Shown: positions 1-64,000 of the stretch, one piece after another
How positions within the stretch are numbered: the first letter of the stretch is position 1
How the letters are laid out: every line of letters begins with the position of its first letter
Origin: Clostridiales bacterium
GTDB lineage: Bacteria; Bacillota; Clostridia; Peptostreptococcales; Anaerovoracaceae
Direction: 5' to 3'
NCBI GenBank assembly: GCA_022763735.1
Contig: JALEQY010000051.1
Coordinates: 32,286 to 96,285 of the forward strand
DNA: 64,000 nucleotides
Position numbers and translations under genes: made by a program
The notes under the pieces: model-generated
What the model was told of the DNA's origin: nothing
Seen by the model: only the letters and a program-made list of their open reading frames with translations
Database searches by the model: none

Positions 1-119
1 AGTTCATTAGGTCCGTATTTTTCCCTGTTTGCAGCCGCCTGCTGAGCTGTCAGCGGCTCCAGACTGCCATTTACCTGAAGCTTTGCTTCTTCCGCTGTGA
101 GCTGATAATACTCTCTCAT
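1..119 (-). CDS. Cation-transporting P-type ATPase, N-terminal fragment (truncated by window edge)
   Basis: Reverse strand from ATG at 119 reads MREYYQLTAEEAKLQVNGSLEPLTAQQAAANREKYGPNEL, typical of the cation ATPase N-terminal domain; GAAAGGA upstream. Confidence 0.8.
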   Translation of the reverse strand, partial: MREYYQLTAEEAKLQVNGSLEPLTAQQAAANREKYGPNE

Positions 120-157
120 ACCAACCATCCTTTCAGTTGTTATTATGCCCGGATAAT

Positions 158-200
158 AAAAAAGAGACTCCTATTGCATTTAAAATGCAATAAAAGTCTC
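158..200 (-). terminator. Intrinsic terminator, expression platform of riboswitch
   Basis: Minus strand GAGACTTTTATTGCATTT..AAATGCAATAGGAGTCTC followed by TTTTTT. Confidence 0.85.
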
Positions 201-283
201 GCAATTTCATTACGCACCGGACGGTCTGACCCATCGCGCTGACGATAGCGTAAACACTTGTACGTGTATGCTACTCCCTTTTA
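191..283 (-). ncRNA. yybP-ykoY (Mn2+) riboswitch aptamer
   Basis: Minus strand TAAAAGGGAGTAGC...CGCTATCGTCAGCGC...GACCGTCCGGTGCGTAATGAAATTGCGAGACTTTTA; outer TAAAAG/CTTTTA helix and GGGAGTAGC, CGTCA and GCGAGAC landmarks. Confidence 0.8.
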
Positions 284-357
284 TTTCGATAAAAGTATAT
301 TACATGTATTTGCAGAACATGTCAACAACTATTTCCGAAATATCCTTCATATCGTAT

Positions 358-1446
358 CTAAATATCCTTCATACCGATAACATCTGTGATTCCCAGCCCC
401 GGGCTTTCATCAAGGTAAAACCAAGGAACCTCCTTGTGAAATCCTCCTGATACCGGATCTTCTGCCAGCAGTATGGCTGCATCCAGATCAACTCTTGTAA
501 TTATACGCTTTGCAGCAGCCAGGTGTGCAGCAGCTGTAAGACTTATTTTACTCTCCAGCATACTGCCCAGCATGCATTCCACTCCATACGTCTCTGCTAT
601 TGCTGTTATCCTGAGAGCATTATATATTCCGCCGCATTTCATAAGTTTTATATTCAGAAGATCAGCCGCCTGCATCTGCAGAAGCTTCAGTGCATCCTGC
701 GGTGAAAAAAGACTCTCATCGGCCATTATTACAGTGTTGACATTGTCTTTAACTTTTTTCATACCTTCAAAATCACGTGCTTTTACAGGCTGTTCGACCA
801 GTTCAATGTCAAGTCCCATATCCTCTATTTTTCTTATAGTCCTTATCGCTTCGTCAACCTCCCAGCCCTGATTGGCATCAAGACGTATCTTCATCCTGTC
901 ACCGACTGCATTCCGGATCCTTCTGACACGCTCCACATCCTTCTCTGCATCAATGCCCACCTTGAGCTTCAGTGCAGAAAATCCTTTTCGACATGCACTG
1001 ACAGCATCTGCTTCCATCTCTTCGGGCTCATTGATACTGATGGTTATATCAGTTTCCACCTTGTTTCTGTAACCTCCCAGATACTTGTAAAGCGGCACAC
1101 CCATACTCTTTGTCAGCAGATCATATACAGCCATATCCACAGCCGCCTTGGCGCTGAAGTTACCCTCAATACAATTCTGAAGCTTTTCCTGCACTGCCTC
1201 AAGATTAGTCACATCTGCACCTGTTACGGCCGGAGCTATATAATCCCTGATGGCAGCTCTTATGGATTCATTCGTCTCGCCTGTTATTGCCTTCGTCGGA
1301 GGAGCTTCACCAAACCCGGTATATCCGTCATCAGTATGTATCAGTACAACAGTATCTTCAGCCGAGTCTACAGTTCTCAAAGCTGTCTTGAAAGTTTTTT
1401 TCAAAGGTATGCTTATATGCTTTAACTGAATGCTTTCTATCTTCAT
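358..1446 (-). CDS. Dipeptide epimerase (enolase superfamily, L-Ala-D/L-Glu epimerase-like)
   Basis: 362 aa; LKLKVG, RLDANQGW, EQPV, ADES and KLMKCGG motifs of the MLE/dipeptide epimerase family. Confidence 0.85.
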   Translation of the reverse strand: MKIESIQLKHISIPLKKTFKTALRTVDSAEDTVVLIHTDDGYTGFGEAPPTKAITGETNESIRAAIRDYIAPAVTGADVTNLEAVQEKLQNCIEGNFSAKAAVDMAVYDLLTKSMGVPLYKYLGGYRNKVETDITISINEPEEMEADAVSACRKGFSALKLKVGIDAEKDVERVRRIRNAVGDRMKIRLDANQGWEVDEAIRTIRKIEDMGLDIELVEQPVKARDFEGMKKVKDNVNTVIMADESLFSPQDALKLLQMQAADLLNIKLMKCGGIYNALRITAIAETYGVECMLGSMLESKISLTAAAHLAAAKRIITRVDLDAAILLAEDPVSGGFHKEVPWFYLDESPGLGITDVIGMKDI

Positions 1447-1465
1447 GTCATTTCCTTCCCGGGGC

Positions 1466-3418
1466 CTACATCTTAAGGTCTCTTCCTTCTAATTTGTCTT
1501 CCTGTTTTCTGCTGAAGATTACCCATGCAAATATGCCGATTACAACACAGAAGCCAAGCCCTCCGATAAACGGATTATCTGTACTCGGTAGTATTCCTGT
1601 CATATCGACACCTACATACAGCAACGCAGTTACCACAACTCCCATCAGCGCATCTCCTGCAATAAGACCTGATGCATATAAAGTTCCTTTTTCAATCTTC
1701 TTGGCTTTCGTGCCTTCGTCATACTTTTTCTTATCTATGATTCCTCTGACTATACCGCCTATCATCATTGTTGCGCTCAGATGGAACGGCAGATATAAAC
1801 CTACAGAAAACGGCAGCACTGAACCTCCCAGGAGCCACACAGCAAGAGCGATTCCCATACCGATGAGTATAAGCGGCCAAGGTAGATCTGCAGTCATAAC
1901 ACCTTCTGCTATTGATTTCATCATGTTGGCGTGCGGTGCCGGCAGTTTTTCTGATCCGATGCCGTATACATCATTGAGCATAATGATAACCGCACCCATT
2001 ACAGCTGCAGATGCCAGTATACCTATCATCTGCCCATACTGCTGTTTTCTCGGAGTAGCTCCCAGCAGGAAACCTGTTTTGAGATCCTGTGCCATATCTC
2101 CGCTGACACCGATTGCAATACATAGAGTGGAACCTACAACGATTGTTGCAATTATACCACTTGTTCCGTTGAATCCCATAGCTCTGAATAAAACTGCTGT
2201 CACCAGCAGGCCTCCTATAGTCATAGCCACTATAGGGTTTGATGAACTTCCTACATAACCTACCAGATGAGCAGATACAGCTACAAAAATAAATCCGAAT
2301 ATCAATACCATCACAGCTCCTACGCTGCCTGCTGCAACACTCGGGAATACCGGCAGGAATGCGATTACTGCCAAAAGAATGATGATACCAATAAGAAGCA
2401 CCTTCTTTGGAATATTGCGCTCTGTACGTTTTACATTCTCTTCTTTCTGACCATATGCTGCGAAGGTTCCTCTGAAGGATTTGACAATAATCGGCAATGC
2501 AGTAAACAGGCTGATAAATCCGCCCATTGTAACTGAACCGATACCGATGTATTTAATATAATTTGTCCACAGATCCCAGATATCCATCTGTGCGATAGGA
2601 ATATCAGCAGGCGGGATAACAAGTTCAGGTGCCATTGATCCTATTGAGAATATCAGCGGCATGATAACCACCCATCCCAGAACACCACCAGCAAGAGACA
2701 TTGCACAGATTCTCGGGCCTACCAGGAAACCAGCTCCCAGAAGTGAGCCCAGATAGTCCATGCCGACAGCTCCGCCTTTCAGATATCCCTTGAGCGGCAG
2801 ATCTATTGTATAAGGGAACACTGCAACTCCATCAGTCAGGAATTTGTAAAGTGCACCCAGTCCGAGAGCCTCGAACAGCAGTCTGGCATTGCTTCCGCCT
2901 TCATGTCCTGCAACTACAACCTCTGCACATGCTGTACCTTCCGGATAAGGCAGCTTGCCATGTTCATCCTTGATGAGGAACTTTCTCAAAGGCACCATCA
3001 GCAGACATCCGATAAGTCCTCCGACTGCAGCTATCACAAACACAGTTACGATCTTTACATCAATATCAAGCAGCAATAAAGCCGGCAATGTAAATGCGAC
3101 ACCTGCAGCCAGCGCTTCTCCTGATGAACCAACTGTCTGGACAATATTGTTTTCCAGAACCGAGCTGTCCTTGAAACATCCTCTGAGTACTGCCAGACCT
3201 ATTACAGCTGCCGGTATTGATGCGCATATTGTCATACCGATCTGCAGCGCCAGATATGCATTGGCAGCACCAAACAGCATGGCAAGAACACATCCGATAA
3301 TTACAGCTCTCACTGTGAACTCTTTTACATTGCTGTCATGAGCAATATAAGGTTCATACTCGTCTCCACTCACCTTAGCTGTGAAGCCTTTGGCGGCTTT
3401 TGGATTCTTTCCTTCCAT
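1466..3418 (-). CDS. OPT family oligopeptide transporter
   Basis: 650 aa polytopic protein; N-terminal EFTVRAVIIGCVLAMLFGAANAYLALQIGMT and YPEGTACAEV motifs. Confidence 0.88.
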   Translation of the reverse strand: MEGKNPKAAKGFTAKVSGDEYEPYIAHDSNVKEFTVRAVIIGCVLAMLFGAANAYLALQIGMTICASIPAAVIGLAVLRGCFKDSSVLENNIVQTVGSSGEALAAGVAFTLPALLLLDIDVKIVTVFVIAAVGGLIGCLLMVPLRKFLIKDEHGKLPYPEGTACAEVVVAGHEGGSNARLLFEALGLGALYKFLTDGVAVFPYTIDLPLKGYLKGGAVGMDYLGSLLGAGFLVGPRICAMSLAGGVLGWVVIMPLIFSIGSMAPELVIPPADIPIAQMDIWDLWTNYIKYIGIGSVTMGGFISLFTALPIIVKSFRGTFAAYGQKEENVKRTERNIPKKVLLIGIIILLAVIAFLPVFPSVAAGSVGAVMVLIFGFIFVAVSAHLVGYVGSSSNPIVAMTIGGLLVTAVLFRAMGFNGTSGIIATIVVGSTLCIAIGVSGDMAQDLKTGFLLGATPRKQQYGQMIGILASAAVMGAVIIMLNDVYGIGSEKLPAPHANMMKSIAEGVMTADLPWPLILIGMGIALAVWLLGGSVLPFSVGLYLPFHLSATMMIGGIVRGIIDKKKYDEGTKAKKIEKGTLYASGLIAGDALMGVVVTALLYVGVDMTGILPSTDNPFIGGLGFCVVIGIFAWVIFSRKQEDKLEGRDLKM

Positions 3419-3447
3419 TGTTTTCTCCTTTTCTCCTTAATAAACAA

Positions 3448-4218
3448 CTATATATCTTCAAAAAAATCGAATACGATTTTTGAAGTGCGCGCCAGTGCAG
3501 CTCTCGCTTCATTGTTGGATTCCGCATTCCATACAAAAAAACAGTATATATAATCTGTATGTGTTCCGTACACTATTGCAATATCATGATCCAGACAGTC
3601 AAGCTCGCCGCTCTTTCTCGCTATTGTGATTTCATCCGGCAGATAATCTCTCATCATCGTTTCATCCGCCTGCCCTTTCATCACATCCAGCATGAAAGCA
3701 TCTGATTTTCTGTCAATAAGCTCTCCATCATAAAGCCTCTGCATGAAAGCCGCCATCTCCGCCGGCGATGTGTAATTTTCCCTGCCAGCTGATGCAGCTT
3801 CAAAATCCATCATCTTTCTCTGAAGTACAGAATTCTCAAATCCCATATCTCTGATACAGTCATTGATTCTGTCCATACCCAGTTCATCAATAAGAACATT
3901 GGTCGCAGTATTATCGCTGTATACGATCATCAGTCTAAGGAGTTCTTCAAGCTGATATGCCCTCGGTTTCATAAACTCCAGAACACTGAAGGGAACTATG
4001 TCGTCATCGTCGACATTTATCTCTGAATCCAGAGCCAGTGTTCCATTTCTGACCCGCCTCACTGCCTCGGACATAACAAAAACCTTGATCAGGCTGGCAG
4101 ACTTTATCTTCCTGGACTCCTGATAATTCCACGAATCTCCGGTCTTAAGGTTTCTTATCACAAATGCGCATTCCGCCCCTGTGTTTTCAGCTTCTGCTAT
4201 CAGTTTCTGCTTTAACAA
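3448..4218 (-). CDS. Class A beta-lactamase-like serine hydrolase without signal peptide
   Basis: SASLIK (SxxK), YSDNTATN (SDN) and KSGELD (K-S/T-G) motifs in order; no hydrophobic leader. Confidence 0.8.
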   Translation of the reverse strand: MLKQKLIAEAENTGAECAFVIRNLKTGDSWNYQESRKIKSASLIKVFVMSEAVRRVRNGTLALDSEINVDDDDIVPFSVLEFMKPRAYQLEELLRLMIVYSDNTATNVLIDELGMDRINDCIRDMGFENSVLQRKMMDFEAASAGRENYTSPAEMAAFMQRLYDGELIDRKSDAFMLDVMKGQADETMMRDYLPDEITIARKSGELDCLDHDIAIVYGTHTDYIYCFFVWNAESNNEARAALARTSKIVFDFFEDI

Positions 4219-4247
4219 TTAAGCTCCTCCTTTTTTAAGATACAAAA

Positions 4248-4289
4248 AACCCAGCAACAAAACTAGCATAAGCTAGTCTTCACTGGGTT
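4248..4289 (-). terminator. Intrinsic terminator downstream of DUF3870 gene
   Basis: Minus strand AAACCCAG..ACTAGCTTATGCTAGT..CTGGGTTTTTT nested hairpin with U-tract. Confidence 0.6.
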
Positions 4290-4343
4290 TCATTCCTGAT
4301 GATATACGGGGTAAGCCGCAGTATCTAATTTGAATGAAGCAGT

Positions 4344-4670
4344 TCAGTAATACTTCTGTCTGATTTCAATATATTTTTTTACTGCATCCTTGTAGGCTGT
4401 TATTATTGCTTTCTGTGAGGTACCATGATATCTCCTCGTTATTTCCTTCTCGATTTCCGGATCATATGACCCGAAAGATCTGTCAATAAACAACTCTCTG
4501 ACAAATCTGTTGGTTATGGATATGGTTGCCGAGCATTCCAGATCGACTACAACATCAGTTGCCGTATCTATAACAAAACCGATAAAAAATATTTTGAAGT
4601 TACTTGTTATGGCATTATCACAACTTGTCCTGCCATGACCTACAACATAAACAGTGCTTCTGCTGTACAT
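4344..4670 (-). CDS. DUF3870 domain-containing protein
   Basis: 108 aa MYSRSTVYVVGHGRTSCDNAITSNFKIFFIGFVIDTATDVVVDLECSAT resembles the DUF3870 family. Confidence 0.7.
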   Translation of the reverse strand: MYSRSTVYVVGHGRTSCDNAITSNFKIFFIGFVIDTATDVVVDLECSATISITNRFVRELFIDRSFGSYDPEIEKEITRRYHGTSQKAIITAYKDAVKKYIEIRQKYY

Positions 4671-4730
4671 TCAGATCATATCCTTTTCTTCAGTCAGTAT
4701 TAATACTTTATCATATAAAAGCTGCTATGT

Positions 4731-6053
4731 CTACTGTTTTTGTATTCCACCTGCCAGACGATACATGGCATGTGCCATAATTTCAATATTTTTCATCAGA
4801 TTCTCTATGGTTATATATTCATCCTTCTGATGTATCACATTCTCCTGACCCGGGAAAATCGGACCGAAAGCCACAGTGTTCTTCATGGATTTGGCATATG
4901 TGCCGCCCCCTATTACTACAGGCTCGGCTTCATCACCTGTCTGATTTCTGTATACCTCCTGAAGAGTCTGAACCAGAAAACTGTCCTCAGGAACATACAA
5001 CGGTTCTGTATTTTCAGTCAGTTCAACTGTCAGCCCATATTCTGCCGCAAGCTTCCCGGCATTCTCAAGCCGGGTTCCAAAGTCTTCACCTGCCGGATAT
5101 CTGCAGTCAAGAGTAATCATGATGTGATCCTCATCACCTTCCAGAAGTCCCACATTCACTGTCGTCGCTCCGAATTTCTCTGTGCTGCATGCTATCCCCA
5201 GAGATGCACCGTCGGTTTCTGTACCTATATGTTTATTATAAAAATCTATGAATGATTTAATGTCACCGCAAAGCTCACACTGTCCTGCATCCTGCATAAG
5301 CTTTGATACAGCGTTTATTCCAAGTTCAGGTGTACTTCCATGGGCAGCTGTTCCCTCTGCCGAAAGCTCCGTAACTGTCCCGTCTGCAGCTTTTAACGAC
5401 ATATGCGCTTCCTGCGGCACGATATTTACAGCATTTCCGGCCTTCGCTTCACAAAGCGCAGTGTCACCGTCCCTGCTTTGCATATTCATGCTGACTGTGA
5501 CTCTGGCGATACCTTTTTCAGAAAATATCACCGGGTAGTCGGCGTCAGGGGTAAATGCCATTGCCGGCTGCTCTTCAGTGGCATTGTATCTGACCATGTC
5601 CATGCTGCCGGTTTCTTCATTTGTGCCGAATATTATCCTTATGCGGCGTTTCAGCGAAAGACCTGATTTTCTCACAGCATCCAGAGCATAAAGTGCCCCG
5701 ATCATGGAGCCTTTGTCATCCAGAGTGCCTCTGCCATATATCCTGTCACCGACAATCTCTCCAAATGGGTCATGGCTCCAGTCATCTCCTACCGGAACGA
5801 TATCCAGGTGACCCAGCACTGCTGTCATTTCTTCGCCTTCACCATATTCGGCATATCCGACCTGATTATCCACATTGACTGTCCGGAAGCCCATGTCACC
5901 GGCCAGCTTCAGTGCGTATTCCAGCGCCTCTGCCGGGCCCCTGCCGAAAGGCTTACCTTTCTCCGGCTCTCCCTCCACGCTGTTTATCCTCACACAGCCC
6001 AGCAGCGAATCTATTATCTCCTGCTGCTTTTCTCTGATATACTCATTAAACAT
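4731..6053 (-). CDS. M20 family dipeptidase (PepV-like)
   Basis: AVLGHLDIVPVGDDWSHDPFG, GRGTLDDKGS and GTNEETGS metal-binding motifs; start likely MFNEYIREKQQ at 6053. Confidence 0.85.
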   Translation of the reverse strand: MFNEYIREKQQEIIDSLLGCVRINSVEGEPEKGKPFGRGPAEALEYALKLAGDMGFRTVNVDNQVGYAEYGEGEEMTAVLGHLDIVPVGDDWSHDPFGEIVGDRIYGRGTLDDKGSMIGALYALDAVRKSGLSLKRRIRIIFGTNEETGSMDMVRYNATEEQPAMAFTPDADYPVIFSEKGIARVTVSMNMQSRDGDTALCEAKAGNAVNIVPQEAHMSLKAADGTVTELSAEGTAAHGSTPELGINAVSKLMQDAGQCELCGDIKSFIDFYNKHIGTETDGASLGIACSTEKFGATTVNVGLLEGDEDHIMITLDCRYPAGEDFGTRLENAGKLAAEYGLTVELTENTEPLYVPEDSFLVQTLQEVYRNQTGDEAEPVVIGGGTYAKSMKNTVAFGPIFPGQENVIHQKDEYITIENLMKNIEIMAHAMYRLAGGIQKQ

Positions 6054-6055
6054 AA

Positions 6056-6397
6056 CTAAAATTCCCACTCCTTTTCCTTGAATCCTACCAGCACCTTGTC
6101 TTCTGTAATCAGCAGCGGACGTTTCACCAGCATGCCGTCTGATGCCAGCAGATCTATTTTCTCATCATCCGTCACCTCAGGCAGTCTGTCCTTGAGCCCC
6201 AGCTCTCTGTATTTCATTCCGCTGGTGTTAAAGAATTTCTTCACCGGATATCCGCTCTTTTCAATCCATCCTCTCAGCTCATCTGCTGTCGGATTATCCT
6301 CAACAATGTGCCTGTCCTCAAACTCGACGCCGAGGGTTTCAAGATGCTTTTTAGCTTTTTTGCATGTTGTGCATTTAGGGTATTCGATAAATAACAT
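6056..6397 (-). CDS. ArsC/Spx-family thioredoxin-fold protein
   Basis: MLFIEYPKCTTCKKAKKHLE (CxxC), DRHI and RPLL motifs. Confidence 0.85.
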   Translation of the reverse strand: MLFIEYPKCTTCKKAKKHLETLGVEFEDRHIVEDNPTADELRGWIEKSGYPVKKFFNTSGMKYRELGLKDRLPEVTDDEKIDLLASDGMLVKRPLLITEDKVLVGFKEKEWEF

Positions 6398-6433
6398 TCC
6401 TGTTCCTTTCTGATAATATCTGTTTATATATTT

Positions 6434-7837
6434 TTATCGCAGCGTATAAGATACAACTGATGACCAAGGTCCGTATACTCTCTTGCCGCTCACTGTCTTA
6501 TAAGCTCTGATTTTATAATAATACTTAACGTTTCTTGGTGTTTTAATTATGGTAGATTTATATTTACAGCTTACACGCTTGACAACGTTGAACTTCTCGC
6601 TGCTGCACTTTGATCTTGCTATTTCATATCCCCTTTCACCCGGGATGCTGTTCCAGAATACTTTAACATATGACTTTGATAATTTCTTTACTACAGGCTT
6701 TCTCAGTTCCTTCTGGGTATCAGTTTGTGATGTGATCTTCACCTCGCTGGAAACAGTTCCTGCATTGCTCCAGACCTGAGATGACAGATTTAAGTACAAA
6801 GCAGGTCGCACTCCGACTTCAAAGTTGTTGACGCTAAAACCGGTAGTATTGACAGAGCCGCCATACATGATGAATGTTTCACTGCTGTTATTGTAACCAG
6901 GCGAGCGGAGCCACCAGTAGCAGTTGCCTGCATACACATAATCAGTTCTTGAATATGTTCCCATTGCCTTGGCATAAGTAGTGCTATAGCTTCGTCTTGC
7001 CTTATCATAATCGTTATATGCTTTGGAAAAACCGTGACTGACAGCTTTATCGGTATTCCATACATCCGATTCTGCCAGCAGGAACACTTTATCTTGAGTA
7101 TCATTTCCCCCTGCTGTACCAAATTGTATGCTATTATCATTTATCACTTCTGCTGTCCTTATAGCAGACTGCTCTGATGAGGAGAATGCACTGTTTATAA
7201 AATTCTTCTGTGTATAATCTGTGCCATATATATTAGAGGTCTTACCGTATCCGTTAAGCCAGCTTCTTATAGTGCTTTGTTCCCATGTTACTGATGCTTT
7301 TGCAGTATTGTATCTTTGAGCATCAAGCGCTTTATCTGCTAAAAGGAATGCATATCCTCCGCTGGTTTCAAGTACACGCCACTTGATTTTATCATATCTG
7401 AAATAATGGTAAGTCGTAGAATCAGACCAGTTATAATGATTTGAACTGCCGCTTGTTCCATATGTTACATCACTTTGCTTTATCCTTCTATATTTGACTC
7501 CATCAACTGCAGTATCTCCATTGCTGTCATAAGAAGCATTCTGAAGCTTCTCATAGAGTCCTGAATCAACTTCATAATCACTTGACAAGCCCCAGTAACT
7601 GTTACCATATGTACCGCACTGACTGGCTTCTGAAACTATTTCTGTCTGTGGGTAGCTGCCGAAATACACACAGTCCCATGTAGTACCGCCACTTGTTACT
7701 TTAGGGGCACTCACTGTTGCTGCCGAAACATTCTCTGTTTCTGCAAGCAGTGCTGCAGGCGTCAGTGTCACAACCATCATTATGGTTAAAACTACTGACA
7801 TCACCATTGCCGATGTTTTTTTCTTCAGATTAATCAT
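6434..7837 (-). CDS. Secreted DUF6273-like protein with C-terminal Fn3-like region
   Basis: Signal peptide MINLKKKTSAMVMSVVLTIMMVVTLTPAALLAETENVSAA; W..G.YPQTE, KWRVLE, WLRSPGY and VRPALYLNLSS typical of DUF6273; C-terminal Fn3-like repeat. Confidence 0.75.
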   Translation of the reverse strand: MINLKKKTSAMVMSVVLTIMMVVTLTPAALLAETENVSAATVSAPKVTSGGTTWDCVYFGSYPQTEIVSEASQCGTYGNSYWGLSSDYEVDSGLYEKLQNASYDSNGDTAVDGVKYRRIKQSDVTYGTSGSSNHYNWSDSTTYHYFRYDKIKWRVLETSGGYAFLLADKALDAQRYNTAKASVTWEQSTIRSWLNGYGKTSNIYGTDYTQKNFINSAFSSSEQSAIRTAEVINDNSIQFGTAGGNDTQDKVFLLAESDVWNTDKAVSHGFSKAYNDYDKARRSYSTTYAKAMGTYSRTDYVYAGNCYWWLRSPGYNNSSETFIMYGGSVNTTGFSVNNFEVGVRPALYLNLSSQVWSNAGTVSSEVKITSQTDTQKELRKPVVKKLSKSYVKVFWNSIPGERGYEIARSKCSSEKFNVVKRVSCKYKSTIIKTPRNVKYYYKIRAYKTVSGKRVYGPWSSVVSYTLR

Positions 7838-8078
7838 TTTCCTTTCCTTTTCCTTATATCATTTATTCTGTTTCCTTATAACAAAGTTATTTAACATATT
7901 TTTGTGTAATTTATATGCCACCGGATGCATATACTCTCCTGAATCCAAGGTAGTCTATACCCTGAGATATAGGGACTATTTCTTAGATACATTTTATCAT
8001 ATATCATCCGTTTTTCAGTTACCGGTTCCGGAATATTGTCACCGATAACTCATTACTTAATAGTTTTAACACAACAAA

Positions 8079-8118
8079 AGCATCACAAAACATACTCTCA
8101 GCTGTTTTCTGTGATGCT
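8079..8118 (-). terminator. Intrinsic terminator-like hairpin
   Basis: Minus strand AGCATCACA..TGTGATGCT followed by TTTTGTTG. Confidence 0.55.
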
Positions 8119-8166
8119 GTGATTAAAACAAATTATTGCATTTTTTATTTTGTCCGAATAGTTCAT
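8098..8166 (-). CDS. Candidate 22-aa small ORF/leader peptide
   Basis: ATG at 8166 to TGA at 8098: MNYSDKIKNAIICFNHSITENS; behind a good promoter, but the Shine-Dalgarno is poor. Confidence 0.25.
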   Translation of the reverse strand: MNYSDKIKNAIICFNHSITENS

Positions 8167-8204
8167 CTTCTTGCTTATAATAAACGCTGTTCAATCTTTG
8201 TTTT

Positions 8205-8232
8205 ATTATACCATATAGACTTGTAATTGCAA
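8205..8232 (-). promoter_or_regulatory. Sigma-A-type promoter
   Basis: Minus strand TTGCAA-16 nt-TATAAT. Confidence 0.6.
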
Positions 8233-8301
8233 ACACGACATTTCAGAATACAGCGCCGGATGCATATATATCCAGAGCACAGAGCAATTTCTGCGGCACG
8301 C

Positions 8302-8329
8302 AAAAAACGGCATCTGCCGATGCCGTTTT
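8302..8329 (-). terminator. Intrinsic terminator of rpmF
   Basis: Minus strand AAAACGGCATCGGCAGATGCCGTTTTTT. Confidence 0.8.
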
Positions 8330-8368
8330 CATCGTTTCGCTTTTGAATTCCACCTGCCGGTCTCTGTC

Positions 8369-8551
8369 CTACGCCTCTGATGCAACGACATCTTTGCCGT
8401 TGTAGTAGTTACAGTTAGGGCAAACTCTGTGCGGAAGCTTTGGCTCGTGGCACTGAGGACAGATTGAAAGTCCAGGTGCTTTCATCTTCATGTTAGGTGA
8501 TCTTCTCTGATCTCTCTTAGCTTTTGAAGTTTTTCTCTTAGGTACTGCCAT
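8369..8551 (-). CDS. rpmF: 50S ribosomal protein L32
   Basis: [22 protein letters not shown]...[25 protein letters not shown] with two CxxC pairs. Confidence 0.97.
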
Positions 8552-8632
8552 GTTTTACACCTCCTTTTGCGCCTTTTTGTGTATAATCCGTTCATTGGAC
8601 AATAGTCCATATGAATAATTTGCAACTTCTAA

Positions 8633-8661
8633 ATTATACAGTCTGTTTGTGATATTGTCAA
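8633..8661 (-). promoter_or_regulatory. Consensus sigma-A promoter of rpmF
   Basis: Minus strand TTGACA-17 nt-TATAAT, both hexamers perfect. Confidence 0.85.
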
Positions 8662-8669
8662 TAATTATT

Positions 8670-9869
8670 TTACAGTTTGGTTACGATCTCATAAGTGTCT
8701 CTGGCAATCATCAGTTCTTCGTTTGTAGGTATCAGCAGAACCTTTACCTTGGAGTCATCTCTTGAGATAATCATTTCCTTGCCTCTTACCTTGTTCTTAA
8801 CCAGGTCAAGCTTGATTCCCAGGTTGCCCATATCGTTACAGATGATATCTCTCATGCCTATATCATTTTCACCAACGCCTGCAGTGAAGATAATAGCATC
8901 TACACCGTTCATCTCAGCAATGTAAGCTCCGATATATGATTTAACCTTGTGTGCGAAAACCTTAAGTGCCAGAATAGCTCTTTCATTACCATCTTCTGCA
9001 GCAGCTTCCAGATCTCTGAAGTCACTGGATACTCCTGAAATACCAAGTACTCCTGACTTTTTGTTAAGGATCTCATTAGCAACGCCCTGATTGAGGCCTT
9101 CCTTTTCTCTGATATATGTAACGATGGCAGGGTCGATATCTCCGCTTCGTGTTCCCATTACGAGACCTTCAAGCGGTGTGAACCCCATTGATGTATCAAG
9201 GCACTTTCCTCTCTTGATTGCTGATACTGATGCTCCGTTACCCAGGTGGCATGTGATGAGCTTAAGATCTTCAATATTTACGTTCAGCATATCAGCAGCT
9301 CTTTCTGCTACATATTTATGGCTTGTTCCGTGGAAGCCATATCTTCTGATACCGTACTTCTGATAATATTCATATGGGATAGCGTATATATATGATTCAG
9401 GAGGCATTGTCTGATGGAAAGCTGTGTCGAATACAGCAACCATCGGAGTTGTCGGCATAAGTTCCTGACATGCTCTGATCCCCAGAAGGTTAGGCGGATT
9501 ATGAAGAGGTGCCAGTTCAACGCAATCTTCAAGGGCTGCCATTACAGTATCATCAATAAGCACTGAATGAGCATATTTCTCACCGGCATGTACAACTCTG
9601 TGGCCTACAGCACCGATTTCGCTCATATCTTTAACAACACCATGGTCTTCATCCTGTATAGCATCGAGAACATGTCCGATAGCGTCCTTGTGATCTTCCA
9701 TAGGAACAATATTCTTGAATTTGTCCATTCCGATCTTCTCATGTGTGATTGCAGAGCCTTCCATTCCTATTCTTTCAACCAAGCCCTTGCACTCAAGCAC
9801 TTCATTTGTCATATCCAGAACCTGATACTTCAGTGAAGAACTGCCGCAGTTAATTACTAATACTTTCAT
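8670..9869 (-). CDS. ackA: Acetate kinase
   Basis: [38 protein letters not shown], TGGxGEN-like FTAGVGEND. Confidence 0.97.
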
Positions 9870-9982
9870 TTACATTCCTCCGTATTTGAATATAGTTTAA
9901 ACAACTACAATATTATAAACCTTTATTCCCCTTATTTCAAGGATTTTAGACATATTTATCCATTTATACATCCCCGCATGCT

Positions 9983-9998
9983 GTGACATTTCTGTCAC
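9983..9998. promoter_or_regulatory. Palindromic candidate enhancer/UAS
   Basis: GTGACA-TTTC-TGTCAC perfect inverted repeat about 170 bp upstream of a -24/-12 promoter. Confidence 0.5.
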
Positions 9999-10006
9999 GG
10001 ATAACC

Positions 10007-10055
10007 GGGCAGGCGCCCACCTGCCCACCAGGGTGCCCACCTGTGCGCCCACCTG
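10007..10055. repeat. Four GCCCACC direct repeats with an embedded GGGCAGG/CCTGCCC inverted repeat
   Basis: GCCCACC begins at 10015, 10023, 10035 and 10047; GGGCAGG-CGCCCA-CCTGCCC at 10007..10026. Confidence 0.7.
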
Positions 10056-10164
10056 ACATCAATGTGCGCATAAGTCCCGCACCATATTTCCGACCTGTTT
10101 TTTCTATTGAAATTTCAAAGCTTCTGGATTTATAAAATATTTTTATTGTAACTTTTTCTTATTT

Positions 10165-10180
10165 TGGCATCACCTTTGCG
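10165..10180 (+). promoter_or_regulatory. Sigma-54 (-24/-12) promoter
   Basis: TGGCATCACCTTTGCG matches TGGCAY-R-N4-TTGCW except at R and W. Confidence 0.65.
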
Positions 10181-10253
10181 TGGTTATATTGGCGAAAAGC
10201 AAATCACAAGCTTCAACAGAAATCATATTATTTTATCAGAAAAGGAGAACGCT

Positions 10254-11714
10254 ATGAAAGAGTACATGCCTTACGGCGAAGAACAGCCGTTCATCAAAGC
10301 AGGACCTTTTAAGATCCGTTTACCATTTATCCATTATCGTTTTGAAATCGCAGATTACATTCAGGGTCTGCTGATGTGTGCAGTATGTCTGGGAGCCATA
10401 CCTCTTCTTCAGGAAAATCTGGGCATGCCGTTTGAAGTAGCTCTGGCTATAGTTATCCTCAACGGTTTTTTCTACTGCTGGCATACATTGTTGGGAGATC
10501 CTGTAGTACCGGGATGGATCACACCGGCAATACCGCTGCTGATAGCATACTGCCTGACATTCCCCGAGGGACAGGCAAGAATGCAGGCGCTGGTGGCATT
10601 TGAAATCACCCTTGGAATTTTCTCCATTATTCTCGGTCTGACAGGAATTGCCGGCAAAATCATAAATCTGGTTCCTCCTGCAATTAAATCGGGTGTAATA
10701 CTGGGAGCTGGAATATCAGCAGTTTACATGATTTTCAGCGACGCATCAAAGTTCCAGGCAATGCCTTATACAACAACAATCTGTCTGATAGTAGCATTTT
10801 ATCTGCTGTTCTCAAACGGATTCAAAAGACTCAGTACCAAGAACAAAGTATTCCAGACCATTGCAAACCTTGGAATTCTGCCGGCCGTACTTGTAGCAGT
10901 AGTTGTAGCACCTCTCGTTGGTGAAACAGCATGGCCTGAAATCGAATGGGGATTCTCAAACCCTGATTTCGCAACACTCTGGACTGACTGGGTTCCATGG
11001 GGAGCACTTGGATGGCCGACAATCACAATGTTTATCAAGTCAATACCTACAGTAATTGCTATTTACATCGTATTATTCGGTGATGTTGTACAGAGCAAAG
11101 CCCTCGTACATGATGCCGATGTTACAAGACCTGACGAAAAGGTCGACTACAATCCTAACCGTGCTCACCTGATCTTCGGTATCAGAAACACTATCATGGG
11201 TGTTATCGGTCCTGACCTCACAATGTGCGGACCTCTGTGGGCAGCAATGCAGGTAGTTGTATGCGAGCGTTACAAGAAAGGCAAGAAGAGCATGGGTTCA
11301 ATCTTCGGCGGAGCAGCGTGCTTCCGTTTCGGAACCTTCACAGGATACTGGCTTATGCCTATAGTTACACTGGTTCAGCCTATCCTTTCTGTAGCACTTT
11401 CACTGACAATGATTGTTCAGGGCTTCGTAAGTGTACGTATCGGTGTACAGCAGGCTAAGAGCTTCAAGGATCTCGGTATCGCAGGCGTAATTGCCGGTGT
11501 GCTTGTCGTAAATGGTTCAGCATGGGGTCTGGCAGTCGGAATTCTGGCTTGTCTCCTCTGCTATGGCAAAGACTTCTTCAAAGGCGATACAACCTTCGGT
11601 CACCTCTGGTCTCCTGAAGTTGAGGCAATGATCAACGAAGAGACTGTTCTTGATGATGAGCCTGCAGGTGATATCACAAATACACAGCCTGAAGAACACA
11701 AACCGGCAGCATAA
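10254..11714 (+). CDS. Polytopic permease, NCS2/SLC23-like putative solute transporter
   Basis: AAAAGGAGAAC Shine-Dalgarno before ATG 10254 (MKEYMPYGEEQPF); many TM segments; GLTGIAGKIINLVPPAIKSGVILGAGI resembles NCS2 permeases. Confidence 0.65.
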   Translation: MKEYMPYGEEQPFIKAGPFKIRLPFIHYRFEIADYIQGLLMCAVCLGAIPLLQENLGMPFEVALAIVILNGFFYCWHTLLGDPVVPGWITPAIPLLIAYCLTFPEGQARMQALVAFEITLGIFSIILGLTGIAGKIINLVPPAIKSGVILGAGISAVYMIFSDASKFQAMPYTTTICLIVAFYLLFSNGFKRLSTKNKVFQTIANLGILPAVLVAVVVAPLVGETAWPEIEWGFSNPDFATLWTDWVPWGALGWPTITMFIKSIPTVIAIYIVLFGDVVQSKALVHDADVTRPDEKVDYNPNRAHLIFGIRNTIMGVIGPDLTMCGPLWAAMQVVVCERYKKGKKSMGSIFGGAACFRFGTFTGYWLMPIVTLVQPILSVALSLTMIVQGFVSVRIGVQQAKSFKDLGIAGVIAGVLVVNGSAWGLAVGILACLLCYGKDFFKGDTTFGHLWSPEVEAMINEETVLDDEPAGDITNTQPEEHKPAA

Positions 11715-11778
11715 TCATAATACAGAAATTAACTTTATGACATAACCCTTCTCTTACTAAATAACTAATTATAACTGA

Positions 11779-11817
11779 ACAGACACCGCATCAGCAGAAA
11801 ACCGATGCGGTGTCTGT
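11779..11817. terminator. Bidirectional terminator between convergent genes
   Basis: ACAGACACCGCATC...GATGCGGTGTCTGT 14-bp stem. Confidence 0.7.
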
Positions 11818-11829
11818 ATGTATCATAAA

Positions 11830-13197
11830 TCAGTCCGTTATTCCATACTTCTGTATTTTCCTGTGCAGTGACCTCCTGCTTATCCCCAGAGCCAGAGCCG
11901 ATTTGGTCTTATTGCCGTTGTTTTCTCTGAGTACTTTTATTATAACCTCTTTCTCTTTGTCATCTATGGCTTCATTGAGCAGCTCTCTGCTATTCTCTGC
12001 GCTGCTGCAGGAGACCTCATTACCGCTGCAGGATAAGATCTCCGCCGGCAGGCTGTCTTCACCGATCACATCGCTTTCGTTAATTACAACACATCTTTCA
12101 ACGATATTCTCCAGTTCTCTGATATTTCCCGGCCAGCTGTAGTTCTTCAGATGCTCCATTGCATCCCGACTTACTGTTTTAGGCTTATTGTTTCCTGAAA
12201 TTTCAGCGGATTTATGCAGAAAGTGACTGACCAGATCCTCTATATCTTCTTTTCTTTCTCTCAGGGGAATAAGATTTATCGGTACAACATTGAGTCTGTA
12301 ATACAGATCCTCTCTGAATTCTCCTCTGCGTACAGCTTCTTTAAGATCCTTGTTGGTTGCGGCAATAACCCTGACATCCGATCTGATGGTCCTGACACCT
12401 CCGAGACGCTCAAATGTCTTTTCCTGCAGGACTCTAAGCAGCTTGACCTGGAGCGATGGTGAAATATCACCTATTTCATCAAGGAATATTGTACCTCCGT
12501 CAGCGAATTCAAACCTTCCGGGTTTAGCTGACGCTGCACCCGTGAAAGCACCCTTCTCATATCCGAAGAGCTCACTTTCCAGAAGATTGTCCGGTATGGC
12601 ACCGCAGTTCACCTTTATCATAGGATTATCCTTCCTCCTGCTCCAGTTATGTATAGCTGTTGATATCACTTCTTTACCTGTCCCGGTTTCTCCGAGGATA
12701 AGCACTGTGGAATCCGACTGGGCAACCTTTCTGGCAAGCGCGAGCACTTCCTGCATTGCTGGGCTTTTGCTTCTTACTTTTATCTGCTCTATTCTGGTAT
12801 CTTTAAAAGGCGCCTCTCCTTCGGCTTCACTTGAAGCTACAATTTTCCTGACAGCATTTATTATTTCATTGATATCGAACGGCTTTGTCACGTAATCCTG
12901 AGCTCCGCTCTTGATAGCGTCGATAGCTGTTTCAGTAGTTGCAAAAGCAGTGATAAGAATAAATCCCACATCAGGCTGCTGCGCCTTGACTTCATGAAGA
13001 AACTCAATTCCGTCCATCACAGGCATTTTGATATCACTTATTATCACATCGATATTATTATCCTGAAAAATCTGGAGACCTTCACGACCGTCTGCTGCAG
13101 TATATATTTCATATCCCTCTTTTCTCAGGACTTTGCTGAGAAGCTGTCTGACATGCTGTTCATCATCCACTATAAGAATTTTATTTGTCTGTGTCAT
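11830..13197 (-). CDS. Sigma-54-dependent response regulator (NtrC/AtoC family)
   Basis: Receiver MTQTNKILIVDDEQ; AAA+ GETGTGKE and GAFTGA; C-terminal Fis-type HTH NGNKTKSALALGISRRSLHRKI. Start taken at MTQTNK. Confidence 0.92.
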   Translation of the reverse strand: MTQTNKILIVDDEQHVRQLLSKVLRKEGYEIYTAADGREGLQIFQDNNIDVIISDIKMPVMDGIEFLHEVKAQQPDVGFILITAFATTETAIDAIKSGAQDYVTKPFDINEIINAVRKIVASSEAEGEAPFKDTRIEQIKVRSKSPAMQEVLALARKVAQSDSTVLILGETGTGKEVISTAIHNWSRRKDNPMIKVNCGAIPDNLLESELFGYEKGAFTGAASAKPGRFEFADGGTIFLDEIGDISPSLQVKLLRVLQEKTFERLGGVRTIRSDVRVIAATNKDLKEAVRRGEFREDLYYRLNVVPINLIPLRERKEDIEDLVSHFLHKSAEISGNNKPKTVSRDAMEHLKNYSWPGNIRELENIVERCVVINESDVIGEDSLPAEILSCSGNEVSCSSAENSRELLNEAIDDKEKEVIIKVLRENNGNKTKSALALGISRRSLHRKIQKYGITD

Positions 13198-14983
13198 TTT
13201 CCACCTCATCATCCAACTGAGGGAGAGCCTGCAGCATTATCCTGAATTCTGTCATCTCTCCTTCAATACTTTCAACTTCCATTATCCCTCTGTGCATTTC
13301 TATTATTCTGGACGCAATAGGCAGACCCATTCCGGTACCGGTTTCCTTCGTTGTGAAGAACGGGTCGAAGATTTTCTCCGAAATATCAGGCGTAATGCCG
13401 CTGCCGTTATCCCTGACTGTAGCGCACACCATGTTTCTTTTTTTATCATAATGTGTCTTCATAACAACTGTACCGCCATCGGGCATAGCCTGGATCGCAT
13501 TGAGCACCAGATTCAGGAATACGCTCTCGAACATTTCCTTGTCTGCCATTACAGGAGGGATACTGTCAAAATGCTTCCTTATCGTTATATTCTCCGGCTT
13601 GTCTCTGTCAACAAGCACAGTAACATACTCCATTATTTCTGCCAGATTGGTTTTTTCCGGTTCCGGCAGTTTTGGTCTTGCGAATGTCAGGAATCTGTTC
13701 AGCATTGTTGTCAGCCTGTCTGTCTCATGAAGTATGATATCGACCTCATCATATGACAGACCTTCTTCTTTGAGCATGAAATCCAGGTACTGTGTGTTAC
13801 CTCTGATACTTGTCAGCGGGTTCTTTATCTCATGAGCCATGCTCGCTGCGATTTCACCAAGCGCCTCCATTGTCTTCACCCTGTTTGCACTTTCTTCAAA
13901 GCTTCGTATATCATCAATCTTCCTGAATACGCAGATTGCTCCGATAACTTCATTTCTAAGTCCGAACTGTATATTTATACTGTATTCGACAGGGATCACA
14001 TCCCCTGCCAGGTTGCGTATATCTGTAATTGTCTTCAGTTTCAGAGAACCCCTGCTCATGCACCGTTTCAGTTCATTTATAAGTTTTTTTATCTGAGGGG
14101 GTGTAGGGTTGTCTATATTTATTCCCACCAGCTCGGAAGCTGACAGTCCTGTAAGCTCCTCTGCAGTGGAATTGAATGTGGTTATTTCTCCTATCTTGTT
14201 GATGCTTATTATTCCTGTAGGCAGTGCATTATATGTTTCATCAACATATGCCATAACCTCCTGCATGGAAACAGCCTCCGCAGACTTGTCCAGCACCTGC
14301 TGCATCGTGTCCTTCAGCTTGTCCAGCATCATGTTGAAAGACTGTGCTATATCAGCGAGCTCATTATCTTCACTGACAGTTATGCCTTTGCTTATATCAC
14401 CTTCAGCTATGCGTTCCGCATCGACTGCAAGTTTCTCAATCGGTTTCTGGATTTTAAATGAAATCCATTTGCCCAGCGGCCATAGAATAAAGAATATTAT
14501 TATTATGGCAATTATTATTATTGTCTTGATATTATTCAGAGTGCTCATATAGTCCGATGTAGCCTCTTCAGTGCAGAAATACCAGCCTCCGCTGTCTTCA
14601 ACAGGCGCCAGAGCAGCAACGTAATACTTGTCATTCTTGTATATTTCCTGAATTCCCTCAGTCTGACCGGCACTTATTTTATACGGTTTTTCCTTATCTT
14701 CATATCCGACAGTATCGCCGTTTTCATTTATAAGAAAATTATTCCCTGCAAGTTCATCAGAAACCACCTTTTCCAGAAGTCTGTCATTCACACTGCTCCC
14801 CTGCTTCACCTCTTCAGAAAGCATGAATGAAACTGCTTCAGCTTTATCTCTCATATCATTGTTTTTCAGTTCCTCAGCGGCATAGTCCATTGCAAATACC
14901 GTCAGATATCCGATTATCAGTATAAGGCTGACTGCAAGTGCCAGCAGGAAGAACATTGTCTTTGTCTGAATTGATTTGAACAT
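13181..14983 (-). CDS. Sensor histidine kinase (extracytoplasmic sensor, HAMP, PAS, HisKA, HATPase)
   Basis: TM-ectodomain-TM, HAMP, PAS, AHEIKNPLTSIRG H-box, DNGSGI and GTGMGL G-boxes. Confidence 0.92.
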   Translation of the reverse strand: MFKSIQTKTMFFLLALAVSLILIIGYLTVFAMDYAAEELKNNDMRDKAEAVSFMLSEEVKQGSSVNDRLLEKVVSDELAGNNFLINENGDTVGYEDKEKPYKISAGQTEGIQEIYKNDKYYVAALAPVEDSGGWYFCTEEATSDYMSTLNNIKTIIIIAIIIIFFILWPLGKWISFKIQKPIEKLAVDAERIAEGDISKGITVSEDNELADIAQSFNMMLDKLKDTMQQVLDKSAEAVSMQEVMAYVDETYNALPTGIISINKIGEITTFNSTAEELTGLSASELVGINIDNPTPPQIKKLINELKRCMSRGSLKLKTITDIRNLAGDVIPVEYSINIQFGLRNEVIGAICVFRKIDDIRSFEESANRVKTMEALGEIAASMAHEIKNPLTSIRGNTQYLDFMLKEEGLSYDEVDIILHETDRLTTMLNRFLTFARPKLPEPEKTNLAEIMEYVTVLVDRDKPENITIRKHFDSIPPVMADKEMFESVFLNLVLNAIQAMPDGGTVVMKTHYDKKRNMVCATVRDNGSGITPDISEKIFDPFFTTKETGTGMGLPIASRIIEMHRGIMEVESIEGEMTEFRIMLQALPQLDDEVENDTDK

Positions 14984-15034
14984 TTGATTACCCCGAACGC
15001 AATTTTATTAACAAAATATTGAATTATACCATAC

Positions 15035-16234
15035 TTATTCTATATATGGTCTCTTCACTTTATCGGAAAAACTGTAGATATCTTTCCCGCAGATCAGATT
15101 ATACATGTCAGATGCCAGCAGATCGTATCTGAGAGTATCGTATACACCTTCGCATATATCAGTCTCTTTATTGATATTGGTAATTACCGGTATCCTTGAA
15201 ATACCCTGCCTCTTCATAGCTCTGATCAGCTCACGGCCCTTCGCTCCTGCCGCCAGCACTCTGCCGTACAGCAGCTTCTGCGGATCACGCTCTCTTATCC
15301 CCATCAGAATGTAAACCATCAGTCTCCTCACAGCTGCTTCAGTATAACGTCTGGATACTACAGATGAAACAAGCTCCTGCAGACTCCCTGCTCTGATGAT
15401 TTCTTTTTTCAGTTTGTTCTCAAGTCCTTCACCCATGCAGTATATCGTGGAAAGTGAACTTGTGCTGTTCTTTATTATCTCGGCTCTTATCAGCTGGAAA
15501 GCTCTCTCCTCACATTCAGATCGGCTTACAGCAGCTTCGGATATTGCTCTGAAAACATTATCAGGCACATACTCTGATGCCTCATCCGGATTCCCTGATT
15601 CCGCAAGCTCTCTCACAGCCGTGGCACCTGCAATACCTGCACCCTGATTCCTGTCAAAGTAACCGGAACCATAACGTTCTACAGTTACAGGCTCGATGGC
15701 ATATTCCTTTTCTGTAATTCTGTTCATATATTCGATAGCCAGTATATTATTCGGCGAAAGCATCAGAGATGCCGCTTCTTCTCCCAGCACCTCTCCCGCT
15801 GCAGCCTGAAAGCTTCTGGCATATGAACTGCCCTGCTTCATTAAAAGCTGCCGTTTGCAGTCAATTTCACGGTGTCTTTGCCTGAGCCTGGTAACGAGAG
15901 TTCCAAGCCTGTCCAGACTGCCGCTCTCGCTGCCGAAGGAAATATGAGTGGCTCCAAGACCTGCCAGTATGTCCACAGCCCCCGCCGCGAACTTCTCTGC
16001 TCTGCAGCAGGCGAACACAAAAGGCAGCTCAAAGACAATGTCGATTCCGTTTTCGACAGCAAGCCTGCTTCGCTCCCACTTATCCATGATCGCTGCCTCA
16101 CCTCGCTGTGTGAAATTTCCACTCATCACGGCTATGACATAATCCGCACCGGTAAGCTCTCTGGATTTTTCAAGATGATATCTGTGTCCGTTGTGAAACG
16201 GATTGTATTCTGCTGTTATACCTAATATTTTCAT
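15035..16234 (-). CDS. tmcAL: tRNA(Met) cytidine acetate ligase
   Basis: MKILGITAEYNPFHNGHRYHLEKSRELTGADYVIAVMSGNFTQRGEAA is the TmcAL/YlbM signature. Confidence 0.93.
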   Translation of the reverse strand: MKILGITAEYNPFHNGHRYHLEKSRELTGADYVIAVMSGNFTQRGEAAIMDKWERSRLAVENGIDIVFELPFVFACCRAEKFAAGAVDILAGLGATHISFGSESGSLDRLGTLVTRLRQRHREIDCKRQLLMKQGSSYARSFQAAAGEVLGEEAASLMLSPNNILAIEYMNRITEKEYAIEPVTVERYGSGYFDRNQGAGIAGATAVRELAESGNPDEASEYVPDNVFRAISEAAVSRSECEERAFQLIRAEIIKNSTSSLSTIYCMGEGLENKLKKEIIRAGSLQELVSSVVSRRYTEAAVRRLMVYILMGIRERDPQKLLYGRVLAAGAKGRELIRAMKRQGISRIPVITNINKETDICEGVYDTLRYDLLASDMYNLICGKDIYSFSDKVKRPYIE

Positions 16235-16241
16235 GAAAGTA

Positions 16242-17162
16242 TCATACCATAAAGGAAGAGATAATTAAAGCAGTCATCGCCGAAAACATGCAATGTGTAA
16301 ACTTGCTCAGACACAGATATCCTGCGGATATACCTGTACCGGAAAGCATGCTCATGGACTGTCCCATAACGGAAAGTCCGCCCCACGACAGTATAGCTGA
16401 ACATAGGATGCATTTAAGCTGCTGGGACGCTGCGGTACATTCTGCCACAGCCCCGCACCCCACGGTCATTTCCATGAAGCCCTTGAGCAGAGCCCTCAGT
16501 TCTCCGCTATTCACCAGTGAAAAGCCTCCGCACATATGAAAAATGTCAGTGATGAACATGAACAGCACTATATAGGCCAGCACTATGCCAAGGGATTTGA
16601 AAGCTGACAGTATAGCTTCGGTAAAAGCCTCCTGCATGCTTCTGGCCGGCAGCACAGGACATGCCGATGTTTCGCGGTCATCTCTGCCGAAAATACGTGT
16701 ATACACAAGTCCGTTGAGCAAAGCTCCTGCATAATGCGAAACAGCTATTATTCCTCCCAGTAGTCCTGAACCCAGCATTCCTGCTCCTACAGCACCCACC
16801 ATGAAAGCAGGACCTGATGTGCTGCAGAAGCTCATCAGCCGCTTTGCTTCATTGAGGGATATCTCACCCCCTCGTCTTAGATCTCCTACAATCTTGGCAC
16901 CCATAGGATACCCTGACAGCACACTCATGGCAAAAGGGAAAACTCCCGACTTCAGAAATCTTATCACACCTATATTATGAAGAAAGTTTGCACATATGAA
17001 AAATGGCAGCAGAGCAGGCAGAACATTGCTCAGCCACAGCGATATTCCCTTTCTGGCCGAATACAATGCAATCGTAGGAAAAACCACCATAAGGATACAG
17101 CATATGACCGTTATCAGTCCTGCTGCTATTATTCTCTTTTTTCTCAAATCAAAAATATCCAT
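16242..17162 (-). CDS. YlbJ-like sporulation integral membrane protein
   Basis: Nucleoside recognition/YlbJ architecture: LWLSNVLPALLPFFICANFL, LSGYPMGAKIVGDL, FCSTSGPAFMVGAVG. Confidence 0.82.
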   Translation of the reverse strand: MDIFDLRKKRIIAAGLITVICCILMVVFPTIALYSARKGISLWLSNVLPALLPFFICANFLHNIGVIRFLKSGVFPFAMSVLSGYPMGAKIVGDLRRGGEISLNEAKRLMSFCSTSGPAFMVGAVGAGMLGSGLLGGIIAVSHYAGALLNGLVYTRIFGRDDRETSACPVLPARSMQEAFTEAILSAFKSLGIVLAYIVLFMFITDIFHMCGGFSLVNSGELRALLKGFMEMTVGCGAVAECTAASQQLKCILCSAILSWGGLSVMGQSMSMLSGTGISAGYLCLSKFTHCMFSAMTALIISSFMV

Positions 17163-17235
17163 GGTCTATAAATATTCACAAGACCATGGATATATGATAA
17201 CCACATTGATATACATATTATGTATTCCTGATGTA

Positions 17236-17805
17236 TTATTCTTCCTCGTTTTCTGCTGCAGGCTGCGGCTCCGGCATATCATCGGCATTGACCTGTGTTC
17301 TGTATGCCATGTCCTTAAGCTCATCTCTGTTGGCTGCAAGTGCCGAATTGATATCGTCAAAGGCCTTCTCGATGCTGGCGAACATTTCACCAAAGTATAT
17401 CGAGCTCAGATGTTCCATCTTGCCCTGGAAGCTGTAGAGTATGCCGTCAAGATAATCATATGTGCCGATCTTGAGCTGTTTGGCTGTATTCTCTGTCACT
17501 CTCATGAGTTCATCTGCCCTCAGCTTCGCCTTGACAGTAATATCATTGTTTTCTACGAGGGCATCTGCCTGCTTCTGAGCATCATCAATCACTGCTTCAT
17601 ACTGCGTTTTAGCTTCTGCGATGATTCTCTCTCTCTCATTCTTGATCCACTGAGCCTGCTGTATCTCATCCGGCAGTTCTGCTCTGATTTCACGAACGAT
17701 CTCGAGAAGCTCCTGTGAATCCACCATGATTTTTCCTGTAAGCGGGAATCCCGCAGCTGTATCAACTATTTCTTCAATTTCTTCCAAAAGTTCTAAAACC
17801 CTCAT
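17236..17805 (-). CDS. Coiled-coil hypothetical protein (ATP synthase b/DivIVA-like), upstream of ylbJ
   Basis: 189 aa helical coiled coil, MRVLELLEEIEEIVDTAAGFPLTGKIMVD; acidic C-terminus. Confidence 0.6.
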   Translation of the reverse strand: MRVLELLEEIEEIVDTAAGFPLTGKIMVDSQELLEIVREIRAELPDEIQQAQWIKNERERIIAEAKTQYEAVIDDAQKQADALVENNDITVKAKLRADELMRVTENTAKQLKIGTYDYLDGILYSFQGKMEHLSSIYFGEMFASIEKAFDDINSALAANRDELKDMAYRTQVNADDMPEPQPAAENEEE

Positions 17806-17814
17806 AATATCCTC

Positions 17815-18303
17815 CTACTTATTGCCAGCTGACCTGTTCATTCTTTTCAGAATCTCGTCCGGAACCAGTCCCTCAATGGAACCCCCCAGAGAGTGTACTT
17901 CCTTCATCATACTCGAACTGATAAATGAATACTTGGGATCCGTCATAAGAAATACGGTCTCTACCGTTTCATTAAAAAGTCTGGCATTCATATGAGCCAT
18001 CTGGATCTCATATTCAAAATCCATGGCTGCCCGCAGTCCTCTGACGACAACATTGAAGCCGTTCTCATTGACATAGTCCGCAAGCAATCCCGAAAAGCAA
18101 TCAACTTTGACGTTATCAAGCCCACGGACGGTTTCGCGTATCATATCCACCCGTTCCTCAAGAGAAAACATCGATCGCTTCGAAGGATTCACGATTATTC
18201 CTATTGTAAGCTCGTCATACAGCTTCGCAGCCCTCTCTATTATATTGAAATGCCCGTTGGTAAGCGGGTCAAATGAGCCCGTATAAAGAGCCTTGGTCCT
18301 CAT
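17815..18303 (-). CDS. coaD: Pantetheine-phosphate adenylyltransferase
   Basis: ALYTGSFDPLTNGHFNIIERA, RGLRAAMDFEYE, SFISSSMMKEV. Confidence 0.97.
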   Translation of the reverse strand: MRTKALYTGSFDPLTNGHFNIIERAAKLYDELTIGIIVNPSKRSMFSLEERVDMIRETVRGLDNVKVDCFSGLLADYVNENGFNVVVRGLRAAMDFEYEIQMAHMNARLFNETVETVFLMTDPKYSFISSSMMKEVHSLGGSIEGLVPDEILKRMNRSAGNK

Positions 18304-18355
18304 GTGCCGTTCCTCCTGCTAATCATTGTAATTATAACATGCCGGGCGATTTCAT

Positions 18356-18889
18356 TCAACAATATATTGACAACTTGACAATACCGTATTTTCTTTCTTT
18401 CACCTTGCTGAAACCATGAAATTCATCCGGAAGATCCTCCTGCTTCCTGTGCTCGGCAACTATCACACCGTCTTCTGCCAGAAGCCCGTTTTCCCTGATC
18501 AGTTCAAAGCATGAATCCATGTATCCCTTGTCATAAGGCGGATCAAGAATGATAATATCGAATTTATCATTAAGGCTCATCAGGATTTTCTTGTAGTCAC
18601 CGGCTCTGACCACAGCCCCCTCTGCTCTGCAGTGGGCGATATTGTTTTTTATCATCTTTATGCTGTCTCTGGAATTATCGCAGAAAACGCACAGCTCGGC
18701 TCCTCTGCTGAGGGCTTCTATGCCCAGGTTTCCTGTTCCCGAAAACAGATCAAGCACTCTGCTTGACCACAGCCTGTCCGCCAGTATGCTGAACATAGCC
18801 TCCTTCACCTTGTCTGTAGTGGGCCTTACCGAATAATCCGCCGGGGTTTCCAGCCTTCTGCCTTTATATTCTCCTGCTATTACGCGCAT
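18356..18889 (-). CDS. rsmD: 16S rRNA (guanine(966)-N(2))-methyltransferase
   Basis: MRVIAGEYKGRRLETP, DLFSGTGNLGIEALSRGA, ILDPPYDKG. Confidence 0.95.
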   Translation of the reverse strand: MRVIAGEYKGRRLETPADYSVRPTTDKVKEAMFSILADRLWSSRVLDLFSGTGNLGIEALSRGAELCVFCDNSRDSIKMIKNNIAHCRAEGAVVRAGDYKKILMSLNDKFDIIILDPPYDKGYMDSCFELIRENGLLAEDGVIVAEHRKQEDLPDEFHGFSKVKERKYGIVKLSIYC

Positions 18890-18960
18890 TTGTCTCCTCC
18901 TGTAATTTTCTTCATAAATTCTATCACTAAAGCTTCAATATATCTACCCCCATTGAAAAA

Positions 18961-18988
18961 GAGATATTCACCTGAAAGCAAATATCTC
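18961..18988 (-). terminator. Intrinsic terminator of SASP gene
   Basis: Minus strand GAGATATT..AATATCTC TTTTTC. Confidence 0.7.
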
Positions 18989-19028
18989 CCTTTTCATTAA
19001 GTTTCATGCGTTTACTGCATTAACCAGG

Positions 19029-19229
19029 TTATTTTCCAGCCAGCTGCTGTTCAGCCATCTCAACTAATTTCTTAGTCATATAGCCGCCGACATAGCCGTT
19101 CTGTCTTGCAGTCAGGTTTCCCTTGTCAGTCTGCTCATAGTTGGCCATACCGAGTTCATTTGCAACTTCTGTCTTTAAGTTCTTTAATGCAGGCTTTGCA
19201 CTTACATTCATTTTATCCTGTAATGACAT
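19029..19229 (-). CDS. Alpha/beta-type small acid-soluble spore protein
   Basis: ALKNLKTEVANELGM and LTARQNGYVGGYMTKKLVEMAEQQL are SASP signatures. Confidence 0.93.
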   Translation of the reverse strand: MSLQDKMNVSAKPALKNLKTEVANELGMANYEQTDKGNLTARQNGYVGGYMTKKLVEMAEQQLAGK

Positions 19230-19318
19230 TTGTTTCTCACCTCCTGTACTAATAATTTAACCCGAGGTGAAGAAAGTATTACATGCAATTATTGCATATG
19301 CTGCCGTGATTTCCCATA

Positions 19319-21355
19319 CTACAGATTTAAGCTGAAATCTTCTCCGAAAAGTCTTATAACTCTGCGTCGGAGCGGCTGATTTTCAGTTTTTTTCAGTTGC
19401 GGATCTTTTTCGATAATTTTTTTTGCTTCGTTTTTTGCCACATTCAGAATGCTGATATGTCTGGCCAGGTCAGCAATGTTCAGATCCGGCAGTCCATGCT
19501 GCCTCGTTCCGAATATTTCTCCCGGCCCTCTAAGTTTCAGATCTTCCTCTGCTATATAGAAACCATCGGATGAAGCCTCCATTATCTCACATCTTTTTTT
19601 CGCAATTTCCGAATTGCCATCCCTGATGAGAAAACAGAAAGAACTGAAACTGCCCCTTCCTACACGACCTCTAAGCTGATGCAGCTGGGCAAGTCCGAAA
19701 CGTTCAGCATTTTCGATCACTATGACAGTGGCATTGGGTACATTTATACCCACTTCTATCACGACAGTGGCGACAAGCACGTCGATTTCGCCCCTGTAAA
19801 AAAGCTCCATGACGCTGTCCTTCTCGCTCTGCTTCATTGCTCCGTGGATAAGAGCCACTTTATACCTTCTGAAACGCTGCGAAAGCTCTTCTGCCACCTG
19901 CTGTGCCGATTTTACATCAAGGACCTCAGAATCCTCTATAAGCGGTGTCACCACGTACGCCTGCCGCCCCTGTTTCAGCTGCTTTTCCACAAAATCATAG
20001 CATCTGCCCCGCTGATCTGCCGTCAGGCTTCTTGTACGTATTATCTGCCTTCCCGGAGGAAGCTCGTCGATCACAGAAACATCCAGATCTCCATACAGAA
20101 TAACCGCCAGTGTTCTCGGTATCGGTGTTGCCGTCATGACAAGTACATTAGGATTTTCGCCCTTTTCCTTGAGGCTTATACGCTGCTTCACACCGAATCT
20201 GTGCTGCTCATCAGTGATTACAAGCCCCAGACGGCTGAATCTGACCTCAGACTGTATGATGGCATGTGTCCCGATAAGAATCTGTATCGTACCATCCTCA
20301 AGCATTCTCAAGTTTTCTCTCTTCTCAGCCGCCTTCATCGTCCCCGACAGGAAGCCGACTTCAATGCCATGTGCCGCAAAGCTTTTTTTCAGACCTTCAT
20401 AATGCTGTTTTGCCAGTATTTCCGTCGGAGCCATCAGAACAGCCTGATATCCGCATTTTACAGCCTTGTACATGGCAATTTCCGCCACAGCAGTCTTGCC
20501 TGAGCCCACATCTCCCTGAACAAGTCTGTTCATTGCCTTTCCGCTTTCGAGATCTGCGATGATTTCATGAACACACCGTGACTGGGCATCTGTAAGCGGA
20601 TAAGGCAGCGAATCGATATAATCCTGTACAGACACCTCCATAGAAAAAGCTGTCCCGTTCCCGCCTTTACTGCTGCTGGTCCTGGCCGCCAGAAGGCCTG
20701 TCTGCATCACAAGCAGCTCATCGAATACAAGCCTGTACTTTCCTTCCAGCAGTTTCTGTTTTTCTTCCGGAAAATGGACATTACGCAGCGCATATTCTAT
20801 GCTGCAGAGCCTGTTGTTTTCTATTGTCCCGGGAGACAGTATCTCTTCCGCTCTGCAGTAAAGCTCCTCTGCACTTTTCTGCCAAATTCGCATTTCTCTC
20901 TGAGTTATTCCTTTTGTCAGAGGATAAACCGGCAGAATCCCCGATACACTGTCATCTCTTGAGAAGTCCGGATGCACCATCTGCATTTTTCCGAAATTTG
21001 CAGATACCTTGCCATAGAATACATATTCGTCTCCTACTTTAAAGCTTTTCGTCAGATATCCGGCATTAAAAAAAACAACTTCAAGACTGCCGGTGTCATC
21101 TGTCACCAGCAGCCGGAGCAGCTGTTTCCTGCTCTTTCTGTATCTGTCATTAACCACCAGAGTGACCCTGGCTCTGATCACTGCAGTCTCATCCTCTTCA
21201 AGCTGACTTATATTCTTCACGCATCGCCTGTCCTCATAGTCTCTGGGGAAAAAATATATCAGATCCTCAAGTGTCTTTATGTTAAGCTTTGACAGAGCTT
21301 CCGCCTTCTTCGGCCCGATACCCTTTATACTGCTGATACTGTCGTGAAGCTCCAT
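19319..21355 (-). CDS. recG: ATP-dependent DNA helicase RecG
   Basis: 678 aa; LVQGDVGSGKTAVA, DEQHRFGV, MTATPIPRTLA, QLRGRVGRG. Confidence 0.97.
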   Translation of the reverse strand: MELHDSISSIKGIGPKKAEALSKLNIKTLEDLIYFFPRDYEDRRCVKNISQLEEDETAVIRARVTLVVNDRYRKSRKQLLRLLVTDDTGSLEVVFFNAGYLTKSFKVGDEYVFYGKVSANFGKMQMVHPDFSRDDSVSGILPVYPLTKGITQREMRIWQKSAEELYCRAEEILSPGTIENNRLCSIEYALRNVHFPEEKQKLLEGKYRLVFDELLVMQTGLLAARTSSSKGGNGTAFSMEVSVQDYIDSLPYPLTDAQSRCVHEIIADLESGKAMNRLVQGDVGSGKTAVAEIAMYKAVKCGYQAVLMAPTEILAKQHYEGLKKSFAAHGIEVGFLSGTMKAAEKRENLRMLEDGTIQILIGTHAIIQSEVRFSRLGLVITDEQHRFGVKQRISLKEKGENPNVLVMTATPIPRTLAVILYGDLDVSVIDELPPGRQIIRTRSLTADQRGRCYDFVEKQLKQGRQAYVVTPLIEDSEVLDVKSAQQVAEELSQRFRRYKVALIHGAMKQSEKDSVMELFYRGEIDVLVATVVIEVGINVPNATVIVIENAERFGLAQLHQLRGRVGRGSFSSFCFLIRDGNSEIAKKRCEIMEASSDGFYIAEEDLKLRGPGEIFGTRQHGLPDLNIADLARHISILNVAKNEAKKIIEKDPQLKKTENQPLRRRVIRLFGEDFSLNL

Positions 21356-21757
21356 TTATCTGCTCACCTCTATATGTCTCCTGGCAATATTCTTTGAAAC
21401 GCTGCCAGTAACAACAACTGTCACCTTTTCTGGACGTTCACCCATTATTGTTTCCATTTTATCATAAATGTAATCGATGATTTCATTTGTTACCTGACTG
21501 ATGCTGCATCCGAATTTAACAACAATATAAACCACCACTGCAATCCCTGCGCCTGCTCTGATAATCTCAATACCTCCGGCCTCTTCATCATAAATGTTCA
21601 TCTTTGATGCTATACCCGGCACAACGTTCATATACTTTCCTTTATAGTTGAGAATTGCCGCTCTGCCGCCGCAGTGCTCAACAGCTTCCACAGCTATCCT
21701 GTTTATCAGATTCTGCGAAAAGCTGATTTTGCCGTATTTTGTCTCGACTTCAAACAC
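21356..21757 (-). CDS. Asp23/Gls24 family protein
   Basis: 133 aa; IAVVVYIVVKFGCSISQVTNEI pattern typical of Asp23/YloU. Confidence 0.85.
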   Translation of the reverse strand: MFEVETKYGKISFSQNLINRIAVEAVEHCGGRAAILNYKGKYMNVVPGIASKMNIYDEEAGGIEIIRAGAGIAVVVYIVVKFGCSISQVTNEIIDYIYDKMETIMGERPEKVTVVVTGSVSKNIARRHIEVSR

Positions 21758-21869
21758 CTTCTGTCTCCTTTATACAAATACTGTTATCAGATGATATCTA
21801 TTTTATCACAGTTCAGCTTTTCTGCACAATCATAATAAAATTTTCATATAATAGCATGAGGTGATCATA

Positions 21870-22064
21870 ATGAACAGACATGGACATATGGGCTGCCAGC
21901 CTGGCAGACCACATAAAAAGAATACCTTCTGCAGAAAAATCGGTATAATCATGCTGCTATCCGGTGCCGTAACAGTCATGGCACTGTTCCTGCCGCTGAA
22001 ATGCCTCGTCGTTCTGCTGTGTTTTGTTCTGATCATCTGCGGAATACTGCTGATAAAAAAATAA
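21870..22064 (+). CDS. Small 64-aa membrane protein with His/Cys-rich N-terminus
   Basis: GAGGTG Shine-Dalgarno 6 nt before ATG 21870; TATAAT just upstream; MNRHGHMGCQPGRPHKKNTFCRK then two hydrophobic helices. Confidence 0.6.
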   Translation: MNRHGHMGCQPGRPHKKNTFCRKIGIIMLLSGAVTVMALFLPLKCLVVLLCFVLIICGILLIKK

Positions 22065-22084
22065 ACGCCCACTTATGTGAGCGT
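22065..22084 (-). terminator. Intrinsic terminator of rpmB, U-tract overlapping 3' end of the convergent small ORF
   Basis: Minus strand ACGCTCAC ATAA GTGGGCGT TTATTTTTTT. Confidence 0.75.
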
Positions 22085-22095
22085 CCGTTTCCTTG

Positions 22096-22287
22096 TTAGA
22101 TGGCACGGTTAACTTTGCCTGATCTTAAGCATCTTGTACATACTTTAGCTTTTCTAACTGTTCCGTTATCATCGATTCTTACAGTCTGAATATTTGCATT
22201 CCATTTTCTTCTAGTGTGTCTGTTTGAATGGGATACATTATTTCCGGAAACCTGTCCTTTACCACAAATTTCACATTTTCTTGACAT
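22096..22287 (-). CDS. rpmB: 50S ribosomal protein L28
   Basis: MSRKCEICGKGQVSGNNVSHSNRHTRRKWNANIQTV; start taken at MSRKCE. Confidence 0.97.
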   Translation of the reverse strand: MSRKCEICGKGQVSGNNVSHSNRHTRRKWNANIQTVRIDDNGTVRKAKVCTRCLRSGKVNRAI

Positions 22288-22385
22288 CTGCCGCACCTCC
22301 TTATACATGTAGTATCTAAATGCTTTCGCAATTTATCTGCTGGATTTTGAGTCTGCATCTCCTCGTCCAGACTCGAACAAATGAC

Positions 22386-22414
22386 ATTATAGCACAGGTA
22401 TGCTATAAAGACAA
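22386..22414 (-). promoter_or_regulatory. Sigma-A promoter of rpmB
   Basis: Minus strand TTGTCT-17 nt-TATAAT, leaving a leader of about 90 nt. Confidence 0.6.
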
Positions 22415-22455
22415 GTTTTTTTTATATCAAACTTGAAGTTAATTTCGAAGTGATG

Positions 22456-22992
22456 CTATTTCTGTTCCCAGAGCACCGGTCTGCCGGTTTTTCTTGTTTC
22501 ATTCATATCGATGATTCTCTGATTTCTGCTTCCTCGAAACTGCAGCGTAAGATCACGTTCTTCTTTAATAAAAGGGCCATCGATCAGAATATCTGTCAGC
22601 TCCATAAGCTCTCTGACAGAATCATTCTCTTTGCACATACGTGATATCTGCTCATAAGTGTACCCGCTGAAAACCGTCAGGGACAGATTTCTGTCCTTGA
22701 TCTGCTTTGCCATGTATGCAAAAGCTTCCGGCTGACAGAGAGGTTCTCCTCCTGAAAAAGTGACACCTGCCAGCAGAGGATCCTTGTCTATTTCTGCCAT
22801 AAGCTTATCTGTGCTGCATTCGCTGCCGCCATCAAAATCATGAGTCTCTGGATTATGGCATCCAGGGCAGTCATGAGGACATCCCTGACAGAATACAGTG
22901 AATCTTATACCTGGTCCATCCACGATGGATTCCCTCACTATACCTGCAATTCTGAGTGAATCACGGATTTCTTTCACATCTGCCGCCTTCAT
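22456..22992 (-). CDS. nrdG: Anaerobic ribonucleotide reductase activating protein
   Basis: SIVDGPGIRFTVFCQGCPHDCPGCHNPETH radical SAM motif; GDG-type TFSGGEP. Confidence 0.96.
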   Translation of the reverse strand: MKAADVKEIRDSLRIAGIVRESIVDGPGIRFTVFCQGCPHDCPGCHNPETHDFDGGSECSTDKLMAEIDKDPLLAGVTFSGGEPLCQPEAFAYMAKQIKDRNLSLTVFSGYTYEQISRMCKENDSVRELMELTDILIDGPFIKEERDLTLQFRGSRNQRIIDMNETRKTGRPVLWEQK

Positions 22993-25238
22993 ACAGCCAG
23001 CCTTCTGATTCTCTCGAATCCTCTGTCACTGTCATCTTCAGTCCTGTGGCAGCAAGGGCATTCATTATCTATAATTCCCGTATAGCCGCACACCGGATCT
23101 CTGTCAACAGGGTGATTTATAGACCCATATCCGACGCCGTTTTCTTTCATGCACCTTACGACCTGTTCGAAAGCTTCAAGATTTTTGCAGGGATCTCCAT
23201 CAAGCTCCACATATGTGATATGACCTCCATTGGTCAGTGCGTGATAAGGTGCCTCCAGTCTGATTTTATCAAAAGCACTGATATTGAAATATACCGGTAT
23301 ATGGAAAGAGTTTGTGTAATAATCTCTGTCTGTAACTCCTTCTATGACTCCGTATTTCGCCCTGTCAATCCTGACAAACCTGCCTGAAAGGCCTTCTGCC
23401 GGAGTTGCAATCAGAGAATAATTGAAGCCAGTCTTTTCGGTAGCTTCATCCATTTTCTTCCTCATAAATCCTATGATTTCAAGGCCCAGACTCTGAGCTT
23501 CAGGCGTTTCACCATGATGGCTTCCTATAAGAGCTTTGAGACATTCTGCAAGTCCGATAAAGCCTACTGTCAAGGTTCCGTGCTTAAGCACCTCCGCTAC
23601 TGAATCCTCAGGCTTGAGTTTATCAGAATCCAGCCAAATTCCCTGTCCCATGAGGAACGGATAATTCTTAACCTTCTTTGAAGCCTGAATCTTATACCTT
23701 TCCATAAGCTGATCGATGCACAGATCCACTTTTCTCTCCAGCTCCTCAAAGAACCAGTCGATGTCTCCGTGGGCTTTTATGCCTATCCTCGGCAGATTCA
23801 CAGATGTGAAGCTGAGATTCCCTCTGCCGCCTACCACTTCTCTCGACGGATCATAATGATTTCCTATAACCCTGGTTCTGCATCCCATATAAGCAGCCTC
23901 CGTATTAGGATCCCCTTCTTTATAGTACTGCAGATTAAACGGAGCATCTATGAATGAGAAGTTCGGGAACAGTCTCTTGGCAGAAACTCTGCATGCCAGC
24001 TTGAACATGTCGTAGTTCGGATCCTCCGGATTATAGTTCACACCTTCTTTAAGCTTGAAAATGTGTATAGGGAAAATAGCAGTTTCCCCGTTTCCCAGGC
24101 CTGCCTCTGTGGCCAGCAGAATATTCTCTATAATCATCCTGCCTTCCGGAGATGTATCTGTACCATAGTTTATCGAAGAAAAAGGAATCTGTGCACCTGC
24201 TCTCGAATGCATTGTATTCAGGTTATGTACAAATGCTTCCATAGCCTGATATGTAGCTCGCTTTATCTCTTCGTTTGCATATTTTGTTGCTTTCTTCTGA
24301 AGTTTATCTATAAATTTCTCATCAATAACTTCTCTCAGAAAAGCTTTTTCGATTTCTTTATAACCGTTATCATCAGCCAGAACAGGGAAAACATCATGTT
24401 TTTCCATTATCTCCGCACCTATGGATTTTGTTTTTTCAACACCGTCTTCAATATCAAACAGAAGATTCAACATCTTGCCCATGTTAGTCCAGTACAGTTT
24501 CCTGTATGTTTTCCTGACTCCTCCTGCCATGCCGTAATCAAAATCCGGTATGCTCTGTCCTCCATGCTGATCATTCTGATTTGACTGAATTGCAATGCAG
24601 GCAAGGGCAGCATAGCTCTGTATATCATTAGGCTCTCTTAAAAATCCATGACCGGTTGAGAATCCTCCTCTGAACAACTTCTCAATATCGATCTGGCAGC
24701 ATGTTGTAGTCAGTGTGAGAAAATCCATATCATGTATATGTATATCACCATCTCTGTGAGCCTGAGCATGCTCCGGCTTCAGCACAAACATCTCATAAAA
24801 CTGCTTGGCACCCTCCGAGCCGTATTTCAGCATGGTTCCCATGGCAGTATCGCCATCGATATTGGCATTCTCTCGTTTGGTATCATTGTCCTTTGCCTCT
24901 TTGAAAGTAAGATCCTCATAAGTTTTCATAAGCCTGGTATTCATATCTCTTACTCTCGTACGCTCAGCTCTGTAGAGTATGTACTCCTTGGCGGTTCTGG
25001 CATGTCCGTTTTCGATGAGTACCTTCTCCACTGTATCCTGTATCTGTTCAACAGTAGGAACTTCATTATGACATATTTCGATGAGATAGACTTCAACCTG
25101 TCTTGCCAGATATTTAGCCATGTCCCTGTCCTTGCCTCCCAGCACCTGGGCGGCTTTGTATATGGCATCGGCAATTTTGTCCACATTAAAATCTACGGTT
25201 CGTCCATCTCTTTTAATTATTTTTCTGATCTGTTCCAT
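22989..25238 (-). CDS. nrdD: Anaerobic ribonucleoside-triphosphate reductase
   Basis: N-terminal ATP-cone (KIIKRDGRTVDFNVDKIADAI), CCQIDI, C-terminal Zn ribbon CGYTG..CPCC; overlaps nrdG start. Confidence 0.96.
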   Translation of the reverse strand: MEQIRKIIKRDGRTVDFNVDKIADAIYKAAQVLGGKDRDMAKYLARQVEVYLIEICHNEVPTVEQIQDTVEKVLIENGHARTAKEYILYRAERTRVRDMNTRLMKTYEDLTFKEAKDNDTKRENANIDGDTAMGTMLKYGSEGAKQFYEMFVLKPEHAQAHRDGDIHIHDMDFLTLTTTCCQIDIEKLFRGGFSTGHGFLREPNDIQSYAALACIAIQSNQNDQHGGQSIPDFDYGMAGGVRKTYRKLYWTNMGKMLNLLFDIEDGVEKTKSIGAEIMEKHDVFPVLADDNGYKEIEKAFLREVIDEKFIDKLQKKATKYANEEIKRATYQAMEAFVHNLNTMHSRAGAQIPFSSINYGTDTSPEGRMIIENILLATEAGLGNGETAIFPIHIFKLKEGVNYNPEDPNYDMFKLACRVSAKRLFPNFSFIDAPFNLQYYKEGDPNTEAAYMGCRTRVIGNHYDPSREVVGGRGNLSFTSVNLPRIGIKAHGDIDWFFEELERKVDLCIDQLMERYKIQASKKVKNYPFLMGQGIWLDSDKLKPEDSVAEVLKHGTLTVGFIGLAECLKALIGSHHGETPEAQSLGLEIIGFMRKKMDEATEKTGFNYSLIATPAEGLSGRFVRIDRAKYGVIEGVTDRDYYTNSFHIPVYFNISAFDKIRLEAPYHALTNGGHITYVELDGDPCKNLEAFEQVVRCMKENGVGYGSINHPVDRDPVCGYTGIIDNECPCCHRTEDDSDRGFERIRRLAV

Positions 25239-25270
25239 ACTGTATCTCCCTGTTATCTCATTACATAAAA

Positions 25271-25286
25271 CCACAATATATCGTCT
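25271..25286. promoter_or_regulatory. Candidate NrdR box
   Basis: CCACAATATATCGTCT vs consensus ACACWATATATWGTGT, upstream of nrdD. Confidence 0.35.
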
Positions 25287-25398
25287 GTTATTATATATAC
25301 CATGAAAATTATACCCTAAATACAGTTGCAGTCAACTATATTTTATGTATTTCAATGTTCTTTTTCACAGCCGGCTGTCACCTTCCGGCAAAACAAAA

Positions 25399-25422
25399 CA
25401 GCTCCGGCGGTTACCGAAGCTG
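25399..25422 (-). terminator. Terminator of GNAT gene
   Basis: Minus strand CAGCTTCGG..CCGGAGCTG TTTTGTTTTG. Confidence 0.6.
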
Positions 25423-25472
25423 CGGATGCACATCAAATCGTCTGCTTTCAGGGCATTCTCGAGAACAGAATA

Positions 25473-26003
25473 TCAGTTTTCATCGAAAAACTCTGCTCTC
25501 AGCATGGACATGAGGTGCAGATCATAATACCGTCCGTCTTTTCTCGTGGCATTTCTGGCAACGCCCTCAGATTTGAATCCAAGACTTTCATAGAGCGTCG
25601 AAGCGCGTTTATTACCTGTGTAATAATCCAGCGTGACTCTCTCCATATGGAGGAATGTGAAACAGTATTTCAGCAGTTCATTCATTATTTCACGTCCATA
25701 TCCCCTGCCCCACAACTCAGATTCTCCTATATAGAATTTGGTTATATCCAGGGAATCCGAATGTCTGTCAAGTCTGGAAATGAATATTCTCCCCACCGGT
25801 TTGCCTGTCTCTCTGCTCACTACTGTATAGTCAAGCTTATCTGCTGAAAATTTATTATATAGAGCCTCTGTAACTACATCTTCATAAGTTCTGTCTTCAT
25901 CAAAGCTAAGGTATTTAATAACCTGTGGATCAGTTTCCCATCTGGCAAAAAACTCATAGTCCGCAAATTCAGTTTCTCTAATTATAAAATTCTGAGTCTC
26001 CAT
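25473..26003 (-). CDS. GNAT family N-acetyltransferase (RimJ-like)
   Basis: ELWGRGYGREIMNELLKYCF, YTGNKRASTLYESLGFKSEG. Confidence 0.88.
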   Translation of the reverse strand: METQNFIIRETEFADYEFFARWETDPQVIKYLSFDEDRTYEDVVTEALYNKFSADKLDYTVVSRETGKPVGRIFISRLDRHSDSLDITKFYIGESELWGRGYGREIMNELLKYCFTFLHMERVTLDYYTGNKRASTLYESLGFKSEGVARNATRKDGRYYDLHLMSMLRAEFFDEN

Positions 26004-26121
26004 TTCAGTCTCCTTACAGATTTTATCAAAGATTCATTTAAACTCTACAAAATTATTTTTTCATATGTTATTATATTATTATATTAAGAATAACACAAAC
26101 AAACAAGGAGAAAAATCAATT

Positions 26122-27507
26122 ATGAGGAAATTTTTTCTTTTTATTATATCAGGTACATTATTACTTACTCTATTCATGTGCGGATGCGGTCTGGAGGAAA
26201 TAGACCGCGAGAAAGAACTGAAAGCGGCGTTTGAAACAACGTCTGAAGAGCTTCAGTCAAACTTCTCGGGATCGGACGGCGATTATTCACTTGTATCGGA
26301 ATATCTTGAATCGTGGTCAAACAACAATGAGATTAAGGTGAAGAAACGTACTGACACATACATGATTCTCTCAAACCCGGCGACGGACGGCTGTTCAGAC
26401 AGCGAATCCACGATGCTTCAATGCCAGGTCAATACCAGAGATTTCAGCGATTCACTCCAAACACTGTCCACAGCTCTAACTGCACTTCTTGGGCCTGAAA
26501 ACCACGGTGACATAGTCCTTATCATTACAGAAAATGAAGGAGGACATCTCAAAGGTGCTGCTGATCTTGATCCTGAATATACAGATTATGACAACATCAT
26601 AAATCTTGAATATGATGATGAGTCGCTGCTTTATACGTCCGGATGCTATACTTCCGAGGGCACAATGACCTCTGAAACATCATCAACCTCTCCGGATTAT
26701 CAGAATGCCTTTAAAATAACAATGACAACAACAAGCTATTCTGATCCTTTTGATTACAGCAGCCACTTTCCTAATCCTATTGACACCATAGGCAGCCTGC
26801 TTGCTACTGAGAAAAGCTCCGGCCAGCTGTTTCAGCTGGCATCCTTCGAATGTGATACCGAGAAAGGTTATACACCTCAGTCGGCAACTGCGGTGGTAGT
26901 TATCGACAATAACGATGTAGACAGTTTTACCAGCAGGTTCAACAGCTCCTATGAGAAAGTAAAGAAGAGATTCGAGAAGCTTGAGCAGAACTTCATTTAT
27001 ACTTTAACCGAAACAGATATGCCGGAAACGGTGCTCAGCAATGAATCATCCGATAACATCATCAGCCTTATGTACACTCTCAAAACGGGCATATATCAGC
27101 AGGATGATGAGAGCGGTGAAATAATCGCAGCTTCAGACATATCATATGTAAGCACATCAGATAACAGGTTCCGTCTGAAGATTAATTCCAGAAGTTCCGA
27201 TTCAAATGTGCTTGAAGAAATGAAAAATATGTTCCAGACAACTTCAGGACTGTGTGAAGCTGATTACTCCTCTACAGATACAGTAACCACCTGGTCATCA
27301 GACAGCAGCAAATCACTGGGAAGCTTTTTCGCTGAAGCTCTCGGATCAGATGATTATATTCAGACTTCAACTCTCAGCTCGGGAGAATGTGACATAATTT
27401 CTTCTAAAGCTGACAATCTGAACATCATCTCATACAGTTTCGATACATCACATCAGGAAGCGGCAATGCTCAATATAATCCATTTTATGGAAAGTCTTGT
27501 CCTGTAA
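26122..27507 (+). CDS. Putative lipoprotein, function unknown
   Basis: AAGGAG before ATG 26122; MRKFFLFIISGTLLLTLFMCGC signal with lipobox-like LFMC; Ser/Asp-rich extracellular body. Confidence 0.75.
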   Translation: MRKFFLFIISGTLLLTLFMCGCGLEEIDREKELKAAFETTSEELQSNFSGSDGDYSLVSEYLESWSNNNEIKVKKRTDTYMILSNPATDGCSDSESTMLQCQVNTRDFSDSLQTLSTALTALLGPENHGDIVLIITENEGGHLKGAADLDPEYTDYDNIINLEYDDESLLYTSGCYTSEGTMTSETSSTSPDYQNAFKITMTTTSYSDPFDYSSHFPNPIDTIGSLLATEKSSGQLFQLASFECDTEKGYTPQSATAVVVIDNNDVDSFTSRFNSSYEKVKKRFEKLEQNFIYTLTETDMPETVLSNESSDNIISLMYTLKTGIYQQDDESGEIIAASDISYVSTSDNRFRLKINSRSSDSNVLEEMKNMFQTTSGLCEADYSSTDTVTTWSSDSSKSLGSFFAEALGSDDYIQTSTLSSGECDIISSKADNLNIISYSFDTSHQEAAMLNIIHFMESLVL

Positions 27508-27530
27508 CAGCAACCGAAAATAATTAACAG

Positions 27531-27566
27531 AAAACGGCGATCCGGAAAATCCGTACCGCCGTTTTT
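27531..27566. terminator. Bidirectional terminator
   Basis: AAAACGGCGATCCGGAAAATCCGTACCGCCGTTTTT. Confidence 0.8.
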
Positions 27567-27584
27567 CTGTTAATTGCTTTTTAC

Positions 27585-29171
27585 TTACTTGTTCCATTTT
27601 TCGATAAGTTCCGGAAGAACATCATATACATTTCCGACAATACCGAAATCAGCAGCCTTGAAGATAGGAGCTTTAGGATTCTTGTTGATTGCAACGATCA
27701 ACGACGAGTTCTTCATACCTGCAAGATGCTGGTTCATTCCGGAGATACCGCACGCGATGTAGATATCCGGTGTCACCTTTTTACCTGTCAGGCCCACCTG
27801 AACTTCTTCATCAGCCCATCCCATTGATACAGCGCCTCTGGAAGCCGCAAAGGTTCCGCCTGTCACCTCAGCAAGCTTCTCAACCAGTTCAAGACTCTCT
27901 GTCTTCCTGAAGCCTCTTCCGCCGGCACAGACGATATCATCCTTCTTCACATCAGCGAGAGTTTCAATGAGTTCATCAACAGTGTCGAGCAATACAACAG
28001 GTGCCTTTTCTTCCTTAGGAGCCTTCTTCTTAGGGAAAATCTTTCCGGATATAACAAGCTTCATTACTTCTGAAGTTCCTTCATATATCTGGGTTATCTT
28101 GGCATCGCGCATATACCTTTCAATAGGAAGATCTTTGATATATCCGTATCCTCCATGGAACTGCACTGCCTTGACCGTGACATCCATCGCTGTTGATGAA
28201 CAGGACAGCTTGGCTTTTGCCGCCGATTCAGTCGTTTCCGGAAGTCCCTTCTCGCGGATATACGCCGCCTTGTAAAGCAGCAGTCTTGAGGCGTCTATTC
28301 TGGTTTCCATTTCCGCCATTTCAAATGCCATAGCCTGGAATCCACTGAGCTTCTTACCGAACTGTTCCCTGTGCTGCATGTATGCCACAGTCATGTCAAA
28401 GGCCCCCTGTGCGATTCCCAGTGCCTGTGCCGCGATTCCTAGACGGCCCACATCAAGGGATGTCATAGCAACCTTGAAGCCTTTTCCAAGTTCCCCTAAC
28501 AGATTCTCCTTAGGTACGATACAGTCATCGAATACCAGTTCTGATACGATGGAGCCTCTTATTCCCATTTTATCTTCAGTTCTGCCTTTATAGAATCCCG
28601 GTGTTCCCTTTTCCACAATAAATGCACTGATGCCCTTTGTCCCTTTCGACTGGTCAGTCATGGCCATTATTACATAGACATCTGCTATTCCGCCACCTGA
28701 AATGAACACCTTTGAACCGTTGAGCACATAGTGATCGCCCTTATCCTCTGCTATGGTCTGCTGCATCGCAGCATCTGTTCCTGCATTCGGCTCAGTCAGA
28801 CCGAATGCACCGATTTTTTCTCCTGAAAGCAGTGACGGCAGATATTTTCGCTTCTGCTCTTCAGTTCCGTATGTAAAGATAGGCCAGCAGCACAGTGCAT
28901 TATGAGTCTGAACGATAACACCATGTGACGGACATATCTTGGATATTTCCTCCACTGCCATGACGTATGTGACATAATCAAGACCTGCGCCGCCGTATTC
29001 CTCAGGAAAAGGCATTCCCATGATCCCCATTTTACCCAGTTTCTTAACAGTTTCCAGAGGATATTCCGCATCTCTGTCCATCTTATCCAGAATAGGAACA
29101 ATTTCCTTCTCCGCAAAATCCCTGAGCATCGCCTTGATTTCAAGCTGTTTCTCCGAATAACTAAACTCCAT
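27585..29171 (-). CDS. Acyl-CoA dehydrogenase fused to an EtfA FAD-binding (C-terminal) domain
   Basis: Residues 1-~385 are an ACAD (YGGAGLDYVTYVMAVEEISK, GLTEPNAGTD, QFHGGYGY, YEGTSEV); last ~138 aa match the EtfA FAD domain (AGGRGF, ASRGAV, QVGLTGKKVTPDIYIACGISGMNQHLAGM, AINKNPKAPIFKAADFGIVG). Confidence 0.92.
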   Translation of the reverse strand: MEFSYSEKQLEIKAMLRDFAEKEIVPILDKMDRDAEYPLETVKKLGKMGIMGMPFPEEYGGAGLDYVTYVMAVEEISKICPSHGVIVQTHNALCCWPIFTYGTEEQKRKYLPSLLSGEKIGAFGLTEPNAGTDAAMQQTIAEDKGDHYVLNGSKVFISGGGIADVYVIMAMTDQSKGTKGISAFIVEKGTPGFYKGRTEDKMGIRGSIVSELVFDDCIVPKENLLGELGKGFKVAMTSLDVGRLGIAAQALGIAQGAFDMTVAYMQHREQFGKKLSGFQAMAFEMAEMETRIDASRLLLYKAAYIREKGLPETTESAAKAKLSCSSTAMDVTVKAVQFHGGYGYIKDLPIERYMRDAKITQIYEGTSEVMKLVISGKIFPKKKAPKEEKAPVVLLDTVDELIETLADVKKDDIVCAGGRGFRKTESLELVEKLAEVTGGTFAASRGAVSMGWADEEVQVGLTGKKVTPDIYIACGISGMNQHLAGMKNSSLIVAINKNPKAPIFKAADFGIVGNVYDVLPELIEKWNK

Positions 29172-29328
29172 TTATTATCGCCTCTCTTTCGGTGGATACA
29201 ATTTGTTATATAATCCATTATAGCACGTCATGTACAATATTGGGAGGACTAAATATCACCGTCCCGTTTCTGCAAGCCACTGACTTACTTTTCATTTCTG
29301 ATTCTTCCCGGAGGCAGATCATTCAGAA

Positions 29329-30504
29329 TCATCCGGCTGCTTCATGAATGCCTTTCCTCGTCAGCAGACATACGCATTCCGTATGCTTTGTTCCCGGGAA
29401 ATTATCAAAAGGCTTAACAGATTTCACCCGATATCCATAATACTGCAGATAATACAGATTTTCCACCAGAGATTTAGGATTGCAGGAAATATATACAATC
29501 TGATCCACACCATAGCTGATTATTTTATCAAGGGCATCAACCGAGATGCCTACCCTCGGCGGATCCACCACAATGACCTCCGGTTTGTCTGCAACAGTAT
29601 TCAGAACCTTGAATACATCTCCTGCAATAAATTCGCAATTTTCAAGACCGTTCAGAGCAGCATTGGCTCTGGCAGCTTCAACCGCCTCATCCACCAGCTC
29701 TATTCCGATAACCTTTCCCGCACGCTTTGCCAGTGTCTGAGTTATGGTTCCTGTACCGCAGTAGAGATCGAAGGCTGTCTTGTTCTCAAAATCATCGATA
29801 AGGCTCAGGGCATAGGTATACAGATTCTCCACAGCATCAACATTAGTCTGGAAGAAGGAAAATGCACTTACCCTGAATTTCAGTCCCATTATTTCTTCCA
29901 TGTAATAGTCTCTGCCGTAAAGGACCTTAAGCTCATCGCAGTACACTGCATCGGCAAGTCTGTCGTTTATTGTTCTCAGCACTCCGACAACAGTATTTTC
30001 AAGAGGCAGAGCCAGTATCATCTCTGTGAATGCCTCTTCGTCAAAGCCTTCCTCGGAACTGGTCACCACATTTACCAGCAGTTCTCCGGTTCTCACACCA
30101 CGCCTCACAATAAGATGTCTCATAAGACCCTTGTGAGTCTTTTTATGGTAGTGAGAATAACCCTTTTCTATAACAAAATCAAGAACACCTCTGAGCACCC
30201 TGTTGAAATCCTCGTGCACCAGCTGACATTCATCCACTGTGATTATAGACATGAAATGCTTTTTCTTGTGCATTCCCAGCGTAGTAGGTCCGTCCTTGAT
30301 CATATCGCCAAAAGTATACTCCATCTTGTTCCTGTACGCATATCTGTCAGGAGCCGGCTCAATAGGAAGCAAGTCCTCATATCTTATGTCCTTCTTTTCA
30401 AGAAGGCCTCGCACCTCTCCCGCTTTATTGGCCAGCTGCTCTTCATAGGGAACACCCTGATACACACAGCCTCCGCATACATTACTGTCTCTGCATATTT
30501 CCAT
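29329..30504 (-). CDS. 23S rRNA (uracil-5-)-methyltransferase, RlmD/TrmA family
   Basis: CRDSNVCGGC Fe-S cysteines; FFQTN, DLYCGTGTI, VDPPRVG, YISCNPKSL. Confidence 0.92.
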   Translation of the reverse strand: MEICRDSNVCGGCVYQGVPYEEQLANKAGEVRGLLEKKDIRYEDLLPIEPAPDRYAYRNKMEYTFGDMIKDGPTTLGMHKKKHFMSIITVDECQLVHEDFNRVLRGVLDFVIEKGYSHYHKKTHKGLMRHLIVRRGVRTGELLVNVVTSSEEGFDEEAFTEMILALPLENTVVGVLRTINDRLADAVYCDELKVLYGRDYYMEEIMGLKFRVSAFSFFQTNVDAVENLYTYALSLIDDFENKTAFDLYCGTGTITQTLAKRAGKVIGIELVDEAVEAARANAALNGLENCEFIAGDVFKVLNTVADKPEVIVVDPPRVGISVDALDKIISYGVDQIVYISCNPKSLVENLYYLQYYGYRVKSVKPFDNFPGTKHTECVCLLTRKGIHEAAG

Positions 30505-30506
30505 AT

Positions 30507-31637
<1,131 letters not shown>

Positions 31638-31819
31638 TCAGTTCCTGTTTTTCTTTGTTTTATCAGGTTATATAATAATATCATATCGTCCCGTTTTTTT
31701 AAACCGGAAATCATATCAAATCCCTGCTCATGTATGAAATGCGCGAGCTTTTTCTTTTGTTTCTGACTTTATTTTAGTATAATCTAGATAGTATCAGCCA
31801 GCAGGAGGTAATCAGGAAA

Positions 31820-32647
31820 ATGCCATATTTTATCACAAGTGACAGCTGCAGAATATATTACGAAGAGCACGGCAGCGGCAAACCGCTTATTTTCATACAT
31901 GGGTGGGCATGCAATCACAGGTTTTTCAAGTATCAGACTGGAGAGCTGTCCGACAATTATCGCGTGATACTGTATGATCTCAGAGGACACGGCAGATCCG
32001 ACCGTTCTGAAATCACCGAAAAGAACATGACGCTCCGCCGGCTGGCTGCAGACCTCTGGGAACTTATAGAATACCTGAAACTGGATAAAGTGAACGCTGT
32101 CGGCTGGTCTATGGGAACAAGTATACTGCTTTCATATATCCGAAAATACAAAAGTTCTCATTTAGACAAACTGTGTTTTATAGATATGACACCGAAACTG
32201 CTTAATGACAGTGAATGGAAGCTGGGACACGGTGCTTCCATGACCTTGAAAAAGAACTTCATGTTTCTGTCTGCAATGTCTGCAGATTGGGATGCTGCAG
32301 CAGAACGTTTCACACCTAACTGCTTTGCATCAGACTTCAGCAGAAACGAACCTGAATATGAATGGGTACTTTCTGAAGTAAAGGATAACACACCTCACTG
32401 CATGGTAAACTCCTGGATATCAATGGCATCAGAAGATTACAGGAGAATTCTGCCCCGGATTGAAATTCCCGTACTTCTTGCATACAGCGGAAAAGGTCTG
32501 ATCTGTTTCCCTAAACATGGGGAGTATATGAAAGATCACATCGGTGATAACAGCAGACTTGTAATCTTCCATGAATGCGGGCACTGTCTCTTCCTTGAAG
32601 ATCCCGAAAAATTCAACAGAGAGCTTGACATGTTTCTGAGATCATAG
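31820..32647 (+). CDS. Alpha/beta hydrolase
   Basis: FIHGWACNHR, GWSMGTS nucleophile elbow, ECGHCLFLEDPEKF. Confidence 0.9.
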   Translation: MPYFITSDSCRIYYEEHGSGKPLIFIHGWACNHRFFKYQTGELSDNYRVILYDLRGHGRSDRSEITEKNMTLRRLAADLWELIEYLKLDKVNAVGWSMGTSILLSYIRKYKSSHLDKLCFIDMTPKLLNDSEWKLGHGASMTLKKNFMFLSAMSADWDAAAERFTPNCFASDFSRNEPEYEWVLSEVKDNTPHCMVNSWISMASEDYRRILPRIEIPVLLAYSGKGLICFPKHGEYMKDHIGDNSRLVIFHECGHCLFLEDPEKFNRELDMFLRS

Positions 32648-33142
32648 ATATTCCAGTATCCTGCTGTACTCCATCCTGAGCCGCTCATAGGAGCACCCGC
32701 AGTTTGCCGGGCTTGTTGAAGGCAGACATATCACATCCATTCCGCAGGTGCTTCGGCAGAACCTGTCATAAAGAGCCGCTGCTTTCTTACCTGTCGCAAA
32801 CACCGCTGTTATATCTGCCGCATCAAATATCCTTCTCAGGTCATTAGCCTTCGGATTTCTAATGCTGCTGTCATCAGCACCTCTTATTTCACAGCTGGCC
32901 AGCACATCCCACAAGGCAATATTATGGGACGACAGCATGACCTTTCGCTCTTCGACTGTCTCGGGAAAATCCTCATCCAGAATATCTGCCATCACCGTCC
33001 AGAACCTGTTTCTCTGATGTCCGTAATAGAATCCCTGCTCCCTTGATTTAGGAGATGGTATGCTGCCCAGAATAAGGACTCTGGAATCATGGTCATAGAA
33101 AGGCCCGAACTCATGGGTTACTGTTTCTGTCTTAGCCATCAC
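32642..33142 (-). CDS. DNA-deoxyinosine glycosylase-like (UDG superfamily)
   Basis: VLILGSIPSPKSREQGFYYGHQRNRFW, LPSTSPAN. Confidence 0.85.
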   Translation of the reverse strand: MMAKTETVTHEFGPFYDHDSRVLILGSIPSPKSREQGFYYGHQRNRFWTVMADILDEDFPETVEERKVMLSSHNIALWDVLASCEIRGADDSSIRNPKANDLRRIFDAADITAVFATGKKAAALYDRFCRSTCGMDVICLPSTSPANCGCSYERLRMEYSRILEYL

Positions 33143-33178
33143 ACTCCTCCTCTCCCTGAAACGATCTGAAAATCCGTC

Positions 33179-34225
33179 CTATTCAATGAACATCGCATCC
33201 CCGTAGCTGAAAAACCTGTACTTTTCTCTTATCGCCTCATCATACACCTGCAGTATTTTTTCCCTGTCATACAGTGCCGATATCAGCATCAGCAGTGTCG
33301 ATTTCGGCAGATGAAAATTGGTGATCAGGCTGTCAACAATCTTAAATTCATATCCTGGATAAATAAATATTCCTGTACTGTCATGCCCGCTCTTTATCTG
33401 ATGGCAACCGTTTTCATCAGTATATGCTGCACTCTCAAGAGTTCTCGTTGAAGTGGTGCCCACCGAAATTATCCTGCGGCCTTCACGTTTTGCACGATTT
33501 ACTGCAGCTGCACTTTCCTCACTAATTTCATACTCCTCAAAATGCATTGAGTGTTCTTCAATATTTTCACATTTAACCGGTCTGAACGTTCCTATACCTA
33601 CATGAAGAGTGACATAAACAAGCTCAACTCCCTTGTTCTTTGCTTTCTCCAGCAGTTCCTCAGTGAAATGAAGCCCTGCTGTAGGCGCTGCTACAGACCC
33701 CTCTTCTCTGCAGTATACAGTCTGATATCTGTCCTTGTCTTCATCCTCGCTGGGTCTTTCGATATAAGGAGGCAGCGGCATACTGCCGATTTCCTCAAGT
33801 CTCTCCATAAAAATTCCTTCATATTCAAACTCAACGATCCTGGTCCCGTCAGCTCCGTAATCTCTGATATGTGCACGAAGCAGAGGGGCTTCGCAGAAAA
33901 GCACGCTGTCACCTGGCTTCAGCCTCTTTCCCGGCTTTACCATGGTTTCCCAGATGTCTCCCTCTATCCTTTTTATCAGCAGGAATTCAATTCTGGCGCC
34001 GGTACCTTCCTTGACACCAAAAAGCCTTGCAGGCAGAACCTTTGAATTATTCATCACAAGGCAGTCTCCCGGCTTCAGATAATCCACTATCTCATAAAAA
34101 TGTTTATGCTCTGTTTCACCGCTGTCTCTATGAACTACAAGCAGTCTGGAGCTGTCTCTTCTGTCAGCCGGTTTCTGTGCAATAAGCTCCTCCGGCAGAT
34201 GATAATCGAAGTCATCTATTCTCAT
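33179..34225 (-). CDS. queA: S-adenosylmethionine:tRNA ribosyltransferase-isomerase
   Basis: [53 protein letters not shown]. Confidence 0.97.
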
Positions 34226-34257
34226 ACATAATTCCTCTTTATTCTAAAAACTCAATA

Positions 34258-35289
34258 TTAATCACTGATTTTTATCTCTATCTGCTCATCTCCGTATTCG
34301 ATGCCCAGATGTTTATAGGCCAGTTCAGATACGACTCTTCCCTTAGGCGTCCTGTGAAGAAAGCCCTGCTGAATCAGATATGGCTCATATACGTCTTCTA
34401 TTGTTACCCGCTCTTCACCTATAGATGCTGCTATCGTATCAATGCCTACCGGTCCGCCTTTGAACCGTTCTATTATAGTTCTCAATATCTCGCGGTCCAG
34501 ACTCTCAAGACCCATCGGATCAACTCCCAGTGCCTGCAGTGCCTGTCTTGTTATATTTATATCAACATTGCCGTTTCCCCGCACCTGTGAAAAGTCTCTG
34601 ACACGTTTGAGCATTCTGTTAGCCACACGGGGAGTACCTCTGGATCTTCTCGCCATTTCTTCCATTGATTCATCATCAACTGTCACTCCGAGAATATCAG
34701 CTGATCTGCCAATGATTTTTTTAAGTTCATCCGGGGTATACATTTCAAACTTGCAGCTTACTCCGAATCTGTCCCTGAGGGGTGCCGACAGACTGCCAGC
34801 TCTTGTTGTGGCACCTATCAGCGTGAATTTTGCTATATCCAGCCTTATGGATCTGGCCGAAGGACCCTTGCCTATGATTATATCCAGAGCATAATCCTCC
34901 ATGGCAGAATACAGAACCTCCTCCACTGAACGGTTGAGCCTGTGTATTTCATCAATAAAGAGAACATCGTTCTCATTAAGGTTTGTCAGTATGGCTGCCA
35001 GATCTCCTGCACGTTCTATAGCCGGGCCTGATGTAATCCTGATATCAACACCCATTTCATTGGAGATTATCCCTGCCAGCGTAGTCTTGCCAAGCCCCGG
35101 AGGTCCGTAAAAAAGAACGTGGTCCAGCGGTTCATGTCTCATTTTGGCTGCTTCTATAAATATTTTTAAATTGTCAGTAGCTTTTTTCTGGCCTATATAG
35201 TCATCAAGAGTCTGTGGCCTGAGGGTCTTCTCGCTGCGCTCCTCACCCTCGCCAAGCTCTGCGGCCGTTATTCTCTCTTCGTAATCCAT
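34258..35289 (-). CDS. ruvB: Holliday junction helicase RuvB
   Basis: [43 protein letters not shown]. Confidence 0.98.
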
Positions 35290-35308
35290 TCTTTATCCTC
35301 AGATATCC

Positions 35309-35914
35309 TTAAAACAAATTTTTAAGTGCCAGTTTTATATACTCTTCTGCAGTAAGGTCAGTTTCTTTCACACCTGCCAGTGCACTTGTCGCTTCGCCTC
35401 TGGTATACCCCAACGCAATAAGAGCAGATACCGCCTCGCTCCTGCCGTCTGATGGTCCTGCACCGGTTTCCGATACGGTCTGCTGGTCTGCAGCAGAGCT
35501 GTCCATACTGTCAGCAGTGAATTTATCCTTCAGTTCCAGAACTATCCTCTCTGCAGTCTTCTTGCCTATGCCGTTTGCTTTAGTAAGTGCTTTGGAATCC
35601 TCAAACACTATTGCCTGCTGCAGCTGCTCCAAAGTAAATGAAGACAGAATCGATACAGCTGCTTTAGCTCCTACCCCGCTTACCGTGATAAGCTTTCTGA
35701 ACGCATCAAGTTCTCCTTTTCGTGAAAATCCATAAAGGCTTATATCATCTTCTCTGACCATCATGGCTGTATGAACCATGACTTCCTGCCCCTCATCACT
35801 CATATATGCACCGGAATTGGCAGGGACGAAAATTTCATATCCTATTCCGCTGACATCGATGACAATATATCCGTTTCCCTTCTCTGCGAGTATTCCTCTC
35901 ACAAATCCTATCAT
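35309..35914 (-). CDS. ruvA: Holliday junction protein RuvA
   Basis: MIGFVRGILAEKGNGYIVIDVSGIGYEI; HhH GVGAKAAVSILS, GIGKKTAERIVLELKDK. Confidence 0.97.
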   Translation of the reverse strand: MIGFVRGILAEKGNGYIVIDVSGIGYEIFVPANSGAYMSDEGQEVMVHTAMMVREDDISLYGFSRKGELDAFRKLITVSGVGAKAAVSILSSFTLEQLQQAIVFEDSKALTKANGIGKKTAERIVLELKDKFTADSMDSSAADQQTVSETGAGPSDGRSEAVSALIALGYTRGEATSALAGVKETDLTAEEYIKLALKNLF

Positions 35915-36414
35915 CTGATATTTAACTCCTTTAATCTTTTTCTTGTATCTGCAGAATGTCCGTGGCAGATTGCTGCCGCCAGTGCATCAGCTGTGTCATC
36001 AGGCTTAGGTACTTCCTTCAGATTAAGAATAGTCTTTACCATCATTTGAACCTGCTTCTTATCAGCTCTGCCATATCCCACAAGTGCCTGCTTTATCTGC
36101 AGCGGCGTATACTCAGCAACTTCAAGACCACCCTTGACGCATGCCAGTACAGCAACACCCCTTGCCTGCCCTACCATGATGGCAGTCTTGGCATTTGTGT
36201 TAAAAAACAGCTGCTCTATCGATGCGACATCCGGCTTCTCTTCTTCTATTATCTCACGCAGTGAATCATAAAGATGCTCAAGCCTGTCTGTCATTTCCAT
36301 CCCTGCATCAGTGGTAATTGCTCCGTAGCTGCATACCCTGAATCTGTTTCCTGTTTTTTCGATCACACCATATCCCAGTATAGCATATCCCGGGTCGATT
36401 CCTAGTATTTTCAT
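35911..36414 (-). CDS. ruvC: Holliday junction resolvase RuvC
   Basis: MKILGIDPGYAILGYGVIE, SIEQLFFNTNAKTA, KQALVGYGRADKKQV. Confidence 0.97.
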   Translation of the reverse strand: MKILGIDPGYAILGYGVIEKTGNRFRVCSYGAITTDAGMEMTDRLEHLYDSLREIIEEEKPDVASIEQLFFNTNAKTAIMVGQARGVAVLACVKGGLEVAEYTPLQIKQALVGYGRADKKQVQMMVKTILNLKEVPKPDDTADALAAAICHGHSADTRKRLKELNIR

Positions 36415-36465
36415 AACTGCTCCTTTAATAATCTTAAGTATATCACACAAACATATGTTTGTCTA

Positions 36466-36495
36466 TTGAAAAGCAATTTTACTTTGTGGTATAAT
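36466..36495 (+). promoter_or_regulatory. Sigma-A promoter of argR
   Basis: TTGAAA-18 nt-TATAAT; AATATTCATTATT half ARG-box-like sequence follows. Confidence 0.5.
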
Positions 36496-36585
36496 TATAA
36501 ATACACTCGTAAAATATTCATTATTACAATTGTATTTCTGGTGTAGCCTTTTAGAAATACATAAGCATATTCGGAGGGGATTATT

Positions 36586-37038
36586 ATGCGTATTTCCAGA
36601 CAGAACAAAATTCTTGAGCTCATTGAAAAATACGAAATTGAAACTCAGGATAAGCTCGCAGCAATGCTTCGCGAGTACGGGTATGAAGTTACTCAGGCAA
36701 CAATATCACGAGATATCAAGGAGCTTCAGCTCATCAAGATACTGTCATCAACTGGAAAGTATAAATATGCAGCGACCGCAGGCCAGGATGGTCCCGTTTC
36801 AGACAGACTGTCGAATATATACAGAGAAACTGTGAAATCAACAGCCTACTCCGGGAATATCGTGCTTCTCAAAACTCTGTCAGGATGTGCCAACGCTGCT
36901 GCAGAAGCACTCGATTCCATGTGTCTGCCTCATGTTATCGGATCAGTTGCGGGCGATAACACAATAATGTTTGTGGTGGATGACCCGGAAAACTCTCCTG
37001 AAGTAGTGACCCTGCTCAACAACATGCTGAAAAAATAG
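36586..37038 (+). CDS. argR: Arginine repressor
   Basis: MRISRQNKILELIEKYEIETQDKLAAMLREYGYEVTQATISRDIKEL; C-terminal GSVAGDNTIMFVV. Confidence 0.95.
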   Translation: MRISRQNKILELIEKYEIETQDKLAAMLREYGYEVTQATISRDIKELQLIKILSSTGKYKYAATAGQDGPVSDRLSNIYRETVKSTAYSGNIVLLKTLSGCANAAAEALDSMCLPHVIGSVAGDNTIMFVVDDPENSPEVVTLLNNMLKK

Positions 37039-37070
37039 TTGTATAACAGTTTTTATCTGAGAGGTATTAA

Positions 37071-38690
37071 ATGATCAGACATATCAGCATCAGAAATTTC
37101 GCTATTATCGAAAATGTCGATGTGGACTTCCACGATGGACTTAATATCATTACCGGCGAAACAGGAGCCGGCAAATCCATAGTTATAGAAGCAGTCAGTC
37201 TCGCTCTGGGCAGCAGGGCGGATACTGCTTTTGTTCGCTCTGGAGCAGATAAAGCTGTCATTCAGATGGTAGCGGATTATGATGATCAGGAATACGTGAT
37301 AACAAGAGAGATTTCTGCTTCCGGCAAAAACATCTGCCGGGTCAATGACAACATTGTCACCCTCGGAAACCTGAACAAAATATGCAGAAAGCTTGCAGAT
37401 ATTCACGGGCAGTATGATCATCAGTCGCTTCTGAATCCTGAATATCATATAAGTCTTGTGGATCTGTATCGGAAAGACAGAACACTTCCTGCTAAAGAAC
37501 AGGTCTCCGCATGCTATGAACAGTACTCCAATATCAGAAACAGACTGAAGGATATTATTTCCCAGGCAAATAAAGACAAACGGGAACAGGATTTCATGGC
37601 CTTCGAGCTACAGGAACTGGAAGCAGCAGATCTGCAGCCCGGAGAAGACGATATTCTGGAGGGCGAAATATCTCTGCTTCAGAACAGCGAAAAGATATAC
37701 GAAGACCTTGCAGGAGCATATCAGATCGCATCTGAAGACGATTATTCCATAATATCAGCACTCAAAAGAGTTTCAGATATGCTGAGCGAAACCGCATCAT
37801 ATTCTGAAACTCTTGGAGAATTAAGTGCTCGTATCAGCGAACTGTACTATGATTTTGAAGATATATGTTCTTCAATCAGGGACTGCCGTGACAGTGCCGT
37901 CTTCTCTCCAGAAGAGCTGGACAGCAAAATCGCACGCATTGAGACAATAAATAAGCTAAAAAACAAGCACGGCATGACAATAGACCAGCTTATTGAATAC
38001 AAGGATCAGCTCTCTGAGCGGCTGTCTCATATAGAAAACATGGACGCTTTCAGAGCAGAACTTGAAAATAAGCTTGCGGAATCCAGAGTGAACCTCGAAG
38101 CTGCCTGCAATACATTATCCGAAATCAGGAAAGAATCTTCAGCTGAGCTGGAGAAGAAAATAAAAAATGAGCTCTCACAGCTCAATTTCAAGGATGCTGA
38201 CTTCTCAATAAATTTCAGCAGATCAGACACTTTCACTGCAGATGGGACCGATATTGTCGAGTTTCTTATCAGCACTAACCGCGGCGAACCTATGAAGCCT
38301 CTGAGCAGAATAGCCTCAGGTGGTGAAATGTCCAGAATCATGCTGGCCTTCAAGAAAATAATAGGTGATTACGATGAGATTCCAACAATGATTTTTGATG
38401 AAATAGACAGTGGAATCAGCGGAATAGCCGCCAGTGTTGTAGGCCGCAAATTGTGTGAAATTGCGCAGAAGCATCAGATTATCTGCATCACGCACCTGCC
38501 TCAGATCGCAGCTTTTGGCAGATATAATTATAAAATCGCAAAAAGTTCAGATGACACTATGACATACACTACCGTCACACAGCTTTCCGACGAAGAAAAA
38601 GTCACTGAAATAGCGCGACTTCTGGGTGGCGCTAATATAACTGACACAACATTAAAATCTGCCAGAGAACTCATTGAAGCATCTGCATAA
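37071..38690 (+). CDS. recN: DNA repair protein RecN
   Basis: MIRHISIRNFAIIENVDVDFHDGLNIITGETGAGKSI, GQYDHQSLLNP, DEIDSGISG, ITHLPQIAAF; downstream of argR. Confidence 0.96.
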   Translation: MIRHISIRNFAIIENVDVDFHDGLNIITGETGAGKSIVIEAVSLALGSRADTAFVRSGADKAVIQMVADYDDQEYVITREISASGKNICRVNDNIVTLGNLNKICRKLADIHGQYDHQSLLNPEYHISLVDLYRKDRTLPAKEQVSACYEQYSNIRNRLKDIISQANKDKREQDFMAFELQELEAADLQPGEDDILEGEISLLQNSEKIYEDLAGAYQIASEDDYSIISALKRVSDMLSETASYSETLGELSARISELYYDFEDICSSIRDCRDSAVFSPEELDSKIARIETINKLKNKHGMTIDQLIEYKDQLSERLSHIENMDAFRAELENKLAESRVNLEAACNTLSEIRKESSAELEKKIKNELSQLNFKDADFSINFSRSDTFTADGTDIVEFLISTNRGEPMKPLSRIASGGEMSRIMLAFKKIIGDYDEIPTMIFDEIDSGISGIAASVVGRKLCEIAQKHQIICITHLPQIAAFGRYNYKIAKSSDDTMTYTTVTQLSDEEKVTEIARLLGGANITDTTLKSARELIEASA

Positions 38691-38697
38691 ATATCAG

Positions 38698-38730
38698 AAT
38701 CGGGAATCTGCAAACTGCATATTCCCGATT
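38698..38730 (+). terminator. Terminator of recN
   Basis: AATCGGGAAT...ATTCCCGATT TCTTT. Confidence 0.75.
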
Positions 38731-38779
38731 TCTTTATTATGTTACATAAACTATATTCTCAGCAATGCTCTCTGCTTTA

Positions 38780-39502
38780 TTATTTCATCAGCATCCTGCA
38801 GGCCTGATAATAATCATCAATGATATAATCTGCCAGACTGTTGATCTGATCGCGTTCATCATCTGAATATCTGTCATGAATTACAGCAACTTCTGCCCCT
38901 GAAGCTTTTGCTGCTTCAGTACCTATTAGAGAATCTTCAAAAATAAGGCACTCCTCCGCATCAAGTCCAAGTACATCCATCACCTTAAGATAAACCTCAG
39001 GATCAGGTTTCATGTTCTCGACATCTTCTCTTGTATAGACAATTTCAAAGGTATCATCAATAGAAGCCTTTGCCATGATGCTGCAGTTCTTTTTTCTGTA
39101 AACCTCCATATTGCTCTGTTTAGTTGTAGATGCTATTACAAGTATAAACCCTCTGCGTTTCAGCTCCTTCAGGAAAACCTCTGCACCCGGTTTGTAATCT
39201 ATGCTGTCTGCAAGCATACTCTGAGCCAGTTCATATCTGGCGCTTATCGCCTCCTCAGCAGATCCCTCAAAATCATACCTTCTCTTTAATTCAATATAAT
39301 ATTCTCTGTAGGGATCTATGGCACTTCTATGTATGCGAAGGATCTCATCTCTCTGCTGCTGTATTTCCTTTTCTGTCAGTTTATCCGCGCCATTTCTTCC
39401 ATACCGGCAGAGAATCCTTCTGTCTACTTCATTCCATATGCCGACGGAATCGATCAGAGTTCCATCCATATCAAAAATAACCGCTCTTTTCCCTTGAAAC
39501 AT
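38780..39502 (-). CDS. HAD family phosphatase
   Basis: VIFDMDGTLIDSVGIWNEVD, IASTTKQSN, FEDSLIGTEAAKASG. Confidence 0.92.
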   Translation of the reverse strand: MFQGKRAVIFDMDGTLIDSVGIWNEVDRRILCRYGRNGADKLTEKEIQQQRDEILRIHRSAIDPYREYYIELKRRYDFEGSAEEAISARYELAQSMLADSIDYKPGAEVFLKELKRRGFILVIASTTKQSNMEVYRKKNCSIMAKASIDDTFEIVYTREDVENMKPDPEVYLKVMDVLGLDAEECLIFEDSLIGTEAAKASGAEVAVIHDRYSDDERDQINSLADYIIDDYYQACRMLMK

Positions 39503-39511
39503 ATCAGCCTC

Positions 39512-40021
39512 TCAATATCCTAATTCTTTAATAATCTTTTCAACAGTATCCTCCATCGTGCATCTGTTGTCCGATTCTACCGTTATATCCGCATATTTTT
39601 CATAAAGAGGCACCCTTATATCATACAGATCATCCAGCGTCTGCCCCTTTCCCATCGCAACTCCTCTGGTTCTTATGTTACTGAGACGAGCTTTCACAGT
39701 TTTCAGGGAAACCTGTATATATACTGTCACACCATTTTCCTTGAGATGTTTCATTGCAGCATCGTAGTATACAGCACTGCCTCCTGTGGCAATAACAGCA
39801 TTATCCAGTTCTACAGAACCCAGCACCTTTTCTTCGATTTTTTTGAAAGCTTCAATGCCATCTTCGTTTATAATCTCCTGAAGACCTTTGCCGGCCTCCT
39901 CCTGGATAAGCAGATCAGTATCTACGAATTTCATTTTAAGTGCTTTGGCCAGAACTACACCGGTCACACTTTTGCCGCAGGACGGCATTCCTATCAGTAC
40001 TATATTTTTTCTTACGTCCAA
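39512..40021 (-). CDS. aroK: Shikimate kinase
   Basis: IVLIGMPSCGKSVTGVVLAKALKMKFVDTDLLIQEEAG, ATGGSAVYY. Confidence 0.9.
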   Translation of the reverse strand: MDVRKNIVLIGMPSCGKSVTGVVLAKALKMKFVDTDLLIQEEAGKGLQEIINEDGIEAFKKIEEKVLGSVELDNAVIATGGSAVYYDAAMKHLKENGVTVYIQVSLKTVKARLSNIRTRGVAMGKGQTLDDLYDIRVPLYEKYADITVESDNRCTMEDTVEKIIKELGY

Positions 40022-40042
40022 CTTATTTTTCCTTTCGCATTA

Positions 40043-40510
40043 TTAAACACTTTCTGCTGTATCCAGCAGTGCCTTAACTTCATCAAGCTGTTTTTCAGAA
40101 AACACTTTCACACCGGCCTTCCTTAGAAGCTCCACTGCAAGGCCCTCACCTTCGATCAGTTTTCCCGAGAAGGAACCGTCATAAATCCTGCTGCTGCCGC
40201 AGGATGGACTTTTCTCTTTCATCACTGCACAGATGACCTTTTCTTCAGATGCCAGTCGCACAGCTTCTTCTGCACCTTTAAGATATTCTGCTGTCACATC
40301 TCTGCCATTTCTCGCAATTATTCTGCTTCCCTGCCTCTGGGCATCACTCCTGGGAACAGGAAGTCCACCGAAGATCTCCGGGCACACGGGAACCAGTCTG
40401 CCTTCTTCCTTCCATTTTGTAAAAATTACACTGGTCTCTTCCTTTGATTTACCATCGTATCTTACGGGTTCTCCTCCGTACAGGCACATGCTCACTAGTA
40501 TTTTTCTCAT
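40043..40510 (-). CDS. DUF523 domain-containing protein
   Basis: MRKILVSMCLYGGEPVRYDGKSK, CPEIFGGLPVPR, KEKSPSCGSSRIYDG; start at MRKILV. Confidence 0.9.
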   Translation of the reverse strand: MRKILVSMCLYGGEPVRYDGKSKEETSVIFTKWKEEGRLVPVCPEIFGGLPVPRSDAQRQGSRIIARNGRDVTAEYLKGAEEAVRLASEEKVICAVMKEKSPSCGSSRIYDGSFSGKLIEGEGLAVELLRKAGVKVFSEKQLDEVKALLDTAESV

Positions 40511-40556
40511 ATCTGCTCCTCTGTTATTTCGTATGCAAAGTCCTGTCCGATAAAAA

Positions 40557-40585
40557 AATAAGAGATGGTCAGACCATCTCTTATT
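40557..40585 (-). terminator. Terminator of ispH-rpsA
   Basis: Minus strand AATAAGAGATGGTCTGACCATCTCTTATT TTTTT. Confidence 0.85.
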
Positions 40586-40610
40586 ATATTTCTTTATTAA
40601 TAGGAACATC

Positions 40611-42578
40611 CTAAGCTTCTTCTGTTTCTGCAGGTTCTTCAGCAGGAACTTCAGCTTCTGCCGGTTCCTCAGCCGGAGCTTCAATTGTTTCTCTGATGCT
40701 GAGGCTGATTCTCTTTCTCTCTTTGTCGATCTCAAGGATCTTAGCAGTTACAATCTGGCCAACTTCCAGTTCATCGTTGATATTTCCAACTCTCTTATGA
40801 GCAACTTCAGAAATATGTACGAGTCCGTCAAGTCCCGGCTCCAGTTCAACGAAAGCACCGTATTCTTTAATCTGAACAACCTTGCCTTCGATAACCTGTC
40901 CAACCTGATAATTGTCATCGATAACGCTCCAAGGTTCAGGCTGATTCTGCTTGAGACCTAATGAAATCTTGCCCTTTTCTCTGTTCATTGACAGAACCTT
41001 GACATTGATTTTCTGTCCGATTGAAAGAACTTCCTGAGGGTGCTTGAGCTTACCCCATGAAATTTCTGAAATGTGAAGGAGTCCATCAATGCCGCCGATA
41101 TCTACGAAAGCACCGTAATCAGTGAATCTCATTACTGTACCCTCTACAACATCATCCACATTGAGGTTTTCCCAGATCTCAGCTATAAGCTTTTCTTTTT
41201 CTTCGTTCAGGAACAGTTTGTGTGAGAACACAGCTCTGTTTCTTCTCTGGTCTACTCTGGAAACTCTGACTTCCATAGTCTGTCCAACAAATTCTTCAGC
41301 ATTCTCAACATAATGATCTGAAAGCTGTGAAAGCGGGATGAAGCCTGATACTTCCTTATATTCAGCAATAACTCCACCATTAACAGGTCTGGTTACTTTG
41401 ACTTCAAGAACTGTTTTATCTTCAAGCGCCTTAACGATTTCATCCCAGTTAGCGCTGATTTCTAACTTTTTCTTTGAAAGTAAAATGCCGCCATCTCCAT
41501 CATCTGTTTTGATAACCTTTGCCTGGATCTCATCATCAACTTTGAAGGCATCTGCTAATGTCTGACCATCTTCCAGTGTTACTTCCGCAACTGGAAGAAT
41601 TCCGTCCTTTTTGCAACCTAAGTTTACGATCACCTCTTTATCTGTAACCTGGTGCACTTTTCCTGTGACAATTTCGCCACTTCTTGGTAATCTCAGGGAC
41701 TTCTCGATCTCGTCCATAAGATCGTTCATGTTTAATTCATTGTTTTCAAGTGTTACATCACTCATTCTGGCAATAACCTCCTTAATAGTGCATTCAGGCG
41801 TCGAAGCACCTGCTGCTATTCCTATTCTATTACATTTTTGCACTTCTTTCAACGGTAAATCTTCAATATTTTCAACAAAATACGAATTTGCACAATATTT
41901 TTTTGAAATTTCATATAATTTTTTGGTATTTGAACTGTTTCTTCCACCTACAACTATCATCAGATCAGAGTTCTCAGCCAGTTTCCTGCATGACTCCTGA
42001 CGTTTTGATGTCGCACTGCATATCGTGTTATGAACTTCATACCTTTTCCCGTTCTCATCAAATGCTTTTATTACACTTTCAAGCACCGCTTCTCTTATCG
42101 TTGTCTGTGTCACAATAAAAAAGTCATCTTCCTCAACCCCAAGTGCCTCGTCATACGAGCCTACAACAACTGCAGGTTTTCTGCACCACCCGAAAATGCC
42201 CATCACTTCAGGATGCTCCCGGTCTCCGACAATCACCACCTGCTTTTCCGTTTCATACACAAGCTTGTGTATTTTGGCCACAAACGGACAAGTGGCATCT
42301 ACAAGCTTTATACCCCTTTTTTCCGCTTCAGTATAGAGATTTCTGCCTTCGCCATGTGATCTTATTATCACCTCTGAACCCGATGGCACATCTTCAAGTG
42401 AACTGATTATCCTGATTCCTCGCTTTTCCAGATCTTCAGTTACACGTTCATTATGAATGAGGGATCCCATGGAATAAATGTTTTCACTGCCTTCTTCTGC
42501 TGCTCTCTCTGCCTTTTCTATTGCCTGTTTCACTCCAAAACAGAAACCGGCATTCTCAGCCCTTATTATTTCTTTCAT
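40611..42578 (-). CDS. Fused HMBPP reductase (IspH) / 30S ribosomal protein S1
   Basis: N-terminal IspH (AENAGFCFGVKQAIEKA, DATCPFV, GASTPECTIKEV) followed by four S1 OB-fold repeats in one 655-aa frame. Confidence 0.95.
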   Translation of the reverse strand: MKEIIRAENAGFCFGVKQAIEKAERAAEEGSENIYSMGSLIHNERVTEDLEKRGIRIISSLEDVPSGSEVIIRSHGEGRNLYTEAEKRGIKLVDATCPFVAKIHKLVYETEKQVVIVGDREHPEVMGIFGWCRKPAVVVGSYDEALGVEEDDFFIVTQTTIREAVLESVIKAFDENGKRYEVHNTICSATSKRQESCRKLAENSDLMIVVGGRNSSNTKKLYEISKKYCANSYFVENIEDLPLKEVQKCNRIGIAAGASTPECTIKEVIARMSDVTLENNELNMNDLMDEIEKSLRLPRSGEIVTGKVHQVTDKEVIVNLGCKKDGILPVAEVTLEDGQTLADAFKVDDEIQAKVIKTDDGDGGILLSKKKLEISANWDEIVKALEDKTVLEVKVTRPVNGGVIAEYKEVSGFIPLSQLSDHYVENAEEFVGQTMEVRVSRVDQRRNRAVFSHKLFLNEEKEKLIAEIWENLNVDDVVEGTVMRFTDYGAFVDIGGIDGLLHISEISWGKLKHPQEVLSIGQKINVKVLSMNREKGKISLGLKQNQPEPWSVIDDNYQVGQVIEGKVVQIKEYGAFVELEPGLDGLVHISEVAHKRVGNINDELEVGQIVTAKILEIDKERKRISLSIRETIEAPAEEPAEAEVPAEEPAETEEA

Positions 42579-43848
42579 CTATTTTTTTCAACTCCTCAAG
42601 ATACTTTCTGAATGCAGCTTCGCTGCCGTTTGACGTAGGTTCATAATACCTGACACCTTCTCTGTACAGGTTGTCTGGCAGATACTGCTGCGTCACATAT
42701 CCGCCAAAAGCATGGGGATACAGATAATCCTTACCTCTTCCCAGCTTCGATGCTCCGCTGTAATGCGAGTCCATGAGATGCAAAGGGACATCATCGATTT
42801 TACGTTGTTTCAGATCCGCCTCAGCTTTCTGAAGTGCCATATATGCCGAATTTGATTTAGGACAGGAAGCCAGCAGTATTACAGCATGTGCCAGATTTAT
42901 CTTTGCTTCAGGCAATCCCGTCATCTGAGCAGCCTGCACGCATGCTGCAACTATTGATATAGCACTCGGATATGCCATTCCTATATCTTCACTTGCCATA
43001 ACCATAAGTCTTCTGCCTATCATGACAATATCTGCTCCGCCTTCAAGAAGCCGCGCCAGATAATGGATTGCCGCATCGGGATCACTGCCTCTCACAGATT
43101 TCTGCAAAGCAGACAGAAGATTGTATTTATCTTCCTGTTTATCATAAAACGTAGTCTGCTGCTGCATAGCTTCTCCAACAATAGCTTTATCCAGCACTCT
43201 GCCATCAGAGAGGTTGTCCACTATAAATCCCAGTGTATCCAGAGCCACTCTGCAGTCCCCATTGCTCATATCGGCCAGGATACGCAGGGCCTCCTCATCG
43301 TATTTCACATTCAGACCTCCGAAGCCCTTTTCTTTATCGTCCAGAGTCCTTTTAAGAATACACGTAAGTTCATCGGTCGTCAGCCTCCGGAATTCATATA
43401 TATTTCTGACTCTGCTTATGACAGCATTGTTGATAGAGAAATACGGATTCTCGGTGGTGCTCCCGATAAATTTGATTGTCCCTTCTTCCAGAGCCTTGAG
43501 CAGCGAGTCCTGCTGAAGCTTGTTCCATCTGTGCACCTCATCCACATACAGGAAAGTGGTTTCCTGCTGAAGACCGTAAAATCTCACAGATGCATTTTCC
43601 AGAATGGTTTTTAATTCTTTTGTTCCTGTTGTCGATGCATTGATTTCCACAAAACTGCTGTCGATTTCGGCGGCTATTATTCTCGCCAGTGTTGTCTTGC
43701 CTGTCCCTGAAGGACCATAGAAAACAGCAGAATCGAAGGTTTTGTTCTTTATTGAATTGTAAAACAGTGATCCTTCAAACATGAAATGTGTCTGACCCAC
43801 AAAATCTTTCAGCTTTGAAGGTCTCATTTTTGTAGATAATGGTATCAT
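42556..43848 (-). CDS. rarA: Replication-associated recombination protein A (AAA ATPase)
   Basis: PLSTKMRPSKLKDFVGQTHF, YGPSGTGKTTLARI, DEVHRWNKLQQDSLL, GSTTENPYF. Confidence 0.95.
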   Translation of the reverse strand: MIPLSTKMRPSKLKDFVGQTHFMFEGSLFYNSIKNKTFDSAVFYGPSGTGKTTLARIIAAEIDSSFVEINASTTGTKELKTILENASVRFYGLQQETTFLYVDEVHRWNKLQQDSLLKALEEGTIKFIGSTTENPYFSINNAVISRVRNIYEFRRLTTDELTCILKRTLDDKEKGFGGLNVKYDEEALRILADMSNGDCRVALDTLGFIVDNLSDGRVLDKAIVGEAMQQQTTFYDKQEDKYNLLSALQKSVRGSDPDAAIHYLARLLEGGADIVMIGRRLMVMASEDIGMAYPSAISIVAACVQAAQMTGLPEAKINLAHAVILLASCPKSNSAYMALQKAEADLKQRKIDDVPLHLMDSHYSGASKLGRGKDYLYPHAFGGYVTQQYLPDNLYREGVRYYEPTSNGSEAAFRKYLEELKKIDERNNKG

Positions 43849-43871
43849 GAACTGCCACCCTTAACCCCGGA

Positions 43872-44375
43872 TCATTTATATACAGCTGTCACAAAAGCAT
43901 CAATGTTTTCAGGCAGCTCTGCCAGAGCTTTCTTTGCTTTTTCTTTATCGCTGTATATCTCACCGGTAATTTTGTACATTTTATTATATTCTATTATCTG
44001 AAGACCCTGTATATCAATATTGGCTTTTACAGCTTCTGCTGCGGCACGACTTGAATAGCATCCGAACTGAACTGCATATCCCGCTGCTCCTTCTGTATCT
44101 TTGATCTCAGCCTCATCCTCAATAAGTCCATCTGGTTCTGATTTGCCGGCATCTCTATTTCCGATACTGTCACCCTTCTTTTCCAACGTCTGTGTTTCTT
44201 CTTTCTGCGGTATATAATTCACCACAGGTTCAACCACATATTTTGCTGTAGCATACCCGCATCCGACAGAAATACACAATATCATGACGACAAGCTTGAA
44301 TGATGTCCCTGCGTTCCTGTGCCGCGACATTCCATTTCGCCTTCTGTACGCTGCCGTTCTTCTCTTTTTATACAT
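43872..44375 (-). CDS. Membrane-anchored SPOR domain protein
   Basis: Basic N-terminus, one TM, acidic linker, C-terminal YAVQFGCYSSRAAAEAVKANI...YKITGEIYSDKEKAKKALAEL. Confidence 0.85.
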   Translation of the reverse strand: MYKKRRTAAYRRRNGMSRHRNAGTSFKLVVMILCISVGCGYATAKYVVEPVVNYIPQKEETQTLEKKGDSIGNRDAGKSEPDGLIEDEAEIKDTEGAAGYAVQFGCYSSRAAAEAVKANIDIQGLQIIEYNKMYKITGEIYSDKEKAKKALAELPENIDAFVTAVYK

Positions 44376-44551
44376 ATCTGCCTCTCTTCCTGTAAACTGA
44401 AACCAGCTTACATTTATACGTTCTGTACATACTTAATTCTATTAAGGCAATATATGTTTTATGACTTCAACAGACATGCTTAATGGGTCTTCATACATTG
44501 TATATCCTACATTATATGCGAATATTTTACAACATTTCTTCAAATAAAAAC

Positions 44552-44599
44552 GGACCGGAAACCTGAATGCGTTAAATGCTGCATATCCGGTTCCGGTCC
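44552..44599 (-). terminator. Terminator of APC permease gene
   Basis: Minus strand GGACCGGAA..TTTCCGGTCC GTTTTTATTTG. Confidence 0.65.
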
Positions 44600-44611
44600 T
44601 TTCTCATTCAG

Positions 44612-46336
44612 TTAATCATCGAAAAAGCTTTCACGCTTTTCTTCATTCAGATATTTATCAAGCAAAGCATCTATATCCGGTCTGACTTCCGGTGCCGGTC
44701 TGTCTTTTTTCCATCCTATTGCCACAACTATGATACCGACTGCCAGTGCTGCAAGCCCTGCCCATTTCAGAATATCAAGCACTTGAGGTATTATATCTCC
44801 CATCATATCATAATCATCAGTGCCCCATTCTCCATAATCGATTTCATACCATCTGAGCCAGAACTGTCCGAGGAATCCAAATGCTCCGGCTATAATAAGA
44901 TATGCCCCGATCCTGACAGTATCTCCTACAGCAAGCCTTGTTCTGGTATTAAGAGGATAGTGCTCCGGATCATTTTTCGATAAACCTCCATATACGGCTT
45001 TCACTATCACGTATGCTACAGGTCCTGATGCTGTTGCAAGCAGCCCCATTACGAAATAATCTGTACCGTTTATCAGCAGTGCAATAACTGCTATAGCAAT
45101 AGGGAATCCACAGTAGAAAATCAGTCCGGCTCTGCCGCCTGGCATTATAAACAGATCTCTCTTCCTGCGCTCTTCAACCGGAAGCTTTTTTCGCAGTTTT
45201 ATGACTGCAAGCGGCAGTATAATATAAAGTGCCAGCATGAACACAACTTCCATGCTTACAAGGGTTGTGAAGTCTTTCTGTGCCAGTATCAGCGTAACTA
45301 TGGCAAGTGAAATGATACCTACATAAGGCACTCCTCTTTTTTTACTTACCTTTACCAGGAACTTAGGACAAAGATTGTCATCTGCAAGTACGAAAAATCC
45401 TCTTGAACCTGATGCCAGATATGTATTGAATATCGCACACTGAGATACAATGGCAACTACGAGAAAAATATATCCCCACGCCGGTCCAAGATTTGCGGTA
45501 AGCACAGTAGCGTATCCTACTGTCTCGCCTGTGAACCCGCCATCAGTTGACCAGTTTTCCCATGTTCCTGCCGGCAGTGAAGCAAGTCCCCCGAGAGTAG
45601 GCAGCACATATGTCAGAGCAACCAGAGGCATTGCAATAAGCAGACCCTTTGGAATCACCTGAGGATTCTTGACTTCTCCGGCCATGTTTGAAATGCATTC
45701 ATAACCACAGTACATCCATACGCATATGCATATTCCTCCTCCGACTCCGTCAATAAGGCTATATCCTTCCGGCATTATCGGGTCCATAGGGTTGGTATTC
45801 CAGTTGAGGAATCCTACCAGTGCCACCAGAGCGAAGGCCAGTACAATCAGTATGGACAGTATCGTGCTTACTTTTCCTACTTCTTTCAGGCCAAGCAGGT
45901 TGATAATTGTAAAAATCAGTATCATTCCGATTTTAAGCACATGTATTGCCACCTCTGACATAGGGATCATCTGACTTACATAGCCAGCCACCAGAGCAAC
46001 ATACACGCCATTAGTGATATATGTGGAGACAGTTCCCCACCATCCTGCCTGGAACCCCCAGAACTCGCCGAAGGCCTCTTTGACCCATACATAGACACCG
46101 CCTTCAGAAGGCAGCACAGACCCGCATTCCGCCACCATATTGCTTATCGGGTATGCCCATATTATCGGGAAAATGATAAGCAGTATCAATGTCATTCCCG
46201 GACCGGCCTCCGGGATCATTTCTTCGATTCCGAAAGCTCCTGCAGCTACCAGGCAATAAAGCATAAACACAATTCCTGATACTTTAATATCATGCTTTTT
46301 AAGTCCCGCTACACCCTGAACCTGTTGCTGAGCCAT
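44612..46336 (-). CDS. APC family amino acid permease
   Basis: 574 aa polytopic; VFMLYCLVAAGAFGIEEMI, GSVLPSEGGVYVWVKEAFGEFWGFQAGWWG. Confidence 0.88.
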   Translation of the reverse strand: MAQQQVQGVAGLKKHDIKVSGIVFMLYCLVAAGAFGIEEMIPEAGPGMTLILLIIFPIIWAYPISNMVAECGSVLPSEGGVYVWVKEAFGEFWGFQAGWWGTVSTYITNGVYVALVAGYVSQMIPMSEVAIHVLKIGMILIFTIINLLGLKEVGKVSTILSILIVLAFALVALVGFLNWNTNPMDPIMPEGYSLIDGVGGGICICVWMYCGYECISNMAGEVKNPQVIPKGLLIAMPLVALTYVLPTLGGLASLPAGTWENWSTDGGFTGETVGYATVLTANLGPAWGYIFLVVAIVSQCAIFNTYLASGSRGFFVLADDNLCPKFLVKVSKKRGVPYVGIISLAIVTLILAQKDFTTLVSMEVVFMLALYIILPLAVIKLRKKLPVEERRKRDLFIMPGGRAGLIFYCGFPIAIAVIALLINGTDYFVMGLLATASGPVAYVIVKAVYGGLSKNDPEHYPLNTRTRLAVGDTVRIGAYLIIAGAFGFLGQFWLRWYEIDYGEWGTDDYDMMGDIIPQVLDILKWAGLAALAVGIIVVAIGWKKDRPAPEVRPDIDALLDKYLNEEKRESFFDD

Positions 46337-46359
46337 AACTTCACCTCCCTGATAAAATA

Positions 46360-46384
46360 CTATGGGGCCGGACAGGCCCCATAG
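46360..46384 (-). other. Intercistronic GC-rich stem-loop
   Basis: CTATGGGGCC-5 nt-GGCCCCATAG perfect 10-bp stem between the two operon genes. Confidence 0.7.
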
Positions 46385-46407
46385 CTGATTAACCTTGCTT
46401 ATTATTT

Positions 46408-47724
46408 CTACTTGTTTTTAGCCTGTCTGAAAATTTCAGCCATCATCTCCTTATCCTTTGCATCCTTATAAGGTGAATCCATTTCAACAATTCCATAGTC
46501 GAATCCGGCCTCATCCATGATTTCCAGATATGGGATAGGATCAAAATACTCCGGCGCATATACTCCCGTATCTTTCCAGATACCTTTACCTATCAGCTCA
46601 ATACCGACAGCTGCTCCAAAGCCTGTCTGAGCGACAACAGCCTGCATATTCCATTTCTTCATCGATTCCTGATTATCAAATGGCTGATACATGAAAATTT
46701 CTCTTTTCATGCCATCCTTTATACCTATGCAATGAACTCCGACACACATTTTGCCGGTCATTTCATCACCGATATCCTTAGGCTGCGGCGCACATGCAGC
46801 AACTATATCTCTAGGTATTATTGTCTGACCGTTTACCTCTACAGGCTTGATGCTTCTGAGTCCCAGAGCGGTTATCACTTTCAGCGCATTTACCAGATTG
46901 TCATCAAGGGCAATCTTGAATGTGCATTTCTCAAGCCCATATTTTTCGAGGAATCTAGGCATAAGCACAGTTTCTTCATGCTCTACCTTTACCATCTTGT
47001 TAGGGCCCACACCTGCAGGAAGTTCGAATATTTCTTCTCCGGAGAACGGTCTGTCTACGATGAATCCTTTTTCCTTGTCCCACTCAACATTCGGATTCAC
47101 GCATTCATCAAGAACGGTCCGTACATTGAACCCGAAGGTGATATCATCCTCGCCGGCAGTAGGAATATCAAGATTTCCTCCATCCTTAACATGTATTTCC
47201 TTAATCTCATCAAACAGATACTCTGCAGCAAATTTAGCAAACACATCTACCACACCGGGATCTATGCCTAGACATATACAAGCCATATTGCCTTTTTTCT
47301 TCCAATCCTCGTGGCGGCTGAAATTATAGTCAGCCATATATTCACTGTAGCTGTTTTCAAGACCGATTCCGTATACAGGCGGATCATACGGAACAGTCCA
47401 TGTTCCCATGCTGGCATAGTTGGCACCCGCCTCATATGCAGCATCAAAAATATTATTTGATACGAAAGGCGCAGCAGCATCCATTACGAAATCGCACCCG
47501 TTATCTTTAATTACTTTCACCATCTCATCCACATTTTTAGCATTCAGCTGCTGTGGAGTGAAACGCGAGCTGTCACCCAGATGTTCACAGACCTCCTGTG
47601 CACGATCAAAATCATAATCACCTACTACTACCTTTTCCAGCCATTCACTTTCAGGATCCCTTGACTGAAGTATTCTGAGAATAGATTCACCTACTGCACC
47701 TGATCCTACTAACAACATCTTCAT
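46408..47724 (-). CDS. Saccharopine dehydrogenase family protein
   Basis: MLLVGSGAVGESILRIL Rossmann; NKGCDFVMDAAAPF-like NGCDFVMDAAAPFVSNNI; LGIDPGVVDVFAKFAA. Confidence 0.88.
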   Translation of the reverse strand: MKMLLVGSGAVGESILRILQSRDPESEWLEKVVVGDYDFDRAQEVCEHLGDSSRFTPQQLNAKNVDEMVKVIKDNGCDFVMDAAAPFVSNNIFDAAYEAGANYASMGTWTVPYDPPVYGIGLENSYSEYMADYNFSRHEDWKKKGNMACICLGIDPGVVDVFAKFAAEYLFDEIKEIHVKDGGNLDIPTAGEDDITFGFNVRTVLDECVNPNVEWDKEKGFIVDRPFSGEEIFELPAGVGPNKMVKVEHEETVLMPRFLEKYGLEKCTFKIALDDNLVNALKVITALGLRSIKPVEVNGQTIIPRDIVAACAPQPKDIGDEMTGKMCVGVHCIGIKDGMKREIFMYQPFDNQESMKKWNMQAVVAQTGFGAAVGIELIGKGIWKDTGVYAPEYFDPIPYLEIMDEAGFDYGIVEMDSPYKDAKDKEMMAEIFRQAKNK

Positions 47725-47833
47725 AACTCTTTCCTCCTTGCTTTTGGTCGGGGAAACCCCATTTCTACTCAGCAGTGGATTTTGAATAACTCTTGTGCTG
47801 TTTTATTGCGTTCCGTTGTTAATTAAATATGTA

Positions 47834-47867
47834 AAAGGAACATGCCTGAAATACAGCACATTCCTTT
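47834..47867 (-). terminator. Riboswitch expression-platform hairpin
   Basis: Minus strand AAAGGAATGTGC..GCATGTTCCTTT then TTTACAT; overlaps 3' P1 strand of aptamer II. Confidence 0.6.
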
Positions 47868-48029
47868 GTCCGTTTGCCAGTTGGTTATATCCTCGTAGGC
47901 GCCGCATCGAAGCGATCTCTCCAAAGTCAGTCTGAAAGCCCTGTTTTTGCCTGCTAGTTTCCATCAGGGAACTGCCACTTCCCCGAATTTGCTGCTTCGG
48001 CGCCTTGTTAAAAGGTCTCTCGGGTTTTC
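47864..48029 (-). ncRNA. Glycine-riboswitch-like tandem aptamers (second degenerate)
   Basis: Aptamer I 47934..48029: GAAAACCCGAGAGACC..AAGGCGCCGAAGCAGCAAA..GCAGGCAAAA..GGGCTTTC. Aptamer II 47864..47926: CTTTGGAGAGATCGC..GCGGCGCC..TGGCAAACGGACAAAG. Confidence 0.65.
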
Positions 48030-48075
48030 ATCAACCTCGTTATTCAATTTTCTTTTATCATACTTTTCAGATAAT

Positions 48076-48633
48076 TCAAGTTTCTTTTTCAATACACTCA
48101 CCACTCTCAGATATATATATTTCCCTCCTGAATAATCCTACTTTATTTACGATATCAGTAAGGTTGTAGTTATAATAATAAATATACTTTGCTGTTTCAG
48201 TAAGGTAATCTGCAAACCTGTCCCGAATATCGCGCCTCAACTGTCCGATAAATCCCACCAGACTTTTCTTGATATTCACCTGGTCGCTGCTCAGAGGCAC
48301 ATACGTTATTTTTACTTCTCCTGTTTCCTTGTTGTAGAATACCGTATCTGTAGTCAGGGTCACCTTAGCCGGATCCAGCAGGTATTCTACCGCCCGGTTG
48401 AGTATAATAAGTATATTTTCCATAATGTAAAGGGCATCATCGGTTTTTTCTATCTGATACCGGCTGAGAGGAATAAATCCGCTGCAGTCATAGCATACTG
48501 TCTCACCCTCATCTGCAGTCATAAATCCCATAGGCATAAAAAGACTGCATTCTCCTGATGTAAGCATTATTTTCTCAAAATCCAGCACTGAGTTTTCTTT
48601 TAATCTCAGGCTATATTCTTTATTGTCCCACAT
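48076..48633 (-). CDS. DUF6382-like protein, tad-linked
   Basis: MWDNKEYSLRLKENSVLDFEKIMLTSGE..GFIPLSRYQIE; resembles the N-terminal domain found with FHA proteins at Gram-positive tad loci. Confidence 0.6.
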   Translation of the reverse strand: MWDNKEYSLRLKENSVLDFEKIMLTSGECSLFMPMGFMTADEGETVCYDCSGFIPLSRYQIEKTDDALYIMENILIILNRAVEYLLDPAKVTLTTDTVFYNKETGEVKITYVPLSSDQVNIKKSLVGFIGQLRRDIRDRFADYLTETAKYIYYYNYNLTDIVNKVGLFRREIYISESGECIEKET

Positions 48634-48635
48634 AA

Positions 48636-49391
48636 TTATCCGCCTCCACATTTGCTGCATTTACCATACCCTTTTTTTACAGCTTCCGACCTGTCCATAA
48701 CCATAGTATGCCTGTTTATTGATGCGCATGAACCTCTGTGATATGCAGTTCCTTCACGTTCAAAGCAGAATACTATGCTTCCTGACGGCATATCACCCGA
48801 ATTACACAGACTGCATGCTTTATATCGGGATTTGATCTTTGAGTCCAGCAGTTCCTGCCTGACGCTGGCTTTCACATAAGTACAGTTTTCGCTATGATAC
48901 TTCTCACCGGTCTGAGGGAATACCCATACTGGATCTTCAGCCGCCTCCGATTCCAGGCCATCACTTCCGCAGGGATCATTTATCAGGCTGCTTCCGACAA
49001 ATCCTCTGAATTTTATCTTTGACTTCAATGTGAATTCATGTCCGAGGCCCAGAGGCAGTTCCAGCTTCATTGCTGCATCGATATGAAACGATGTTAGTTT
49101 ATCAGTTTTCATATCCGAATATCCTGTCATAATACGGCTTATATTAATCTCATCAAGATCAGGGTTATCTTCTGTTATTCTGCTTTCCAACGTATGTCTG
49201 CTGATAACCGCCATACCCGTTTCATATGCATAGGCAGCCGCTTTAACACTTTCATCTGCCGCACCGTGAACACAGTTTTCCCATGTACCTTCAACTTTCA
49301 TAAAATATCCCAGGGAAAGCACCGCCAGAATAACAAAAGGAAGTACAATCGAAGCTTCCAGCGAATAAAAACCCCTAGTAGTGTTTCTCAT
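48636..49391 (-). CDS. TadE-like pseudopilin with two C-terminal YHxxxC..CxxC motifs
   Basis: MRNTTRGFYSLEASIVLPFVILAVLSLGYFMKVEG; later KYHSENC..YKACSLC and AYHRGSC..GYGKCSKC. Confidence 0.7.
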   Translation of the reverse strand: MRNTTRGFYSLEASIVLPFVILAVLSLGYFMKVEGTWENCVHGAADESVKAAAYAYETGMAVISRHTLESRITEDNPDLDEINISRIMTGYSDMKTDKLTSFHIDAAMKLELPLGLGHEFTLKSKIKFRGFVGSSLINDPCGSDGLESEAAEDPVWVFPQTGEKYHSENCTYVKASVRQELLDSKIKSRYKACSLCNSGDMPSGSIVFCFEREGTAYHRGSCASINRHTMVMDRSEAVKKGYGKCSKCGGG

Positions 49392-50580
49392 AACTGTACC
49401 TTTTACCGTTAATCTCTGCATCTACTGATATTCCTGCAGCATACTCCTGAATACTGAAATCTCTATTGATATTTTTCCTGCAGTTTATCTGGATGAGATC
49501 CAGTATTCTGGAAGCCTTGATATTTCTGTCCTGAAAAAACAGCAGAATCTGCAGATACTCTTCATAGTCATATCCTTTTTCTTCGGCTGGCTTAGCCGTT
49601 CCTCCGAAAACACCTTCAACTGCACTGTCAATATCCATTGCCCATGTGTCTTTATCTTTTATCATCGGCACCTTACTTCCCTGCCATAACAGCTCCACAT
49701 CATTATCCGCTTCAGCATATGCCCATGTCGATGCAAGGGCAGCCTGGGTAGCTGCTGCTCCTGCCCCCGGAGTAAGCACCTGGGCCATAGCCATAGTTGC
49801 TTCGTATTTCTCTGCATCCGAATAAATATGAGCAAGGTTCAGCGGAAAACGCAGAGCCTTCAAAGCAATCTCCATCCTTTTCTCATTTTTCCGGTCTGAC
49901 ATTTTACCGCCCAGTATATATTCAGCTTCGTTTTTAAAAAAATGTTCTTTGTCCACCGCATGGACTCTATTGTTAAAATGCATCATTATATATCTGTTGA
50001 GTATAAATTTTTCAGTTCCTGCGCTGAACACGGACTCCACCTGAGACACATTATCGGCAATGGATTCGGCAAGAACTGAAAGTTTCTTTTCCGGCACTGC
50101 ATCAGAAGGCAGAGATACAATAGCCGGACCATATCTCAACGTCCTTTCAGGCATGGAATTGCTTTCCTCATCATCCTGACCTCTCAGCTTTTCAAACAGG
50201 CCTTCGGCTTCTATAAGTTTCATATGCTCTTTAATCTGATCAATTACGATTTCATTGTTTATAACAGAAAACCCTGTTGCAGACACCTTTACATTTTCTA
50301 CTTTAACCTCCTCCATTTCTTCAAATACATAATCTACATACGATCTCAGTTTTTCAGATAGTTCATCATCAGTCCCATGCAGCAGGAACAGACCATACTC
50401 CTTCTGAACATCATAATCAAACTCTGAGAGAATCGAATCTCCTGCCAGATTGATCACAGCATCCGCTCTGCTGCTTACACTTTCTTCTCTGACTCCATGT
50501 ATCAGTGAAAAAACAATCGAAATAAGTGCCGCCAGTATAACCATAAGAAAAACTGAACTGCTCCCTTTTTTACTGTTCAT
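49375..50580 (-). CDS. DUF5702-like Tad-associated protein
   Basis: MNSKKGSSSVFLMVILAALISIVFSLIHGVREESVSSRADAVINLAGDSILSEFDYDVQKEYGLFLL. Confidence 0.75.
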   Translation of the reverse strand: MNSKKGSSSVFLMVILAALISIVFSLIHGVREESVSSRADAVINLAGDSILSEFDYDVQKEYGLFLLHGTDDELSEKLRSYVDYVFEEMEEVKVENVKVSATGFSVINNEIVIDQIKEHMKLIEAEGLFEKLRGQDDEESNSMPERTLRYGPAIVSLPSDAVPEKKLSVLAESIADNVSQVESVFSAGTEKFILNRYIMMHFNNRVHAVDKEHFFKNEAEYILGGKMSDRKNEKRMEIALKALRFPLNLAHIYSDAEKYEATMAMAQVLTPGAGAAATQAALASTWAYAEADNDVELLWQGSKVPMIKDKDTWAMDIDSAVEGVFGGTAKPAEEKGYDYEEYLQILLFFQDRNIKASRILDLIQINCRKNINRDFSIQEYAAGISVDAEINGKRYSYEKHY

Positions 50581-50974
50581 CCTTCAATCCCTTCACAAAA
50601 TTGCAGTATCTTACGAATTCGGGGGCATCTGCAGCGCAGCTTGATCCTTCAGCTGCAAATACACCCTTTCTGGACAGAACCCCTTTCTTCTGCATTATGA
50701 TGTACTTTTTCCCATAAACTGTACCTCCAAATCCGTGCACTCTGACGTATATGTCTCTGTCATCAGACTGCGACTCCCGTATATTATAAAGGTATTCGGT
50801 ATTCCCGGTCAGAAGTCCTGCTTCCTTTCTCAGCTCTGTGTGAAGACTGCACTGCTCTGACATTGAACTGTAAAAGAACATGATTATCAGAACACACGTA
50901 ATCACAGTCAGCATTATTACAGGAAGAACAACAGCGGCCTCCATTATGTAATTGCCCTTTTTATTGACTATCAA
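50570..50974 (-). CDS. TadE-like pseudopilin (TTG start)
   Basis: KKGNYIMEAAVVLPVIMLTVITCVLIIMFFYSS TadE-type N-terminal helix. Confidence 0.75.
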   Translation of the reverse strand: MIVNKKGNYIMEAAVVLPVIMLTVITCVLIIMFFYSSMSEQCSLHTELRKEAGLLTGNTEYLYNIRESQSDDRDIYVRVHGFGGTVYGKKYIIMQKKGVLSRKGVFAAEGSSCAADAPEFVRYCNFVKGLKDEQ

Positions 50975-51129
50975 TTGAATCCACTCAGCCCTTCAAAGGT
51001 CTTGTTGACAAAATCCGTTATTTCTGTTTTGAATATCAGTCCCAGCGCAACAGCCAGTGCGACAAGTATTGCCACCTGAACCAGTTCCATTCCTTTCTTG
51101 CTTTTTACATTAATCTTTTTCATTTTCAT
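50971..51129 (-). CDS. Flp-type pilin, 52 aa (not in supplied ORF track)
   Basis: MKMKKINVKSKKGMELVQVAILVALAVALGLIFKTEITDFVNKTFEGLSGFN; GGGGGAA Shine-Dalgarno; KKG/MELVQ prepilin-like site; TGA overlaps TTG start of next gene. Confidence 0.75.
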   Translation of the reverse strand: MKMKKINVKSKKGMELVQVAILVALAVALGLIFKTEITDFVNKTFEGLSGFN

Positions 51130-51142
51130 ATTCCCCCTTTTT

Positions 51143-52162
51143 CTAAAGATCCAGCAGTGCAGGTGTTATCACTATAACAATAAGTACTATAAGAAAAATC
51201 ATCAATGGCAGTGTCAGTTTGGTTTCAGCCAGCCTGCAGCGTTCTTCACAGTTTTTCTTCCTGGTTATCCATAATATTTCATTTTCATTCCTCAGTTTAT
51301 CGGTAAGTTCAACACCTTTGCTTACATTATCATTTATAATATTTGAAACTCTTATCAGCTCTTTGATGCCGCTTTCTCTGGCAAATCTTTTAAGCTCTGT
51401 GTGCATCGACCCGTTGGCGGATTTCATTGACTGATATATTTCATGTATTTTTCCTGTAAAATAATCGTCCTCCCCTTCATGAAAGCTTATACTCTCTTCA
51501 ACAGTCTTCTCAAATGCACTGTTAAGCACAAGCCCTGCATTCAGAAGCAGAACCATCCTGTTCACAAATTCAGGAAGATTTCTTATCACTGACTCCGCCT
51601 GCTCCTTTTTTCTCCTGTTCAGCGGTGCAAACCTGCTTTTATAAATAATCACCGACAATACCATCACAAATGTTATTATCAGTAAAGTATTGGTCTGTCT
51701 GTCCACCTCCCACGATATCTTTTCCCCTGTATCAAGGTATTGCGGCAGTTCAATTCTTTTTAAAGATACATCCTTGTTGAAGCTGTCGGCAAGAGATCTG
51801 AGCTCATATCCGATTCTTTCTTCACCGCTGATATCTTTATCTTCCTCTTCAGCCTCCTGAGATTCATTCACTGCTGCTTTATCCTCATACGGATCCAGTT
51901 TCACACTTATGCTTTTATCCACCTTCCCTTCGTCAGTTTCAACCTTGGCTGTAAGATAAAGGTATCCCGTTTCACTTCCCGTATCAGGCCTTAACATATA
52001 CATATGACCATCCGCCTCTATTACCGGAATATTTCCTCCGGATGCTCCGGCGGCAATATCAGCAAGCATTATCAGAAAACCCGAGATGACTACTGCCGCA
52101 ATCTGACGTTTCGTCTTTTTGTTTATCTGTGCTTCATTAATATCAGTCTTTTTGCTTTTCAT
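51143..52162 (-). CDS. TadC-like type II secretion F-domain protein with N-terminal ectodomain
   Basis: C-terminal T2SF domain (NLPEFVNRMVLLLNAGLVLNSAFEKTVEE..TLPLMIFLIVLIVIVITPALLDL) preceded by TM-extracytoplasmic region-TM. Confidence 0.75.
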   Translation of the reverse strand: MKSKKTDINEAQINKKTKRQIAAVVISGFLIMLADIAAGASGGNIPVIEADGHMYMLRPDTGSETGYLYLTAKVETDEGKVDKSISVKLDPYEDKAAVNESQEAEEEDKDISGEERIGYELRSLADSFNKDVSLKRIELPQYLDTGEKISWEVDRQTNTLLIITFVMVLSVIIYKSRFAPLNRRKKEQAESVIRNLPEFVNRMVLLLNAGLVLNSAFEKTVEESISFHEGEDDYFTGKIHEIYQSMKSANGSMHTELKRFARESGIKELIRVSNIINDNVSKGVELTDKLRNENEILWITRKKNCEERCRLAETKLTLPLMIFLIVLIVIVITPALLDL

Positions 52163-52171
52163 AAACTATCC

Positions 52172-52933
52172 CTATATCCTGATATCTGATATTTTTTCCA
52201 TCAGATATACCCCGTAAAATGTCGCTGCCAATGCTCCGGTCATTATTATTTTACCTGCGAAGGTACAATACAATGGTTCTATGTAGGAGTAAGAGAACAT
52301 ATTAAGAAACAACAGCATCAGCAGCGGCATAAGCGAAATTATCCTTCCCTCTGTTTTCTTCTGCGAGGTCACAGCCCTTATCTCTCTTTCGATATTAATT
52401 TTATCTGTGAGAACTTCAGTAGTATGTCCGATAATTTTCTCAAGATTCCCTCCCATATTTCTGCAGGTTATGTATACCTGCACAAAATTGCTGATATCTT
52501 CACTTCTGCTGCGGGCAGCAAAGTCTTTGAGAAGTAACTTGTCACTCTCCTTGTTTTCAACTATACTTACCCTCATATGCTTCAGTTCTCTCATAATCAG
52601 CTCATCTTCGTCATACATGGTTGACAGATTTTCCTCAGCCTCAATAATAGCCTCTTCCATCTGTCTTCCCGATGCAACAGAGGCCGACAATGAATAAAGC
52701 ATATCCTTAAACTGCAGGTTAAGTCTGTTCATCCTTTTATCTGCAAGCTGCTTCCGGAGGTACGGCATGGCAAATTTTATCAACACCCCTGATAATAAAG
52801 ATAAAATCACACTGTGGTAAAACAGATAAACAACAGCAAAGATACATATGTACCCACCCAGATAAAATACCATTTTCTCTCTGTCGGACAGTTCATATAC
52901 TGAATAATCTCTGATCATTGTGAATTTTTCCAA
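52172..52933 (-). CDS. TadB-like type II secretion F-domain protein
   Basis: FKDMLYSLSASVASGRQMEEAIIEAEENL..NMGGNLEKIIGHTTEVLTDKINIEREI. Confidence 0.82.
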   Translation of the reverse strand: MEKFTMIRDYSVYELSDREKMVFYLGGYICIFAVVYLFYHSVILSLLSGVLIKFAMPYLRKQLADKRMNRLNLQFKDMLYSLSASVASGRQMEEAIIEAEENLSTMYDEDELIMRELKHMRVSIVENKESDKLLLKDFAARSRSEDISNFVQVYITCRNMGGNLEKIIGHTTEVLTDKINIEREIRAVTSQKKTEGRIISLMPLLMLLFLNMFSYSYIEPLYCTFAGKIIMTGALAATFYGVYLMEKISDIRI

Positions 52934-52934
52934 A

Positions 52935-54218
52935 CTACTTCTCTCCCATCACTCTGTCTGCATCAAAGCCGGATAATTCAAGCTTTTCTGTATGTACAAG
53001 GTGGTTTTCGGTTCTTCCTCTCCCATACCTGTACAGACTGTTCATCCTGATAATTCCGTTCTCTATTCCTTCAAGCTCTGATATTTCCATTACTTTCCTG
53101 CTGCCGTCCGGCATTCTGCTCATATGTATCATGATATCTATCCCTTCTGTTATCTGGCTTCTTATTGCTTCTACAGGCAGATCCGCAGCCTGCAGGAACA
53201 TTGCTTCCAGACGTTTCAGCATTCCTTCAATGTTATTGGCATGCCCCGTACTGAGGCTTCCGTCATGTCCCGTGTTCATGGCCTGTATCATATCCATCAC
53301 CTCCTTGCCTCGCACTTCACCGATTACAATTCTGTCAGGTCTCATACGCAGACTTGCCCGTACCAGCTGTGCCATGTCTACTCCGCCTTTGCCCTGCACG
53401 TTGGCATTCCTGCATTCCAGCCTTACTATATTTTCGACCTGATCTATCTGCAGCTCTGCCGAATCCTCTATCACCACCACACGTTCATCAGGCGGTATCG
53501 ACTGGGACAGGACATTCAGCAATGTAGTCTTGCCGGAAGATGTACCACCGCATACGAAACAGTTATACCCCGCTTTCACCAGAATCTGAAGAAATTCTGC
53601 AGAATCCTCTTCAATCGTCCCGTTATCTATCAGGTCTTCCATACTCATGACTTTATCCGGAAATTTTCTTATCGTCAGTATAGGCCCGTTCAGCGCGATA
53701 TTCTTATATACCGCATTTACTCTCGAACCATCTGAAAGCCTTGCATCAACAATCGGATTGAGCTCATTTATTTCTCTGTGGACCTTCGAAGCTATCCTTC
53801 TGATGAGTTCCTCCAGATCCTCGGTACTGTCAAAGCTCAATGGTAAACGCTCAAGCCTGCCTTTGCGTTCCACAAATATATCATCCTTCCCATTGACCAT
53901 GATCTCGGAAATGGACTTATCTTCTATATAAGGCTGAAGAATATCCATTTCTTTTCTCAGTGAAAGGAAAATACGTTCAATCAGCCTGTCATTATAACGG
54001 TGACTGCAGCTCTGGGCCTTTCTCAGTGAAAAAACATACTCTTCGATTTTTTCCAATGCTGCCGCATCGGTCAGAGTTTCGGGGTTTTCTGTAATAATAA
54101 GGCGTATCTCAGAAATGTATTTTCTGATTTCTTCCGGTGAATATGGAAATCCGTTCCTGTATTCAGCGACCGTACTGTTGTTGTGATTGTTAAAATATCT
54201 GTCGGTATATTTTTCCAT
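52935..54218 (-). CDS. cpaF: CpaF/TadA family pilus assembly ATPase
   Basis: VCGGTSSGKTTLLNVLSQSIPPDERVVVIEDSAEL, RMRPDRIVIGEVRGKEVMDMIQAMNTGHDGSLSTGHAN; start at MEKYTDRY. Confidence 0.93.
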   Translation of the reverse strand: MEKYTDRYFNNHNNSTVAEYRNGFPYSPEEIRKYISEIRLIITENPETLTDAAALEKIEEYVFSLRKAQSCSHRYNDRLIERIFLSLRKEMDILQPYIEDKSISEIMVNGKDDIFVERKGRLERLPLSFDSTEDLEELIRRIASKVHREINELNPIVDARLSDGSRVNAVYKNIALNGPILTIRKFPDKVMSMEDLIDNGTIEEDSAEFLQILVKAGYNCFVCGGTSSGKTTLLNVLSQSIPPDERVVVIEDSAELQIDQVENIVRLECRNANVQGKGGVDMAQLVRASLRMRPDRIVIGEVRGKEVMDMIQAMNTGHDGSLSTGHANNIEGMLKRLEAMFLQAADLPVEAIRSQITEGIDIMIHMSRMPDGSRKVMEISELEGIENGIIRMNSLYRYGRGRTENHLVHTEKLELSGFDADRVMGEK

Positions 54219-54250
54219 AGTTAACTTTTTTTTCCTTTCACGAGTATAAT

Positions 54251-54281
54251 AAAACACTTGTAAAATATTTACAAGTGTTTT
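54251..54281 (-). terminator. 14-bp perfect hairpin, terminator of ABC-F gene
   Basis: AAAACACTTGTAAA-ATA-TTTACAAGTGTTTT; on the minus strand the 3' arm runs into TTTTATTAT. Confidence 0.65.
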
Positions 54282-54335
54282 TGTTCGACAAATTTCGACA
54301 TATGGTTTACAGTTCAATCTGAATGACTGTACCGT

Positions 54336-55892
54336 CTATACCAGCTTTGTTGTCCACTTTGTGCAATCCCATACATCTGTCGCAATATCCTTATAAAAAT
54401 CAGGTTCATGACATACCATAAGGATACTGCCCTTATATTCAAGAAGTGCTCTTTTAAGCTCATTTCTGGCATCTTCATCAAGATGATTTGTAGGTTCATC
54501 CAGGACAAGTACATTAGAAGGCCTGTTGATAAGCTTGCAAAGCCGCACTTTGGCCTGTTCGCCTCCTGACAGCACCTTTACCTTGCTCTCGATATGCATC
54601 GTGGTCAGTCCGCATTTTGCCAGAGCAGCACGCACCTCACGCTGATCAAAGGACGGGAATTCCTGCCATATTTCTTCAATGCATGTAGTATTAATATCAG
54701 GATCTGTCTCCTGCTCAAAATACCCTATCTGCAGATAATCACCCTGCCGCACCGTTCCCGAAAGCGGTTCAATCAGCCCCAGAAGACTCCTGAGCAAAGT
54801 TGTTTTACCGATGCCGTTGGCTCCCGTCAGAATTATCCTGCTACCCCTTTCCATCATAAGATCAAGGGAAGAGGACAGAGGCTCATCATACCCGATAACC
54901 AGTTCATGAGTTTCAAAAATATATTTTCCCGGTGTTCTCGCAGTCTGAAAATTAAACTCTGGTTTCGGCTTTTCCGATGCAAGCTCGATCAGTTCCATGT
55001 TATCCAGCTTTTTCTGCCGTGACATAGCCATATTTCTAGTTGCCACTCTGGCCTTATTTCTGGAAATGAAATCTTTGAGATCTGCTATTTCTTTCTGCTG
55101 ACGGTTATATGCAGCCTCCAGCTGGGATTTTTTCATCTCATAGACAGCTTTGAAATCATCGTAATCACCTACATATCTCGTAAGCTTGAGATTATCCATA
55201 TGATATATCAGATTTATAACACTGTTGAGAAACGGTATATCATGAGATATCAGTATGAATGCATTCTCGTACTCCTGAAGATAACGTCTGAGCCACACGA
55301 TATGCTCTTCGTCAAGATAATTTGTAGGTTCGTCAAGAAGCAGTATATCGGGTTTCTCCAGAAGCAGCTTGCCAAGAAGCACTTTGGTCCTCTGCCCTCC
55401 GGAAAGATCCGTAACGTCCCTTTCAAGACCCAGGTCAAGAAGTCCCAGGGCTCTGGCTATTTCCTCCACCTTCGAATCGATCAGATAGAAATCATGATTG
55501 GTGAGCAGATCCTGTATGACAGACAGTTCCTCCATATACTGTTCCATCATGGCATCATCCGCATCCGCCATCCTGTCGCATATTTCGTTCATTCGCTTTT
55601 CCATATCAAACAGAGGGTCGAATGCGCTGCGAAGCACAGAACCGACAGTCATACCTTTTTTCAGCACTGCGTGCTGATCAAGATATCCTGCCTTGACATT
55701 CTTTGACCACTCGACTCTGCCTTCATCAGGCTGAAGCTTGCCTGTTATAATATTCATGAAAGTCGATTTTCCTTCGCCGTTTGCCCCTATCAGACCGATA
55801 TGCTCTCCCTTAAGCAGTCTGAAGGATACATCTTCAAAAATCGCACGGCTCCCGAATCCATGGGATAAATGCTCTACTGTAAGAATACTCAT
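54336..55892 (-). CDS. ABC-F family ATP-binding cassette protein
   Basis: Two NBDs (GANGEGKST, LSGGQRTKVLL, DEPTNYLD; GANGIGKTT, LSGGEQAKVRL, DEPTNHLD) with charged inter-domain linker and no TM. Confidence 0.92.
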   Translation of the reverse strand: MSILTVEHLSHGFGSRAIFEDVSFRLLKGEHIGLIGANGEGKSTFMNIITGKLQPDEGRVEWSKNVKAGYLDQHAVLKKGMTVGSVLRSAFDPLFDMEKRMNEICDRMADADDAMMEQYMEELSVIQDLLTNHDFYLIDSKVEEIARALGLLDLGLERDVTDLSGGQRTKVLLGKLLLEKPDILLLDEPTNYLDEEHIVWLRRYLQEYENAFILISHDIPFLNSVINLIYHMDNLKLTRYVGDYDDFKAVYEMKKSQLEAAYNRQQKEIADLKDFISRNKARVATRNMAMSRQKKLDNMELIELASEKPKPEFNFQTARTPGKYIFETHELVIGYDEPLSSSLDLMMERGSRIILTGANGIGKTTLLRSLLGLIEPLSGTVRQGDYLQIGYFEQETDPDINTTCIEEIWQEFPSFDQREVRAALAKCGLTTMHIESKVKVLSGGEQAKVRLCKLINRPSNVLVLDEPTNHLDEDARNELKRALLEYKGSILMVCHEPDFYKDIATDVWDCTKWTTKLV

Positions 55893-55933
55893 AAAACCTC
55901 CGGTAAATCAAAAAGTCATACTTGATAATTATG

Positions 55934-58534
55934 TCATTTTTCTTTCGGAATGACAATACCATTTCTGTTCTCCAGCCTGTTTCTACGGCTGAGTTCTTCC
56001 AGAATTCCTGCGATTTCCAGATCAGCCTGCTCCACTTCCAGTCTGAATTCATCAGCCGATATCTTGAAGGCGCCGTTTCCGACAATTATCAGCTGCTCCA
56101 GCCGGTCAGACGTCGCTACCCTGACCAGATATTCACCGCTTTTCTCATGAGCAGTCTTTTCTATATACATATCAGCAGTTTCAGCTTCCTTGGTATATAC
56201 CACATCTATGTTCTCATGTCTTTCAAATCGTCTCTCTCCACCTTTTATCCTGTACGCATCGAAAACAACGATAACACGACAGTTTTTATATCCCTGATAG
56301 TTGGACAATATTTCTATCAGAGCTTCCCTCGCCGAATCCATATTGACCCTGGCAAGCTCCTTCAGCTGATCCCATGCAAAGATAATATTGTATCCGTCCA
56401 CCAGCAGATACTCTTCAAGAACCTTTGAAGGCTGTATTTTCACTTTCTTAGGTTCCGCAGTAATTTCACGCTTTCCTATTACAGTACGTTTCTTAGGTTT
56501 GCCGTATGTCATTTCAAAGATCCTGTCAAGCTCAGCATCCTCTTCTTTCGTACCTCTGTATGAACTCACCCTTCTGACAGCAGCATAAGTCTGTTTTTCT
56601 TCCGTTTTTTCTTCTGCAGAAGACCACACTCTGTCTGTGTGAAGGTGTTCATCCACCTCGTTCCAGTTTACCGTATAGCCTGCTCCATGGCTGCAGAATA
56701 CGGAATCCGCGGTATTTTCAACATCCCGATCGGCATCATACCCTATAGCCTCAATTACCTGTTCCTGATTGTGGCAAGGCTCATATCCGCAAAGAGAACA
56801 CGACAAATGACCATGACCTTTCGTATATGAAACCACTTCTACACTGTAGTCCTTCATCTCTGAAACAGGGGCTTTACCCGTCAGTATGGTGAAATCTCCT
56901 GACGGCTGAGGTTCACTGAAGCTGCCTCCCATTTTCTGCACATCAGACATAGCTCTTCCTACCATTTCAGACGGCACCTCCAGTCTGAATTCATACCATG
57001 GTTCCAGGAGAACAGACTCCGCCTTTCTCAGGCCCTGCCTTACGGCACGATATGTTGCCTGTCTGAAGTCGCCGCCTTCTGTATGCTTAAGGTGTGCCCT
57101 TCCCGTAAGAATCGTCACCTTCATATCTGTAACAGGGGAGCCCGTCAGCACCCCTATATGTTCCTTTTCCATAAGATGAGTCATTATCAGACGCTGCCAG
57201 TTCCTGTCCAGCACATCCTCACTGCATGCAGTATCATAAACAATCCCGCTGCCCCGTTCTCCCGGTTCAAGCAGAAGCTGAACTTCAGCATAATGTCTCA
57301 GCGGCTCGAAATGTCCTGCCCCTACTACAGAAGAAGCTATGGTTTCCCTGTATGTTATTCTGCCCTGGCCAAATTCTACATCAAATCCGAACCGGTCACT
57401 GATAATTGTTCTGAGTATCTCTGTCTGGACTTCTCCCATCAGCTGCATCTGTATTTCCTGAAGCTGCTCATTCCATATAACGTGAAGCTGCGGGTCTTCC
57501 TCCTCCAGCTGCTTCAGTCTGGTCAGCACTGTATGAGTATCAGCCTCTGGCGGCAGTATCACCTGATATATCAGCACAGATTCAAGGACAGGCTCAGCCG
57601 CATGTTTTTCAAACCCAAGGCCTTGACCAGCATATGATTTTTTCAGACCGGTAACAGCGCATATATCTCCTCCGTGTGCATGGTCTGCAGTTATGTACTT
57701 TGGTCCTGAATATATTCGTATCTGTTCAGCCTTCTCATCACCAATCATATCCTTTGTATGCAGAGTGCCTCCGGTGATCTTCATATGAGTAAGCCGGTTT
57801 CCCTGTTCGTCTCTGGTAATCTTATACACTTTCGCTCCAAAACCTTCTTTATAAACAGGCTGAACCGTCAGCTCCGACAGACCATCCAGCAGCATCTCCA
57901 TGCCCTCCAGCTTCAGAGCAGAGCCGAAAAAGCACGGAAATACTCTTCTTGATGCTATGGCCTGTGCTATGGTCTCATTTTTAACACTATCTGTTTCGAG
58001 GAACTCTTCAAGCAGCGCCTCATCACATACCGCCAGCTGATCCAGCCACTGCGCATCTCTTATGGCGGTAAAATCCACGCAGTTCTGATCCAGGCTGTTT
58101 CTGAGCTCCGTCATTATGCCTGCTTTATCAGCACCATCAAGATCCATTTTATTGACAAATATGAAAACGGGCACTTTGTATTTCTGCAGCAGCTTCCACA
58201 ATGTTGCAGTATGACCCTGAACACCATCCTTGCCGCTTATCACCAGCAATGCATAATCCAGCACCTGCAGAGTACGTTCCATTTCCGCCGAGAAATCAAC
58301 ATGCCCCGGCGTATCCAGCAGCATGAATTCCGTATCATTGTATGTAAATCGGGCCTGCTTCGAAAAAATCGTTATACCTCTGTTCTTCTCCTGCACATCG
58401 GTATCCAGAAAGGCATTGCCATGATCCACTCGGCCGAGCTTTCTGATTGCACCTGTTTCATAAAGCAGCGCTTCTGATAAAGTTGTCTTACCTGCGTCCA
58501 CATGAGCAAGTATACCTGCTGTAATCTTTTTCAT
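55934..58534 (-). CDS. TetM/EF-G-like ribosomal protection GTPase fused to C-terminal NYN (YacP/Rae1-like) domain
   Basis: MKKITAGILAHVDAGKTTLSEALLYETGAI, LLDTPGHVDFSAEMERTL, FVNKMD; last ~160 aa EEYLLVDGYNIIFAWDQLKELARVNMDSAREALIEILSNYQGYKNCRVIVVFDAYRIKG..TKEAETADMYIEK..VRVATSD. Confidence 0.93.
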   Translation of the reverse strand: MKKITAGILAHVDAGKTTLSEALLYETGAIRKLGRVDHGNAFLDTDVQEKNRGITIFSKQARFTYNDTEFMLLDTPGHVDFSAEMERTLQVLDYALLVISGKDGVQGHTATLWKLLQKYKVPVFIFVNKMDLDGADKAGIMTELRNSLDQNCVDFTAIRDAQWLDQLAVCDEALLEEFLETDSVKNETIAQAIASRRVFPCFFGSALKLEGMEMLLDGLSELTVQPVYKEGFGAKVYKITRDEQGNRLTHMKITGGTLHTKDMIGDEKAEQIRIYSGPKYITADHAHGGDICAVTGLKKSYAGQGLGFEKHAAEPVLESVLIYQVILPPEADTHTVLTRLKQLEEEDPQLHVIWNEQLQEIQMQLMGEVQTEILRTIISDRFGFDVEFGQGRITYRETIASSVVGAGHFEPLRHYAEVQLLLEPGERGSGIVYDTACSEDVLDRNWQRLIMTHLMEKEHIGVLTGSPVTDMKVTILTGRAHLKHTEGGDFRQATYRAVRQGLRKAESVLLEPWYEFRLEVPSEMVGRAMSDVQKMGGSFSEPQPSGDFTILTGKAPVSEMKDYSVEVVSYTKGHGHLSCSLCGYEPCHNQEQVIEAIGYDADRDVENTADSVFCSHGAGYTVNWNEVDEHLHTDRVWSSAEEKTEEKQTYAAVRRVSSYRGTKEEDAELDRIFEMTYGKPKKRTVIGKREITAEPKKVKIQPSKVLEEYLLVDGYNIIFAWDQLKELARVNMDSAREALIEILSNYQGYKNCRVIVVFDAYRIKGGERRFERHENIDVVYTKEAETADMYIEKTAHEKSGEYLVRVATSDRLEQLIIVGNGAFKISADEFRLEVEQADLEIAGILEELSRRNRLENRNGIVIPKEK

Positions 58535-58700
58535 AGTTCCTTATCCGCCGGTAAACTACCGGACTTTGTATAATCATCTGTATATTCATAATACTTGTAA
58601 ACCAGCTGTTTGGCAAGAGCGCATTAAAAGAAACGACTCTGAATTCCATTACTTCTTCAGAGCCGTTTCTATACGGAAATTATTGGATAGTAAGTTTTTT

Positions 58701-60404
58701 CTACTCTTCGTCTTTTTCGTTTTCTTCCTGTATGAAATATCCGAAATTCACACCTGACAATGCAGCATCAGCTATATTGGCACAGGAGCTGCCCATCCTG
58801 TCTATGCTGTGAAGTACAGTCGTGAACGCACTTGTCAGCTCTGCCCTGCATTTGCCTTTGTTTACACGTTTTACATGATTCTTCCTCATATTTATATCAA
58901 GGTCCAGAACCTTCTCTTTCTTTTTGGTTATCTTTCTGGCATTTTCCAGCTCGCCTGTACGTATGGCAATCATAGCTTCCTTGTACATATCTTCAATCAC
59001 GTCGAGACTTTCGGTTATGTCTTTCGTCGCATCTTTGGAAAACTTATTCTTTTTCTCCAGACCACCTTTTACAGATTCAGCCGCTTCTGTACACAGCATA
59101 CCCATCCTGTCGACATCACTGAGAATATACATCAGCCCTGCAGTCTGGGATGCCTGTTCTTCAGTAAGGACACCTGCCGAAAACATATTAGCCAGATATT
59201 CCATAATCCTGTTGTACAGCTTTCGTATATTGTTTCCATCCTCATTGATTTCTTCAATTTTCCTGTTTTCTCTTTCTCCTACAGCCGTTTTGACCTTATC
59301 CAGCAGCTCACACACCAGATCGCTGCAGTGAAGTACTTCTCTTGCAGCCATTTCCAGGGCTGCGGCAGGCTGTCCTATCATCTTGTCATCAAGAAACAGC
59401 GGCTCGCCGCTGGCGGCAATAATCGTTTTGCCGTCCGGAATTATTCTGGTGACTATCTTGACAAGAAGCCATATCAGCGGCAGCCATATCAGCGTCATCG
59501 TAATGTTGAATACCGTATGGGCGTTCGCAATCTGTCTTGCTATTACCTCAACTTCCGGTCCCTTGGTTGATATCATCGTGATGAACTGTGCATATGGCTT
59601 GGTGAACCATATGAACAGCAATGCACCGGAAATATTGAAAGTACAGTGAGCAAGCGCCGTTCTCTTTGCATCTTTTGACTGTCCGATACATGCAATAAGC
59701 GCAGTGATTGTGGTTCCGATATTATCGCCGAGGAGAACAGGGATCGCTCCGGCAAGACCCATTATACTTGTCACACCGTCCGGACCGGCCTGTGATGCAA
59801 AATTCTGAAGTACGGCAATTGTTGCACTGCTGCTCTGCACTACCAGTGTCATTAATGTTCCGACAGCAACTCCAAGCACCGGTACGTCCGACACATGTTG
59901 TATCATGGAAATGAACACAGGACTTGATGCCAGAGGTTTCATCACAGATCCCATTATTTCAATACCTTCAAACAGAAGTCCGAATGAGAATATCGTCTGA
60001 CCTATGCTTTTTATCTTTTCGTTTTTCATAACAAAGGACAATATGAATCCGATAAATATTATTATCAGAATATAGTCGCTTATTTTGAAGGCCAGCAGCT
60101 GTGCTGTCATCGTAGTTCCTATGTTAGCTCCAAGAATAACCGAAATTCCCTGGGGCAGTGTCATAAGTCCTGCACTTACGAAACCTATGACCATTACCGT
60201 TGTGGCACTGCTGCTCTGAAGAACTGCAGTTGTCAGAGCACCTGCCAGAACACCCATTACCGGGTTTATTGTCAGTATGCCCAGTATCTTTTTCATTTTT
60301 TCGCCGGCAGCCTTCTGCAGGGATTCACTCATCATATTCATTCCGAAAATGAATATTGCCAGTCCCCCCAGCAGTCCAAATACTGTCTGTAAAATCTCAT
60401 TCAT
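58701..60404 (-). CDS. Na/Pi cotransporter family protein with C-terminal PhoU-like domain
   Basis: LFGMNMMSESLQKAAG-type N-terminus, duplicated QSSSATTVMVIGF and QSSSATIAVLQ motifs, C-terminal helical PhoU-like region. Confidence 0.92.
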   Translation of the reverse strand: MNEILQTVFGLLGGLAIFIFGMNMMSESLQKAAGEKMKKILGILTINPVMGVLAGALTTAVLQSSSATTVMVIGFVSAGLMTLPQGISVILGANIGTTMTAQLLAFKISDYILIIIFIGFILSFVMKNEKIKSIGQTIFSFGLLFEGIEIMGSVMKPLASSPVFISMIQHVSDVPVLGVAVGTLMTLVVQSSSATIAVLQNFASQAGPDGVTSIMGLAGAIPVLLGDNIGTTITALIACIGQSKDAKRTALAHCTFNISGALLFIWFTKPYAQFITMISTKGPEVEVIARQIANAHTVFNITMTLIWLPLIWLLVKIVTRIIPDGKTIIAASGEPLFLDDKMIGQPAAALEMAAREVLHCSDLVCELLDKVKTAVGERENRKIEEINEDGNNIRKLYNRIMEYLANMFSAGVLTEEQASQTAGLMYILSDVDRMGMLCTEAAESVKGGLEKKNKFSKDATKDITESLDVIEDMYKEAMIAIRTGELENARKITKKKEKVLDLDINMRKNHVKRVNKGKCRAELTSAFTTVLHSIDRMGSSCANIADAALSGVNFGYFIQEENEKDEE

Positions 60405-60444
60405 TTCTCTGTTGTCTCCTAATCATGTTTTCATATCAGCCAGC

Positions 60445-61335
60445 CTACTTGTTAAGCTGTTCCCATTCCTTTACCGTACCATCATATATATCTTTAAGCT
60501 GCCCGATAGAAATATCCTGCAGCGGGTTTTCTTTATTTACTGTTATCAGGATTCCGTCTTTGGCAATCATATCATATGAAAGCAGTTCCTTTTCATAGCT
60601 TTCAAGTTCACGGGAAGCCATGGCAAGATCACATTCACCCTGAATCGCAGCTGTAAGCCCCCTGGTGGAATCGGATTCTTCTACTATGATTTCTGCCCCC
60701 GGATTATATGTACTGTAATCTTCAGCCAGTTTCTTCATAAGCGGTGCTACAGAGGTTGAGCCTTCTATTTTTATTTTCCCTGATGATTTGTATGACAGAA
60801 AACTTGTCTCGCTTCCTATCGCAACGAAATCTTCTGCTACAATTGCCTGTCCTGCACCTTTGACATATTCCAGAAAATCCCGTTCGAGATCACTCAGTTT
60901 TCCTGAATAAGCCAGATAAAATGATCTGCTGAGGGGATACTTCCCGTTTTCTATTGTATCCTCATCCGGGAATACTCCATTGACCGAAAGAGTTTTTACC
61001 TCTGAATTGCTGTCAACTGTACCTGCAGAAACATATCCTATCGCTGAGCTGTCTTCTTTCACAGCTTCCAGGACGCTTTCACCGGATTCTTCGATCTTAG
61101 CATCATCTCTTGTCATATCACTTGCTGTTTCCGATGCACTGCTCTCCAGTCCTGTAAGCTGTGCGAAAACCGCACGGGTTCCTGAGCCTTCTTCTCTGGC
61201 AATAGCTTTCACCTCTGCCAGCTTATCAAGGCCTTCAACATTACTTCTTCCAGTCTGTTCATTGTCCGCACATGCATACAGACATGTACCGGCAATCAGT
61301 GCTGCGGCCATTATAAAAACTACCTTTCGTTTCAT
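60445..61335 (-). CDS. PstS-like phosphate-binding lipoprotein with circularly permuted halves
   Basis: Lipobox LYAC; C-half motifs first (REEGSGTRAVF, AIGYVSAGTV, YPLSRSFYLAYSG, GQAIV), then N-half motifs (IEGSTSVAPLMKKLAEDY, GECDLAMASREL, GQLKDIYDGTVKEW). Confidence 0.85.
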   Translation of the reverse strand: MKRKVVFIMAAALIAGTCLYACADNEQTGRSNVEGLDKLAEVKAIAREEGSGTRAVFAQLTGLESSASETASDMTRDDAKIEESGESVLEAVKEDSSAIGYVSAGTVDSNSEVKTLSVNGVFPDEDTIENGKYPLSRSFYLAYSGKLSDLERDFLEYVKGAGQAIVAEDFVAIGSETSFLSYKSSGKIKIEGSTSVAPLMKKLAEDYSTYNPGAEIIVEESDSTRGLTAAIQGECDLAMASRELESYEKELLSYDMIAKDGILITVNKENPLQDISIGQLKDIYDGTVKEWEQLNK

Positions 61336-61388
61336 ACAGGACCTCCCTTTCTTGATCTTATTGACTAATCATATTTTAAATGAACAGT

Positions 61389-61427
61389 GCTAAATCCTTG
61401 GTACTGCAAAGGTTAAATGTATGTAAA
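61389..61427 (-). promoter_or_regulatory. Possible Pho-box array
   Basis: Minus strand TTTACA-n5-TTAACC-n5-AGTACC-n5-TTTAGC, 11-bp periodicity; only the first hexamer is a full match. Confidence 0.25.
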
Positions 61428-61443
61428 ATTCTGCACAAAAAAA

Positions 61444-61469
61444 CATGATACATATTTCTATGCATCATG
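61444..61469 (-). terminator. Terminator of radical SAM gene
   Basis: Minus strand CATGATGCATAGAAATATGTATCATG TTTTTTT. Confidence 0.75.
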
Positions 61470-61491
61470 CTCTGAACAATTCCTGGCCTTA

Positions 61492-62088
61492 TTACCTCAC
61501 GCGGAATCCGACTTCCAGTTCCTCTGCTTTTTTCCTGCAGAGGTCAATAGATTCTTCACTTATACATCCGACCACAGATGTTGCCACATGGGGAACGTAC
61601 TTTTTTACATCCTTAATGTATTTTATCATCGCATCATATGATCTGATACCAAACTTCGGATGACAGAGTGCGTTGAATTTCTCCGCATCTGCTTCATTCA
61701 TACTCACAGATACAGTATCAATGAGCCCCTCGAGTTCCGATGCTGTCTCCCGTCCCCAGATAAGGTCTGCAAGTCCTATTGTGTTTATACGTATAGGTTT
61801 ATTATACGTAGCCTTGATATATTCTGCAATTTCAAGCAGCACATCCAGACGTTCTGTCGGTTCGCCGTATCCGCAGAACACAACTTCATCGTATTTGTCC
61901 ACGTTCCATTTCTTCAGTCCCTCAATAACCTCATCAGCTGTCGGCTCACTGTCCAGCAGCAGCGAATCCGCACTTCCCAGCCCATCTGTGTAATTTTTGA
62001 CACAGAATTCACATCTGCATGGACATCTGTTTGTCAGATTGATATATAATCCTCCGAAATAATCATATATTATTGAATTTTGCGCCAT
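61492..62088 (-). CDS. TatD-associated-type radical SAM protein
   Basis: LYINLTNRCPCRCEFCVKNYTDGLG, CxxxCxxC cluster, VVFCGYGEPTERLD, INTIGLADLIWGR. Confidence 0.8.
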   Translation of the reverse strand: MAQNSIIYDYFGGLYINLTNRCPCRCEFCVKNYTDGLGSADSLLLDSEPTADEVIEGLKKWNVDKYDEVVFCGYGEPTERLDVLLEIAEYIKATYNKPIRINTIGLADLIWGRETASELEGLIDTVSVSMNEADAEKFNALCHPKFGIRSYDAMIKYIKDVKKYVPHVATSVVGCISEESIDLCRKKAEELEVGFRVR

Positions 62089-62127
62089 GGTACGCCTCCT
62101 TATCTGTATGTTCCGGTCTGCCGCCTT

Positions 62128-62340
62128 TCAGTTACCCTTTATTATCACCTTGAGCAGAGCCGAAAGAGCTGCGAACAGTACTCCTGCCACAGGCCATATT
62201 ATCCACGTGAAATCCCATCTGCCGCTCCAGAAACTCCATCCCAGATATACTGCAGTTACTGTGCACCAGTATATTCCGCCAAAAGGTTCAATTTTCCTGC
62301 TTCGCTTTCTTTCATTAATGATTTTATCAGCTAATATCAT
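62128..62340 (-). pseudogene. XRE-type regulator remnant: N-terminal stub joined to C-terminal membrane segment, HTH missing
   Basis: MILADKIINERKRS resembles the start of XRE regulators (MILADKII.LRKK.GWSQEELA) but runs directly into IYWCTVTAVYLGWSFWSGRWDFTWIIWPVAGVLFAALSA. Confidence 0.5.
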
Positions 62341-62448
62341 AATGTCAATTCCTTTCCTGTTTGATAAATCTTGTGCATTGCCGTATTACAGCATCTGTTT
62401 ACATTGCAATAATACATTGAGCAGCGGTTGCATGCCACCATGTTCACT

Positions 62449-63081
62449 TTACAATCTGTCACCTGCCGGTTTCAGGTACGTTTTTTTCTGTCGTAATTCT
62501 CTGTCAGCAAAATCATCAATGGTGTCGCAGCAAAGCTGCATTACCCTTTCCTTGTCTTCTGTGCCATCATATATGCTGTAAAAAATGAACAGTATGCCAT
62601 AAAACTCCGCTGCTTTTTGCTCCGGAGCTTCAATCTCCATGCTATCGAAAAGGTCTGCAACATAACCGACCGGTCCCGATGCAAGATACTGCTGATATAG
62701 TTTCTGCATTTTACCACTTCTGTACTGCTCCACAGTCAGCATTCTCCGGAATGAAGCTGCAAAATCGTCACAGGTCCAGTACCTGAACTGAGCCTTGCTG
62801 TATTCTATGAAATACTGAACTGATGCATTACTGTATTTATCCTGCATATCTTCACGAAGACCTTCCGGCATCTGAAATCTTTCTGCATTCTCGGCATCCT
62901 TCTGTTCCATCCGTTCTGTAATGCTGTCAAAAATATGACGTTTGTTCCTGTAGTGCTTGTAAAGTGCACCCTTTGTCATACCCAGCTCACCTGCTATTTT
63001 ACTTACTGATACTGCCTCATAGCCATCTGCTGCAAACAGATGCAGTGCCGTTATCAGAATTTCTTCCTTAGTATTGCTCAT
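62449..63081 (-). CDS. TetR family transcriptional regulator
   Basis: TKEEILITALHLFAADGYEAVSVSKIAGELGMTKGALYKHYRNKRHIFDSI; start at MSNTKEE. Confidence 0.92.
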   Translation of the reverse strand: MSNTKEEILITALHLFAADGYEAVSVSKIAGELGMTKGALYKHYRNKRHIFDSITERMEQKDAENAERFQMPEGLREDMQDKYSNASVQYFIEYSKAQFRYWTCDDFAASFRRMLTVEQYRSGKMQKLYQQYLASGPVGYVADLFDSMEIEAPEQKAAEFYGILFIFYSIYDGTEDKERVMQLCCDTIDDFADRELRQKKTYLKPAGDRL

Positions 63082-63108
63082 AAACCCTGCTCCTTCCGGC
63101 ATAAATAT

Positions 63109-63147
63109 AAGCGACCGTTTGTCATGTATTATAATAAACGCTCGCTT
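63109..63147. promoter_or_regulatory. Double TetR-type operator over tetR promoter
   Basis: AAGCGACCGTTT-15 nt (contains TATAAT on minus strand)-AAACGCTCGCTT. Confidence 0.6.
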
Positions 63148-63167
63148 TATTTTCAATCATATTTATT

Positions 63168-63794
63168 CTAGAATATCTGGCCCGGAAGCTTCAGTTTTTC
63201 CTTTACCGGAAACTCTTTATCGAATTCCTCTGCCTCCGCTTCATCGACGAAATATCCCTGCGGTGGCGCATACTCGCCGGAAATACCATCTAAATATCCC
63301 GGTATCAGCTCTTTGCATAAAAAGAATGATGCATCCTCACCTTCAGGCAGCCCATGATAGCGAATAGCGAATTCACTCGCCTGAACAAATCCACTTTTCC
63401 CATAAAAGTCAATGTTTCCTTCGAAGCATACTGCACCGCATCCAAGCTCCTGTGCTTTTTTCAGAGAGAAATCCAATAAAGTTTTCCCATATCCCTTTCT
63501 CTTCAGCTCAGGTGTAATGCATATCGGTCCCATAGCCATAATCGGTATAGCTCTGCCATCATCCGCCTTGATTTCTGCTCTCATGAACATGTTCTGGCCA
63601 ATCAGTTTGCCATCCTGTTCCATAACAAAATCAACCTCCCGAACAAATGCCGAATCATCTCTAAGCTGATTCAGCACATAATGCTCCAGACATCCCGGAC
63701 GATATACATTCCAGAAGCTTTCCCTCACCATATTCTCAACTTCCCGATGTTCTTCTTTTTTCTCTAAACGTATAATAATATTGCCAGTGTTCAT
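63168..63794 (-). CDS. GNAT family N-acetyltransferase
   Basis: ICITPELKRKGYGKTLLDFSLKKAQELGCGAVCFEG..FYGKSGFVQA. Confidence 0.9.
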   Translation of the reverse strand: MNTGNIIIRLEKKEEHREVENMVRESFWNVYRPGCLEHYVLNQLRDDSAFVREVDFVMEQDGKLIGQNMFMRAEIKADDGRAIPIMAMGPICITPELKRKGYGKTLLDFSLKKAQELGCGAVCFEGNIDFYGKSGFVQASEFAIRYHGLPEGEDASFFLCKELIPGYLDGISGEYAPPQGYFVDEAEAEEFDKEFPVKEKLKLPGQIF

Positions 63795-63827
63795 TTTTAC
63801 TCAACACTCTCCTTTATATTATTAATG

Positions 63828-63865
63828 AACGACCGTTCACCATGTATTATAGTAAACGATCGTTT
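63828..63865. promoter_or_regulatory. Second double TetR-type operator, upstream of GNAT gene
   Basis: AACGACCGTT..ATGTATTATAGT..AAACGATCGTTT; same spacing and core as 63109..63147. Confidence 0.6.
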
Positions 63866-63936
63866 GCTTGTCAAGGACTCTGCAACTTCTCCCTCAAATC
63901 CTGAATTTCCTTTTTTCATTTTTTAAACTGTTCATA

Positions 63937-64000
63937 TTACTTTTCACATGAGCACTTTATATTTCCGGCAATGATTTCTTTCCAGTCACCTATTACATCA
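63937..64000 (-). CDS. Possible C-terminal end of a CDS running off the window
   Basis: Open minus-strand frame ..DVIGDWKEIIAGNIKCSCEK* ending at 63937; too short to identify. Confidence 0.3.
   Translation of the reverse strand, partial: DVIGDWKEIIAGNIKCSCEK

Follow-up and report, generated by a model that had tools for sequence, protein, structure and literature searches.

A circularly permuted PstS-like lipoprotein encoded beside a Na/Pi symporter-PhoU gene in a Clostridiales genome

SP_2084 of Streptococcus pneumoniae is the binding protein of the pneumococcal Pst1 system, which is strongly induced at low inorganic phosphate (Pi) (PMC4913102, PMC6722419). Its crystal structure, 4h1x, was released in 2012 under the database name PstS 2, and the gene belongs to the Pst1 operon, an operon of the Pst ABC type (SP_2084-8, PMC6722419) that has no symporter pairing. 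The PstS proteins of Clostridium perfringens (4gd5, 4q8r) and Vibrio cholerae (1twy) represent the canonical arrangement, and Arg125 of the C. perfringens protein contacts phosphate (PMC12421899). A natural circular permutation has been described in another tethered ligand-binding lipoprotein, Tp0684 (MglB-2) of Treponema pallidum, whose authors suggested that permutation is an adaptation to tethering (PMC4990184). However, Tp0684 is a Type I/cluster B glucose-binding protein, and its permutation is independent of the one reported here.

Sodium/phosphate importers of the NptA-PhoU type carry Na_Pi_cotrans and PhoU domains. In the pneumococcus, the NptA symporter imports phosphate with low affinity (PMC4913102); in Staphylococcus aureus, the PhoU domain of NptA regulates Pi signalling (PMC13170248). 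A dedicated binding protein has not been reported for the described importers (PMC4913102, PMC13170248).

The window analysed here, a stretch of 64,000 nucleotides from a Clostridiales genome, encodes a lipoprotein in which the two halves of PstS are swapped, followed after 40 bp by a Na/Pi symporter gene on the same strand. The features of the locus, in order of coordinates, are as follows.

58701 to 60404, minus strand: Na/Pi symporter with C-terminal PhoU domain (NptA type), 567 amino acids (PF02690, PF01895, TIGR00704, NF037997)
60445 to 61335, minus strand: circularly permuted PstS-like lipoprotein, 296 amino acids (sequence, profile and PDB matches, AlphaFold2 model, Foldseek)
60448 to 60783, minus strand: equivalent of the N-terminal half of ordinary PstS, residues 185-296, with GSTSV, SDSTRG and ASREL (profile and PDB matches)
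60784 to 60810, minus strand: linker uniting the former C- and N-termini, approximately residues 176-184 (gap between the half-matches)
60811 to 61215, minus strand: equivalent of the C-terminal half of ordinary PstS, residues 41-175, with REEGSGTR, AIGYVS and YPLSRSF (profile and PDB matches)
61270 to 61335, minus strand: signal peptide and lipobox, residues 1-22, ending in CLYAC (sequence, homologue alignment, model)
61341 to 61349, minus strand: strong ribosome-binding site of the pstS-like gene, AAGGGAGGT (sequence)

The lipoprotein gene is an intact open reading frame with the same boundaries as in the preliminary description of this DNA. Its lipobox-like LYAC ends at Cys22, which is aligned in 39 of 40 permuted homologues. 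In the AlphaFold2 model the N-terminus forms a helix (residues 3-20) within a region of low pLDDT (residues 1-30). Promoter and terminator scans gave results no better than those of shuffled sequences.

Both homologous halves of the phosphate-binding fold are present in the lipoprotein, in the order C-half then N-half instead of the canonical N-half then C-half. The profiles TIGR02136 and PF12849 each match it in two pieces whose order is reversed, and the best PF12849 piece places residues 184-293 on profile positions 8-125. Because the permutation prevents a single full-length match, the TIGR02136 score of 158.6 bits, made up of two stretches, is below the curated cut-off of 206.6 bits. The canonical C. 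perfringens and V. cholerae structures, which have homologous halves and the same phosphate-site residues in the opposite half order, also align as two swapped pieces: their first half corresponds to residues 173/183-294 of the query, and their second half to residues 41-170. In contrast, a single end-to-end alignment joins 4h1x to the query (chain positions 10-264 on residues 41-294; E 6.5e-50), with 37% identity in the structural match, and a profile of 40 permuted proteins finds it with an E-value of 4.2e-102. Both the swapped-piece and the end-to-end alignments are far beyond chance. The Pfam, NCBIfam and PDB comparisons thus bear out the preliminary claim that the C-half directly follows the lipobox. 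Comparing the two halves of the lipoprotein with each other revealed no meaningful similarity. The gap between the two half-matches has a median of 14 amino acids across permuted homologues. In the permuted chain, the new termini lie where the junction of the former N-half and C-half was opened, and a linker of about 14 residues bridges the old ones.

Structure prediction, which had been proposed as a check, yielded a confident model with a single PBP fold that runs in C-N order over the whole chain (AlphaFold2, pLDDT 91.8, pTM 0.83, with the 40 permuted proteins as input alignment). In a Foldseek search of the PDB, 4h1x matches the model over the whole chain (TM 0.95 by target, rmsd 1.3 A, 257 columns), and the other PDB chains among the matches listed have a TM of at most 0.51. 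Because Foldseek is sequence-order dependent, 4h1x as the sole whole-chain match is the pattern expected of a permuted topology. The phosphate-contact residues of the PstS family (the R of SRE/REEGSGT, GSTS, SR) are kept. The PDB alignment maps R47 onto the phosphate-contacting Arg125 in the C. perfringens protein (PMC12421899), and R47, G52, T53, S193, S195, S223, S241 and R242 are invariant in the 40 permuted proteins. These residues suggest that the lipoprotein binds Pi.

In a draft genome of 157 contigs such as this one, a permutation could be only apparent, through faulty assembly, a wrong gene model or the decay of a pseudogene. This explanation has virtually no chance of being correct. 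The reading frame is open, a ribosome-binding site is present and the ligand residues are intact, and the same order in the orthologues of other genomes and in the 4h1x crystal structure refutes it. An assembly rearrangement at 60777/60778, which the preliminary description had named as a possible source of error, is ruled out by close orthologues in six independent genomes that share the order.

Clostridia commonly carry the permuted form. Of 293 genomes sampled across the class, 157 have a PstS match, and for 58 of them the top match (E at most 2e-38) spans the query in permuted order; the remainder mostly give two-piece matches, as canonical PstS does. The genome itself has a second permuted PstS lipoprotein (G000:C12, L002), which heads a pst operon. 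This copy, unlike the one in the window, is followed by pstC and pstA, and it belongs to a different sub-clade. Homologues with the same half order had been recommended as a check and are thus available in 4h1x, in this pst-operon PstS and in the six orthologues. Sequence, phylogeny and the model matching 4h1x uphold the proposed circular permutation of a PstS-type fold, but the rarity implied by the preliminary description does not stand. The idea that the order is unique to this locus was likewise rejected, as the permuted form is common in Clostridia and also occurs on a Treponema plasmid. The latter copy (Treponema saccharophilum, NZ_AP025290.1, 32215-32985) is a one-piece match outside Bacillota, and suggests horizontal spread of permuted PstS beyond that phylum.

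A tree was built from 88 permuted and 37 canonical proteins from the loci, plus three PDB sequences, all rotated into a common order. The permuted proteins form a single clade of 87 rows, including 4h1x (SH-aLRT 99), which fits one origin. Two long-branch permuted rows (L163, L164) are placed among canonical rows. However, holding all 89 permuted rows together improves the likelihood by 7.7 units (AU p 0.59), which disfavours several independent permutations. A single origin, in Bacillota, is most likely. The two outlying proteins (L163:1959-3056 and L164:1042-1947) are highly divergent and lie beside pstC and pstA. They are possibly early branches, and separate permutations are less likely.

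The tandem duplication that had been proposed as the source of the permutation is plausible, but gained no support from the 139 PstS ORFs compared (102 in C-N and 37 in N-C order, some being the same gene in overlapping loci), among which there is no intermediate with three or four halves and no fused one. Tandem duplication of pstS into separate genes does occur, since a pst operon that begins with a pair of neighbouring permuted pstS copies is present in two genomes belonging to one family (L161:2877-4752, L162:2724-4717).

The most informative feature of the locus, which is absent from the preliminary description, is that the lipoprotein is paired with a Na/Pi symporter-PhoU gene and not with pstC-pstA-pstB. 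The symporter has two Na_Pi_cotrans repeats (PF02690, 208.9 bits in 2 stretches) and a PhoU domain (PF01895), and scores over the cut-offs of TIGR00704 and NF037997. The lipoprotein belongs to a sub-clade of seven members (support 98), all of which precede a symporter gene on the same strand with gaps of 3-94 bp. The hosts are six Lachnospiraceae-type genomes and one genome of another family (G511). The other six lipoproteins, from a Dorea sp. MAG (L032), Faecalicatena contorta (L033), G115, G117, G261 and G511, have the same permuted order and 42-56% protein identity to the window copy, and those of the Dorea MAG and F. contorta are its closest relatives. The sister of this sub-clade, L006:1495-2367 (G041:C48), adjoins neither pstC nor a symporter.

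The symporters of the seven pairs group together too, within a clade of 13 rows (support 100). The six other symporters in this clade have no adjacent lipoprotein, which indicates that the symporter does not need one, and the tree requires three gains or losses of the pairing. At about 40 other Na/Pi symporter loci inspected, no adjacent permuted PstS was found. No orthologue of the lipoprotein was found among 48 genomes of the same genus, whereas a RarA-like housekeeping gene on the same contig is typical of the genus (87% identity). The pair was therefore probably acquired horizontally, and the RarA-like gene led us to reject contamination of the genome bin.

We think it somewhat probable that the permuted Pi-binding lipoprotein was recruited to the Na/Pi symporter-PhoU protein encoded next to it, where it would serve as a subunit for capture or sensing. 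The permuted clade would normally serve PstCAB, and the sub-clade seen in the window would have been redirected to the symporter. Because the permuted SP_2084 belongs to an operon induced at low Pi, a role of permuted PstS proteins in Pi uptake is plausible. The lipoprotein, a presumed membrane-anchored and phosphate-binding member of this clade, may take up Pi in its inter-lobe cleft at the cell surface and hand it to the symporter, which would raise the effective affinity. Alternatively, it may report extracellular Pi to the symporter. Given the low affinity of pneumococcal NptA (PMC4913102) and the regulatory PhoU domain of S. aureus NptA (PMC13170248), a capture protein would be a sensible addition. 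The conserved arrangement of the two genes suggests that they are co-transcribed and that their products cooperate physically. Several points count against recruitment: no binding protein has been reported for the NptA proteins characterised so far (PMC4913102), the pairing is seen in seven genomes only, and six symporters of the same clade lack the lipoprotein.

Instead, the lipoprotein could bind substrate for the Pst ABC transporter of contig C12, in addition to the PstS of that system, with the symporter as no more than a co-regulated neighbour in a phosphate regulon. The PstS of the genome's own pst operon is indeed in the same permuted clade (38% identity to the window copy), six of the seven genomes with the pair encode PstC, and NptA and Pst coexist as separate systems in S. 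pneumoniae (PMC4913102). However, every PstC in these genomes adjoins a separate, dedicated PstS; in the window's own genome, pstC and pstA lie beside another PstS on C12, apart from the window copy. This PstS is permuted in three genomes but canonical in G115, G117 and G261, where the symporter-linked protein is permuted. Moreover, G511 has the pair but no PstC that can be recognised (best match 35.5 bits against a cut-off of 196, in a draft genome that is 96% complete). The dedicated PstS proteins and the suggestive case of G511 argue that the partner of the lipoprotein is the symporter, and we regard service to the Pst transporter as unlikely.

It is also improbable that the lipoprotein hands over no substrate and instead buffers phosphate, or senses Pi outside the cell and thereby regulates the symporter or the PhoU domain of the symporter. 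The C-terminal PhoU domain of the partner would suit a sensor, given the regulatory role of this domain in S. aureus NptA (PMC13170248), and the permuted Tp0684 has been proposed to be a chemoreceptor (PMC4990184). Nevertheless, a signal from the lipoprotein would have to cross the membrane domain to reach PhoU. In known systems PhoU is on the cytoplasmic side, and we know of no signalling path that leads to it from the lipoprotein through the membrane domain.

If recruitment is correct, the pair might work like TRAP and TTT systems without being a member of either, since its transporter is a Na_Pi_cotrans protein and its binding protein is of the PBP_like_2 type. A third kind of binding-protein-dependent secondary transporter, in which a permuted PstS lipoprotein delivers phosphate to NptA-PhoU, is conceivable but doubtful. 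It would be analogous to TRAP and TTT systems, but with a Pst-type binding protein and a type II Na/Pi cotransporter as its components.

The permuted layout is of a kind already seen in the 4h1x crystal structure. Despite the release of this structure in 2012, a literature search that reached few subscription papers turned up no description of the PstS permutation or of the pairing with a symporter. The layout explains why such proteins give split profile scores. Permuted PstS is also a well-bounded natural example of circular permutation, for which a large sister group retains the original order. What is new is the symporter-linked sub-clade, which points to the recruitment of a Pst-type binding protein to a secondary transporter, and which makes the use of dedicated binding proteins by Na/Pi symporters directly testable.

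Other arrangements of Na/Pi symporter-PhoU genes also were observed. Two or three such genes occur in tandem or close together at L071:1-4536 (contig C29 of the same genome), L082, L083 and L085, and at L071 a Mem_trans (membrane-transport) gene on the opposite strand lies between the symporter genes. In a neighbourhood that recurs, ORFs of about 350 amino acids with weak MinD/ParA-like matches (L087:2044-3162, L109:2327-3400, L110:1182-2228) precede several unpaired Na/Pi symporter-PhoU genes.
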